From Acidobacteriota bacterium (GTDB lineage: Bacteria; Acidobacteriota; Terriglobia; 20CM-2-55-15), in contig JAHFTY010000009.1 of NCBI GenBank assembly GCA_023265365.1, positions 9,331 to 45,487 on the forward strand: a stretch of DNA of 36,157 nucleotides, given 5' to 3'. Positions within the stretch are counted from its first letter, which is position 1; every line of letters starts with the position of its first letter. This document shows positions 1-36,157 of this stretch, one piece after another. Both the position numbers and the translations under genes were made by a program. The notes beneath the pieces were generated by a model that was not told the origin of the DNA, ran no database searches, and saw only the letters and a list, made by a program, of their open reading frames with translations.

Positions 1-486
1 TCGACGGAGCCGCAGGCGAACGCCATTCTGACGGCGCTGCGGACGAATGGATTTCGGGCATCGGACATTTCGGTGGTTCTGCCGAGACGATCCGCTGACA
101 CGAAAAACATCTCGGTCAGGGAAGATGCGATTCGCGGAGCTGAGACCGGCGGTGCAATCGGAGGAGTCGTGGGATTGGTGGCAGGCTTTGCGGCGCTGGC
201 GCTTCCCGGCGTCGGCCCGATCCTGGTGGCGGGCCCGCTCGTTTCCGCGTTGGGTGGAGCGGCGGTTGGAGGTGCGGTTGGTGGGCTCGCCGGTGGAAGC
301 GGGGCGTTTCATCCGCTCGGACTTCCGAAAGAGGTGGCCCACCGGATTGAAGAGCGACTCCGCTCGGGGGATATCCTGATCTCCATTCACTCGGACGATC
401 CGGATGTTCTGCGACGCGCCGGGAATCTCTTCCAGACAGCGGGGGCCGGCATCGTCGGACCGGCGGAACAGGACAGAGCCGCTTAG
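1..486 (+). CDS. General stress protein, YflT/GSP17M-like, glycine-zipper (5' truncated)
   Basis: The reading frame is open from the first base and stops at 484-486, so the true start lies upstream. The visible N-terminal part (A-I-L-x-A-L-x-x-N-G-F, then D-I-S-V-V) matches the short ferredoxin-like fold of YflT/GSP17M proteins. It is followed by a Gly/Ala-rich segment (GGAIGGVVGLVAG, then repeated GGA.VGGA.GG) typical of glycine zippers that insert in membranes, and by a C-terminal block ending GDILISIHSDDPD that resembles the second half of the same family. The role in this family is poorly defined and usually linked to general stress. The 52-nt gap to the permease gene could carry a promoter. 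Confidence 0.7.
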   Translation, partial: STEPQANAILTALRTNGFRASDISVVLPRRSADTKNISVREDAIRGAETGGAIGGVVGLVAGFAALALPGVGPILVAGPLVSALGGAAVGGAVGGLAGGSGAFHPLGLPKEVAHRIEERLRSGDILISIHSDDPDVLRRAGNLFQTAGAGIVGPAEQDRAA

Positions 487-538
487 AAACGGCGTTTGAC
501 AGTTGTGGTACAGTTTCGCCCTTCCGGAGGCGAAATCC

Positions 539-2173
539 ATGTGGGAACACAACTATCAACCTGTCGGCGGCAGCCTCGGACTCTCTGCCATCGTGGCTGC
601 CATCCCGCTGCTGGTTTTGTTTTACATGCTCGGCGTGAAGCGAAAGCCAAGCTGGCTTGCCGCCACGAGCGCACTGGGAACGGCATTCGTCGTGGCACTT
701 CTCGGTTTCCGGATGCCGGCGCAATTGGCGATCACGTCGGTCGCCTACGGCGTGGCGTTCGGTTTGTTTCCGATCGCCTGGATCGTGTTCACCTCGATTC
801 TGCTTTACCGTCTCACCGTCGATACCGGGAAGTTTGAAATCATCAAGGACTCCGTCGCCGGACTCACCAATGACCGGCGCCTTCAGGCATTGTTCATCGC
901 ATTTTCGTTTGGCGCCTTTGTCGAAGGCGCCGCCGGATTTGGCGCGCCCGTTGCGGTAGCGGCGGCGATGCTCACCGGACTGGGATTCTCGCCGTTCTAC
1001 GCGGCCGGTATTTGTCTGCTGGCCAACACCGCGCCGGTCGCCTTCGGTTCGATTGGAATCCCGGTGATCACGCTCGCCGGAATTACTGGCCTGCCCGTAC
1101 TTTCGTTGAGCGCGATGGTGGGTCGCATCTGCGCCATGGTTTCGGTGATTATTCCCACATACCTGGTCGTGGTCATGGCCGGAATCGCAGGCGCCATCGA
1201 GGTTCTCCCCGCAATCGTTGCCTGCGGCGTGACGTTTGCCGGCGCGCAGTTCGTCGTCTCGAACTTCGTGGGGCCCGAACTCACCGATATTCTTGGCGCG
1301 CTGTTGTCACTGGCGGCGATGGTCGTGGTGATGAAGGTGTGGCATCCGAAAAAGATCTTCAGGCTGGAGGGCGACGTGCCCGTCGCGGCCACTCCGAAAA
1401 GACATTCGGGCAGGGAAATCTTCATGGCCTGGACGCCGTACCTTCTTCTTGTGGTCTTCGTCCTGGCCTGGGGTTATCCGCCGTTCAAAGCACAACTGGA
1501 TCAATTTACCGTTCCCCTGAATGTGGCAGGTCTTCACAACGCGATCCAGCGGGTTCCTCCCGTCACCAAGGCGGTATCGTCTTACGCCGCAGTCTTCACG
1601 TTCAACTGGCTCAGCGCCTCGGGTACGTCATGCCTTCTAGCCGGGATGACGGCCGCGCTGCTTCTGGGTGTCAGCCCCAAGCGTTACGCCGGCATCTACA
1701 AAGCGACGGCAAAACAACTCGCGTTTCCGATCATGACCATCGCATCGATGCTGGGCGTTGCGTATTTGATGAACTATTCCGGAATGACATCGACTCTCGG
1801 TCTCGCCTTTGCCGCGACCGGGAGCGCCTTCCCGTTCTTCAGCGCCATTCTGGGATGGCTTGGAGTCTTTCTCACGGGCAGCGACACGTCGGCCAACGCG
1901 TTGTTCGGCAATTTGCAGGTGGTCACGGCCCGAGCGCTGTCCATCAATCCGGTTCTCACCGCCTCGGTCAACTCCGCCGGCGGCGTCATGGGCAAAATGA
2001 TCTCGCTGTCGAGTATCGCCGTTGCGGTTGCCGCCACAGGCATGAAGCCTTCAGACGAGGGCAAACTCTTCCGGTTCACACTGCGCCACAGCATTCTGTT
2101 GGCCACCGTCATTGGAATCATCGCCATGGGATTCGCCTATCTGGCGCCGGGATTGATTCCGCTGGCGCCATGA
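539..2173 (+). CDS. lldP: L-lactate permease family transporter
   Basis: This is a roughly 544-residue polytopic inner-membrane protein of the LldP/LctP family, which imports L-lactate (sometimes D-lactate or glycolate) with protons. Family signatures are visible: FGAFVEGAAGFGAPVAVA in the first third, and TGSDTSANALFG followed by SAGGVMGKMIS near the C terminus. The length is normal for the family. I chose the ATG at 539 (MWEHNYQPVGG) because family members begin with a W-x-x-N-Y-x-P motif and because GGAGG lies 8 nt upstream at 526-530; an in-frame ATG at 503 has no such support. The next gene begins 40 nt downstream on the same strand, so co-transcription with the amidase pair is possible. 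Confidence 0.9.
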   Translation: MWEHNYQPVGGSLGLSAIVAAIPLLVLFYMLGVKRKPSWLAATSALGTAFVVALLGFRMPAQLAITSVAYGVAFGLFPIAWIVFTSILLYRLTVDTGKFEIIKDSVAGLTNDRRLQALFIAFSFGAFVEGAAGFGAPVAVAAAMLTGLGFSPFYAAGICLLANTAPVAFGSIGIPVITLAGITGLPVLSLSAMVGRICAMVSVIIPTYLVVVMAGIAGAIEVLPAIVACGVTFAGAQFVVSNFVGPELTDILGALLSLAAMVVVMKVWHPKKIFRLEGDVPVAATPKRHSGREIFMAWTPYLLLVVFVLAWGYPPFKAQLDQFTVPLNVAGLHNAIQRVPPVTKAVSSYAAVFTFNWLSASGTSCLLAGMTAALLLGVSPKRYAGIYKATAKQLAFPIMTIASMLGVAYLMNYSGMTSTLGLAFAATGSAFPFFSAILGWLGVFLTGSDTSANALFGNLQVVTARALSINPVLTASVNSAGGVMGKMISLSSIAVAVAATGMKPSDEGKLFRFTLRHSILLATVIGIIAMGFAYLAPGLIPLAP

Positions 2174-2213
2174 TTCCCGAAATCGATTAGAATTCCGAGC
2201 GCGGAGGTTAACC

Positions 2214-2513
2214 ATGAAATCGAAGATCACTGAAAAGCCCGTCTCCCGGCGAAAAATGCTCCAGTTGCTCGCCGCGCTCGGAATCACCGGCCCGGCGGCG
2301 ACGGAAATTCTGGCGCAGTCGAAAGGCGGGGCGCTTTCCCCGGAGATTCTGAAAACGGCAAACGCGTTGATCGACCAACAGTTTTCCGATGAGCGGCTGA
2401 AAGTCGTGACGGCCGCGCTGCAGCGGAACCTCGATCAATTCCAGATCGTTCGCGATCTCGAGATTGACGACTCCGTGGAACCCGCTCCCATCTTTAACGC
2501 GAAGCTGAGGTAA
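2214..2513 (+). CDS. Tat-signal small protein, GatC/AtzG-like amidase partner
   Basis: This 99-residue protein has a GGAGG site at 2203-2207. The N terminus contains S-R-R-K-M-L-Q followed by the hydrophobic stretch LLAALGITGPAA, a good twin-arginine signal with Met for the usual Phe. The remainder is helical and ends in RDLEIDDSVEPAPIF. That tail resembles the C terminus of AtzG and GatC, small proteins that wrap around amidase-family catalytic subunits (family knowledge). The stop is only 2 nt before the amidase ATG, so the two are almost certainly co-translated. I infer that it is an exported accessory subunit for the amidase, which has no signal of its own. A generic Tat-anchored protein of unknown role is the alternative. 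Confidence 0.65.
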   Translation: MKSKITEKPVSRRKMLQLLAALGITGPAATEILAQSKGGALSPEILKTANALIDQQFSDERLKVVTAALQRNLDQFQIVRDLEIDDSVEPAPIFNAKLR

Positions 2514-2515
2514 TC

Positions 2516-3934
2516 ATGGCGAACAACGATCTTGTCTTCCAGAGCGGCCGCGAACTGGCGGCGATGATCAAAGCGCGGAAGATCTCACCGGTTGAATTGA
2601 CTCAGGCGTATCTCGATCGCATTGCCGCGCTGAATCCAAAACTGAATGCGTTTATTACCGTCACCAAAGATGTCGCATTGGCGCAGGCGAAGCAGGCGGA
2701 GAAAGACATCGCTGCGGGAAAGTATCTGGGTGCACTCCACGGCCTGCCGTACGCGCCGAAAGATATTCTGGCGACCAAGGGAATCCTGACCACCAACGGT
2801 TCGAAGGTGACGGCCGACTGGGTTCCGAACTACGAATCGACCGTGACAGAACGTCTGGCCAGGTCCGGAGCCGTTCTGCTCGGCAAACTCAACCTTCTCG
2901 AATTCGCCATGGGCAGCGGCACCCTCTCGGGATTCGGTCCGGCGCGCAATCCGTGGCATACCGACTATTCGCCTTCGGGTTCGTCCAGCGGTTCGGGTGC
3001 AGCGCTCGCGGCGTACATGACTCCGCTGTCGATCGGAACCGACACGGGCGGATCGATTCGAGGACCCGCTTCGTTTTGCGGCATCGTCGGATTGAAGCAA
3101 ACCTACGGTCGTGTCAGCCGATACGGGGTCACCACGCTTGCCTGGACACTCGATCACGCGGGACCGATGACGAAGACCGTCGCGGACGCGGCAGCCATGC
3201 TCCAGGTCATCGCCGGTCATGACCCCAGGGATCCCACCACGAGCCGCGAGCCCGTTCCGGACTATTCGAAAGCGCTCACGGGCAATGTGAAGGGCCTGCG
3301 CATCGGCGTTCCCAAAACCTATTTCTTCGAAAACCAGAATCCCGAATCCGACAAGGCCACAAAGGCGGCGATTCAGAAACTGGTGGAGATGGGAGCCACG
3401 ACGGTGGACGTCGACGTTCCACACGCCAAATACGCGGGATCGGCGGGCTGGATCGTCGCGATGGCGGAGGCTGCGTGCTTCCACGAAAAGCGGCTTCGCC
3501 AGAAACCGGAACTGTTCGATCCCGTCGTTCGAGAGCGTCTCGAGGCCGCAAAGTTTTACTCGGCGACCGATTACCTCAAAGCCCTCCGGGTCCGGAGTAT
3601 TCTCCAGGATGAGATGGCGAAGGTATTCGAGAAATGCGACGTGATGGCTGTCCCGGGCGGAAGTCCCGCCAGCAAACTGGAACCGCCGGAAACCGCCAAA
3701 AGCGATGTGAAGCCCGGTTCGGCCGCCCCGGCATTCCGCGGTGGAAACACCTTCATCGGGAACATGACCGGATATCCCGAAATCGTGATCCCATGCGGTT
3801 TTACGACCGCCGCACCCACACTGCCGCTCACGATCGGTTTTTACGCAAAGCCGTTCGATGAATTGAATCTCTTCCGCGCCGCCTACGCCTACGAGTCGGC
3901 AACGGACTGGCACAAGAAGCGGCCAACTCTATAG
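2516..3934 (+). CDS. Amidase signature family hydrolase
   Basis: This 472-residue protein belongs to the amidase-signature superfamily (GatA, AtzE, AtzF, fatty-acid amide hydrolase type), which hydrolyses or transfers amide nitrogen using a Ser-cisSer-Lys triad. Lys82 is in Y-A-P-K-D, the cis-Ser lies in GSSSGSGAA (about residue 156), and the nucleophile Ser180 is in GTDTGGSIRGPA. All three are present, so it should be active. The substrate cannot be read from sequence. No signal peptide is visible, yet the gene directly upstream encodes a Tat-signal protein that looks like an amidase partner subunit. It faces a second amidase gene across a repeat element; the two are distinct paralogues, not recent duplicates. 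Confidence 0.9.
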   Translation: MANNDLVFQSGRELAAMIKARKISPVELTQAYLDRIAALNPKLNAFITVTKDVALAQAKQAEKDIAAGKYLGALHGLPYAPKDILATKGILTTNGSKVTADWVPNYESTVTERLARSGAVLLGKLNLLEFAMGSGTLSGFGPARNPWHTDYSPSGSSSGSGAALAAYMTPLSIGTDTGGSIRGPASFCGIVGLKQTYGRVSRYGVTTLAWTLDHAGPMTKTVADAAAMLQVIAGHDPRDPTTSREPVPDYSKALTGNVKGLRIGVPKTYFFENQNPESDKATKAAIQKLVEMGATTVDVDVPHAKYAGSAGWIVAMAEAACFHEKRLRQKPELFDPVVRERLEAAKFYSATDYLKALRVRSILQDEMAKVFEKCDVMAVPGGSPASKLEPPETAKSDVKPGSAAPAFRGGNTFIGNMTGYPEIVIPCGFTTAAPTLPLTIGFYAKPFDELNLFRAAYAYESATDWHKKRPTL

Positions 3935-3948
3935 AACCGGTGTCTTTT

Positions 3949-4163
3949 TTTCCCCGCCTTGGCCAAGACTTGGCAAAGGCGGGGTGCCGTGATAGCGGCG
4001 GGGCGGTTCGTTTAATAAAATCGATTTCTTGAACAGCACCACCCCGGCGCTTCGCGCCACCCCTCCTCGACGAGGAGGGGAAAACGCTTTTCCACGATTT
4101 CGCTTCATTGGTACAGCAGTGCCTCAACGGAGGGGAAAACGTTTTTCCACGATTTCACCTTAG
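3949..4163 (+). repeat. Dispersed structured intergenic repeat, copy A
   Basis: This is the first of four copies of one multi-hairpin element, lying between two convergent amidase genes. Hairpin 1 (3952-3984) has 16-nt arms with one mismatch, longer than the 11-nt arms CCCCGCCTTGG/CCAAGGCGGGG of copies C and D. After GCCG...CGGC and an AT-richer stretch come GGCGC-TTC-GCGCC (4046-4058) and a 10-bp stem CCCCTCCTCG-A-CGAGGAGGGG (4060-4080). A small GGAAAA-CGC-TTTTCC hairpin closes the element. The tail (AGGGGAAAACG, then TTTTCCACGATTTC) is duplicated imperfectly about 54 nt further on. The strand given is that of the reference orientation shared by all copies. Confidence 0.85.
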
Positions 4164-4173
4164 ACCGCGGGCA

Positions 4174-5457
4174 TTAAAGCCGGCGCCGACTGATCAGGTC
4201 CCCGGCGTGAAACATCATTCCATCGTTCATCGGAGCGGCCGAGATCTGGATCCCGACCGGCAATCCGTTTGAAGCTTTTCCGGCAGGCAGTGTGAGCGTG
4301 GGGAAGTCGGCCAGCGCCCACGGGCCGGAGAAGCCCGGATCGCCCGTATATCCCAGCCCCTCGGGCGCCGTGTCCTTCGCGCCGGGCGAGAGCAGAATAT
4401 CGAACCGTTCAAACAGTCGTGTCATTTCTTTCTGATACGCCTTCCGCAGGCGCAGCGCCCGCAGATAATCCTGTGCGCCGACGAGCATTCCGGTTTCAAC
4501 CAAACCTCGAAGCTTCTTGCTGTAAAGCGCTGAATTCTCGCGATAGAACTCGGTGTGCGCGGAGGCGACTTCCGTCTTTAACAGGATCGCAAGAATGGCC
4601 GCCTGCACTTCGAAGATCTGCGGCAGGGGTGCTTCTTCCAGCAGGAGGTCCGGGCCGGCAAGCGTCTTCAGGAATGCTTCGTGAAGATCGTGAATTTCCG
4701 GTGTCGCATTCTCCGAAAAGAATCCGCGAACAACTCCGACTCTTAATGGACCGGAACGATCCGCGGCGGGCACCGGCACGCCGGAAAGCGCTTCGAGCAT
4801 CAGTTTGGCATCCGCTACAGACCGGCACAGACCGCCGATATGGTCGAGCGACCAGGACACCGGAAAGACGCCTTTGCGGCTCACTCGCGACTGAGTCGGC
4901 ATGAATCCGACAACGCCGCAATAGGCGGCCGGCCTTCCGATCGAGCCGACGGTCTGTGTGCCGGTCGCGGCGGGAATCATGCAGGCGCCGACCGCCGCGG
5001 CAGATCCGCTGCTGGACCCGCCGGGCGTATGGCCGGGATTGGCGGGATTCCTGGTCGGTCCCGGGTCGAACGATGCGAATTCCGTGGTCACCGTCTTTCC
5101 CAGAACGATGGCGCCTGCCTTCTTAAGCTGAGTGACGGACGCCGCGTCCTTGCCGGGAACGAAGTCCTGAAGGAACCTGGATCCTGCGGTGGTGCGAAGA
5201 CCGGCCGTGTAAAAGATGTCCTTGATCCCGACCGGAACGCCGTGGAGCGCGCCCCGAAATCTTCCAGCCTTTGCCTCGGTTTCGCAGGCTTTCGCTTCTT
5301 CCAGGGCGCGATCGGCATCGAGCGTGACCCATGCGCGGATTTCCGGTTCACGGTCCTCAATGTGTGAGAGAAGCGCCCGAACATATTCGACCGGCGATAT
5401 CTCGCCGGAACGGATTGCGGCAGCGGCGCCGGTGAGCGTCAGATTTTCAAATTTCAT
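4174..5457 (-). CDS. Amidase signature family hydrolase (second paralogue)
   Basis: This is a 427-residue amidase-superfamily enzyme. The Lys of the triad is in P-V-G-I-K-D, the cis-Ser in GGSSSGSAAA, and the nucleophilic Ser in TQTVGSIGRPAAYCG. The usual Gly-Gly before that Ser is Val-Gly here, a mild departure from the family pattern. It more closely resembles the AtzE-like or general amidase branch than GatA, because the characteristic GatA C-terminal extension is missing. The substrate is unknown and there is no signal peptide. The start at 5457 overlaps the end of a 46-codon gene (5447-5587) by 11 nt and lacks a clear Shine-Dalgarno site, so translation is probably coupled to that small gene. 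Confidence 0.88.
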   Translation of the reverse strand: MKFENLTLTGAAAAIRSGEISPVEYVRALLSHIEDREPEIRAWVTLDADRALEEAKACETEAKAGRFRGALHGVPVGIKDIFYTAGLRTTAGSRFLQDFVPGKDAASVTQLKKAGAIVLGKTVTTEFASFDPGPTRNPANPGHTPGGSSSGSAAAVGACMIPAATGTQTVGSIGRPAAYCGVVGFMPTQSRVSRKGVFPVSWSLDHIGGLCRSVADAKLMLEALSGVPVPAADRSGPLRVGVVRGFFSENATPEIHDLHEAFLKTLAGPDLLLEEAPLPQIFEVQAAILAILLKTEVASAHTEFYRENSALYSKKLRGLVETGMLVGAQDYLRALRLRKAYQKEMTRLFERFDILLSPGAKDTAPEGLGYTGDPGFSGPWALADFPTLTLPAGKASNGLPVGIQISAAPMNDGMMFHAGDLISRRRL

Positions 5458-5587
5458 CGTCGATCGTCAGGGGAAAATTGTGAAGAGCCATGAGTTCTGC
5501 GGCGGTCTTTTCGACGTCGGCTTCCAGTTCTCCGGCGCGGGTTTCGTCGAAGAGTTCTTTTGCTTTCGCCATCAATGCGTTTTTCAT
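5447..5587 (-). CDS. 46-residue small protein upstream of amidase, possible mini GatC/AtzG-like partner
   Basis: This short frame begins MKNALMAKAKELFDET and ends ALHNFPLTIDDEI. It overlaps the amidase start by 11 nt. It is Ala/Glu/Leu-rich and predicted helical. Its end, L-T-I-D-D-E-I, resembles L-E-I-D-D-S-V in the Tat-tagged partner of the first amidase, stopping just where that protein continues E-P-A-P. Position and tail together suggest a reduced GatC/AtzG-type accessory subunit. This is inference from a short match; the frame could instead serve only to couple translation. A weak GAGAG site lies upstream on the minus strand. The gene is divergent from the nuclease gene that starts at 5682. 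Confidence 0.5.
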   Translation of the reverse strand: MKNALMAKAKELFDETRAGELEADVEKTAAELMALHNFPLTIDDEI

Positions 5588-5681
5588 GGCTGAATTCTCT
5601 CACATGCGCCGACAAAGTAGGGGCGCACAAGCTGACGGATTTTGCGAGAGTGGACGGAACGAAAATCACTTATCCTTTGCC

Positions 5682-7067
5682 ATGCGTCTGACTTTTCTCG
5701 GAGCGACTCACACGGTAACGGGCTCCAAGTTCCTGCTGGAGTCCGGCAACAAGCGGATCCTTGTCGACTGCGGACTTTTCCAGGGTCTGAAGGAGCTTCG
5801 GCTGCGAAACTGGGAGGAGCCGCCCGTCGATCCCGGTTCCATCGACGCGATTATCCTGACGCACGCGCACATCGACCATACGGGATACCTCCCGCGATTC
5901 GTGCGGCAGGGGTTTCGCGGTCCGGTCTATGCCACGCCGGCGACGGTGGATCTGGCGGGCATCCTGCTTCCGGACTCCGGACATCTTCAGGAGGAAGAGG
6001 CTCGATTTCGCAACAAGCATCAGCGGTCGAAACACAAGCCGGCGCTCCCGCTCTACACGCTGGAAGACGCTTCGGTCGCTCTTCGCGCCCTCAAAGCGGT
6101 TCCGTACCGGAAGCCGCAGAACTTGTCCCCTCACCTGACTTTCGAATTGCTGCCTGCGGGCCACATCCTCGGATCGGCGTTCGTAATGGTCCGTGAGGCA
6201 GGCAAAAGCGTTCTCTTTACCGGAGACATCGGACGGTACGACCAACCGATCATTTTCGATCCCACGCCGGTGGATGGCGCCGACTATCTGCTGCTGGAGT
6301 CGACGTATGGCAACCGGCTGCATGAGGGCCGGGAGGAAAAGAGCGGAAAGGCCATGCTCCGCAAGATCATCGTTGAAACCGCACATCGCGGCGGCTCCGT
6401 TCTGATTCCTTCCTTCGCCGTTGGACGCGCTCAGGAAATCCTGTACATCCTCCGTGAACTCGAGCTGGAGCAGGCGATTCCGGCATTGCCGGTCTATGTC
6501 GATAGCCCGATGGCCATCGACGCGTTCGAGATCTACTCGAAACACAAAGAAGAGCATGACGTCGAGATGACGAAGCTGGCGTGGTCCGGGCAAAACCCTC
6601 TCCACACCGGCAACATTCAATTTGTACGGAAGGCCGACGATTCGAAACGCATCAACGAACACACCTTCCCATCCATCATCATTTCCGCCAACGGCATGGC
6701 GACCGGCGGACGCATTCTCCATCACCTGATCCAGCGTCTTCCCGATGAGCGCAATGCCGTCGTCTTTGTCGGATTTCAGGCCGCGGGCACGCGCGGCAGG
6801 CAACTGATCGAGGGTGCGCGGTCGGTCCGGATTTTCGCCGTGGACTATCCCGTTCGCGCACAGGTCCATTCGCTCACCAGTTTTTCCGCGCACGGCGACT
6901 ACAACGAAGTTCTGCGCTGGCTGGGCGGATTTCGGAAGCCGCCTCGGAAACTTTTTCTCGTGCATGGAGAGCCGAAAGCGATGGATGCCATGCAACAACA
7001 TATCGAAGAAACTTTTCCGGGCTGGAATGTCCATGCTCCGGAATACCTGGAGTCCGTGGAGCTGTGA
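5682..7067 (+). CDS. Metallo-beta-lactamase fold beta-CASP nuclease (RMMBL/CPSF-like)
   Basis: This is a 461-residue zinc-dependent nuclease-type protein. The MBL core has H-A-H-I-D-H at residues 61-66. The beta-CASP insert shows PVYVDSPMAIDAFEIY and ISANGMATGGRILHHL, followed by VGFQAAGTRGRQL and the RMMBL C-terminal motif SFSAHGDY with LVHGEP. Bacterial members act on RNA (CPSF73/RNase J relatives), but the exact substrate is not evident. I chose ATG 5682 (MRLTFLGATHTVTGSKF) since family members start here; the frame is open further upstream without homology. A TATCCT hexamer ends 5 nt before the ATG and there is no Shine-Dalgarno site, consistent with a leaderless message. It overlaps the next gene by one base. 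Confidence 0.9.
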   Translation: MRLTFLGATHTVTGSKFLLESGNKRILVDCGLFQGLKELRLRNWEEPPVDPGSIDAIILTHAHIDHTGYLPRFVRQGFRGPVYATPATVDLAGILLPDSGHLQEEEARFRNKHQRSKHKPALPLYTLEDASVALRALKAVPYRKPQNLSPHLTFELLPAGHILGSAFVMVREAGKSVLFTGDIGRYDQPIIFDPTPVDGADYLLLESTYGNRLHEGREEKSGKAMLRKIIVETAHRGGSVLIPSFAVGRAQEILYILRELELEQAIPALPVYVDSPMAIDAFEIYSKHKEEHDVEMTKLAWSGQNPLHTGNIQFVRKADDSKRINEHTFPSIIISANGMATGGRILHHLIQRLPDERNAVVFVGFQAAGTRGRQLIEGARSVRIFAVDYPVRAQVHSLTSFSAHGDYNEVLRWLGGFRKPPRKLFLVHGEPKAMDAMQQHIEETFPGWNVHAPEYLESVEL

Positions 7068-7870
7068 TGATCGAGGCTCTGTTCTTCCTTGCCGCGGCTG
7101 TATTTCCGGTCGGCCAGGGTCAACCCCTGCTCATGACGTTTCCCGAGGAGTCCGGCGTCAAGTCGATGCAGTTGTGGCTGGAGACGAAGAAGATTCCGTT
7201 TGCGCACGTGCAGGGAAAGTGGGAGACCATTGTCGGGATCGATCTGGACGCGAAACCGGGCGAACATCCGGCTGAGGTTGCGGTCACGTTCGGCGACGGA
7301 CGCATGGAGAAGCGTCCCGTCACCATCCGTGTGGAGATCGTGAAGTTTCCAACCACGACGTTGAGAGTCGAAGACAAGTACGTCGAGTTGAGTCCGGCGA
7401 ATCAACGGCGCGCCGCGCGCGAAGCGAAGGAACTCGACGCGATCTACGACAAATGGACACCGGAGATTCTCTGGGCGCAGGCGTTTCGGTCTCCGATTCC
7501 CGGACAGACGCGGGGGTCCAACTTCGGCCACCGGCGCGTCTTCAATGGTCAGCCGCGAGCGCCGCATGCCGGCGCGGATCTGAAGGCATCGACCGGCACT
7601 CCGATCCATGCGGCAAATCGCGGGCGCGTGGTTCTCGCGAAGAATCTGTTCTTCACCGGAAACACCGTCATCCTGGACCATGGCCTGGGCATCTATACGA
7701 TTTACGCGCATCTGTCGCGAATCGACGTGAAGGTGAGCGGGATCGCGGAGGAAGAACGGATCATCGGTTTGGCGGGGGCCACCGGCCGCGTCACGGGACC
7801 GCACCTCCACTGGTCCGCGAGGATTCAGGGGTCGCGAGTCGATCCGTTTGGTCTGCTGAGTATAGAATAG
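7067..7870 (+). CDS. M23 family metallopeptidase (LytM/peptidoglycan endopeptidase type)
   Basis: This 267-residue exported protein has a short hydrophobic N terminus (IEALFFLAAAVFP). A beta-rich middle domain precedes a C-terminal M23 domain. Zinc-ligand motifs are visible: H-A-G-A-D at 167-171, H215 in YAHLS and H-L-H at 246-248, so it is probably an active peptidoglycan endopeptidase in the periplasm. The ATG at 7067 shares its A with the stop TGA of the upstream nuclease gene (TGATG), so translation is likely coupled; a GTG at 7064 is an alternative start. Functional linkage to the nuclease is not obvious. Confidence 0.88.
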   Translation: MIEALFFLAAAVFPVGQGQPLLMTFPEESGVKSMQLWLETKKIPFAHVQGKWETIVGIDLDAKPGEHPAEVAVTFGDGRMEKRPVTIRVEIVKFPTTTLRVEDKYVELSPANQRRAAREAKELDAIYDKWTPEILWAQAFRSPIPGQTRGSNFGHRRVFNGQPRAPHAGADLKASTGTPIHAANRGRVVLAKNLFFTGNTVILDHGLGIYTIYAHLSRIDVKVSGIAEEERIIGLAGATGRVTGPHLHWSARIQGSRVDPFGLLSIE

Positions 7871-7875
7871 GCAGG

Positions 7876-8592
7876 ATGTTCGACTTCTTAAGACGCAATC
7901 AACCGACACCGAAATCCATCGAACGCCTTGTCAAACGCCTCACCGAAAGCGGGGGTGAAGACGGTCCCCGGATGGAAGCGGCGGAAAAACTGGCCGAATG
8001 GTCGACGCCGGAAGCGCTGTATGCGTTGTTGAAGCGTTTCACGATGTCGAGCAAAGTCATGACGCAGGACGTCGAAGAGAAGCGTCATGTCGTCCGCATG
8101 CTGGTCCGGAAGGACCAGGACGCGATCGACCCCATCCTCCGATTCATTAAACGGAATCACCAGGTGGAATGGCCCGTCCAGGCGCTGGCCCAGATCCTTC
8201 CACGCGAAGAACTGGTTCCGAAGCTGGTCGAGGCTCTCGATTATGTGGGCCAGGGCGAGTTCACGTCACCCGAACATCGAACGAGTTTGATCAAGGCAAT
8301 GCATGGGCTGGTCACCCCGGAGATCGCCGCGACGCTGAAGAGGTTTCTGGAGGATTCGGATGACGACGTCCGGATCGCCGCCATCCATGCGCTGGCGGAA
8401 CTGGGCGAAGACATGCGGGAGACCTTGATCGACGCCTATCTGGAATCCGAAGATCGCCCGCGCATCCGCATCGCGGTGGCGGAAGTGTTCGCGGACAGGG
8501 AGTGGAGCGTGAAGGGTTTTCGGCCGAAGTTCGAGGAAAGCCTGCCGGACGGCTTCCTTCTCAATGCCAAAGGCATGATCCGGCGGAGGTGA
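7876..8592 (+). CDS. HEAT-repeat domain protein
   Basis: This 238-residue soluble protein begins MFDFLRRNQPTP and consists of helical pairs. Late repeats such as DSDDDVRIAAIHALAELGED are classical HEAT units. Such proteins act as scaffolds; no catalytic motif is visible. The start follows the M23 stop by 5 nt. A TAGAAT hexamer inside the end of the M23 gene (7863-7868) sits 7 nt before this ATG, so it may also have its own leaderless transcript. The stop overlaps the next ATG by one base (TGATG). Confidence 0.8.
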   Translation: MFDFLRRNQPTPKSIERLVKRLTESGGEDGPRMEAAEKLAEWSTPEALYALLKRFTMSSKVMTQDVEEKRHVVRMLVRKDQDAIDPILRFIKRNHQVEWPVQALAQILPREELVPKLVEALDYVGQGEFTSPEHRTSLIKAMHGLVTPEIAATLKRFLEDSDDDVRIAAIHALAELGEDMRETLIDAYLESEDRPRIRIAVAEVFADREWSVKGFRPKFEESLPDGFLLNAKGMIRRR

Positions 8593-9131
8593 TGTTGAAG
8601 CGCCGGCTCGCAATTCTCAGCATGGGCGTGTGGCTTACAGGCACGTTGTGGATGGCCATCGTCGCCACCCAGAATTTCTACACCATCGATCGGTTGTTCG
8701 CCGCGCAGCCCAACCCGGCTTTTACGGCGGCCGTGGAGAAGCTCGGCGCATCGGATGCGAGCTTCCTGCTGCGCTATCTGTCGTCGGAGCTGAACCGGCT
8801 GTTCTTCCAGGTGTGGGGACTCCTCCAGATCGCAGTCGGGATCCTCGCCTTGTGGCTGGTGATGGCTATTCCGAAGTCGTCCAAACCGAAATGGATGATC
8901 GTTTCGATGCTCGGCATCACACTCCTCTTTGCCGCCCTGATCACACCACAGATCGTTTCCGTCGGCCGCAGCCTCGACTTTGTCGTCCGGGATCCCGCCC
9001 CGCCCGCGCTTCGCACCTTCGGATTGCTGCACGCCACTTATACGGTTCTCGACGGCATCAAGCTGATTCTCGGAATTCTCGTCACGATCTGGCTGCTCCG
9101 GGATCCGCCGGTCAACACATCGCGTGCTTGA
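8592..9131 (+). CDS. Four-TM membrane protein of unknown function (possibly DUF4149-like)
   Basis: This 179-residue protein has four predicted transmembrane segments: LAILSMGVWLTGTLWMAIV, FFQVWGLLQIAVGILALWLV, MIVSMLGITLLFAALI and LDGIKLILGILVTIWLL. The arrangement and the N-terminal small-residue helix resemble DUF4149/TMEM205-type proteins, but I cannot assign it firmly. ATG 8592 overlaps the HEAT gene stop by one base and has GGAGG at 8585-8589, so it is the last gene of this same-strand run. No function can be given from the sequence. Confidence 0.7.
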   Translation: MLKRRLAILSMGVWLTGTLWMAIVATQNFYTIDRLFAAQPNPAFTAAVEKLGASDASFLLRYLSSELNRLFFQVWGLLQIAVGILALWLVMAIPKSSKPKWMIVSMLGITLLFAALITPQIVSVGRSLDFVVRDPAPPALRTFGLLHATYTVLDGIKLILGILVTIWLLRDPPVNTSRA

Positions 9132-9233
9132 TGGAATTCTCCCGGTTTCTGTAAGGAGCGAATGGCTGACCTTTTGATTTTATTACCTGCTGGAGCAGGC
9201 GATCATCCGCGCTCAAGGACTTCCGCTTTCAAA

Positions 9234-9575
9234 TCAAGCGGCCGGAATCGGACCGGCGGTGACGAGTTTCTTGTCGCGAGAATTAACGACAAGATTCAAG
9301 CCTTCAAGCGTGCGGGCGCCCAATAGCAGCAGGTCACCCTTTTCCGCAAAGACGACCTCGTCCGTTGTGAAGTGTTCGCCCACCCGGATTATTGCAAAGC
9401 CAACACTTCGCGTGATTTGTTGACCGTTCGCCATGATGAATGGAATTTCGAATGGGAGGTGCCTCACCGGACTATTCGCACAGACCATGCTCCCAGCTCT
9501 TGTAAGTCCTTCGGGAATCCGCGAACAGAGATGATGAACTGGACAGAGGGCAGCACGGACCAAGGCATTTTGCAA
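9234..9575 (-). pseudogene. Truncated retropepsin-like aspartic protease fragment
   Basis: The last roughly 66 codons of this frame (from about 9434 down) read like the C-terminal half of bacterial clan AA aspartic proteases. They show a M-A-N-G strand, VGFAIIRVG, DEVVFAEKGDLLLLGARTLEGLNL and a basic KKLVTAGP tail. The N-terminal half, which should carry the catalytic D-T-G-A motif, is absent in all minus-strand frames up to 9660; the upstream residues are not family-like. I therefore call it a decayed gene. It could be transcribed as a short protein, but it could not be catalytic. Confidence 0.6.
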
Positions 9576-9632
9576 GCCCGCTGGTTACTCCGGAGGTTTT
9601 TCGATTAGTTTAGCTGGTTCCGCAAGATTTTA

Positions 9633-9651
9633 TGGAGGCGGCGGGAATCGA
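9633..9651 (-). other. tRNA/tmRNA 3'-end fragment, possible attachment-site remnant
   Basis: On the minus strand these 19 nt read TCGATTCCCGCCGCCTCCA, the form of a T-loop, T-stem and acceptor 3' end as found in many tRNA and tmRNA genes, which are favoured integrase targets. The rest of a tRNA or tmRNA is not present: the upstream bases are the end of the cysteine-cluster gene. The 3' CCA is not encoded. This is what remains at one boundary when an element integrates in such a gene, but a chance match to a common motif remains possible. Confidence 0.4.
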
Positions 9652-9661
9652 CCAAGGGCCC

Positions 9662-10762
9662 TTAGCGAATGAAAGCAGCCAGGTGATTCGCGAGCGCGGT
9701 CCGGTCGGCCGGCGACTTCAACTTCTTGAATGCAATTTCGAGGGCGGGAAAGGTTCCCATTCGTTTCAAATCCCGGAACAACATGAAATGTGCGAAAACC
9801 AGGTCGGGTTGTCCGAATTGCGGCTTGGGTGTTTTCCGCGGGAGTTTCGGCTTTTCATCGCCGCTCGTCAGCATGCGCAGGACGGGGAACACCTGCTGAA
9901 TGACGCTGTGAATGGCCTGGGGCTGGGGCGCCGGCAGCCCGGGTGAGAACACCGTTCGAACGAATCGCTCCGAGAGCGCCAGCACGCGCAAGCCTTGATC
10001 GTGTGGAAGGATCTTTGGACCGATCAGCAGCGGCTGAGCGAGTGCGATCATAACGTCGTCGATGGAGTCGCGGCTGCCGGAAGGATGCTGTTCCGGGGCC
10101 CAGCCCATCAATCGCGTGGTACGTTTCACCACCGCTGCGAGATCTTTGCGGTCACCTCCGCTGGCGACGAGCAGGTCGATGAAACGCTCCCTGCCGATTG
10201 CGGCCGACACCGTCTCTCGAAAGCGGCTTTGCCGTGCGAGGGTCTCTTTTGCGGTCTCGCCCTCGGGTAACTTCGCTGCGCTCAGATACCACTCCACATA
10301 CTTTGGATCCAACATGGCGCTTTCCCGAATGGTGGCGTCGAGGACGGCGTGCGTGCCGGAAACGCGTCCGGGACTGGCCGGGGTTTCGACGCGCAGCGGA
10401 CACATGAAATGCGGCGTCACGAAAACGGTCGTGCCCACACGGGTAAACCGGTTGAATGGAAAGACGAGGCAGACTCCCGGTTTCTTCGAGGAGCCGTGTT
10501 CGGCCTGAATCCGGCAACGGTTATCGTCCTGAAGAAAGAAGCAGCGGCCGAGCGGAGTGGAAATGTCGATGAGGTCGCGATGCCGCATTGTCACGAGCGC
10601 GGAAAGTCCGGGATACGTTTTCAGGAGGAATCCCATCTCGCGTTCGACATTGCCGCCGAATCCCTGGCCTCGGCAACACAATGCGTTGCACTCGGCGCAG
10701 ACATAGTGGAAGACTCCGTCGGGAAATGCGAAGAACAGAGAGACCGGTCTTGGATCAGGCAC
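9662..10762 (-). CDS. YkgJ-type cysteine cluster protein
   Basis: This is a cytoplasmic protein of about 366 residues with the cysteine pattern of YkgJ/CxxCxxCC proteins. It shows C-A-E-C-N-A-L-C-C-R-G near the N terminus, then CFFLQDDNRCRI and PGVCLVFPF, which probably bind a metal or Fe-S centre. The C-terminal two thirds is helical without a recognised motif. I placed the start at GTG 10762 (V-P-D-P-R-P-V-S-L-F-F) because homologous proteins begin just before the first cysteine block and because TATACT (10774-10769, minus strand) lies 6 nt upstream as a likely -10. An in-frame ATG at 10879 would add 39 residues resembling a signal peptide, unexpected for this family. The role is unknown. 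Confidence 0.7.
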   Translation of the reverse strand: MPDPRPVSLFFAFPDGVFHYVCAECNALCCRGQGFGGNVEREMGFLLKTYPGLSALVTMRHRDLIDISTPLGRCFFLQDDNRCRIQAEHGSSKKPGVCLVFPFNRFTRVGTTVFVTPHFMCPLRVETPASPGRVSGTHAVLDATIRESAMLDPKYVEWYLSAAKLPEGETAKETLARQSRFRETVSAAIGRERFIDLLVASGGDRKDLAAVVKRTTRLMGWAPEQHPSGSRDSIDDVMIALAQPLLIGPKILPHDQGLRVLALSERFVRTVFSPGLPAPQPQAIHSVIQQVFPVLRMLTSGDEKPKLPRKTPKPQFGQPDLVFAHFMLFRDLKRMGTFPALEIAFKKLKSPADRTALANHLAAFIR

Positions 10763-10916
10763 GCGAGGAGTATAACAAGACCGCGAATGGACTGCGTGGC
10801 TGTCGGAATGGAGAGGGTGAGCGCTCGACACGACCGCCGGGAAAAAGACGAGGATGATGGCGCTGAGCATACGCCGCATGCAGACCCATACGAATGCCGG
10901 CGCCGGCCGGATGGAA

Positions 10917-11219
10917 CTAATTCAGGTGTTGGATCACGCTGATGCCGATGAGCAGTCCCATCGTCAGCGTAAAGAGAACGACGCCAAGGACAAGGATTTC
11001 CAGAACCGTCGCATCCCGAGTCTGGACGGGCGCCGCTTTACCGGCTGCCGCAGCGGCCGCGCCGGAACTACTGCCCGACGGCAAACCAGGATCGTGGCCG
11101 CCCATGGCCGCCTCGCCCCGCCGGACCGCAAAAATACTCACGACGATCACCAGAACCACGACCGGCAGCAGGATCGATCCGGAAATTGCCATCGCTTTCA
11201 AGATTTCGCTCATTCCCAC
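10917..11219 (-). CDS. Small two-TM membrane protein, unknown
   Basis: This 100-residue protein has an N-terminal transmembrane segment (ISGSILLPVVVLVIVVSIFAV), a Gly/Ala/Ser-rich linker (GSSSGAAAAAAGKA) and a second segment (VLEILVLGVVLFTLTMGLLIGI) ending near the C terminus. No family is recognised. It lies upstream of the cysteine-cluster gene on the same strand and could be co-transcribed with it. The low-complexity linker suggests two membrane anchors joined by a flexible loop. Confidence 0.55.
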   Translation of the reverse strand: MGMSEILKAMAISGSILLPVVVLVIVVSIFAVRRGEAAMGGHDPGLPSGSSSGAAAAAAGKAAPVQTRDATVLEILVLGVVLFTLTMGLLIGISVIQHLN

Positions 11220-11380
11220 ACTCCTCTATAAAGTCGAGCGGAATTATCGCATTACCTCCGCTTCTCCGAGAAGGGGGTATCTCCAGAGAGATTCCAGGGA
11301 TCTGTGTCGCCGCCCTCTCATTATCTCTTGGAGCCGCAGCCTCGCCCCGAAGTGATAAGAAAAGCTCTGCGAGCGCGTGT

Positions 11381-11386
11381 TAGAAT
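11381..11386 (+). promoter_or_regulatory. -10-like hexamer before the asparaginase gene
   Basis: TAGAAT lies 9 nt before the ATG of the asparaginase gene and there is no Shine-Dalgarno site between, consistent with a transcript starting at or within a few bases of the start codon. The same TTAGAATTCCG string precedes the Tat-protein/amidase pair at 2187-2197, where it is followed by a GGAGG site. No clear -35 is visible. Confidence 0.4.
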
Positions 11387-11395
11387 TCCGCGATC

Positions 11396-12445
11396 ATGAG
11401 CCACCCACGCCTTGCATCGCTCGCGTTGATCCTCGTGCTGTCGGTACCGGCTTTTTCTCAGACGTCCAAGACACCGCGAGTTCTGGTCATTGGAACAGGC
11501 GGGACGATTTCCGGCGGCGCCGATCCGGTGACGGGCCAGGCCAAAAGCCTGACGGCGAAGGATCTGGTGGCTCTGGTCCCGACGCTAAAAGGGAAGGTCG
11601 AGATTGAGGAGGAAGACTTCACCAACATCGGCAGTTCCTCGATGACGCCCGAGATCCAATTCAGACTGGCCGAACGCGTTGCGGATGTGTTCAGGACCCG
11701 GGCCGATCTCTCCGGTGTCGTGATCACACACGGAACGGATTCTCTCGAAGAAACATCGTTTCTTCTCGATCTGATCCTCACGGATCCACGGCCCGTTGTA
11801 TTCGCGGCGGCGCAGCGTCCGCCGCGCGTATCCGACTCAGACGGCCCAAGAAATCTGGAGAACGCGGTCCGCACGGCAATAGCGCCGCAGGCGAGAGATA
11901 AAGGCGTCATGGTTTCCCTGAACGAAGACCTGCACGCGGCGCGGTATGTGACGAAGAGCCATGCGGTGGCGGTCGAAGCATTCCAGTCCGGAAAGAAGGG
12001 AATGCTCGGCACCGTCGACAACGGCCACGTGATCTTCTACAACGCGCCGATGAACCGCGTCACGATTCCGGCCAGGTCGGTCGAACCCAGGGTGGATCTG
12101 GTGCGTCTCGTCGCGGGAGATCAGGGAAAGTTCATCAACTTTGCGGTGGAGACCAAATCCGCCGGAATTGTCATTGAGGCGTTTGGCCGCGGAAACATGC
12201 CCCGGCCTGTCGCGGATGCGGTCGATCGAGCGCGGAAGGCCGGCCTGGTTGTGGTGATTGTGTCGCGGACCGCGGAAGGGCGGGTCGAATTGCCGGACTC
12301 GCTTCTAAAAACGGGAGTCATCAGTGGAGAGGATCTTGACGGACTAAAAGCGAGAATTCTCCTGACCGTGGCGCTTGGGGCAACCAAAGATATCTCCACT
12401 ATTCAGAACTGGTTTCACCTCGCCGGCGGCGTCATCGACAAATAG
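11396..12445 (+). CDS. Exported type II-like L-asparaginase
   Basis: This 349-residue asparaginase-family enzyme hydrolyses L-asparagine (possibly glutamine) to the acid and ammonia. A Sec signal peptide (RLASLALILVLSVPAFSQ) places it in the periplasm. The two active-site signatures are present: GTGGTISGG with nucleophile Thr37, and THGTDSLEET with Thr114-Asp115; a Lys in ARYVTKSHA matches the third catalytic position. The length is usual for bacterial type II enzymes. The gene stands alone on the plus strand with its own probable promoter. Together with the two amidases, it indicates scavenging of amide nitrogen. Confidence 0.92.
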   Translation: MSHPRLASLALILVLSVPAFSQTSKTPRVLVIGTGGTISGGADPVTGQAKSLTAKDLVALVPTLKGKVEIEEEDFTNIGSSSMTPEIQFRLAERVADVFRTRADLSGVVITHGTDSLEETSFLLDLILTDPRPVVFAAAQRPPRVSDSDGPRNLENAVRTAIAPQARDKGVMVSLNEDLHAARYVTKSHAVAVEAFQSGKKGMLGTVDNGHVIFYNAPMNRVTIPARSVEPRVDLVRLVAGDQGKFINFAVETKSAGIVIEAFGRGNMPRPVADAVDRARKAGLVVVIVSRTAEGRVELPDSLLKTGVISGEDLDGLKARILLTVALGATKDISTIQNWFHLAGGVIDK

Positions 12446-12476
12446 AAATGATGTTGGGGTCGTTGTGCAGAACTGC

Positions 12477-12506
12477 TTGACTCGACTTTACCCGCCAGCC
12501 TAAGTT
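12477..12506 (+). promoter_or_regulatory. Putative promoter of the Tat-amidohydrolase operon
   Basis: TTGACT (12477-12482, five of six matches to the -35 consensus) and TAAGTT (12501-12506) are separated by 18 nt. They lie upstream of a GGAGG site and the ATG at 12534. The -10 is weak, so this is a tentative call. Confidence 0.3.
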
Positions 12507-12533
12507 GCCCTCGACGTATTTCCGGAGGAACGA

Positions 12534-13634
12534 ATGAATAGAAGAAAATTTTTGAAGACGGCCACTTCGATCGGCGCGGTGAGCGCGGCCGGCAGCACTA
12601 TTGAGGTACTGGGCCAGGTGCAGGCTCCGCCCAGGCCCGCAGCGGCGTCGCCGAGACTCGATATCCACACGCACTACTACACGCAGACGTTCTTCCAGAA
12701 GGTCAGTGACAGCGGCGGACAGTTCGCTTTCGGCAAGGATCCCAAGGGCCAAACCATCATTACTTATAACGGCGCGCGATTTTTCGGCATCACTCCGCCC
12801 ATGACGGACGTGGCGAAGCGTATCGAGGACATGGACCGCGTCGGTATCGATACGGAGGTCGTATCGCTGTCCACGCCCAATGTCTTTTTCGCCGACGAGA
12901 AGGGGCAGCCCGAAGTCGCAAAGTTGATGAACGATGCCTACGCCGAACTCATCGCGAAATACCCGAAACGCTTCAAGGGATTTGCCTCCATCCCCATGGA
13001 TGCCCCCGATGCCGCGCTCAACGAACTGCATCGCGCCATCAATACGCTGAAGCTCAACGGAGTCATTCTGCTCAGTAATATTCGCGGCGCCAACCTGACG
13101 GATACCCGGTACCGGCCGTTCTTCCAGGAAGCCAATCGAATGAAGCTGACGATCTTTCTTCACCCCATGCTTCCGGTCGCTTCGGAACCGTTCAAAGAGT
13201 ATGTGCTCGGTCCCATCATCGGTTTCCCTTTCGATACCACGCTCGCCGTGGCGCGCATGTGTTACGCCGGCATGTTCAAAGACTTTCCGGACATCAAATG
13301 GATCATCGGCCACGCCGGCGGCGCAATCCCATTCCTGATGGAGCGGTTGGACAGCGGTTATCGCGACTTTGCGGAAACGAAGGAAAAGCTGGACCAGCTT
13401 CCGAGCTTCTACTTTCGAAAGCTGTACTACGACTGCGTCACATTCAACCCCTACAACCTTCACATGCTTCGCGACGAGATGGGAACCGATCACATGCTGA
13501 TGGGGAGCGACTACCCGCACCTGTTGGGATCGATTGAAAAATCCGTCAGCTCGATTGAAGCGCTTGCGATCCCTCAGGTGGAGAAAGCCCGGATCCTCGG
13601 CGGAAATGCGCTCGCCATCCTGAACAACATATGA
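12534..13634 (+). CDS. Tat-exported amidohydrolase (ACMSD / amidohydrolase-2 type)
   Basis: This 366-residue protein begins M-N-R-R-K-F-L-K, a near-perfect twin-arginine motif, followed by a weakly hydrophobic segment and an Ala/Pro-rich cleavage region. The mature domain is a metal-dependent TIM barrel of the amidohydrolase-2 family: D-I-H-T-H near its start, F-L-H-P, the G-H-A-G-G block and M-G-S-D-Y-P-H. Relatives include aminocarboxymuconate-semialdehyde and gamma-resorcylate decarboxylases, so a decarboxylase or hydrolase of an aromatic or ring-cleavage acid is likely; the substrate is unknown. GGAGG lies 5 nt before the ATG. The stop overlaps the next ATG by 4 nt (ATGA). Confidence 0.88.
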   Translation: MNRRKFLKTATSIGAVSAAGSTIEVLGQVQAPPRPAAASPRLDIHTHYYTQTFFQKVSDSGGQFAFGKDPKGQTIITYNGARFFGITPPMTDVAKRIEDMDRVGIDTEVVSLSTPNVFFADEKGQPEVAKLMNDAYAELIAKYPKRFKGFASIPMDAPDAALNELHRAINTLKLNGVILLSNIRGANLTDTRYRPFFQEANRMKLTIFLHPMLPVASEPFKEYVLGPIIGFPFDTTLAVARMCYAGMFKDFPDIKWIIGHAGGAIPFLMERLDSGYRDFAETKEKLDQLPSFYFRKLYYDCVTFNPYNLHMLRDEMGTDHMLMGSDYPHLLGSIEKSVSSIEALAIPQVEKARILGGNALAILNNI

Positions 13635-14371
13635 GGGCGCTCGTACTGGCGCTCCTCATTGGAATGCTCCCGTCCGAACAATCGGGTGGCAACCCGGTCG
13701 TGAGCCTGTTGAAACAAGGGAAGACCGTGTTCGGCTCAATGGTTCCGGACAGGACGGAAGCCGGCGGCGCCAGGATGGGGCAGGACGGGAATCTCGACTT
13801 CGTGTTCTACGACATGGAGCGGGCCTACGATCTGCCGGCCATGAAGGCTTTCATGAAGGGTCTTCAGGGCCGCAAGGCGCTCCTGGTTCGCATCCCTCCG
13901 ATCGGAACCGAACCCGACAAGGCCGCTTCTCGCGTTGCGGAAATTCTGGATGCGGGGGCGGATGGCATCGTGTTCCCGCACATCATGGACAAACGTATGG
14001 CCGAATCCGCCGTGTCATGGCTCGCGAAATCCAAACGCGCCGTGTGGCCACTGAACCCGAGTGGCGAGGTCGTCGGGTATTTCATGATCGAGGACAAGGA
14101 AGCTGTCGAACACGCCCGCGAAATCATCGCCACGAAGGGCGCAACGATGTTTGCCCCGGGTCAGAGCAGCCTCGGACAGACTTACAACGGCGACGCCCGG
14201 GCCGTCGAGGCTGCCGTCCAGACCATTCTTTCGTCATGCAAGGAACTCCGTGTGGTTTGCGCCAAGCTCGCTTCGGATTCCGACATGGAGAAAAGAGTCA
14301 CCGAAGGATTCCGCGTCCTCATGGCGAGTGGGGAAGCCCTGGTGAAAGGGCGAAAGCTCGCCGGCCGCTAG
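13631..14371 (+). CDS. Exported HpcH/HpaI aldolase-like protein with altered active site
   Basis: This 246-residue TIM-barrel protein of the HpcH/HpaI aldolase/citrate lyase family has an N-terminal signal-like segment (ALVLALLIGMLP), unusual for a class normally cytoplasmic. The conserved Arg (V-R-I-P-P, R87) and metal-ligand Glu (M-I-E-D, E154) are kept. The usual D-x-E-H is D-M-E-R (R64), and the later G-P-x-D-L-S block reads A-P-G-Q-S-S, so the catalytic His and a metal/substrate Asp appear substituted. It overlaps the upstream Tat-amidohydrolase by 4 nt, so both probably act on one pathway outside the cytoplasm. It may be a different lyase or a non-catalytic protein. Confidence 0.75.
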   Translation: MRALVLALLIGMLPSEQSGGNPVVSLLKQGKTVFGSMVPDRTEAGGARMGQDGNLDFVFYDMERAYDLPAMKAFMKGLQGRKALLVRIPPIGTEPDKAASRVAEILDAGADGIVFPHIMDKRMAESAVSWLAKSKRAVWPLNPSGEVVGYFMIEDKEAVEHAREIIATKGATMFAPGQSSLGQTYNGDARAVEAAVQTILSSCKELRVVCAKLASDSDMEKRVTEGFRVLMASGEALVKGRKLAGR

Positions 14372-14454
14372 CAACGAGTCAGCATGCGGTTCCGGTTCTG
14401 ACCTGGTGGAAGGTGTGGGTTTTACATGAGACCGTGAGTCGCAGGACGGGGACT

Positions 14455-14602
14455 TTTCCCCATCTTGGCCGCCTTGGCCAAGGCGGGGTGCCGCGGAGCG
14501 GCGGGGCGGTTCGTTCAACAAAAGCAGTTTTTTGAAGAGCACCACGCCGGCGCTTCGCGCCACCCCTCCTCGTCGAGTCCTCGTCGAGGAGGGGAAAGCG
14601 GA
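14455..14602 (+). repeat. Dispersed structured intergenic repeat, copy B
   Basis: This copy sits in the convergent gap between the aldolase-like gene and the TonB receptor gene. Hairpin 1 is altered: its left arm carries a duplicated CTTGGCC before GCCTTGG/CCAAGGCGGGG. GCCGC-GGA-GCGGC, GGCGC-TTC-GCGCC and the final stem are retained. The last stem (14563-14594) is lengthened by an internal duplication of TCCTCGTCGAG, giving 15-16 bp arms around one T. The central stem is less well conserved than in copies C and D. It ends about 10 nt from the receptor stop codon. Confidence 0.85.
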
Positions 14603-14610
14603 AGGGATCG

Positions 14611-17535
14611 TTAAAACCGGTATTTCACGCCGAGACGCGCGATCCGGGGAGGCAGGATGGTCGTCGGGCGATGGTAGGTTGCGCCGGATGCGGTGGACCA
14701 TGCGGTGATCGTATTCGCGTTGGTGGTGTTGAAGAGATCGAAGATGCCCTCCACGGACTGGCGCTCGCCGATCTTGACTGTTTTCGAGACCCGGTTGTCC
14801 CACAGATTGACCCAGTGATACCGGCCGGCGCGCGGCTCGACGGTGAAGGTGATCGTCGTGTTATCCGCGGCGGCGAGCTGCGCGGTCCTCGAATACCACG
14901 CACCGGTTTGAGCGGTGAAGGTCCCGGCCCACTTGAATCCGTAGGGAAGACTGTACTGGCCGTTCAATTTGAGAGCCTGGCTCCAGAGTGGCGCGTCGTA
15001 TTTGCGGAGAAGTTCGTTGGGGTCTTTCGGATCGATCGTGTTGACGTGTCCCATGTCGATGCTGTAGCTGGCGAGCGCGCCCCATTTGTTGGCGTACTGT
15101 TTGTTGAAGGTGACTTCGTACGCGGTGAACTGGCTTCTCCCTTCGCCGTCGCGGAGGTTGGAAATCACATTGTCGTTCTGGCCCTTGGTGGGAAACGCCG
15201 CCGGAATCGACCACGCCTGCAGGATTTTGCCGGAATCATCCGCATTTCCGCGAATGCCGTCGGGACCCGGATCCGTGGCCGTGCGGACATCGGTGTATGC
15301 GGAAAACGGCTGCGCCAGATTATTGGTGGTGGTTCCGGGGAAGTCGAACTTGCGGACGACGTTGAAACGCATCGAGTAGTCGTGCGAGATCGCCATCTCG
15401 AGGCCGGCCGTGTATTCATCCAGGTAGCTGCCGTTGAGGTCGCGGGTGCCGAAACGTGTGGTGAATACGTTTGCGGCGATCCGGCGGGTGGTGAGATCCC
15501 AGTTGCCGTTGGAGCAACTGGTGGGTCTTTGCCCGGCAGCCGGCACGAAGGGAATCACTCCGTTCCAGCCGTTGAACGTGCAGTTCTTGCTCGCGTTCGG
15601 ATTCACGTCGTTGGCGCCCGGTCCCGGCTGGCTGTTCGGGCCGGAACTGCTGTCGATGTATCGGCCGTAGCTTGCCTTGAGTGCAACCTTGCCCGAACCG
15701 GTCACGTTGTATGCGAACGACATTCGCGGAACCATGGTGGTGTAGATCGGAAAGCTGTTCGGGCCAAGGTGAGGAATCGCCTGCCTGGTCGCGAACGGAC
15801 CTTCACCGGTGTTGCCCTGTTCGGGCTGTTCGGAGTAGAAGCGGTCGAATCGCAGGCCCATCGTGAAAGTCAGTTTCCGGTTCCAGGTCACCTTGTCGTT
15901 CAGATAGAACGAGGCATACTTGCCCAGTGACGCGACGCGGTTCGGAAAATCGTAAACAATGACGGAGTCCGCGTTCGCCGGGACAAAACGCGCCTGGAAA
16001 TCCGCCGCGGCCGGGTTCTTGACGGCGGCCTGCGCGGCGGTGGCGCGATAGCGGTACTGTTGTTGGTTCGGGAACCCGAAATTGGAGTTGTAGCCCTTGT
16101 CCCACCAGGCGTAGTAACCAAACTTGATTTCGTTATTCTTTCCGGAAATCTCCGTGAAGCGGCTGGCGTCCGCGTTCCAAGTCCAGCGGATGGGGCGCCG
16201 GTAGACGGTCTGGATCGGACCGAGAGATCCGGCGGACGCGGTCGTCAGATCGGTACGGCGGACGCCGTTGGGATCGGTGCAGGGCGCGAACGTGTTACAG
16301 GTGTTCGTCCATGCTTTGTCGGGCCACCAGTAACCGCCGCGATTGATTCCGGCGGTTGCGGTCATTCTCGGGTTCACGATGTAGGTCCACTTCAGGTTCG
16401 GTCCATAATCCGACCACGAATCCTGATTCTGCGACGCTTCGGAGGGAGTCCACGTTCCACCGCTCCGGTACGGCTGCCACTTGCGTCCGACCGACCAACT
16501 GGTGTCGATTTTCTGGCCGTTCGTCAGTTGGTAGGTCAGCTTCGCGGTCGGCGTCTGGAGTTTCGTATAAAACTCCTGCTGCTGTCCGTCGGACATTCGA
16601 ATGAAGCCGGGTTGATATTGGCCGGCATACCCGTCGCGATAGGAGAGGTAGAACCAGAGCTTGTCTTTCCTGATCGGTCCGCTGAAGTCCCCGTAGGTTT
16701 CCCGGAGCGTCGTGAACTTGTTCGATCCGGCGGAATATCCCGCCGCGATGAGTTTCTCGCTGACGTTATTGCTCTGAAAACTGCCGCGCTGGTAATCCTG
16801 ATTGAACGAACCGTGGAACTGGTTGCCGCCGGATCGGAGAACACGATTGACGGTGACGCCCGCGTTCATCTGATCGGCGCCTTTTCCGGCCGTGATGACG
16901 TTCACTTCTTCGAAACTGTTCCAGTCACTCTGCCCCTGATCCCAGATCAAACCGTCCACCGCAACCACCGCGTTGCCGCTTCGTCCATAAGTGCGGACGG
17001 TGGGCGCCGGGCCCGTGCCGTAATTGGAGCCGCCGACGTCGTAGGTGCCGGTCTGGAACAGGCCGGGAATCATCGTCGTGAGGCCGGTCATGCTGCGGGA
17101 ATAGGGAAGATTATCCAGCTTGTTCTTGTCCCAGTTCACGCCGACCGTCGCCTGCTCCAGATCGATCGTCGGCGCCTGGCTGCTGACCGTGATTTCCTGG
17201 CTGACCGCCGACACCTCCATCACGGCGGGAACCGTGATCGTTTTGCCGGCCGCCACGACGTTACCGTCCACATTGATCGTCTTGAATCCGGGAAGCGCGA
17301 ACGTGACGCGGTACGTGCCGACCACGAGTTCGGTGAACCGGTAGCCGCCTTGCTCATCCGTCACCGCGGTCCGGCTGCCGCCGATCATCGCAGGACTGCT
17401 GAGGGTCACTTCGACGCCCGGAACCAATGCGCCGCTCGAATCCGTGGTGCGAACCGCAATGGTTCCGGTGATTGCCTGGGGAAAGGCAAGCGCCGTCGCC
17501 AGTAATATGAAGAGAACAGGTCGCATGCAGTTCAT
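14611..17535 (-). CDS. TonB-dependent receptor with N-terminal carboxypeptidase-regulatory-like domain
   Basis: This 974-residue outer-membrane protein has a signal peptide (LFILLATALAFPQA) and, at about residues 22-110, a beta-sandwich with ITGTIAVRTTDSSGALVPG and GGYRFTELVVGTYRVTF, as in CarboxypepD_reg-like domains. A plug region (VDGLIWDQGQSDWNSFEEV, then NRVLRSGGNQFHGS) and a long beta barrel follow, ending G-V-K-Y-R-F with the terminal aromatic needed for outer-membrane assembly. This architecture is abundant in Acidobacteriota, usually for large oligosaccharide or peptide substrates; the ligand is not evident. GGAGG lies 5 nt before the ATG at 17535; an in-frame ATG at 17526 is possible. 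Confidence 0.9.
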   Translation of the reverse strand: MNCMRPVLFILLATALAFPQAITGTIAVRTTDSSGALVPGVEVTLSSPAMIGGSRTAVTDEQGGYRFTELVVGTYRVTFALPGFKTINVDGNVVAAGKTITVPAVMEVSAVSQEITVSSQAPTIDLEQATVGVNWDKNKLDNLPYSRSMTGLTTMIPGLFQTGTYDVGGSNYGTGPAPTVRTYGRSGNAVVAVDGLIWDQGQSDWNSFEEVNVITAGKGADQMNAGVTVNRVLRSGGNQFHGSFNQDYQRGSFQSNNVSEKLIAAGYSAGSNKFTTLRETYGDFSGPIRKDKLWFYLSYRDGYAGQYQPGFIRMSDGQQQEFYTKLQTPTAKLTYQLTNGQKIDTSWSVGRKWQPYRSGGTWTPSEASQNQDSWSDYGPNLKWTYIVNPRMTATAGINRGGYWWPDKAWTNTCNTFAPCTDPNGVRRTDLTTASAGSLGPIQTVYRRPIRWTWNADASRFTEISGKNNEIKFGYYAWWDKGYNSNFGFPNQQQYRYRATAAQAAVKNPAAADFQARFVPANADSVIVYDFPNRVASLGKYASFYLNDKVTWNRKLTFTMGLRFDRFYSEQPEQGNTGEGPFATRQAIPHLGPNSFPIYTTMVPRMSFAYNVTGSGKVALKASYGRYIDSSSGPNSQPGPGANDVNPNASKNCTFNGWNGVIPFVPAAGQRPTSCSNGNWDLTTRRIAANVFTTRFGTRDLNGSYLDEYTAGLEMAISHDYSMRFNVVRKFDFPGTTTNNLAQPFSAYTDVRTATDPGPDGIRGNADDSGKILQAWSIPAAFPTKGQNDNVISNLRDGEGRSQFTAYEVTFNKQYANKWGALASYSIDMGHVNTIDPKDPNELLRKYDAPLWSQALKLNGQYSLPYGFKWAGTFTAQTGAWYSRTAQLAAADNTTITFTVEPRAGRYHWVNLWDNRVSKTVKIGERQSVEGIFDLFNTTNANTITAWSTASGATYHRPTTILPPRIARLGVKYRF

Positions 17536-17566
17536 TGTGGCCTCCAGTAATCCGTTCTGGGCGCGG

Positions 17567-17572
17567 ATTATA
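17567..17572 (-). promoter_or_regulatory. -10 element of the TonB receptor gene
   Basis: On the minus strand a perfect TATAAT lies 31 nt before the receptor ATG, within the gap after the frataxin gene. It would give a leader of roughly 25 nt containing the GGAGG site. No convincing -35 is seen at 16-18 nt spacing. Confidence 0.45.
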
Positions 17573-17601
17573 GTGGCTTTGGATGACTTTGGACAGCGGC
17601 G

Positions 17602-17934
17602 TTAAAGCTGAATGGGAGGAATTCCCAGGAGTTCTCCGATCAGGCGTCCGAGCAGGACGTTCAAGGATTCCCCCGTGCCGGAAAAAACAAATGAAGTTCC
17701 GGCCCAGTCGAGTTTGAAACTGCGGGACAGCGCGGAGATCCAGATCTGTCGAACGGGCGCGTTCGGACTCACCACGATCTTCCCGCCGGCGGGCGCTTCC
17801 GCTTCGATCGTCAACACGCCATTCTGCAACATCACTTCCGCATCGTGGTTTTCGGCGACAACGTCCAGCAATCGATTCAGCCGCTCGAGTGCGGCATCGC
17901 TCTCCGTTCGAAATTCGGTTTCGGTCATAGGCAT
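17602..17934 (-). CDS. cyaY: Bacterial frataxin, iron donor protein CyaY
   Basis: This 110-residue protein fits the frataxin fold: an N-terminal helix rich in acidic residues (ETEFRTESDAALERLNRLLDV), then D-A-E-V-M-L-Q-N-G-V-L-T-I-E, a strand with K-I-V-V-S-P-N-A-P, the signature R-Q-I-W-I-S-A, and a C-terminal helix after G-E-S-L-N. Frataxin binds iron and modulates Fe-S cluster assembly with the cysteine desulfurase. The start could also be the third codon (17928). It lies upstream of the TonB receptor gene on the same strand and is divergent from the M20 peptidase gene. No isc genes are in the window. Confidence 0.85.
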   Translation of the reverse strand: MPMTETEFRTESDAALERLNRLLDVVAENHDAEVMLQNGVLTIEAEAPAGGKIVVSPNAPVRQIWISALSRSFKLDWAGTSFVFSGTGESLNVLLGRLIGELLGIPPIQL

Positions 17935-18225
17935 GGCCGTTATTATCCCTTGAAAACCACGGTTTTATGTAAAAACACACCTTCCGGCAGATCACTTCAC
18001 TGGAATCCAGGACCATCGTGCATTTCCGGCAGAACCGAAATCGCCATTTGTACAGGTCTGCCCGACGTGGGGCGATCCGGCGCATTTTTCTTTCACCGGA
18101 AGCGCCGGATGACTTCACAATCTGTTTTTCGCCTCCGGATGTCGACGGAATCCTGCGCTTTCTCTGCGACGAGCGCGAGTTCTCGCGCAACCGGGTCAAG
18201 CGGCACTCGAAAGGGCATTTGGACA

Positions 18226-19230
18226 ATGACGCATTCGGCGTTCGATCTGACGAAACAGTTGATGACAATCCCCTCCGTCACCGGAAGCGAAGGCGAGGTT
18301 GGAACGTTTCTTGGTTCGCATTTGTCCGGCGAGGGCTACCGCGTCGAGCGGCAGGTCGTGGAAGAGGGGAGGTCCAACGTTATCGCCTATGCGGGCGGCG
18401 ATCCAAGGATCGTATTCTGCACCCATATCGACACGGTGCCTCCCGTTCTGCCCGTTCGCGAAGACGGCGAGTACCTCTACGGACGTGGAGCGTGCGACAC
18501 CAAGGGGATCATCGCGGCCATGTTCGAGGCCGGGCGGCGGCTGCGACAGAGCGGTCTGACGAACTTCGCGTACTTGCTGGTGGTGGGCGAGGAGATCAAT
18601 GGCGCCGGAGCCCGGGCCGCAAACACGCTCAAGTGGACGTCCGACTTTGTGATCGTCGGCGAACCGACCGAAAACCTCCTGGCGCGCGCGCAGAAGGGGA
18701 CGTTCAACGTCAATCTGAGCGTGACCGGGCGCGCGGCCCACTCGGGCTATCCGGAAAAAGGCGTGTCGGCGATCGAGTCTCTCTGGAAAATATTGGCCGA
18801 CTGCCGCGAGGCCGACTGGGGAGATGACCCTGTTCTGGGCCGCGGCTCATTTAACATCGGCGTATTCCAGGGCGGCGAACGGGCCAATATCGTGCCGGCG
18901 GCGGCGAAAGCGTCGTGCATGATTCGAACGATCGAGCCCGGCCCGCGCATTGAAGAGAAGATGCGCCGGCTTGTTGCGAATCGTGCGACGATGGAAATCA
19001 TCAGCAGCAACAACCCCCAGGTGATGCACGTCGTGGAAGGATTTGAGACGACCGTCGTTTCTTTCGGAAGCGACATCCCGTATCTGGGAAATCTCGGGAA
19101 GCCCCTGCTGATCGGACCCGGCTCCATTCTGGATGCGCACACGGCCGACGAGAAAATCGGGAAGACCGAGCTGCTCCACGGCGCGGATTTGTACGAGAAA
19201 CTGGCGAAGACACTATGCGGATCGCTCTGA
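18226..19230 (+). CDS. M20 family metallopeptidase, probable succinyl-diaminopimelate desuccinylase (DapE-like)
   Basis: This is a 334-residue M20 zinc amidohydrolase. Metal-binding and catalytic motifs are visible: C-T-H-I-D-T-V-P-P, G-R-G-A-C-D-T-K-G, the G-E-E-I-N-G catalytic Glu block, V-G-E-P-T-E, and G-R-A-A-H-S-G of the dimerisation domain. It is shorter than typical DapE (about 375). Its assignment to DapE rests on being first in a run with dapB, dapA and dapD, which need a desuccinylase; an ArgE/LysK-like deacylase is the alternative. The ATG at 18226 starts the family-like sequence; the frame is open upstream without homology. The 291-nt gap to the divergent cyaY start holds no recognisable gene. 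The end overlaps dapB by 16 nt. Confidence 0.8.
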   Translation: MTHSAFDLTKQLMTIPSVTGSEGEVGTFLGSHLSGEGYRVERQVVEEGRSNVIAYAGGDPRIVFCTHIDTVPPVLPVREDGEYLYGRGACDTKGIIAAMFEAGRRLRQSGLTNFAYLLVVGEEINGAGARAANTLKWTSDFVIVGEPTENLLARAQKGTFNVNLSVTGRAAHSGYPEKGVSAIESLWKILADCREADWGDDPVLGRGSFNIGVFQGGERANIVPAAAKASCMIRTIEPGPRIEEKMRRLVANRATMEIISSNNPQVMHVVEGFETTVVSFGSDIPYLGNLGKPLLIGPGSILDAHTADEKIGKTELLHGADLYEKLAKTLCGSL

Positions 19231-19889
19231 TCGGGTTCGGAAAAATGGGGAGGGAAATCGACGCGATCGCCCGCGCCCAGGGCGAAACGATCGCGCGCGT
19301 GTTCGATTCCCGCACTCCGGTCAAGCCCCAGGCGCTGGAAGGAATCGACGTCTGCATCGAATTTTCCACGCCGGAAGCGGCGCTCGCAAACATCCGGGCC
19401 TGCATCGAGGCGAAGCGGGATATCGTTGTAGGGACCACGGGATGGCTCGAACACTTGCCGAAATTGAAAGACGATGTGAAAGACTCGGGTCTCCTTTATT
19501 CCGCAAATTTTTCCCTCGGCATGAACATCTTCCAGCGCATCGTCAGCCACGCGGCCGCACTGATCGAGAAGGCGCCCGAGTACGATCCGTTTATCCATGA
19601 AGTGCATCACCGTCAGAAGAAAGACAGTCCCAGCGGAACGGCAATCCGGCTCGCGAATATCCTGCTGGACACGATCGGCAGAAAGAACAAGGACACACTC
19701 AGCATTTCTTCAAATCGTGCGGGCCTTGTGACCGGCACCCACACCGTCGCCTTCGATTCCGAGGCCGACCTCATCGAACTGCGGCATACCGCCAAGAACC
19801 GGCGTGGCTTCGCGCTGGGCGCGCTGACGGCAGCCAGGTGGTTGCATGGCCGTAAAGGGGTGTACACGATGGACGATGTCGAGTTGTAA
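19215..19889 (+). CDS. dapB: 4-hydroxy-tetrahydrodipicolinate reductase
   Basis: This 224-residue protein has the N-terminal nucleotide-binding motif G-F-G-K-M-G (residues 7-12) and the family signature E-V-H-H-R-Q-K-K-D-S-P-S-G-T-A (129-143), with the catalytic His and Lys present. It reduces 4-hydroxy-tetrahydrodipicolinate to tetrahydrodipicolinate with NAD(P)H. It is shorter than the E. coli enzyme (273) but resembles other short forms. The start lies 16 nt inside the end of the M20 gene, implying translational coupling, and dapA follows after 17 nt. Confidence 0.93.
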   Translation: MRIALIGFGKMGREIDAIARAQGETIARVFDSRTPVKPQALEGIDVCIEFSTPEAALANIRACIEAKRDIVVGTTGWLEHLPKLKDDVKDSGLLYSANFSLGMNIFQRIVSHAAALIEKAPEYDPFIHEVHHRQKKDSPSGTAIRLANILLDTIGRKNKDTLSISSNRAGLVTGTHTVAFDSEADLIELRHTAKNRRGFALGALTAARWLHGRKGVYTMDDVEL

Positions 19890-19906
19890 TTACGTTTGAG
19901 GTGCTT

Positions 19907-20815
19907 ATGACAAAGCAGAAATTTCAGGGAACCGGAACGGCGCTGGTCACTCCTTTCAAGGGGGATGGCTCCATCGATGAAGCCGCGCTGCGCCGCCTGG
20001 TGGACTTCCAGATCGGCGAAGGCATCGACATGTTGTTCCCCTGCGGGACGACCGGCGAAGGCGCCACCCTTGACGCCGATGAGACCGGGCGTGTTGCCGG
20101 CATCGTGATCGATCAGACGCGCAAACGTGTTCCGGTCATTGTCGGCGCCGGCAGCAACTCGACCTCCAAGGCCATTCAGGCGACCCGCGCCGCGAAAAAG
20201 CTTGGCGCGGATGGCGTGCTGTCGGTGGGTCCGTATTACAACAAGCCGACGCAGGAGGGATATTACGAGCACTTCAAAGCGATCGCGGAATCCGAGGATA
20301 TCCCGATCGTTGTGTACAACGTGCCGGGCCGCACCGCGAGCAACATCGAGGCGAAAACCATGCTGCGGCTCGCCGAAGTGCCGAACATTGCGGCGGTCAA
20401 GGAGGCCTCCGGAAATCTCGGCCAGATCATGGACATCCTGCGCGACCGGCCTGCCGGCTTTCGCGTTCTGTCGGGCGATGACGCTGTCGCTCTCGCCATT
20501 GTGGCGATGGGAGGCGACGGCCTCGTTTCCGTGGTTTCGAATCAGGCTCCGCGCATGATGAGGGAGATCATCGACGCCGCCCTTGCCGGCGACCTGGATC
20601 GCGCCCGCGCGCTGCACTACAGGCTCCTTCCCTTGATGAATGCGAACTTCATGGAATCGAATCCAATTCCTGTGAAAGCCGCGCTTGCGATGATGGGAAT
20701 GATCGAAGAGAACTACCGGTTGCCCATGGTGCCGATGAGTGCCGCGAATCGTGAACGGTTCAGAAAGATTGTGGAAGATGCGGGACTCCTTCAACCGGCC
20801 GGAGCCCGCCAGTGA
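19907..20815 (+). CDS. dapA: 4-hydroxy-tetrahydrodipicolinate synthase
   Basis: This 302-residue class I aldolase condenses pyruvate with aspartate semialdehyde. Key residues are visible: G-T-T-G-E-G (47-52), Tyr137 in V-Y-N-V-P-G-R-T, Arg142 and the Schiff-base Lys165 in A-A-V-K-E-A-S-G. I chose ATG 19907 because GAGG ends 5 nt upstream; a GTG at 19901 is in frame but overlaps that site. The stop overlaps the dapD GTG start by 4 nt (GTGA). Confidence 0.95.
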   Translation: MTKQKFQGTGTALVTPFKGDGSIDEAALRRLVDFQIGEGIDMLFPCGTTGEGATLDADETGRVAGIVIDQTRKRVPVIVGAGSNSTSKAIQATRAAKKLGADGVLSVGPYYNKPTQEGYYEHFKAIAESEDIPIVVYNVPGRTASNIEAKTMLRLAEVPNIAAVKEASGNLGQIMDILRDRPAGFRVLSGDDAVALAIVAMGGDGLVSVVSNQAPRMMREIIDAALAGDLDRARALHYRLLPLMNANFMESNPIPVKAALAMMGMIEENYRLPMVPMSAANRERFRKIVEDAGLLQPAGARQ

Positions 20816-21642
20816 ACCTCCAGTCCGAAATCGAAAGGCTTCTTGGACTTCCGGCCGACGAAGCGAGACGCGACGGCCTCGCGGTGATCGCCGGGTTTCG
20901 CGCCGGCCTGAATCGTGGAGAGTTCCGCGCCGCCGAGAAAACCGAAACGGGTTGGCGGACGAACCTCTGGGTGAAGCGCGGCATTCTTCTGGCCTTTCGC
21001 ATCGGCGCCGTCGTCGATCGATCGATCCCCGGCGAATTCTTCTTCTTCGACAAGGACACGCTTCCCGCCCACGCTCTGAACTCCAACGACGGTGTGCGCG
21101 TGGTGCCCGGCGGCTCATCCATCCGGGATGGCGCGTACGTGGCAAAGAGCGTGATTTGCATGCCGCCGATGTTCATCAACATCGGCGCCTGGGTGGACGA
21201 AGGAACGATGGTGGATTCGCATGCGCTGGTCGGTTCCTGCGCGCAGATTGGAAAACGCGTCCATCTTTCCGCCGCCGCGCAGATCGGTGGCGTTCTGGAG
21301 CCGCCCGGCGCGCTGCCGGTGATTGTCGAAGACGAAGCGTTTGTCGGCGGCAATTGCGGTGTTTACGAAGGCGTCATTGTCGGCGCACGGGCCGTTCTGG
21401 CGCCCGGGGTCATTCTGACGGGCGGGACCGCCGTTTACGATCTGGTGCGCGGCGAAGTCTACCGGCGCACGCCGGAACATCCACTGGCGATCCCCCCAGG
21501 CGCGGTCCTGGTGCCGGGCTCGCGGCCGGCTTCCGGAGCTTTCGCAACCGAACACCGCGTGTCTTTGTATGCGCCGGTCATCGTGAAATACCGCGACGAT
21601 AAGACCGGCGCCTCCACGATGCTGGAAGACGCGTTGCGATAA
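20812..21642 (+). CDS. dapD: 2,3,4,5-tetrahydropyridine-2,6-dicarboxylate N-succinyltransferase
   Basis: This 276-residue protein transfers succinyl from succinyl-CoA to tetrahydrodipicolinate, committing the pathway to the succinylase branch. The left-handed beta-helix of hexapeptide repeats is clear (NIGAWVDEGTMVDSHALVGS, then QIGKRVHLSAAAQIGGVLEP). Conserved positions such as R-V-V-P-G-G-S-S-I-R and F-V-G-G-N-C-G match DapD. The GTG start at 20812 overlaps the dapA stop. It is the last gene of the dap run and is followed by repeat copy C. Confidence 0.94.
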   Translation: MNLQSEIERLLGLPADEARRDGLAVIAGFRAGLNRGEFRAAEKTETGWRTNLWVKRGILLAFRIGAVVDRSIPGEFFFFDKDTLPAHALNSNDGVRVVPGGSSIRDGAYVAKSVICMPPMFINIGAWVDEGTMVDSHALVGSCAQIGKRVHLSAAAQIGGVLEPPGALPVIVEDEAFVGGNCGVYEGVIVGARAVLAPGVILTGGTAVYDLVRGEVYRRTPEHPLAIPPGAVLVPGSRPASGAFATEHRVSLYAPVIVKYRDDKTGASTMLEDALR

Positions 21643-21724
21643 AACTTTTGGACTTCCCGGTGTCGTTGCGGGCTACAGCCGCGTTCGCGAAAACGCGCTC
21701 GAGGCGTGTTTCGTAAGACGAAGC

Positions 21725-21873
21725 GTTTTCCCCGCCTTGGCCAAGGCGGGGTGCCGCGGAGCGGCGGGGTGGTTCGTTCAATAAAACCAATTTCTTAAAG
21801 AGCACCACCCCGGCGCTTCGCGCCACCCCTCCTCGACGAGGAGGGGAAACCACTCCTCGTCGAGGAGTTCCCC
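21725..21873 (+). repeat. Dispersed structured intergenic repeat, copy C
   Basis: This copy lies between dapD and the convergent CNNM/CBS gene. It is the cleanest copy. Hairpin 1 is a perfect 22-nt palindrome (21730-21751; arm CCCCGCCTTGG). Hairpin 2 is GCCGC-GGA-GCGGC (21753-21765). A central stem pairs CGGGGTGGT (21765-21773) with ACCACCCCG (21804-21812) around an AT-richer loop. GGCGC-TTC-GCGCC follows, then a 21-nt stem with arm CCCCTCCTCG (21826-21846). A further imperfect inverted repeat, AACCACTCCTCG...CGAGGAGTTCCCC, ends the element. Confidence 0.88.
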
Positions 21874-21936
21874 TAACAGGACCTGCTGGCCGGTGCAATA
21901 ACACTTGTCGGCGCAGTTTCTTGAGGAACCGTCGGA

Positions 21937-23259
21937 TCAGTCTTCGTGGACTTCCTCGGCTTCGCTGTCTTCCTTGGGTGGAGCCTTTGAGACGAGAACC
22001 TTATCGACGCGCTTTTCGTCCATGTCGACGACCTCGAATCGATAGCCTTCCGCCTCGAACACGTCGCCGGTGATGGGGACCCGCCCCATTTCCAGCATCA
22101 CGAAGCCGCCAAGCGTGTTGAAGTTTCCGGAGTCCTCGTTCGGGAGCCGGGAGAGTTCCAGAATTTCCTTCACGTCGTCAATCAGGATCTTGCCGTCGAT
22201 AAGCCATGAGCCGTCCGAACGCTGAACGGCCATGCGTTCGCCGGGCATGTCCGCGGATGCGACGTCGCCGACGATGTCTTCCAGAACGTCGTTGATGGTG
22301 ACAAGGCCCTCGACTCCGCCATACTCGTCGACCACGAGCGCGATGTGCGTGCGGGACTTCTTGAACATCTCGAGGAGTTTCAGGGCAGGGAGCGCCTCGG
22401 GCACGAACAGAGGAGGACGCATCGAGGCGCGCAGATCGATCTTCTCGCCGAGGAGACATCGCGTCAGCAAATCCTTGGTCTGAACGACGCCGATCACGTT
22501 GTCGAAAGAACCCTGTCCGACCGGGAATCGGGAAAAGAGGGAGGCCGCCATCTTTTGCCGGTTCACTTCCCAGGAATCCTCCACGTCCAGCCACACCACC
22601 TCGCGGCGGGGCCGCATCAGTGCGCTCACACCACGGTCGCCCAGCTTGAGCAGACTCTTCATCATGTCGTGCTCGGCTTCCTCAAACACGCCCGCTTCGG
22701 TGCCCTGCTCGAGCATCACCTTGATCTCTTCCTGGGTCACCGGCGGCTCCTCCGGCGGCTTGGCGCGAAGAAGTTTCAGTACGAGCCGCGTTGACACGAT
22801 CAGCAAATGAACGGCGGGCGCTGCGATTCTGGACATGACCGACAGCGTCCGGGCAAACGTGGCGGCCAGCCGTTCGGGGTTGTGAAGCGCGAGCCGTTTG
22901 GGAACGAGTTCTCCGATGACGAGCGTCATGTAGGTGATGCCCATGATCACGACGACGAACGCCACGCTTTCGCTGTAGAGTGCCAGTTCGGGAACGGTTT
23001 TCAACCATCCGGAAAGACTCGCGACCAGCGACCGTTCCCCAAATGCGCCGGCCAGAATGCCGATAAGGGTCATGCCGATTTGCGTTGTGGAGAGAAACCG
23101 GTCCGGGTGAGTGGACAACTCGAGAGCGGTCTGGGCGCCGGTGTTTCCTTCGTTCGCCCACTGTTGCAGTCTCGTTTTTCGCGAAGAGACGACCGCCATT
23201 TCGGCCATAGCGAACAGGCCGTTAATCAGCATCAGCACAAGAAGGATTAGAATCGCCAT
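21937..23259 (-). CDS. CNNM/CBS-domain membrane protein (HlyC/CorC family)
   Basis: This is a 440-residue protein. An N-terminal CNNM transmembrane domain starts MAILILLVLMLINGLFAMAEMA and includes STTQIGMTLIGILAGAFGE and L-V-I-G-E-L-V-P-K-R. A CBS pair follows (with VIGVVQTKDLL and VVDEYGGVEGLVTINDVLED), then a C-terminal CorC_HlyC domain (FNTLGGFVMLEMGRVP). Relatives are implicated in Mg2+/Co2+ transport; the often-used name hemolysin is historical. I placed the start at ATG 23259, where family similarity begins, with TATTTT 7 nt upstream. Longer in-frame starts (23289, 23415) would overlap the divergent M48 gene. Confidence 0.88.
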   Translation of the reverse strand: MAILILLVLMLINGLFAMAEMAVVSSRKTRLQQWANEGNTGAQTALELSTHPDRFLSTTQIGMTLIGILAGAFGERSLVASLSGWLKTVPELALYSESVAFVVVIMGITYMTLVIGELVPKRLALHNPERLAATFARTLSVMSRIAAPAVHLLIVSTRLVLKLLRAKPPEEPPVTQEEIKVMLEQGTEAGVFEEAEHDMMKSLLKLGDRGVSALMRPRREVVWLDVEDSWEVNRQKMAASLFSRFPVGQGSFDNVIGVVQTKDLLTRCLLGEKIDLRASMRPPLFVPEALPALKLLEMFKKSRTHIALVVDEYGGVEGLVTINDVLEDIVGDVASADMPGERMAVQRSDGSWLIDGKILIDDVKEILELSRLPNEDSGNFNTLGGFVMLEMGRVPITGDVFEAEGYRFEVVDMDEKRVDKVLVSKAPPKEDSEAEEVHED

Positions 23260-23265
23260 TGGATC

Positions 23266-23272
23266 TAAAATA
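23266..23272. promoter_or_regulatory. Shared bidirectional -10 core between the CNNM and M48 genes
   Basis: The 7-mer TAAAATA gives TAAAAT on the plus strand (16 nt before the M48 ATG at 23288) and TATTTT on the minus strand (7 nt before the CNNM ATG at 23259). The start codons are only 28 bp apart, so both genes must be transcribed from this AT-rich core or from inside each other. Confidence 0.45.
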
Positions 23273-23287
23273 TCAGCAGCCAATCGC

Positions 23288-24727
23288 ATGAAGAAATTCA
23301 ATCTCTGCTTGTGTCTTGTCCTGCTCGCCGGCTGCGCCCGCAATCCCGTCACCGGCAAGCGTGAGATCGTGCTCGTTTCCGAAAGCCAGGAAGCGGCGAT
23401 GGGCGCGCAATCCAATCCGCAGGTCCGTGAGCAGTACGGTTTTGCGCCCGACGCAAACGTTCAGCGCTATGTGCAGGCCATGGGGAACAAACTGGCGGCG
23501 GTATCCCATCGGCCCGGACTGGAGTGGCATTTCACAGTCGTGGATTCACCTGTCGTCAATGCGTTCGCCATTCCCGGCGGTTATATCTACGTCACGCGGG
23601 GCATCCTGGCTTACCTCAACAACGAAGCGGAGCTGGCCGGCGTCGTCGGTCACGAGATCGGCCATGTGACGGCGCGGCACTCCGTCCGCCAGATCACGCG
23701 TCAACAACTGGCGCAGATCGGGATCGGCGTGGGCGGGGCGCTTTCGCCGGCATTTGGACAGTTCAGCAATCTGGCCGGGAGTTCCCTCGGACTCTTGTTC
23801 CTTCGATTCAGCCGCGATGACGAAAGGCAGTCGGATCGTCTCGGTGTCGAATACGCGGCGCGCGCCGGCTACGATCCGAGAGAGGTAAGTCATTTCTTCG
23901 ACGTGCTGGGCCGGCTGTCAGATGCCGGAGACCGGCAGACGATACCGGGCTGGCTTTCCACGCACCCGGATCCTCCCGAGCGGGTGAAAGTCACGGGCGA
24001 GTTGGGAGAGGAGTGGATCCGGACCCTTGGGCTGGCGCCCGATCGTCTGCTGGTGGGCCGGGATCCTCATTACCAGGCGATCAACAACCTGGCTTATGGC
24101 GACAATCCGCGCGATGGCTACGTGGCGGAAGGCCACTTCTACCATCCCGAGCTTCGTTTCCAGATTCAGTTTCCCGGCGGCTGGCACATCGAGAACACAC
24201 GGCAAGCCGTGTTTGCCGTCGATCCGCGGCAGGCCGCCGAGATCCAGCTCACAGTGGCTCCGGCGCCCGACGGCACCACCGCTGAAGCCTACGTGCAACA
24301 ACTGGCGAGCCGGGGCTTGCGTCCCCAGTCCAGCGCCGGAATCAACGTCAACGGGTACCATGGCGTGATGGCCTTGTATTCCATTCCTGCCGAAGGCGGG
24401 ACCCTGGCCGCCATTGCTGCGTTTATCGAATATGGAAGCAAACTCTTCCAGGTGGTCGGCACGACGGGCGACTACCGGTCCTACCGAAACGTTATCGAAG
24501 ACTCGATCCGGACGTTCGATCGCCTCAGCGATCCCAAAATCCTGAACGTCCAGCCCGACCGTCTGAAAATCTACACCGCCAAACAGGGCGATACGCTCGC
24601 CGCCATCGCGGAGCGTCTCAACAACCCCAGGGTGAGCGCCGATCAACTTGGAATTCTCAATCGAATGGCGATCAGCCAACCCATCGCGCCGGGCCGGCTG
24701 GTGAAAACGGTCGAGCGCGGCTACTGA
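23288..24727 (+). CDS. M48 family metalloprotease lipoprotein with LysM-like C-terminal domain
   Basis: This 479-residue protein starts with a lipoprotein signal (KKFNLCLCLVLLAGC, lipobox L-A-G-C). A periplasmic M48 peptidase domain follows: V-G-H-E-I-G-H provides HExxH, and the downstream D-D-E-R-Q-S-D helix gives the third Glu ligand. It resembles BepA/LoiP quality-control proteases of the outer membrane. After a middle domain with FQIQFPGGWHIEN, the C terminus (KIYTAKQGDTLAAIAERLNN) is LysM-like, suggesting peptidoglycan contact. The ATG at 23288 gives a proper signal peptide; the frame is open upstream but antisense to the CNNM gene. Its stop nearly abuts that of the convergent nagZ. Confidence 0.9.
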   Translation: MKKFNLCLCLVLLAGCARNPVTGKREIVLVSESQEAAMGAQSNPQVREQYGFAPDANVQRYVQAMGNKLAAVSHRPGLEWHFTVVDSPVVNAFAIPGGYIYVTRGILAYLNNEAELAGVVGHEIGHVTARHSVRQITRQQLAQIGIGVGGALSPAFGQFSNLAGSSLGLLFLRFSRDDERQSDRLGVEYAARAGYDPREVSHFFDVLGRLSDAGDRQTIPGWLSTHPDPPERVKVTGELGEEWIRTLGLAPDRLLVGRDPHYQAINNLAYGDNPRDGYVAEGHFYHPELRFQIQFPGGWHIENTRQAVFAVDPRQAAEIQLTVAPAPDGTTAEAYVQQLASRGLRPQSSAGINVNGYHGVMALYSIPAEGGTLAAIAAFIEYGSKLFQVVGTTGDYRSYRNVIEDSIRTFDRLSDPKILNVQPDRLKIYTAKQGDTLAAIAERLNNPRVSADQLGILNRMAISQPIAPGRLVKTVERGY

Positions 24728-24732
24728 AACGT

Positions 24733-25809
24733 TCAGGCGGTTGCGGCTTCGGAACGGAGTTTTTCGATCTGCCGGTTGATGCGCGTCTTGACGTGCGCGC
24801 GATAGCGGATGGGTGAGTATTGGATGCGGGACTTCAACGCGAGAATCCGGGAAACGGATTCATCGAGGCGTTTGCGCAGCGCTTCATTTGCCCGGGCAAA
24901 CCGCACGATGAGTTTAAAAGCTTGTTCGACCAGCGGAGTGGTCTGCGAGAAAAGCATCATGTCGTTGCCGGATTCAAAGGCCCGCAGGAATGTGTCCGGC
25001 GTCAGACCGACGCTGGTAATGGCCCCCATCGTCAGATCGTCCGTAAGGACCACCCCGCGATAACCCAGTTTTTTCCGCAGGAAACTCTCCACAACACGCG
25101 AGGAAAGGGACGCCGGGGTGGGTTTCTCATCCCCCAGACCCGGAAAATGCCCGTGAGACACCATGATCATCGGCGCATTGTCCAACACGTCCATGAAGGG
25201 CAGCGCATCCTCCTGCAGGAGCTGGCGCCTTGTTTTCTCGATGCGCGGCAGTGCAAAGTGCGGATCCAGGCGCGACGATCCCTGGCCGGGAAAATGTTTG
25301 GCGCAGGCAAAAATATTTTTCCTGGAGAGTTCATCGATGAACGCATTCGCGAGCCGGGCGGTCTCCGCCGGGTTTGCCGACATGGTTCGGAGCGACATGA
25401 TGGTGTCCGCGTAGGACAGATCCAGAACGGGAGCAAAATCCACATTGAGTCCCGCGGCTTCCAGTTCCGCCGCAATGATACGCGCGCCGGCACGGAGCTG
25501 AGAGGTGCCCTGGGCGGCCAGCTCGGCCATGGGGGGAATCGCGCCAAAGATGTGCTTCAGGCGGTCGACCCGGCCGCCCTCATGATCGATGGCCAGGAAC
25601 GCGGGCATGCCGTTGAACTCGCGCAAACGCGAGGTGAGCGAGTAAAACTGGTCGAAGCTTTCGATGTTGCGTTGAAAAAAGAGGAAGCCGCCCGGACGAA
25701 TCCTGTCGATTCGCGCCTGCGACTCCGTGTCTGGCGCGAACCCCTGGAACCCCAGAAAGAAAAGCTGGCCCACCTTTTCTTCCAGGGTGAGGCGGCTGTG
25801 TTCCTTCAT
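24733..25809 (-). CDS. nagZ: Glycoside hydrolase family 3 beta-N-acetylhexosaminidase (NagZ-like)
   Basis: This 358-residue cytoplasmic-type GH3 enzyme, in the NagZ lineage, removes N-acetylglucosamine from anhydromuropeptides in wall recycling. D-H-E-G-G-R-V-D-R-L and K-H-F-P-G-Q-G are the substrate-binding blocks. The Asp-His pair of the NagZ acid/base loop is present as L-D-P-H, and the nucleophile Asp is in V-L-T-D-D-L-T-M-G-A. K-H-F-P-G-H-G is changed to G-Q-G and the following D-T to S-S, so specificity might be shifted. The start overlaps the mutS stop by 4 nt (ATGA on the minus strand). Confidence 0.85.
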   Translation of the reverse strand: MKEHSRLTLEEKVGQLFFLGFQGFAPDTESQARIDRIRPGGFLFFQRNIESFDQFYSLTSRLREFNGMPAFLAIDHEGGRVDRLKHIFGAIPPMAELAAQGTSQLRAGARIIAAELEAAGLNVDFAPVLDLSYADTIMSLRTMSANPAETARLANAFIDELSRKNIFACAKHFPGQGSSRLDPHFALPRIEKTRRQLLQEDALPFMDVLDNAPMIMVSHGHFPGLGDEKPTPASLSSRVVESFLRKKLGYRGVVLTDDLTMGAITSVGLTPDTFLRAFESGNDMMLFSQTTPLVEQAFKLIVRFARANEALRKRLDESVSRILALKSRIQYSPIRYRAHVKTRINRQIEKLRSEAATA

Positions 25810-28418
25810 TGCGCTTTCTTCTTGAGCTCCGCCAGAAGCCGCAACGCCTCGATCGGCGTGAGGTTATCGACGTCCAGCGTGCGCAAAGAATTCCGAAGCT
25901 CTTCTTCCAAAGCGGTGAAGAGCGCGAGTTGGTTGATTACGACTTTGGGCTTTCGTCTGGCTCGGACCGTGAGATTATCGGACAACTCATGTTCGTTTTC
26001 CTCATGTTTTTTAAGGATTTCCCGAGCCCGCTGGGTTACATTCGCCGGAATTCCCGCCAGTCGCGCGACTTCGATCCCATAGCTCCGGTCGGCAGCCCCA
26101 GCTTCGACGGTTCGTAGGAAAACGATCCGGTTATGCGTCTCCTTGACCGTCACATGGTAATTCTTGATCCCGGTCAGAAGATCCGCAAGTTCCGTCAATT
26201 CATGGTAATGCGTGGCGAATAGCGTCTTGGCGCGAATGGTCGACTGGATATGCTCGATGACCGCCCACGCCAGGGAAAGCCCGTCGAAGGTGGCGGTGCC
26301 CCGGCCTATCTCGTCCAGGATAATGAAGCTTTTCGGCGTGGCGGAATTGAGAATGATTGCGGTCTCGGTCATCTCGACCATAAAGGTCGAGCGGCCTCGT
26401 GCCAGGTTATCGGAGGCGCCGATTCTGGTGAAGATCCGATCAACGATAGGGAACCGGAGCAGATCGGCCGGAACAAACGATCCCATCTGGGCGAGGATCA
26501 CCAGAAGAGCATTCTGGCGAAGGAAGGTCGACTTTCCACCCATATTGGGGCCGGTCACGATCTGAATCTGGTCGGTGGAGTCGTTCATGTAGAGATCGTT
26601 GGGCACGAATCGATCCGCGCGCCGCTCCTCCGCCAGCGCTTCGATCACGGGATGACGGCCCTTCCGCACAATCAGTTCGTCATTCGCGGCGACCTGCGGC
26701 CGCGAGTATCCGAAGCGCTGGGCAGTGGCGGCAAACCCGGCAAGCACGTCGAACTCGGCAAGAACGGACGCGGTCTGACGGATCCGGCGCGCTGCCTCGG
26801 CAATTCGGTTGCGCACTTTCTGGAACAAGTCCTTTTCGATTTCGAGCATGCGCTCTTCGGCCGTGAGGATCTTTTCTTCGTACTCTTTCAGCTCCGGCGT
26901 GACAAAGCGTTCGGCGCCGACGAGTGTTTGCTTGCGGTCGTAGTCTTCAGGCACGAGGCGTTGATTGGCCTTCGAGACCTCGATGTAGTAGCCGAAGACG
27001 CGATTGAACCGCACCTTCAACGACGCGATGCCCGTCCTTTCGCGCTCTCTGGTTTCGACCGAGGCCAGATACGACTTGCTGTTCTTCGACATGGAGCGCA
27101 GTTCGTCGAGTTCGGCGTTGAACCCGTCGCGGATGACGCCGCCGTCGGCCATCACCAGCGGGGGCTCCTCCGCGATCGACTTGTTCAGCAGCTCATGAAG
27201 GTCGGTCAGGAGATCGAGTTTCTGACGCAGTTCTCCAAAACGTTCCGCCTTCAATCCGGCGAGAACTTTTTCGACCACAGGAAGGCGCGCGATCGATCCG
27301 CGAAGCGCGGTCAGCTCGCGTGGAGAAGACGTGCCGATGGTGATCTTGCCGAGCAGGCGCTCGAGATCGAAGATTCCTTCAAAGGACGACCGGACGGCTT
27401 CGAGAAGAATCGGGGAGGGAACCAGTTCCGCGACCGCATCGAGGCGCGCTTCGATTTCGGCCGGATCGATGGAAGGCCGGACGAGCCAGTTGCGCAGGAG
27501 CCGTGCGCCCATTCCGGTGCGCGTCCGGTTGATCACGCCCAGCAGCGTGTCTTTCGTGTCGCCGTCGGTGGTTTCGAGGAGTTCGAGATTGCGGATCGAC
27601 GACGGATCCAGCATCAGGTAATTGGCCGATTCCTGGAACGTCAGGCCGGTGATGTGTTCGAGCGTGGTTTTCTGCGTCTGCTTGACGTAATGGATCATCG
27701 CGCCCGACGCGCCGGCCGCGGCAAGCTTGTCTTTGAGGCCGAAGCCGTCCAGCGTGACCGCGCCGAGTTGATCGCGCAGGGTGCGCGAAGCGTAATCGGT
27801 ATCGAACAGCCAGTCGTCGAGCGGTGTTTTTGCGATTCCGTTCAGGATTTCCACGGACTCTTTCATGCGATCGGGAAAGAGAACTTCCCGTGGAGCGAAG
27901 TGCTCGACGTCGAGCAACAGCCGGTTCCACCGGTCCGCTCCCGAGAATTGAGCGGCACGGAACTCGCCGGTCGAGATGTCGAGAAACGAGAAGCCGAGTT
28001 CGCTCTCCCGCTCATTCACGGCGAGAAGGAAGTTGTTCTGGCCCGGCGAAAGGACGTTCGTGTCGGTCACCGTTCCCGGCGTGATGACGCGGCTGACCTC
28101 ACGCCTGACGAGTTTCACCCCTTTCTTCGCTTCCTCGGCCTGATCGCAGATCGCGACTTTGTAACCCTTGCGGAGGAGCCGCGCAATGTGGCCGTCGGCG
28201 GAGTGGTAGGGAACCCCGCACATGGGAACGGGGTTCTCACGTTCCTTGTGTCTGGCGGTCAGCGTGATTTCCAGTTCGCGGGACGCGGTGACGGCATCTT
28301 CGAAGAAAAGTTCGTAGAAATCGCCGAGCCTGAAGAAGAGCAGCGCCTCCGGGTTTTCCTGTTTGATGGCGTGGTACTGCCGCATCATCGGCGTGAGATC
28401 GTTCTGTTCGTATGGCAT
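25806..28418 (-). CDS. mutS: DNA mismatch repair protein MutS
   Basis: This 870-residue MutS1 recognises base mismatches and small loops. The N-terminal domain carries the mismatch-reading Phe-x-Glu within F-R-L-G-D-F-Y-E-L-F-F. The C-terminal ATPase has Walker A G-P-N-M-G-G-K-S-T, the D-E-I-G-R-G-T-A-T-F-D-G signature and the downstream A-T-H-Y-H-E-L block. I placed the start at ATG 28418 (M-P-Y-E-Q-N-D-L-T-P), where family members begin; an in-frame ATG at 28469 adds 17 residues without similarity. It lies between pfkA and nagZ, with a 104-nt gap from pfkA and no mutL nearby. Confidence 0.96.
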   Translation of the reverse strand: MPYEQNDLTPMMRQYHAIKQENPEALLFFRLGDFYELFFEDAVTASRELEITLTARHKERENPVPMCGVPYHSADGHIARLLRKGYKVAICDQAEEAKKGVKLVRREVSRVITPGTVTDTNVLSPGQNNFLLAVNERESELGFSFLDISTGEFRAAQFSGADRWNRLLLDVEHFAPREVLFPDRMKESVEILNGIAKTPLDDWLFDTDYASRTLRDQLGAVTLDGFGLKDKLAAAGASGAMIHYVKQTQKTTLEHITGLTFQESANYLMLDPSSIRNLELLETTDGDTKDTLLGVINRTRTGMGARLLRNWLVRPSIDPAEIEARLDAVAELVPSPILLEAVRSSFEGIFDLERLLGKITIGTSSPRELTALRGSIARLPVVEKVLAGLKAERFGELRQKLDLLTDLHELLNKSIAEEPPLVMADGGVIRDGFNAELDELRSMSKNSKSYLASVETRERERTGIASLKVRFNRVFGYYIEVSKANQRLVPEDYDRKQTLVGAERFVTPELKEYEEKILTAEERMLEIEKDLFQKVRNRIAEAARRIRQTASVLAEFDVLAGFAATAQRFGYSRPQVAANDELIVRKGRHPVIEALAEERRADRFVPNDLYMNDSTDQIQIVTGPNMGGKSTFLRQNALLVILAQMGSFVPADLLRFPIVDRIFTRIGASDNLARGRSTFMVEMTETAIILNSATPKSFIILDEIGRGTATFDGLSLAWAVIEHIQSTIRAKTLFATHYHELTELADLLTGIKNYHVTVKETHNRIVFLRTVEAGAADRSYGIEVARLAGIPANVTQRAREILKKHEENEHELSDNLTVRARRKPKVVINQLALFTALEEELRNSLRTLDVDNLTPIEALRLLAELKKKAQ

Positions 28419-28522
28419 GAAGTGCGGCCCGGAAAGATCCGAAAGGTAACATAAGAAACTTCGGAGCACTCGGGGAAATTCGCGTCTTCCGCCGTCATTC
28501 CGGATCCCGCGAAGACCGTTCG

Positions 28523-29551
28523 TTACCCGAAGAAAACGCCGGCATCCTCGAAGATTTTGGGATCGAGGTACTTCTGGCGGAGCGCCTCCTCGATCGGAAC
28601 CGACACAATCTCTGTCGCGCGGAGGGCGGCCATGTGGCCGAAGTCTTTCGCGTAGACCAGTTCGACGGCCTTCAGTCCGAGCCGCGTGGCGAGCACGCGA
28701 TCATAGGCGGTCGGCGTTCCGCCGCGCTGGACGTGACCCAGCACGGTGACGCGGGTTTCGATATTGGTGATGTCTTCGATCTGTTTGCCCAGCCATTCAC
28801 CGATGCCGCCCAGGCGTTCGTGACCGAATTCGTCAAGCCGGGTTCCGTGCGTGATCGGACCGTGAGTCTCTTCGGGCTTGGCTCCCTCCGCCACCACGAC
28901 GATCGCGAACTTCCGGCCCCGGGCAATGCGTTTCTGGATGAGGGCGCAGACGTCATGGATGTCGAAGCGGCGTTCGGGAACCAGGATGCAGTCGGCGCCG
29001 CCGGCCATGCCGGAGTAGGTCGCGATCCAACCGGTGTGCCGGCCCATGACTTCGACGACCATCACGCGCTGGTGCGATTCGGCGGTCGTGTGGAGCCGGT
29101 CGATGGCTTCGGTGACGATCTGGACGGCCGTGTCGAAGCCAAAGGTGTAGTCCGTGCCGGCCAGGTCGTTATCGATCGTCTTGGGTACGCCGACCACGGG
29201 ATACCCTTCCCTGAAAAGCCGGTGTGCGACGCCAAGCGTGTCTTCGCCGCCGACGGCGATCAGATAGTTAAGGCCGAACTTCTGCCAATTGGCTTTAAGT
29301 TGCTGGAGGTACTCATCCTTCTTGTATGGATTCGTCCGCGACGTTCCGAGGATCGTGCCGCCTCGCGGAAGAATGCCGATGACGGAAAAATCCGTAAGGG
29401 GTTCCACTTCATTGTGGATCAGGCCCGCCCAACCGTTCTTGATGCCGAGCGTGTCGTAGCCCAGCGCGTGGGAGCGCCGCACCACCGCCCGGATCACCGC
29501 GTTCAGACCGGGGCAGTCGCCGCCGCCGGTCAGGACTCCGATTTTCTCCAT
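28523..29551 (-). CDS. pfkA: 6-phosphofructokinase, residues indicating pyrophosphate-dependent type
   Basis: This 342-residue phosphofructokinase has T-G-G-G-D-C-P-G-L-N at the N terminus, the catalytic P-K-T-I-D-N-D (Asp127) and M-G-R-H-T-G-W substrate block. Two positions discriminate phosphoryl donors in this family. ATP enzymes normally have Gly104 (G-G-D-G-S); this protein has G-G-E-D-T with Asp104. Lys124 replaces the ATP-type Gly124. Asp104 plus Lys124 is the pattern of PPi-dependent, group III type enzymes. I infer reversible PPi-linked phosphorylation of fructose 6-phosphate. AGGAG lies 8 nt before the ATG. It is divergent from tsaB. Confidence 0.88.
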   Translation of the reverse strand: MEKIGVLTGGGDCPGLNAVIRAVVRRSHALGYDTLGIKNGWAGLIHNEVEPLTDFSVIGILPRGGTILGTSRTNPYKKDEYLQQLKANWQKFGLNYLIAVGGEDTLGVAHRLFREGYPVVGVPKTIDNDLAGTDYTFGFDTAVQIVTEAIDRLHTTAESHQRVMVVEVMGRHTGWIATYSGMAGGADCILVPERRFDIHDVCALIQKRIARGRKFAIVVVAEGAKPEETHGPITHGTRLDEFGHERLGGIGEWLGKQIEDITNIETRVTVLGHVQRGGTPTAYDRVLATRLGLKAVELVYAKDFGHMAALRATEIVSVPIEEALRQKYLDPKIFEDAGVFFG

Positions 29552-29570
29552 CGTTTCAACTCCTGGTTCC

Positions 29571-29577
29571 TATAATA
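29571..29577. promoter_or_regulatory. Shared bidirectional -10 core between pfkA and tsaB
   Basis: TATAATA gives a perfect TATAAT on the plus strand (29571-29576), only 5 nt before the tsaB ATG, and TATTAT on the minus strand (29577-29572), before a leader that carries AGGAG for pfkA. tsaB would therefore be leaderless and pfkA leadered. The hexamers are offset by one base, the same geometry as between the CNNM and M48 genes. No clear -35 on either strand. Confidence 0.55.
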
Positions 29578-29581
29578 AGCC

Positions 29582-30265
29582 ATGCGGATTTTGGCTGTGG
29601 ACACGAGTTCCGAGCGAGGCAGCGTTTGCGTGGCGGATCGCGGTCAGGTCCTCGGCGAGGTCCGCCTGTCGTCCTCTCTTCAGCATTCCGAACGGCTTTT
29701 CGGTTCGATTGAACTGCTTCAGAAGTATCTCCCATTTCGGTTGGATGAAGTCGATCTCTTCGTCGCGGCGCGCGGTCCCGGTTCGTTTACGGGGTTGCGA
29801 GTCGGCTTGGCAGCCACCGAAGGGTTTGTGGCCGCGTTCGGAAAACAGGGAGCAGGAGTATCGACGCTCGAGGCGCTGGCCTGGAATGCCGGAGAGGCGG
29901 CCGCGCTGATCGCTCCGACCATCGACGCGCGGCGCGGCGAAGTCTATGGCGCCCTGTACCGGCGGGTGGGTGATGAACTCATTGAAGAGCGGCAGCCGGT
30001 CGTGTTAAAACCCGCCGAGTGGTTCCACTCCTTGCCTCCCGAGCCGGTCGATTGCTGCGGCGACGGGGCGATCCGTTACAGGGACCTTTTCGAGTCCTCG
30101 GCCGAGTGGAAGTTACGCAACGTGGACCTGTACCTGGCGCGGGCCATCGCCGAAATCGCGATGACGCCGCGGCGCGGTCCCTTGCAACCGTTGTACATCC
30201 GCAAAACCGATGCGGAAATCGCGGAAGAACGCCGTCATGAAAGCATTGCAGGCCCGCATTCGTAA
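29582..30265 (+). CDS. tsaB: tRNA threonylcarbamoyladenosine biosynthesis protein TsaB
   Basis: This 227-residue ASKHA-fold protein is the partner of TsaD in making the universal t6A37 modification of ANN-decoding tRNAs. It begins M-R-I-L-A-V-D-T-S-S and has the family signature A-A-R-G-P-G-S-F-T-G-L-R-V-G-L, then T-I-D-A-R-R-G-E-V-Y and a C-terminal P-L-Y-I-R. There is no Shine-Dalgarno site; TATAAT lies 5 nt upstream, so the transcript is probably leaderless. The end overlaps rimI by 29 nt; tsaB-rimI is a common pairing. Confidence 0.93.
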   Translation: MRILAVDTSSERGSVCVADRGQVLGEVRLSSSLQHSERLFGSIELLQKYLPFRLDEVDLFVAARGPGSFTGLRVGLAATEGFVAAFGKQGAGVSTLEALAWNAGEAAALIAPTIDARRGEVYGALYRRVGDELIEERQPVVLKPAEWFHSLPPEPVDCCGDGAIRYRDLFESSAEWKLRNVDLYLARAIAEIAMTPRRGPLQPLYIRKTDAEIAEERRHESIAGPHS

Positions 30266-30722
30266 GGTCGCGCGCGGCGACATCGACCGAATCATCGACA
30301 TTGAGCGTTCATGGCACCACCTGTCCCACTGGTCGATCGACAGCTACTACCGCCTGATCAACGAGGACAACTTCACGCAGAGTTTCATTGCCGAAATCGA
30401 TGACGAGCACGGCGTTCCCAAGATCGTGGGATTCGTGATTTTTCATTTCACCATCGACGTTTCGGAGATCTATAACATCGCCGTCGATACCGCCCATGCG
30501 CGTTCCGGAATCGGTAAACAACTCATGACAGCCGCCATCGAAGCCTCCCGCCGGAACCATGCCTATCGCGTGACGCTCGAGGTCCGGAAATCGAACACAC
30601 CCGCCATCAACTTCTATCTGGGCTTCAAGTTCCGCGTCGCCGGAGAGCGCCGGAATTACTATTCCAACCCGATGGAAGATGCCTATGTGATGGAGCTGGA
30701 AACCGGGCCAGATTCGGATTGA
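30237..30722 (+). CDS. rimI: Ribosomal-protein-alanine N-acetyltransferase (RimI-like GNAT)
   Basis: This 161-residue GNAT acetyltransferase has acetyl-CoA loop A-R-S-G-I-G-K-Q-L-M, preceded by I-Y-N-I-A-V, and ends with N-T-P-A-I-N-F-Y-L-G-F-K and R-R-N-Y-Y-S-N-P-M-E-D-A-Y-V-M, the typical RimI tail. RimI acetylates the N-terminal alanine of ribosomal protein S18; substrate identity here is by family. I chose ATG 30237, where homology begins; an in-frame start at 30210 adds nine residues. It overlaps tsaB. Confidence 0.88.
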   Translation: MKALQARIRKVARGDIDRIIDIERSWHHLSHWSIDSYYRLINEDNFTQSFIAEIDDEHGVPKIVGFVIFHFTIDVSEIYNIAVDTAHARSGIGKQLMTAAIEASRRNHAYRVTLEVRKSNTPAINFYLGFKFRVAGERRNYYSNPMEDAYVMELETGPDSD

Positions 30723-30799
30723 ACTCGCAGAATGCGTATGTTACGTTGGCGTTCAGTTCCCAGGAAACCTTACGATCCATCCCAACGAGGAGGAGCATG

Positions 30800-31042
30800 A
30801 TGATGATTAAGGAGGAGGAGATCAAGGACCGCTTGATGTCCTCGAATCCAGATTTCCGTCGTCTGGTCGAGGAACACCACCTCTACGAAGGCAAACTCAC
30901 CGAACTGCTCAACCGCCATCACATGACAGAGCAGGATCACCTTGAAGAAATCCAGCTCAAGAAGAAAAAACTCCACCTGAAGGACCAGATGAATGCCATG
31001 ATTCAGCAGGCCCGGAGTGAAATGACTCATCAGCATACATAG
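30800..31042 (+). CDS. DUF465/YdcH-like small helical protein
   Basis: This roughly 80-residue charged protein resembles the DUF465 (YdcH/SlyX-like) group. It has D-F-R-R-L-V-E-E-H-H-x-Y-E-G-K-L followed by a Lys-rich stretch (QLKKKKLHLKDQMNAMI) predicted as a coiled coil. The function of the group is not established. Three consecutive ATGs (30797, 30800, 30803) follow GAGGAGGAG; AGGAGG at 30788-30793 is best spaced for the second or third. It is on the rimI strand but separated by 77 nt, so it may have its own promoter. Confidence 0.75.
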   Translation: MMIKEEEIKDRLMSSNPDFRRLVEEHHLYEGKLTELLNRHHMTEQDHLEEIQLKKKKLHLKDQMNAMIQQARSEMTHQHT

Positions 31043-31053
31043 CCAAAACCGTA

Positions 31054-31113
31054 GCGGCGGTCACCGACCGCCGCCCCCGCAGACAGAATTTGGTGTCAGT
31101 GGTGCCTGACACC
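31054..31113 (+). other. Two adjacent hairpins upstream of psd
   Basis: The first is a 9-bp perfect stem GCGGCGGTC-ACC-GACCGCCGC at 31054-31074. The second pairs GGTGTCA (31092-31098) with TGACACC (31107-31113) around an 8-nt loop. No T-run follows either, so a classical intrinsic terminator is not supported; attenuation or a short dispersed palindrome are alternatives. Confidence 0.5.
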
Positions 31114-31127
31114 ATTGTCGCCACCCC

Positions 31128-31736
31128 ATGATTGCTAAAGACGCTTACCGATTCCTCATTCCGCTCGTTGCGGCGATGGCCGCCACCTTCTGGCTCCAAT
31201 GGTTCGTTGCCGGAGTTTTTCTACTGCTGCTGGCCGGCTTTGTGGCATTCTTCTTTCGTAATCCGAAGCGGGAAATACCTCCCGACCCCAACGCGATCGT
31301 CTCCCCCGCGGACGGCAAAGTCGTGAAGATCGAACGGATCGGCAACGCGACGAAGATGAGCATCTTCCTTTCGATCTTCAATGTTCACGTGAATCGCAGC
31401 CCCATCGCCGGCCGGATCGAAGCGATGGAGTACAAAAAGGGGAAGTTCAAGTTCGCGTTCGATGAAACGGCAAGCGTCGAAAACGAGCGGAACATGATCA
31501 TGGTCAGCAATGGATCCCTCACGATCGTCTTTACGCAGATCGCCGGACTCGTCGCCCGGCGGATCGTTTGCTGGAAACGCGTTGGAGAGCGGGTTGAAAA
31601 AGGGGAACTCATCGGATTGATCCGGTTCGGATCCCGCGTCGACATCCTGTTCCCGTCGACGACGGAGGTCATCGTCGAAAAGGGCGCCGTTGTCCGCGGC
31701 GGAGCGAGCATCATCGGAAGGATCAGGCAGGAGTAG
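31128..31736 (+). CDS. psd: Phosphatidylserine decarboxylase proenzyme (short bacterial type)
   Basis: This 202-residue membrane-associated enzyme converts phosphatidylserine to phosphatidylethanolamine. Two hydrophobic segments lie at about 9-43. V-S-P-A-D-G-K-V and F-N-V-H-V-N-R-S-P are family motifs. R-F-G-S-R-V-D at 167-172 holds the Gly168-Ser169 self-cleavage site that makes the pyruvoyl group, as in the short group II enzymes. pssA begins 2 nt downstream, so both steps of PE synthesis are co-expressed. Confidence 0.94.
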   Translation: MIAKDAYRFLIPLVAAMAATFWLQWFVAGVFLLLLAGFVAFFFRNPKREIPPDPNAIVSPADGKVVKIERIGNATKMSIFLSIFNVHVNRSPIAGRIEAMEYKKGKFKFAFDETASVENERNMIMVSNGSLTIVFTQIAGLVARRIVCWKRVGERVEKGELIGLIRFGSRVDILFPSTTEVIVEKGAVVRGGASIIGRIRQE

Positions 31737-31738
31737 CC

Positions 31739-32581
31739 GTGGAAAGACCCCGTCCCAGAAAAAAGAGACTTCGCGAGCGCCCGAGGTTCCGGAAGGGAAT
31801 TTCGATCGTTCCAAGTCTGTTCACGATCGGCAATATCTTCTGCGGCTACTACGCCATCATGTCCACTCTTAAAGGTACATACGACAACGCCGCCGTCGCC
31901 ATCGGGCTCGGGGCCGTGCTGGACGGTCTTGACGGCCGCATCGCTCGTCTGACCGATACCGCAAGCGACTTCGGACTGGAGCTGGACTCGCTGGCCGACG
32001 TTCTGACTTTTGGAATAGCGCCGGCCGTTCTCGCGTTTTCATGGGGACTGGGTTCGTTTGCCGGCACAGACGCCGAAATCGTGAAGCACGTCACCCAGCT
32101 CGGCTGGGTCTCCACCTTTGCTTTTGTTCTATGTGGCGCGCTCCGGCTTGCGCGATTCAATCTGCAGAGCAAGAAGCCGCAGGAGTCCTCCCCCAAGCGA
32201 TTTTTCGTGGGACTTCCCATTCCCGCCGCCGCCGGCATGGTTGCGGCGATCGTCCACTTCTTCAAGAAGCCGATCCTGCTGGTGGGATCCGCCATGCTCT
32301 GGTACGTGCTGATCGCGCTGGTGGCGTTTCTGATGATCAGCACCGTCCGCTACTACAGTTTCAAGGAACTCGACCTCAAGAAACCGCAGCCCGGGGCGGT
32401 TTTGGTCGGAATCGCGCTGATTGTCGCCGCCATTTTCTTCTATTCCGAATATGTTCTTCTCCTCCTCGCGACCATCTATGCCGCCTCCGGACCAGTCGTA
32501 AAACTGGTTCAGTTGGTGCGTCGATTCCTCGTGGTACCATCTGAAACCGATGAACGAGGACCGGCTTCGCAGATCCCCTAA
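31739..32581 (+). CDS. pssA: CDP-diacylglycerol-serine O-phosphatidyltransferase
   Basis: This 280-residue integral membrane CDP-alcohol phosphatidyltransferase has the full catalytic pattern at residues 62-87: D62-G-L-D65-G-R-I-A-R, then G79 and D83, D87. It makes phosphatidylserine from CDP-diacylglycerol and serine, the substrate of the psd product just upstream. Several hydrophobic helices follow. The start is GTG at 31739, 2 nt after the psd stop, with GGAG within the psd end. The C-terminal coding region overlaps the following gene by 32 nt. Confidence 0.94.
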   Translation: MERPRPRKKRLRERPRFRKGISIVPSLFTIGNIFCGYYAIMSTLKGTYDNAAVAIGLGAVLDGLDGRIARLTDTASDFGLELDSLADVLTFGIAPAVLAFSWGLGSFAGTDAEIVKHVTQLGWVSTFAFVLCGALRLARFNLQSKKPQESSPKRFFVGLPIPAAAGMVAAIVHFFKKPILLVGSAMLWYVLIALVAFLMISTVRYYSFKELDLKKPQPGAVLVGIALIVAAIFFYSEYVLLLLATIYAASGPVVKLVQLVRRFLVVPSETDERGPASQIP

Positions 32582-33524
32582 CGTTGGAATCGTAGGCTCT
32601 ACATCGCTGCTGGGCAGGGAACTGAAAGAACTGCTCGAAGATGGCGGATTTCCGCTCGGACGGCTCATCCCGTTCGAGACCGAGGAATACGCCGGCCTGC
32701 TCCAGGAATTCGCGGGCGACCTTCAGATCACGCAGATCATTTCGCCCGGCTCGCTGGAGGACGTGGACATCGCGTTCTTTACCTGCGGGCCGGAGATCAT
32801 GTCGTCGTATGTCAGAAGCGGCGCGCCTTTTCCGGAACTCACCATTGACCTGACGCAGAGCGGACGTCCCGGCCAGTTGTTCCTCAGCGGTCTTTCGGAT
32901 ACGGCGTCGCTCGGCCCCCGCGGATATTTCGTGAATCCGCATCCCACCGCAATCGTGATGGCCCGGGTGCTTTCACGGTTGCACAACGTGTTTGGCGTGA
33001 GAACCGCGTCGGCGACCGTTCTGCAATCCGCATCCGAACGCGCCAATGCCGGCGTGGACGAGTTGCAGGAACAGACGGTCAATCTGCTCAACTTCCAGAC
33101 GGTCGAGTGCAAGGTGTTCGGCGGGCAACTCGCGTTCAATATGCTTCGTTCCGAGGACCCGATCGGATCGCAGTTCACCCGGCTGATGGGACGCACGTTC
33201 CCCCAACCGATGATGACGACGCTTCAGGCGCCGGTATTCCACTCGCACTGCTTTTCGATCTTCGTCGAACTGCTGCATCCGCCCGAAGCGGACGCGGTGC
33301 GCGACGCATTGGCAGCGGATAGCTCGTTCGTGGTGCACGCCCCTGACGACGAACCGTCGCCCATCGGGGTGGTGGGAAAACACGGTATCCACATCGGCCG
33401 GATCCAGGAAGCCGGCGACCGCATTGCACTGTGGGCGGTGGCGGACAATCTGCGCATTGCCGCCTCGAACGCGATTCGAACCGCCGAAAACATCATGCTG
33501 ACTGCCATCGGAGACCGCTTATGA
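32550..33524 (+). CDS. Aspartate-semialdehyde dehydrogenase-like protein lacking the catalytic Cys (Usg-like)
   Basis: This 324-residue protein has the two-domain ASADH/ArgC fold: N-terminal G-I-V-G-S-T-S-L-L-G nucleotide loop, and C-terminal W-V/A-V-A-D-N-L-R. The active-site N-C-S/T-T segment of true dehydrogenases reads N-P-H-P-T-A-I here (129-135), so the nucleophilic Cys is Pro132. The conserved Gln159 and a His in V-F-H-S-H are kept. It resembles E. coli Usg, a dehydrogenase-like protein without the Cys (family knowledge). It is probably not a dehydrogenase; its overlap with pssA by 32 nt and with the next gene by 4 nt places it in the phospholipid operon. Confidence 0.8.
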   Translation: MNEDRLRRSPNVGIVGSTSLLGRELKELLEDGGFPLGRLIPFETEEYAGLLQEFAGDLQITQIISPGSLEDVDIAFFTCGPEIMSSYVRSGAPFPELTIDLTQSGRPGQLFLSGLSDTASLGPRGYFVNPHPTAIVMARVLSRLHNVFGVRTASATVLQSASERANAGVDELQEQTVNLLNFQTVECKVFGGQLAFNMLRSEDPIGSQFTRLMGRTFPQPMMTTLQAPVFHSHCFSIFVELLHPPEADAVRDALAADSSFVVHAPDDEPSPIGVVGKHGIHIGRIQEAGDRIALWAVADNLRIAASNAIRTAENIMLTAIGDRL

Positions 33525-34204
33525 GCGAAACGATCACGTTCCAACGTCCGGATGGGAAAGACTGCAGGGGATACTACGCCGAACCGGCCGCAGGCCCGAA
33601 CGCGCCCGGCATGGTCGTGATTCAGGAATGGTGGGGATTGAACGGACAGATCAAAGGGGTCGCAAACCGCCTCGCCGAAGCCGGATACCGCGCGCTGGTT
33701 CCCGATCTCTATCGTGGAAAAGTCGGAGTTGAGGTGAAGGAAGCCGAACACCTCATGAACAACCTGGATTTTGGCGACGCTGCCGGCCAGGATATTCGCG
33801 GCGCCGTCCAATACCTCAAAGCGTCGAGCGGAAAGGCCGGCGTGACCGGCTTCTGCATGGGCGGCGCGTTGACGCTCTTATCCTCGGTCCACGTTCCCGA
33901 AGCGGAAGCGTTCGTGAGCTGGTACGGATTTCCTCCGCTCGAATACATCGACGCCACGAAGATCAAAGCGCCGGTCCAGGGCCACTGGGCAATCGACGAT
34001 GCGTTTTTCAAGATCCAACAGGTCGATGATCTCGAACAGAAGTTCAAAGAAGCCGGCGTGAACTACGAGTTCCATCGCTATAAAGCCCAGCACGCCTTCG
34101 CGAACGAAACCGCCGTCAACATGCCGATTCCCGCCCAATACGACCCGGCTTCCGCCGAACTGGCGTGGCGCCGCATGATCGAATTCCTGAAGATGAACCT
34201 GTAG
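33521..34204 (+). CDS. Dienelactone hydrolase family protein
   Basis: This 227-residue alpha/beta hydrolase has Cys112 in G-F-C-M-G-G as nucleophile, an Asp in W-A-I-D-D and the His in A-Q-H-A-F, the Cys-Asp-His triad of dienelactone hydrolases; I-Q-E-W-W-G-L near residue 34 is also typical. It would hydrolyse dienelactone or related esters/lactones in ring-cleavage pathways, but many members have unknown substrates. ATG 33521 overlaps the upstream stop (ATGA), so it is translationally coupled. Repeat copy D starts 13 nt after the stop. Confidence 0.88.
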   Translation: MSETITFQRPDGKDCRGYYAEPAAGPNAPGMVVIQEWWGLNGQIKGVANRLAEAGYRALVPDLYRGKVGVEVKEAEHLMNNLDFGDAAGQDIRGAVQYLKASSGKAGVTGFCMGGALTLLSSVHVPEAEAFVSWYGFPPLEYIDATKIKAPVQGHWAIDDAFFKIQQVDDLEQKFKEAGVNYEFHRYKAQHAFANETAVNMPIPAQYDPASAELAWRRMIEFLKMNL

Positions 34205-34216
34205 TGAACACCGTGG

Positions 34217-34417
34217 TTTCCCCGCCTTGGCCAAGGCGGGGTGCCGCCGAGCGGCGGGGCGGTTCGACCAATAAGATCCTTTTCTTGAAAGCACCACCCC
34301 GGCGCTTCGCGCCACCCCTCCTCGTCGAGGAGGGGAAAACGCTTTTCCCGGATTTCGTCTTATGGGAACAGCCCCTCCTCGTCGAGACTCGTCGAGAAGG
34401 GGAAAGCGCTTTCCGCC
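34217..34417 (+). repeat. Dispersed structured intergenic repeat, copy D
   Basis: This copy lies after the dienelactone hydrolase gene and before the DGQHR gene, the only copy not between convergent genes. Hairpin 1 is the perfect 22-nt palindrome (34220-34241), hairpin 2 GCCGC-CGA-GCGGC, then GGCGC-TTC-GCGCC and the stem CCCCTCCTCG-T-CGAGGAGGGG (34315-34335). GGAAAACGCTTTTCC and a second, extended stem (CCCCTCCTCGTCGAG...CTCGTCGAGAAGGGG, about 34372-34402) with GGAAAGCGCTTTCC follow. The rest of the gene-free stretch to 34526 shows only the AAGGAG of the next gene. Confidence 0.85.
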
Positions 34418-34526
34418 AGGTTTCAGGAATTCGACGAGCGAATCATGCAGGCCGGTTTACGCCGGCAACGTTTTCGGTGAGAATGGCGGGATCTTTATCG
34501 CGCAAATTCACAACCCAAGGAGTTCT

Positions 34527-35636
34527 ATGCTCGCCACGCGAATTCGGCAGAAGGACGGCATCTTTTATTTCGCATCGATCAAGGGGGCGGATGTTCTGAG
34601 TCGTGTCCGGTTCAGCAGCCGGTTTTATTTCGAAGGCGAACGCATCGAAGCGGAACCCGAATCGGAGGACCCGATCGCGAAGTTCATCGGCTCCGTCGAG
34701 AAGAGCGAGAAGGCGTTCCAGCGTTCCATAAGCCGCCGGAAGGTGCGGGACATCGTCAACTTTTACGAGTCGGCGGAGATTCAGCCCGCCATACCGGGAA
34801 CCATCCTGCTGTTTTCCGAGGATGTGCTTCGATTTCGATCCATCGGCAACATGGAATCGATCGGCCATCTCGATGAGCCTGAGTCCGGATTCCTCATCAT
34901 TGACGGACAACATCGGCTTGCCGGCCTTCAGTTCTACGGCCAGCGGAATCCCGGGGTCTTCGAGCAGATCGACGTGCCCTGCATCATTTTCGATGGCAAA
35001 AGCGCCGACTTTGCCGCAGAGATGTTCGTCATCATCAATTCCACACAGACACGGATCAACCGCTCGCATCTTGTGGATCTGTTGGACCGCATCGGGCGGT
35101 ATGACGAGAAGACACGTCTCGCGGCATCGGTGGTGAAGCGTCTGTACGACGAAGGAACCTCCCCGCTGCAGTACAAAATCAACCGGTTGGGCGGACGAAG
35201 CCGTCAGGAAAAATGGATCCTTCAGGCCGAGTTGTTCAATGAACTGAAAAAACTCATTGAACAGCATGAGCTTGCCTTCATGAAGGATCTGAAAGGCAGG
35301 CCCGAACGGGTCTTCGAGATGATCGCCGACTACTTGAAGGCGGTGCGCAAGGTGATGGAAAAGATCTGGGGCGAGAACGACAAGTACAAGTTTACGCAGG
35401 GTGTCACGTTGAAGGCGCTGATTCGAGTGCTTGGCGAAATGATTGAGAACAGTAACGTCGTCGAGACCTGGCTGGTCGAACCGTCTCCGAAAGTGTTTGA
35501 AAACAGAATCGGCGGCTGGGCCCCGCTGAAAGACGAATTCCGCAACGATGGCTTTTACGAAAGGTTTCCGGCCAAGGGTCAACTCGAACGCGTTCGCGTG
35601 ATTGCGCAGCGCTTGTTGAAGGCGACCGACATTTGA
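34527..35636 (+). CDS. DGQHR-domain protein (DndB-like group), function unknown
   Basis: This 369-residue protein contains the signature D-G-Q-H-R-L-A-G at 126-133, in a ParB/sulfiredoxin-like fold found in DndB of the phosphorothioation system and in several uncharacterised DGQHR proteins. Preceding and following motifs (VRDIVNFYESAEIQPAIPG and FVIINSTQTRINRSH) agree with the family. The C-terminal half is helical without a known domain. ATG 34527 has AAGGAG 4 nt upstream; the frame is open back into repeat copy D but without homology. No dnd or other defence gene adjoins it here. It may regulate DNA modification or act alone. Confidence 0.75.
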   Translation: MLATRIRQKDGIFYFASIKGADVLSRVRFSSRFYFEGERIEAEPESEDPIAKFIGSVEKSEKAFQRSISRRKVRDIVNFYESAEIQPAIPGTILLFSEDVLRFRSIGNMESIGHLDEPESGFLIIDGQHRLAGLQFYGQRNPGVFEQIDVPCIIFDGKSADFAAEMFVIINSTQTRINRSHLVDLLDRIGRYDEKTRLAASVVKRLYDEGTSPLQYKINRLGGRSRQEKWILQAELFNELKKLIEQHELAFMKDLKGRPERVFEMIADYLKAVRKVMEKIWGENDKYKFTQGVTLKALIRVLGEMIENSNVVETWLVEPSPKVFENRIGGWAPLKDEFRNDGFYERFPAKGQLERVRVIAQRLLKATDI

Positions 35637-35699
35637 GCGAACTCCCTCATTCAGGACCGGCTTTCCCGCCAGCGCGCCTGCCCGTGTTCTGCGATGAGA

Positions 35700-36157
35700 T
35701 CATCGTTTGCCGACGAGGCGTTCCAGCGTGAATACCTCGCCGTTTTTCATCGTCCATCGGACTTTGCGCGCGTCACGAATGTCCTGCAGGGGATTGCCGG
35801 CCACGGCGACGAGGTCCGCCAGCCGTCCAACTTCAATCGTTCCCAGATCCGCTGACGCGCCAAGCGCCTCGGCCGAATTCACCGCCGCGGTTTGCAAGGC
35901 TTGAAAGGGCGTCAGGCCGCCGTCAACGTAGTGCTCGAGTTCGATGTGAAGGCTGAGACCGAAGGGATTGATGGGCGCATCCGTTCCCGCCACAACGCGT
36001 CCGCCGCCCTTCGTGACCCGAGCCACCATAACGCCCAGCGGCTTCAACGCCGCTTCGCGCCCGGCCCGGTCCGGGGCCTGACGTGTGCGTTCAACGGTGT
36101 TGCGGACCGATTGAATGACGTTTTCCGGGAAAAGGTTCATGAACCGCGGTTCGTCCA
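35700..36157 (-). CDS. Amidohydrolase family protein, C-terminal part (5' truncated by window)
   Basis: The frame is open to the right edge, so only the last roughly 150 codons are present. A-G-T-D-A-P is the metal-binding strand of imidazolonepropionase-like amidohydrolases, followed by LTPFQALQTAAVNSAEALG and G-T-I-E-V-G-R-L-A-D-L-V, the typical C-terminal block, ending KNGEVFTLERL. It is convergent with the DGQHR gene with a 63-nt gap. Substrate and full architecture (for example a TolB-propeller fusion) cannot be seen. Confidence 0.85.
   Translation of the reverse strand, partial: DEPRFMNLFPENVIQSVRNTVERTRQAPDRAGREAALKPLGVMVARVTKGGGRVVAGTDAPINPFGLSLHIELEHYVDGGLTPFQALQTAAVNSAEALGASADLGTIEVGRLADLVAVAGNPLQDIRDARKVRWTMKNGEVFTLERLVGKR

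Follow-up and report, generated by a model that had tools for sequence, protein, structure and literature searches.

The window analysed here is the whole 36,157-nucleotide stretch of an Acidobacteriota genome (GenBank assembly GCA_023265365.1, contig JAHFTY010000009.1). It contains two adjacent genes, one for a small protein combining a Tat-type signal with a GatC/AtzG-like domain and one for an amidase without any signal, and both follow a permease gene on the same strand. The features of this locus and the evidence for each are as follows.

503..2173, + strand: LctP-family L-lactate permease (TIGR00795, E=4e-161; PF02652, E=4.2e-165)
2203..2207, + strand: Shine-Dalgarno-like GGAGG preceding the small gene (sequence)
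2214..2513, + strand: small subunit gene, 99 aa, with Tat signal and GatC/AtzG-like domain (ORF, Pfam, alignments, AlphaFold, Foldseek)
2214..2315, + strand: Tat-type signal, residues 1-34 (sequence; both arginines unchanged throughout alignments A1, A3 and A7)
2334..2495, + strand: GatC/AtzG-like domain, residues 41-94 (PF13318, E=0.0025; AlphaFold model; Foldseek)
2516..3934, + strand: signal-less amidase-signature hydrolase, 472 aa, GatA/AtzE-like (PF01425, E=1.4e-111; among solved structures, GatA and AtzE chains come closest)
2759..2761, + strand: assigned catalytic Lys82 (motif and spacing)
2981..2983, + strand: assigned cis-Ser156 (motif and spacing)
3053..3055, + strand: assigned nucleophile Ser180 in GGSIR (motif and spacing)

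According to the ORFs of the window, 2 nt lie between the stop of the small gene and the start of the amidase gene. The permease gene ends 40 nt 5′ of the small gene, and it possibly forms one operon with the amidase pair; its presence weakly suggests that a small 2-hydroxy acid may be released by the amidase and then taken up. In a consensus scan of the + strand from 300 to 4200, no promoter-like site was seen. A second, divergent amidase (4174-5457, − strand), convergent with the first and sitting on a long branch (2.01) of the amidase tree, has neither a small partner nor a signal. Two more putative exported amide hydrolases were recognised by eye near the pair: the first (11396-12445, + strand) resembles an asparaginase and has a Sec-type signal, and the one following it (12534-13634, + strand) resembles an amidohydrolase and has the Tat-type start NRRKFLK.

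The membership of the window amidase in the amidase signature family is significant. Its triad, K82/S156/S180, was assigned by motif and spacing relative to the known family, and no variation was seen at the corresponding positions of 30 fused relatives. The amidase domain starts at once, without an N-terminal hydrophobic segment, which bears out the description in an earlier note of this DNA (an amidase 2 nt downstream of the small gene, with an intact triad and no signal peptide). Identity with GatA of the GatCAB complex was considered and rejected, as the match to the gatA equivalog reached 352.1 bits against a cut-off of 481.1 and no GatB was recognised among the genes neighbouring the pair.

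The N-terminus of the small protein reads MKSKITEKPVSRRKMLQLLAALGITGPAATEILAQS. As that note had stated, SRRKMLQ (residues 11-17) is followed by a hydrophobic region, and the twin arginines occupy residues 12-13 (2247-2252). A plausible cleavage site, ILA|QS, lies between residues 34 and 35, after A34. The same genome encodes TatC and two TatA/B proteins, so that a [ST]RRxF-type motif, a hydrophobic region and genomic Tat genes, the features by which a Tat substrate is recognised, are all present.

The GatC/AtzG-like nature of the remaining part is weak in the window sequence, since the match to PF13318 (AtzG-like; residues 50-94, 18.6 bits) falls below the cut-off of 24. The same family matches 5 of 15 split-type small proteins at E-values up to 1, the best being 1.5e-4, and the Pfam families that lead in scans of the relatives are AtzG-like, GatC, GatF and Gta3, all of which denote GatC-type subunits. 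R12, R13, R80, P90 and F94 are invariant in 15 diverse small proteins of the split type. The AlphaFold model (mean pLDDT 69.7, mostly 75-85 in the helices and tail) shows helices at residues 43-52 and 59-80 and then an extended tail ending EPAPIF. The earlier note had placed IDDSVEPAPIF at the very end of the protein; this segment is indeed present (residues 84-94), but five more residues (NAKLR) follow it. A Foldseek search with the predicted fold returned exclusively GatC/AtzG/GatF chains as the top 11 of 350,542 entries, with E-values of 0.2-2.8, none of them significant. In profile comparisons, hhalign gave a probability of 86% between a profile of the mature parts and a Tat-less small ORF upstream of another amidase of this genome (L010), an ORF that itself has no Pfam match, and 72% between profile A3 and the genome's own GatC. 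No significant similarity to AtzG of pADP-1 was found by hhalign, and a PDB profile search with alignment A1 yielded chance matches only.

Each of these pieces is modest, and jointly they point in one direction. It could be argued that the small protein is an unrelated Tat-bearing helper with a role like that of MelC1, whose likeness to GatC amounts to two helices, and indeed none of the individual comparisons with AtzG or GatC, whether of sequence or of fold, settles the matter. However, the lead of GatC-type families across many members, the uniform top Foldseek matches, the conserved R..EPA..F tail and the position directly upstream of a GatA-type amidase make this highly improbable. The resemblance claimed in the earlier note thus appears to be real, weak in the single sequence and, judging from conservation, well beyond chance across homologues.

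Approximately 30 amidase-signature genes are present in the 4.7 Mb of the same genome. Four of them belong to split Tat pairs (the window pair, L002, L003 and L021, with gaps of 2, -4, 4 and 2 nt); in at least six fusions, intact or nearly so (L004-L008 and L032, L008 being cut by its contig end), a single chain comprises signal, GatC-like domain and amidase. There is also a GatC/GatA pair without a Tat signal (L009), as well as the L010 amidase with its Tat-less GatC/AtzG-like small ORF, while the remaining amidases have a Tat or Sec signal of their own, or none. A 74% identical paralogue pair (L002/L240) adjoins an outer-membrane-barrel type protein in a stretch with runs of N. L012 and L017, two amidases from the clade of the window pair, have neither a signal nor a small partner gene nearby; they may act in the cytoplasm or rely on a partner supplied in trans. 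In addition, a 64-aa Tat/GatC-like N-terminus without an amidase (L099:1554-1746) is probably the remnant of a decayed fusion, and another fusion (L100) lacks part of its amidase domain.

Outside this genome, the split-type profile A7, which picks up fused as well as split forms, matches 127 of 396 Acidobacteriota, 104 of 249 Gemmatimonadota and 15 of 246 Planctomycetota genomes, and a scan of genome contigs revealed further fusions in records named KSB1, Krumholzibacteriia and others. One contig (L121) is titled Gammaproteobacteria, but its genome, G409, also falls within the phylum of the Gemmatimonadota genome G407, and the title is probably wrong. No match of the small protein was found in plasmids or phages. 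In total, 58 distinct split pairs and 69 distinct natural one-chain fusions were collected, mostly from Acidobacteriota and Gemmatimonadota; the pair therefore recurs in other genomes, and failure to co-occur, which the earlier note had named as a ground for refutation, does not apply. The amidase starts between -11 and +10 nt from the stop of the small gene in 56 of the 58 split pairs, with a 4-nt overlap in 18, and none of the partner amidases of these pairs has a hydrophobic N-terminus. Among the genes neighbouring the other pairs, no constant neighbour that would name the substrate was found.

The signal itself is strongly conserved, mostly as [TS]RRxF. RR is present in 55 of the 58 split small subunits (the exceptions being one with RK, one cut at a contig end and one with RR upstream of the matched region) and in 66 of the 69 fusions, although these frequencies are partly ascertained because the profiles that brought in most homologues span the Tat region. 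When every collected locus was re-scored with a profile of the mature domain only (A10), RR stood upstream of 105 of 112 distinct domains; this control reduces the bias without fully removing it, as many loci had been gathered with Tat-containing profiles. The seven other domains comprise four with Sec-type or anchor-like N-termini, two with RK and one cut by a contig end. Beyond the small size of the gene, nothing speaks for the twin arginines being a chance occurrence in an ordinary short ORF, and both this conservation and the paralogue pair of the same genome refute such an origin, whose probability we regard as negligible. A lipobox-like Cys occurs in approximately 20 small subunits, in its strict form in L194, L205, L223 and L225, and another lipobox is found in a planctomycetal one (L263); in these subunits and in the L182-L201 group, the cysteines come after the Tat signal. 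These residues suggest lipid-anchored amidase complexes.

In three genomes of one family, a small Tat/GatC-like gene has no adjacent amidase (L097:204-492, L098 and L105) and lies directly upstream of a thiD-like gene; by eye, a MOSC-like gene is seen upstream of it in L098 and L105. Such orphans would fit a small subunit that is exported alone or freed from the amidase before export, for example as a one-use chaperone, and that acts elsewhere. We consider this very unlikely, given the constant coupling to amidase genes and the intact catalytic core that the one-chain fusions retain.

The fusions also offer a structural view of the pair. The model of one of them (L107; pLDDT 87.5, pTM 0.90) has helices at 48-57 and 64-85 and then an extended stretch leading into the amidase, so that the one model takes in a GatC-like hairpin, its tail and the amidase. 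GatA and plant fatty acid amide hydrolase rank highest among the structures that it matches, and AtzE ranks lower; nearly the whole chain, including the N-terminal helices, aligns with the plant enzyme in Foldseek at TM 0.70-0.74. When the small domain was examined for covariation with the amidase (125 pairs, Neff approximately 61-67, too few sequences), no pattern common to both the split and the fused subset emerged. In the amidase tree, the fusions form one clade (support 100) nested among split pairs, which implies that fusion arose once in this sample. A second clade unites the window pair with L002, L096 and L086 as well as the partnerless L012 and L017. The Tat-bearing partner is thus associated with at least two amidase lineages.

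Considering that the pair or its fusion recurs in hundreds of genomes, the amidase very probably leaves the cytoplasm as the cargo of its partner. Specifically, we think it likely that the signal-less amidase is exported by the Tat-bearing GatC/AtzG-like protein as a heterodimer or heterotetramer. The small subunit would bind the amidase in the cytoplasm and aid its folding, its N-terminal Tat signal, which may be cleaved, would take the folded complex through the Tat translocase, and the amidase would thereby hitchhike to the periplasm. One lineage has fused both chains into a single protein, predicted to be Tat-exported, and in others the lipobox of the small subunit would hold the complex to the membrane. 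The hitchhiker idea appears well supported by comparative evidence, although the partnerless L012 and L017, the orphan small proteins and the low PF13318 score of the window protein count against it.

Both AtzG and GatC are known to partner their enzymes in the cytoplasm, and for AtzE the partnership with AtzG is obligate. These precedents, together with the two clade members lacking both partner and signal, would agree with a small subunit that is a folding partner only, its signal being inefficient or a membrane anchor and the amidase staying cytoplasmic at the inner face of the membrane. Against this stand the strong conservation of [TS]RRxF, the homologous one-chain fusions, in which the amidase lies in the same chain as, and behind, a Tat signal, other fusions with Sec-type or anchor signals, and the lipobox residues after the signal, which are meaningful only on the outer face. 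On balance, we judge the folding-only role unlikely and prefer export of the amidase by its partner.

Several known systems share parts of this arrangement. AtzE depends on AtzG for solubility, and together they make up an obligate heterotetramer (PMC6219798). If such dependence were valid here, the amidase would have to fold with its partner in the cytoplasm, and Tat would be the natural route, as it is for MelC2 and for hydrogenases. AtzG/AtzE (1-carboxybiuret hydrolase, PF13318 plus amidase) resembles the window pair in that the gene of a small, GatC-like subunit without catalytic function lies 2 nt 5′ of that of a GatA-like amidase, whereas AtzG (68 aa) has no signal-like N-terminus; the window pair is not filed under AtzG because the sequence similarity is too low. 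In GatC/GatA of GatCAB, too, a small subunit made of two helices and an extended tail goes with an amidase-signature subunit, and GatA is matched by the fused model; unlike GatC/GatA, the window pair has a Tat signal and no adjacent GatB, and the genome has its own GatC/GatA.

Carriage of a folded, signal-less protein by a signal-bearing partner, which the earlier note had invoked, is documented for MelC1, a small Tat-bearing helper that exports the signal-less MelC2 tyrosinase as a complex (PMC2758597). The gene order is the same, with the helper upstream of the enzyme, whereas enzyme and helper are both different. MelC1 is also required for copper incorporation, whereas amidase-signature enzymes are not known to have a cofactor. 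Hydrogenase, formate dehydrogenase and PaoABC likewise carry a Tat signal on one subunit only (PMC10924467, PMC4273604), but these are redox enzymes with cofactors, in contrast to the cofactor-free hydrolase of the window. In the literature searched, no description of a Tat-bearing GatC or AtzG was found. These findings are in keeping with the proposal that the GatC fold is put to a new use, although hitchhiker export and small Tat-bearing helpers were already known from MelC1/MelC2.

The hitchhiker idea joins in a new way an amidase partner of the GatC type and a Tat hitchhiker, each of them known by itself; the combination appears to be widespread and undescribed in the literature searched. 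With somewhat less confidence, we favour the broader reading that Tat-exported amidases of two subunits form a widespread family, whose GatC-fold subunit would serve at once as folding partner and export ticket and, in certain lineages, also as lipid anchor. The amidase would use Tat, not Sec, because it can fold only with its partner in the cytoplasm, and the fusion would be the derived state. If true, Tat hitchhiking, mostly a matter of redox enzymes loaded with cofactors, would extend to a family of hydrolases that have none, the GatC fold would gain a new role as an export escort, and the placement of many amidases that look cytoplasmic for want of a signal of their own would be corrected. 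The series of split and fused forms provides a natural experiment on what makes a partner exportable.
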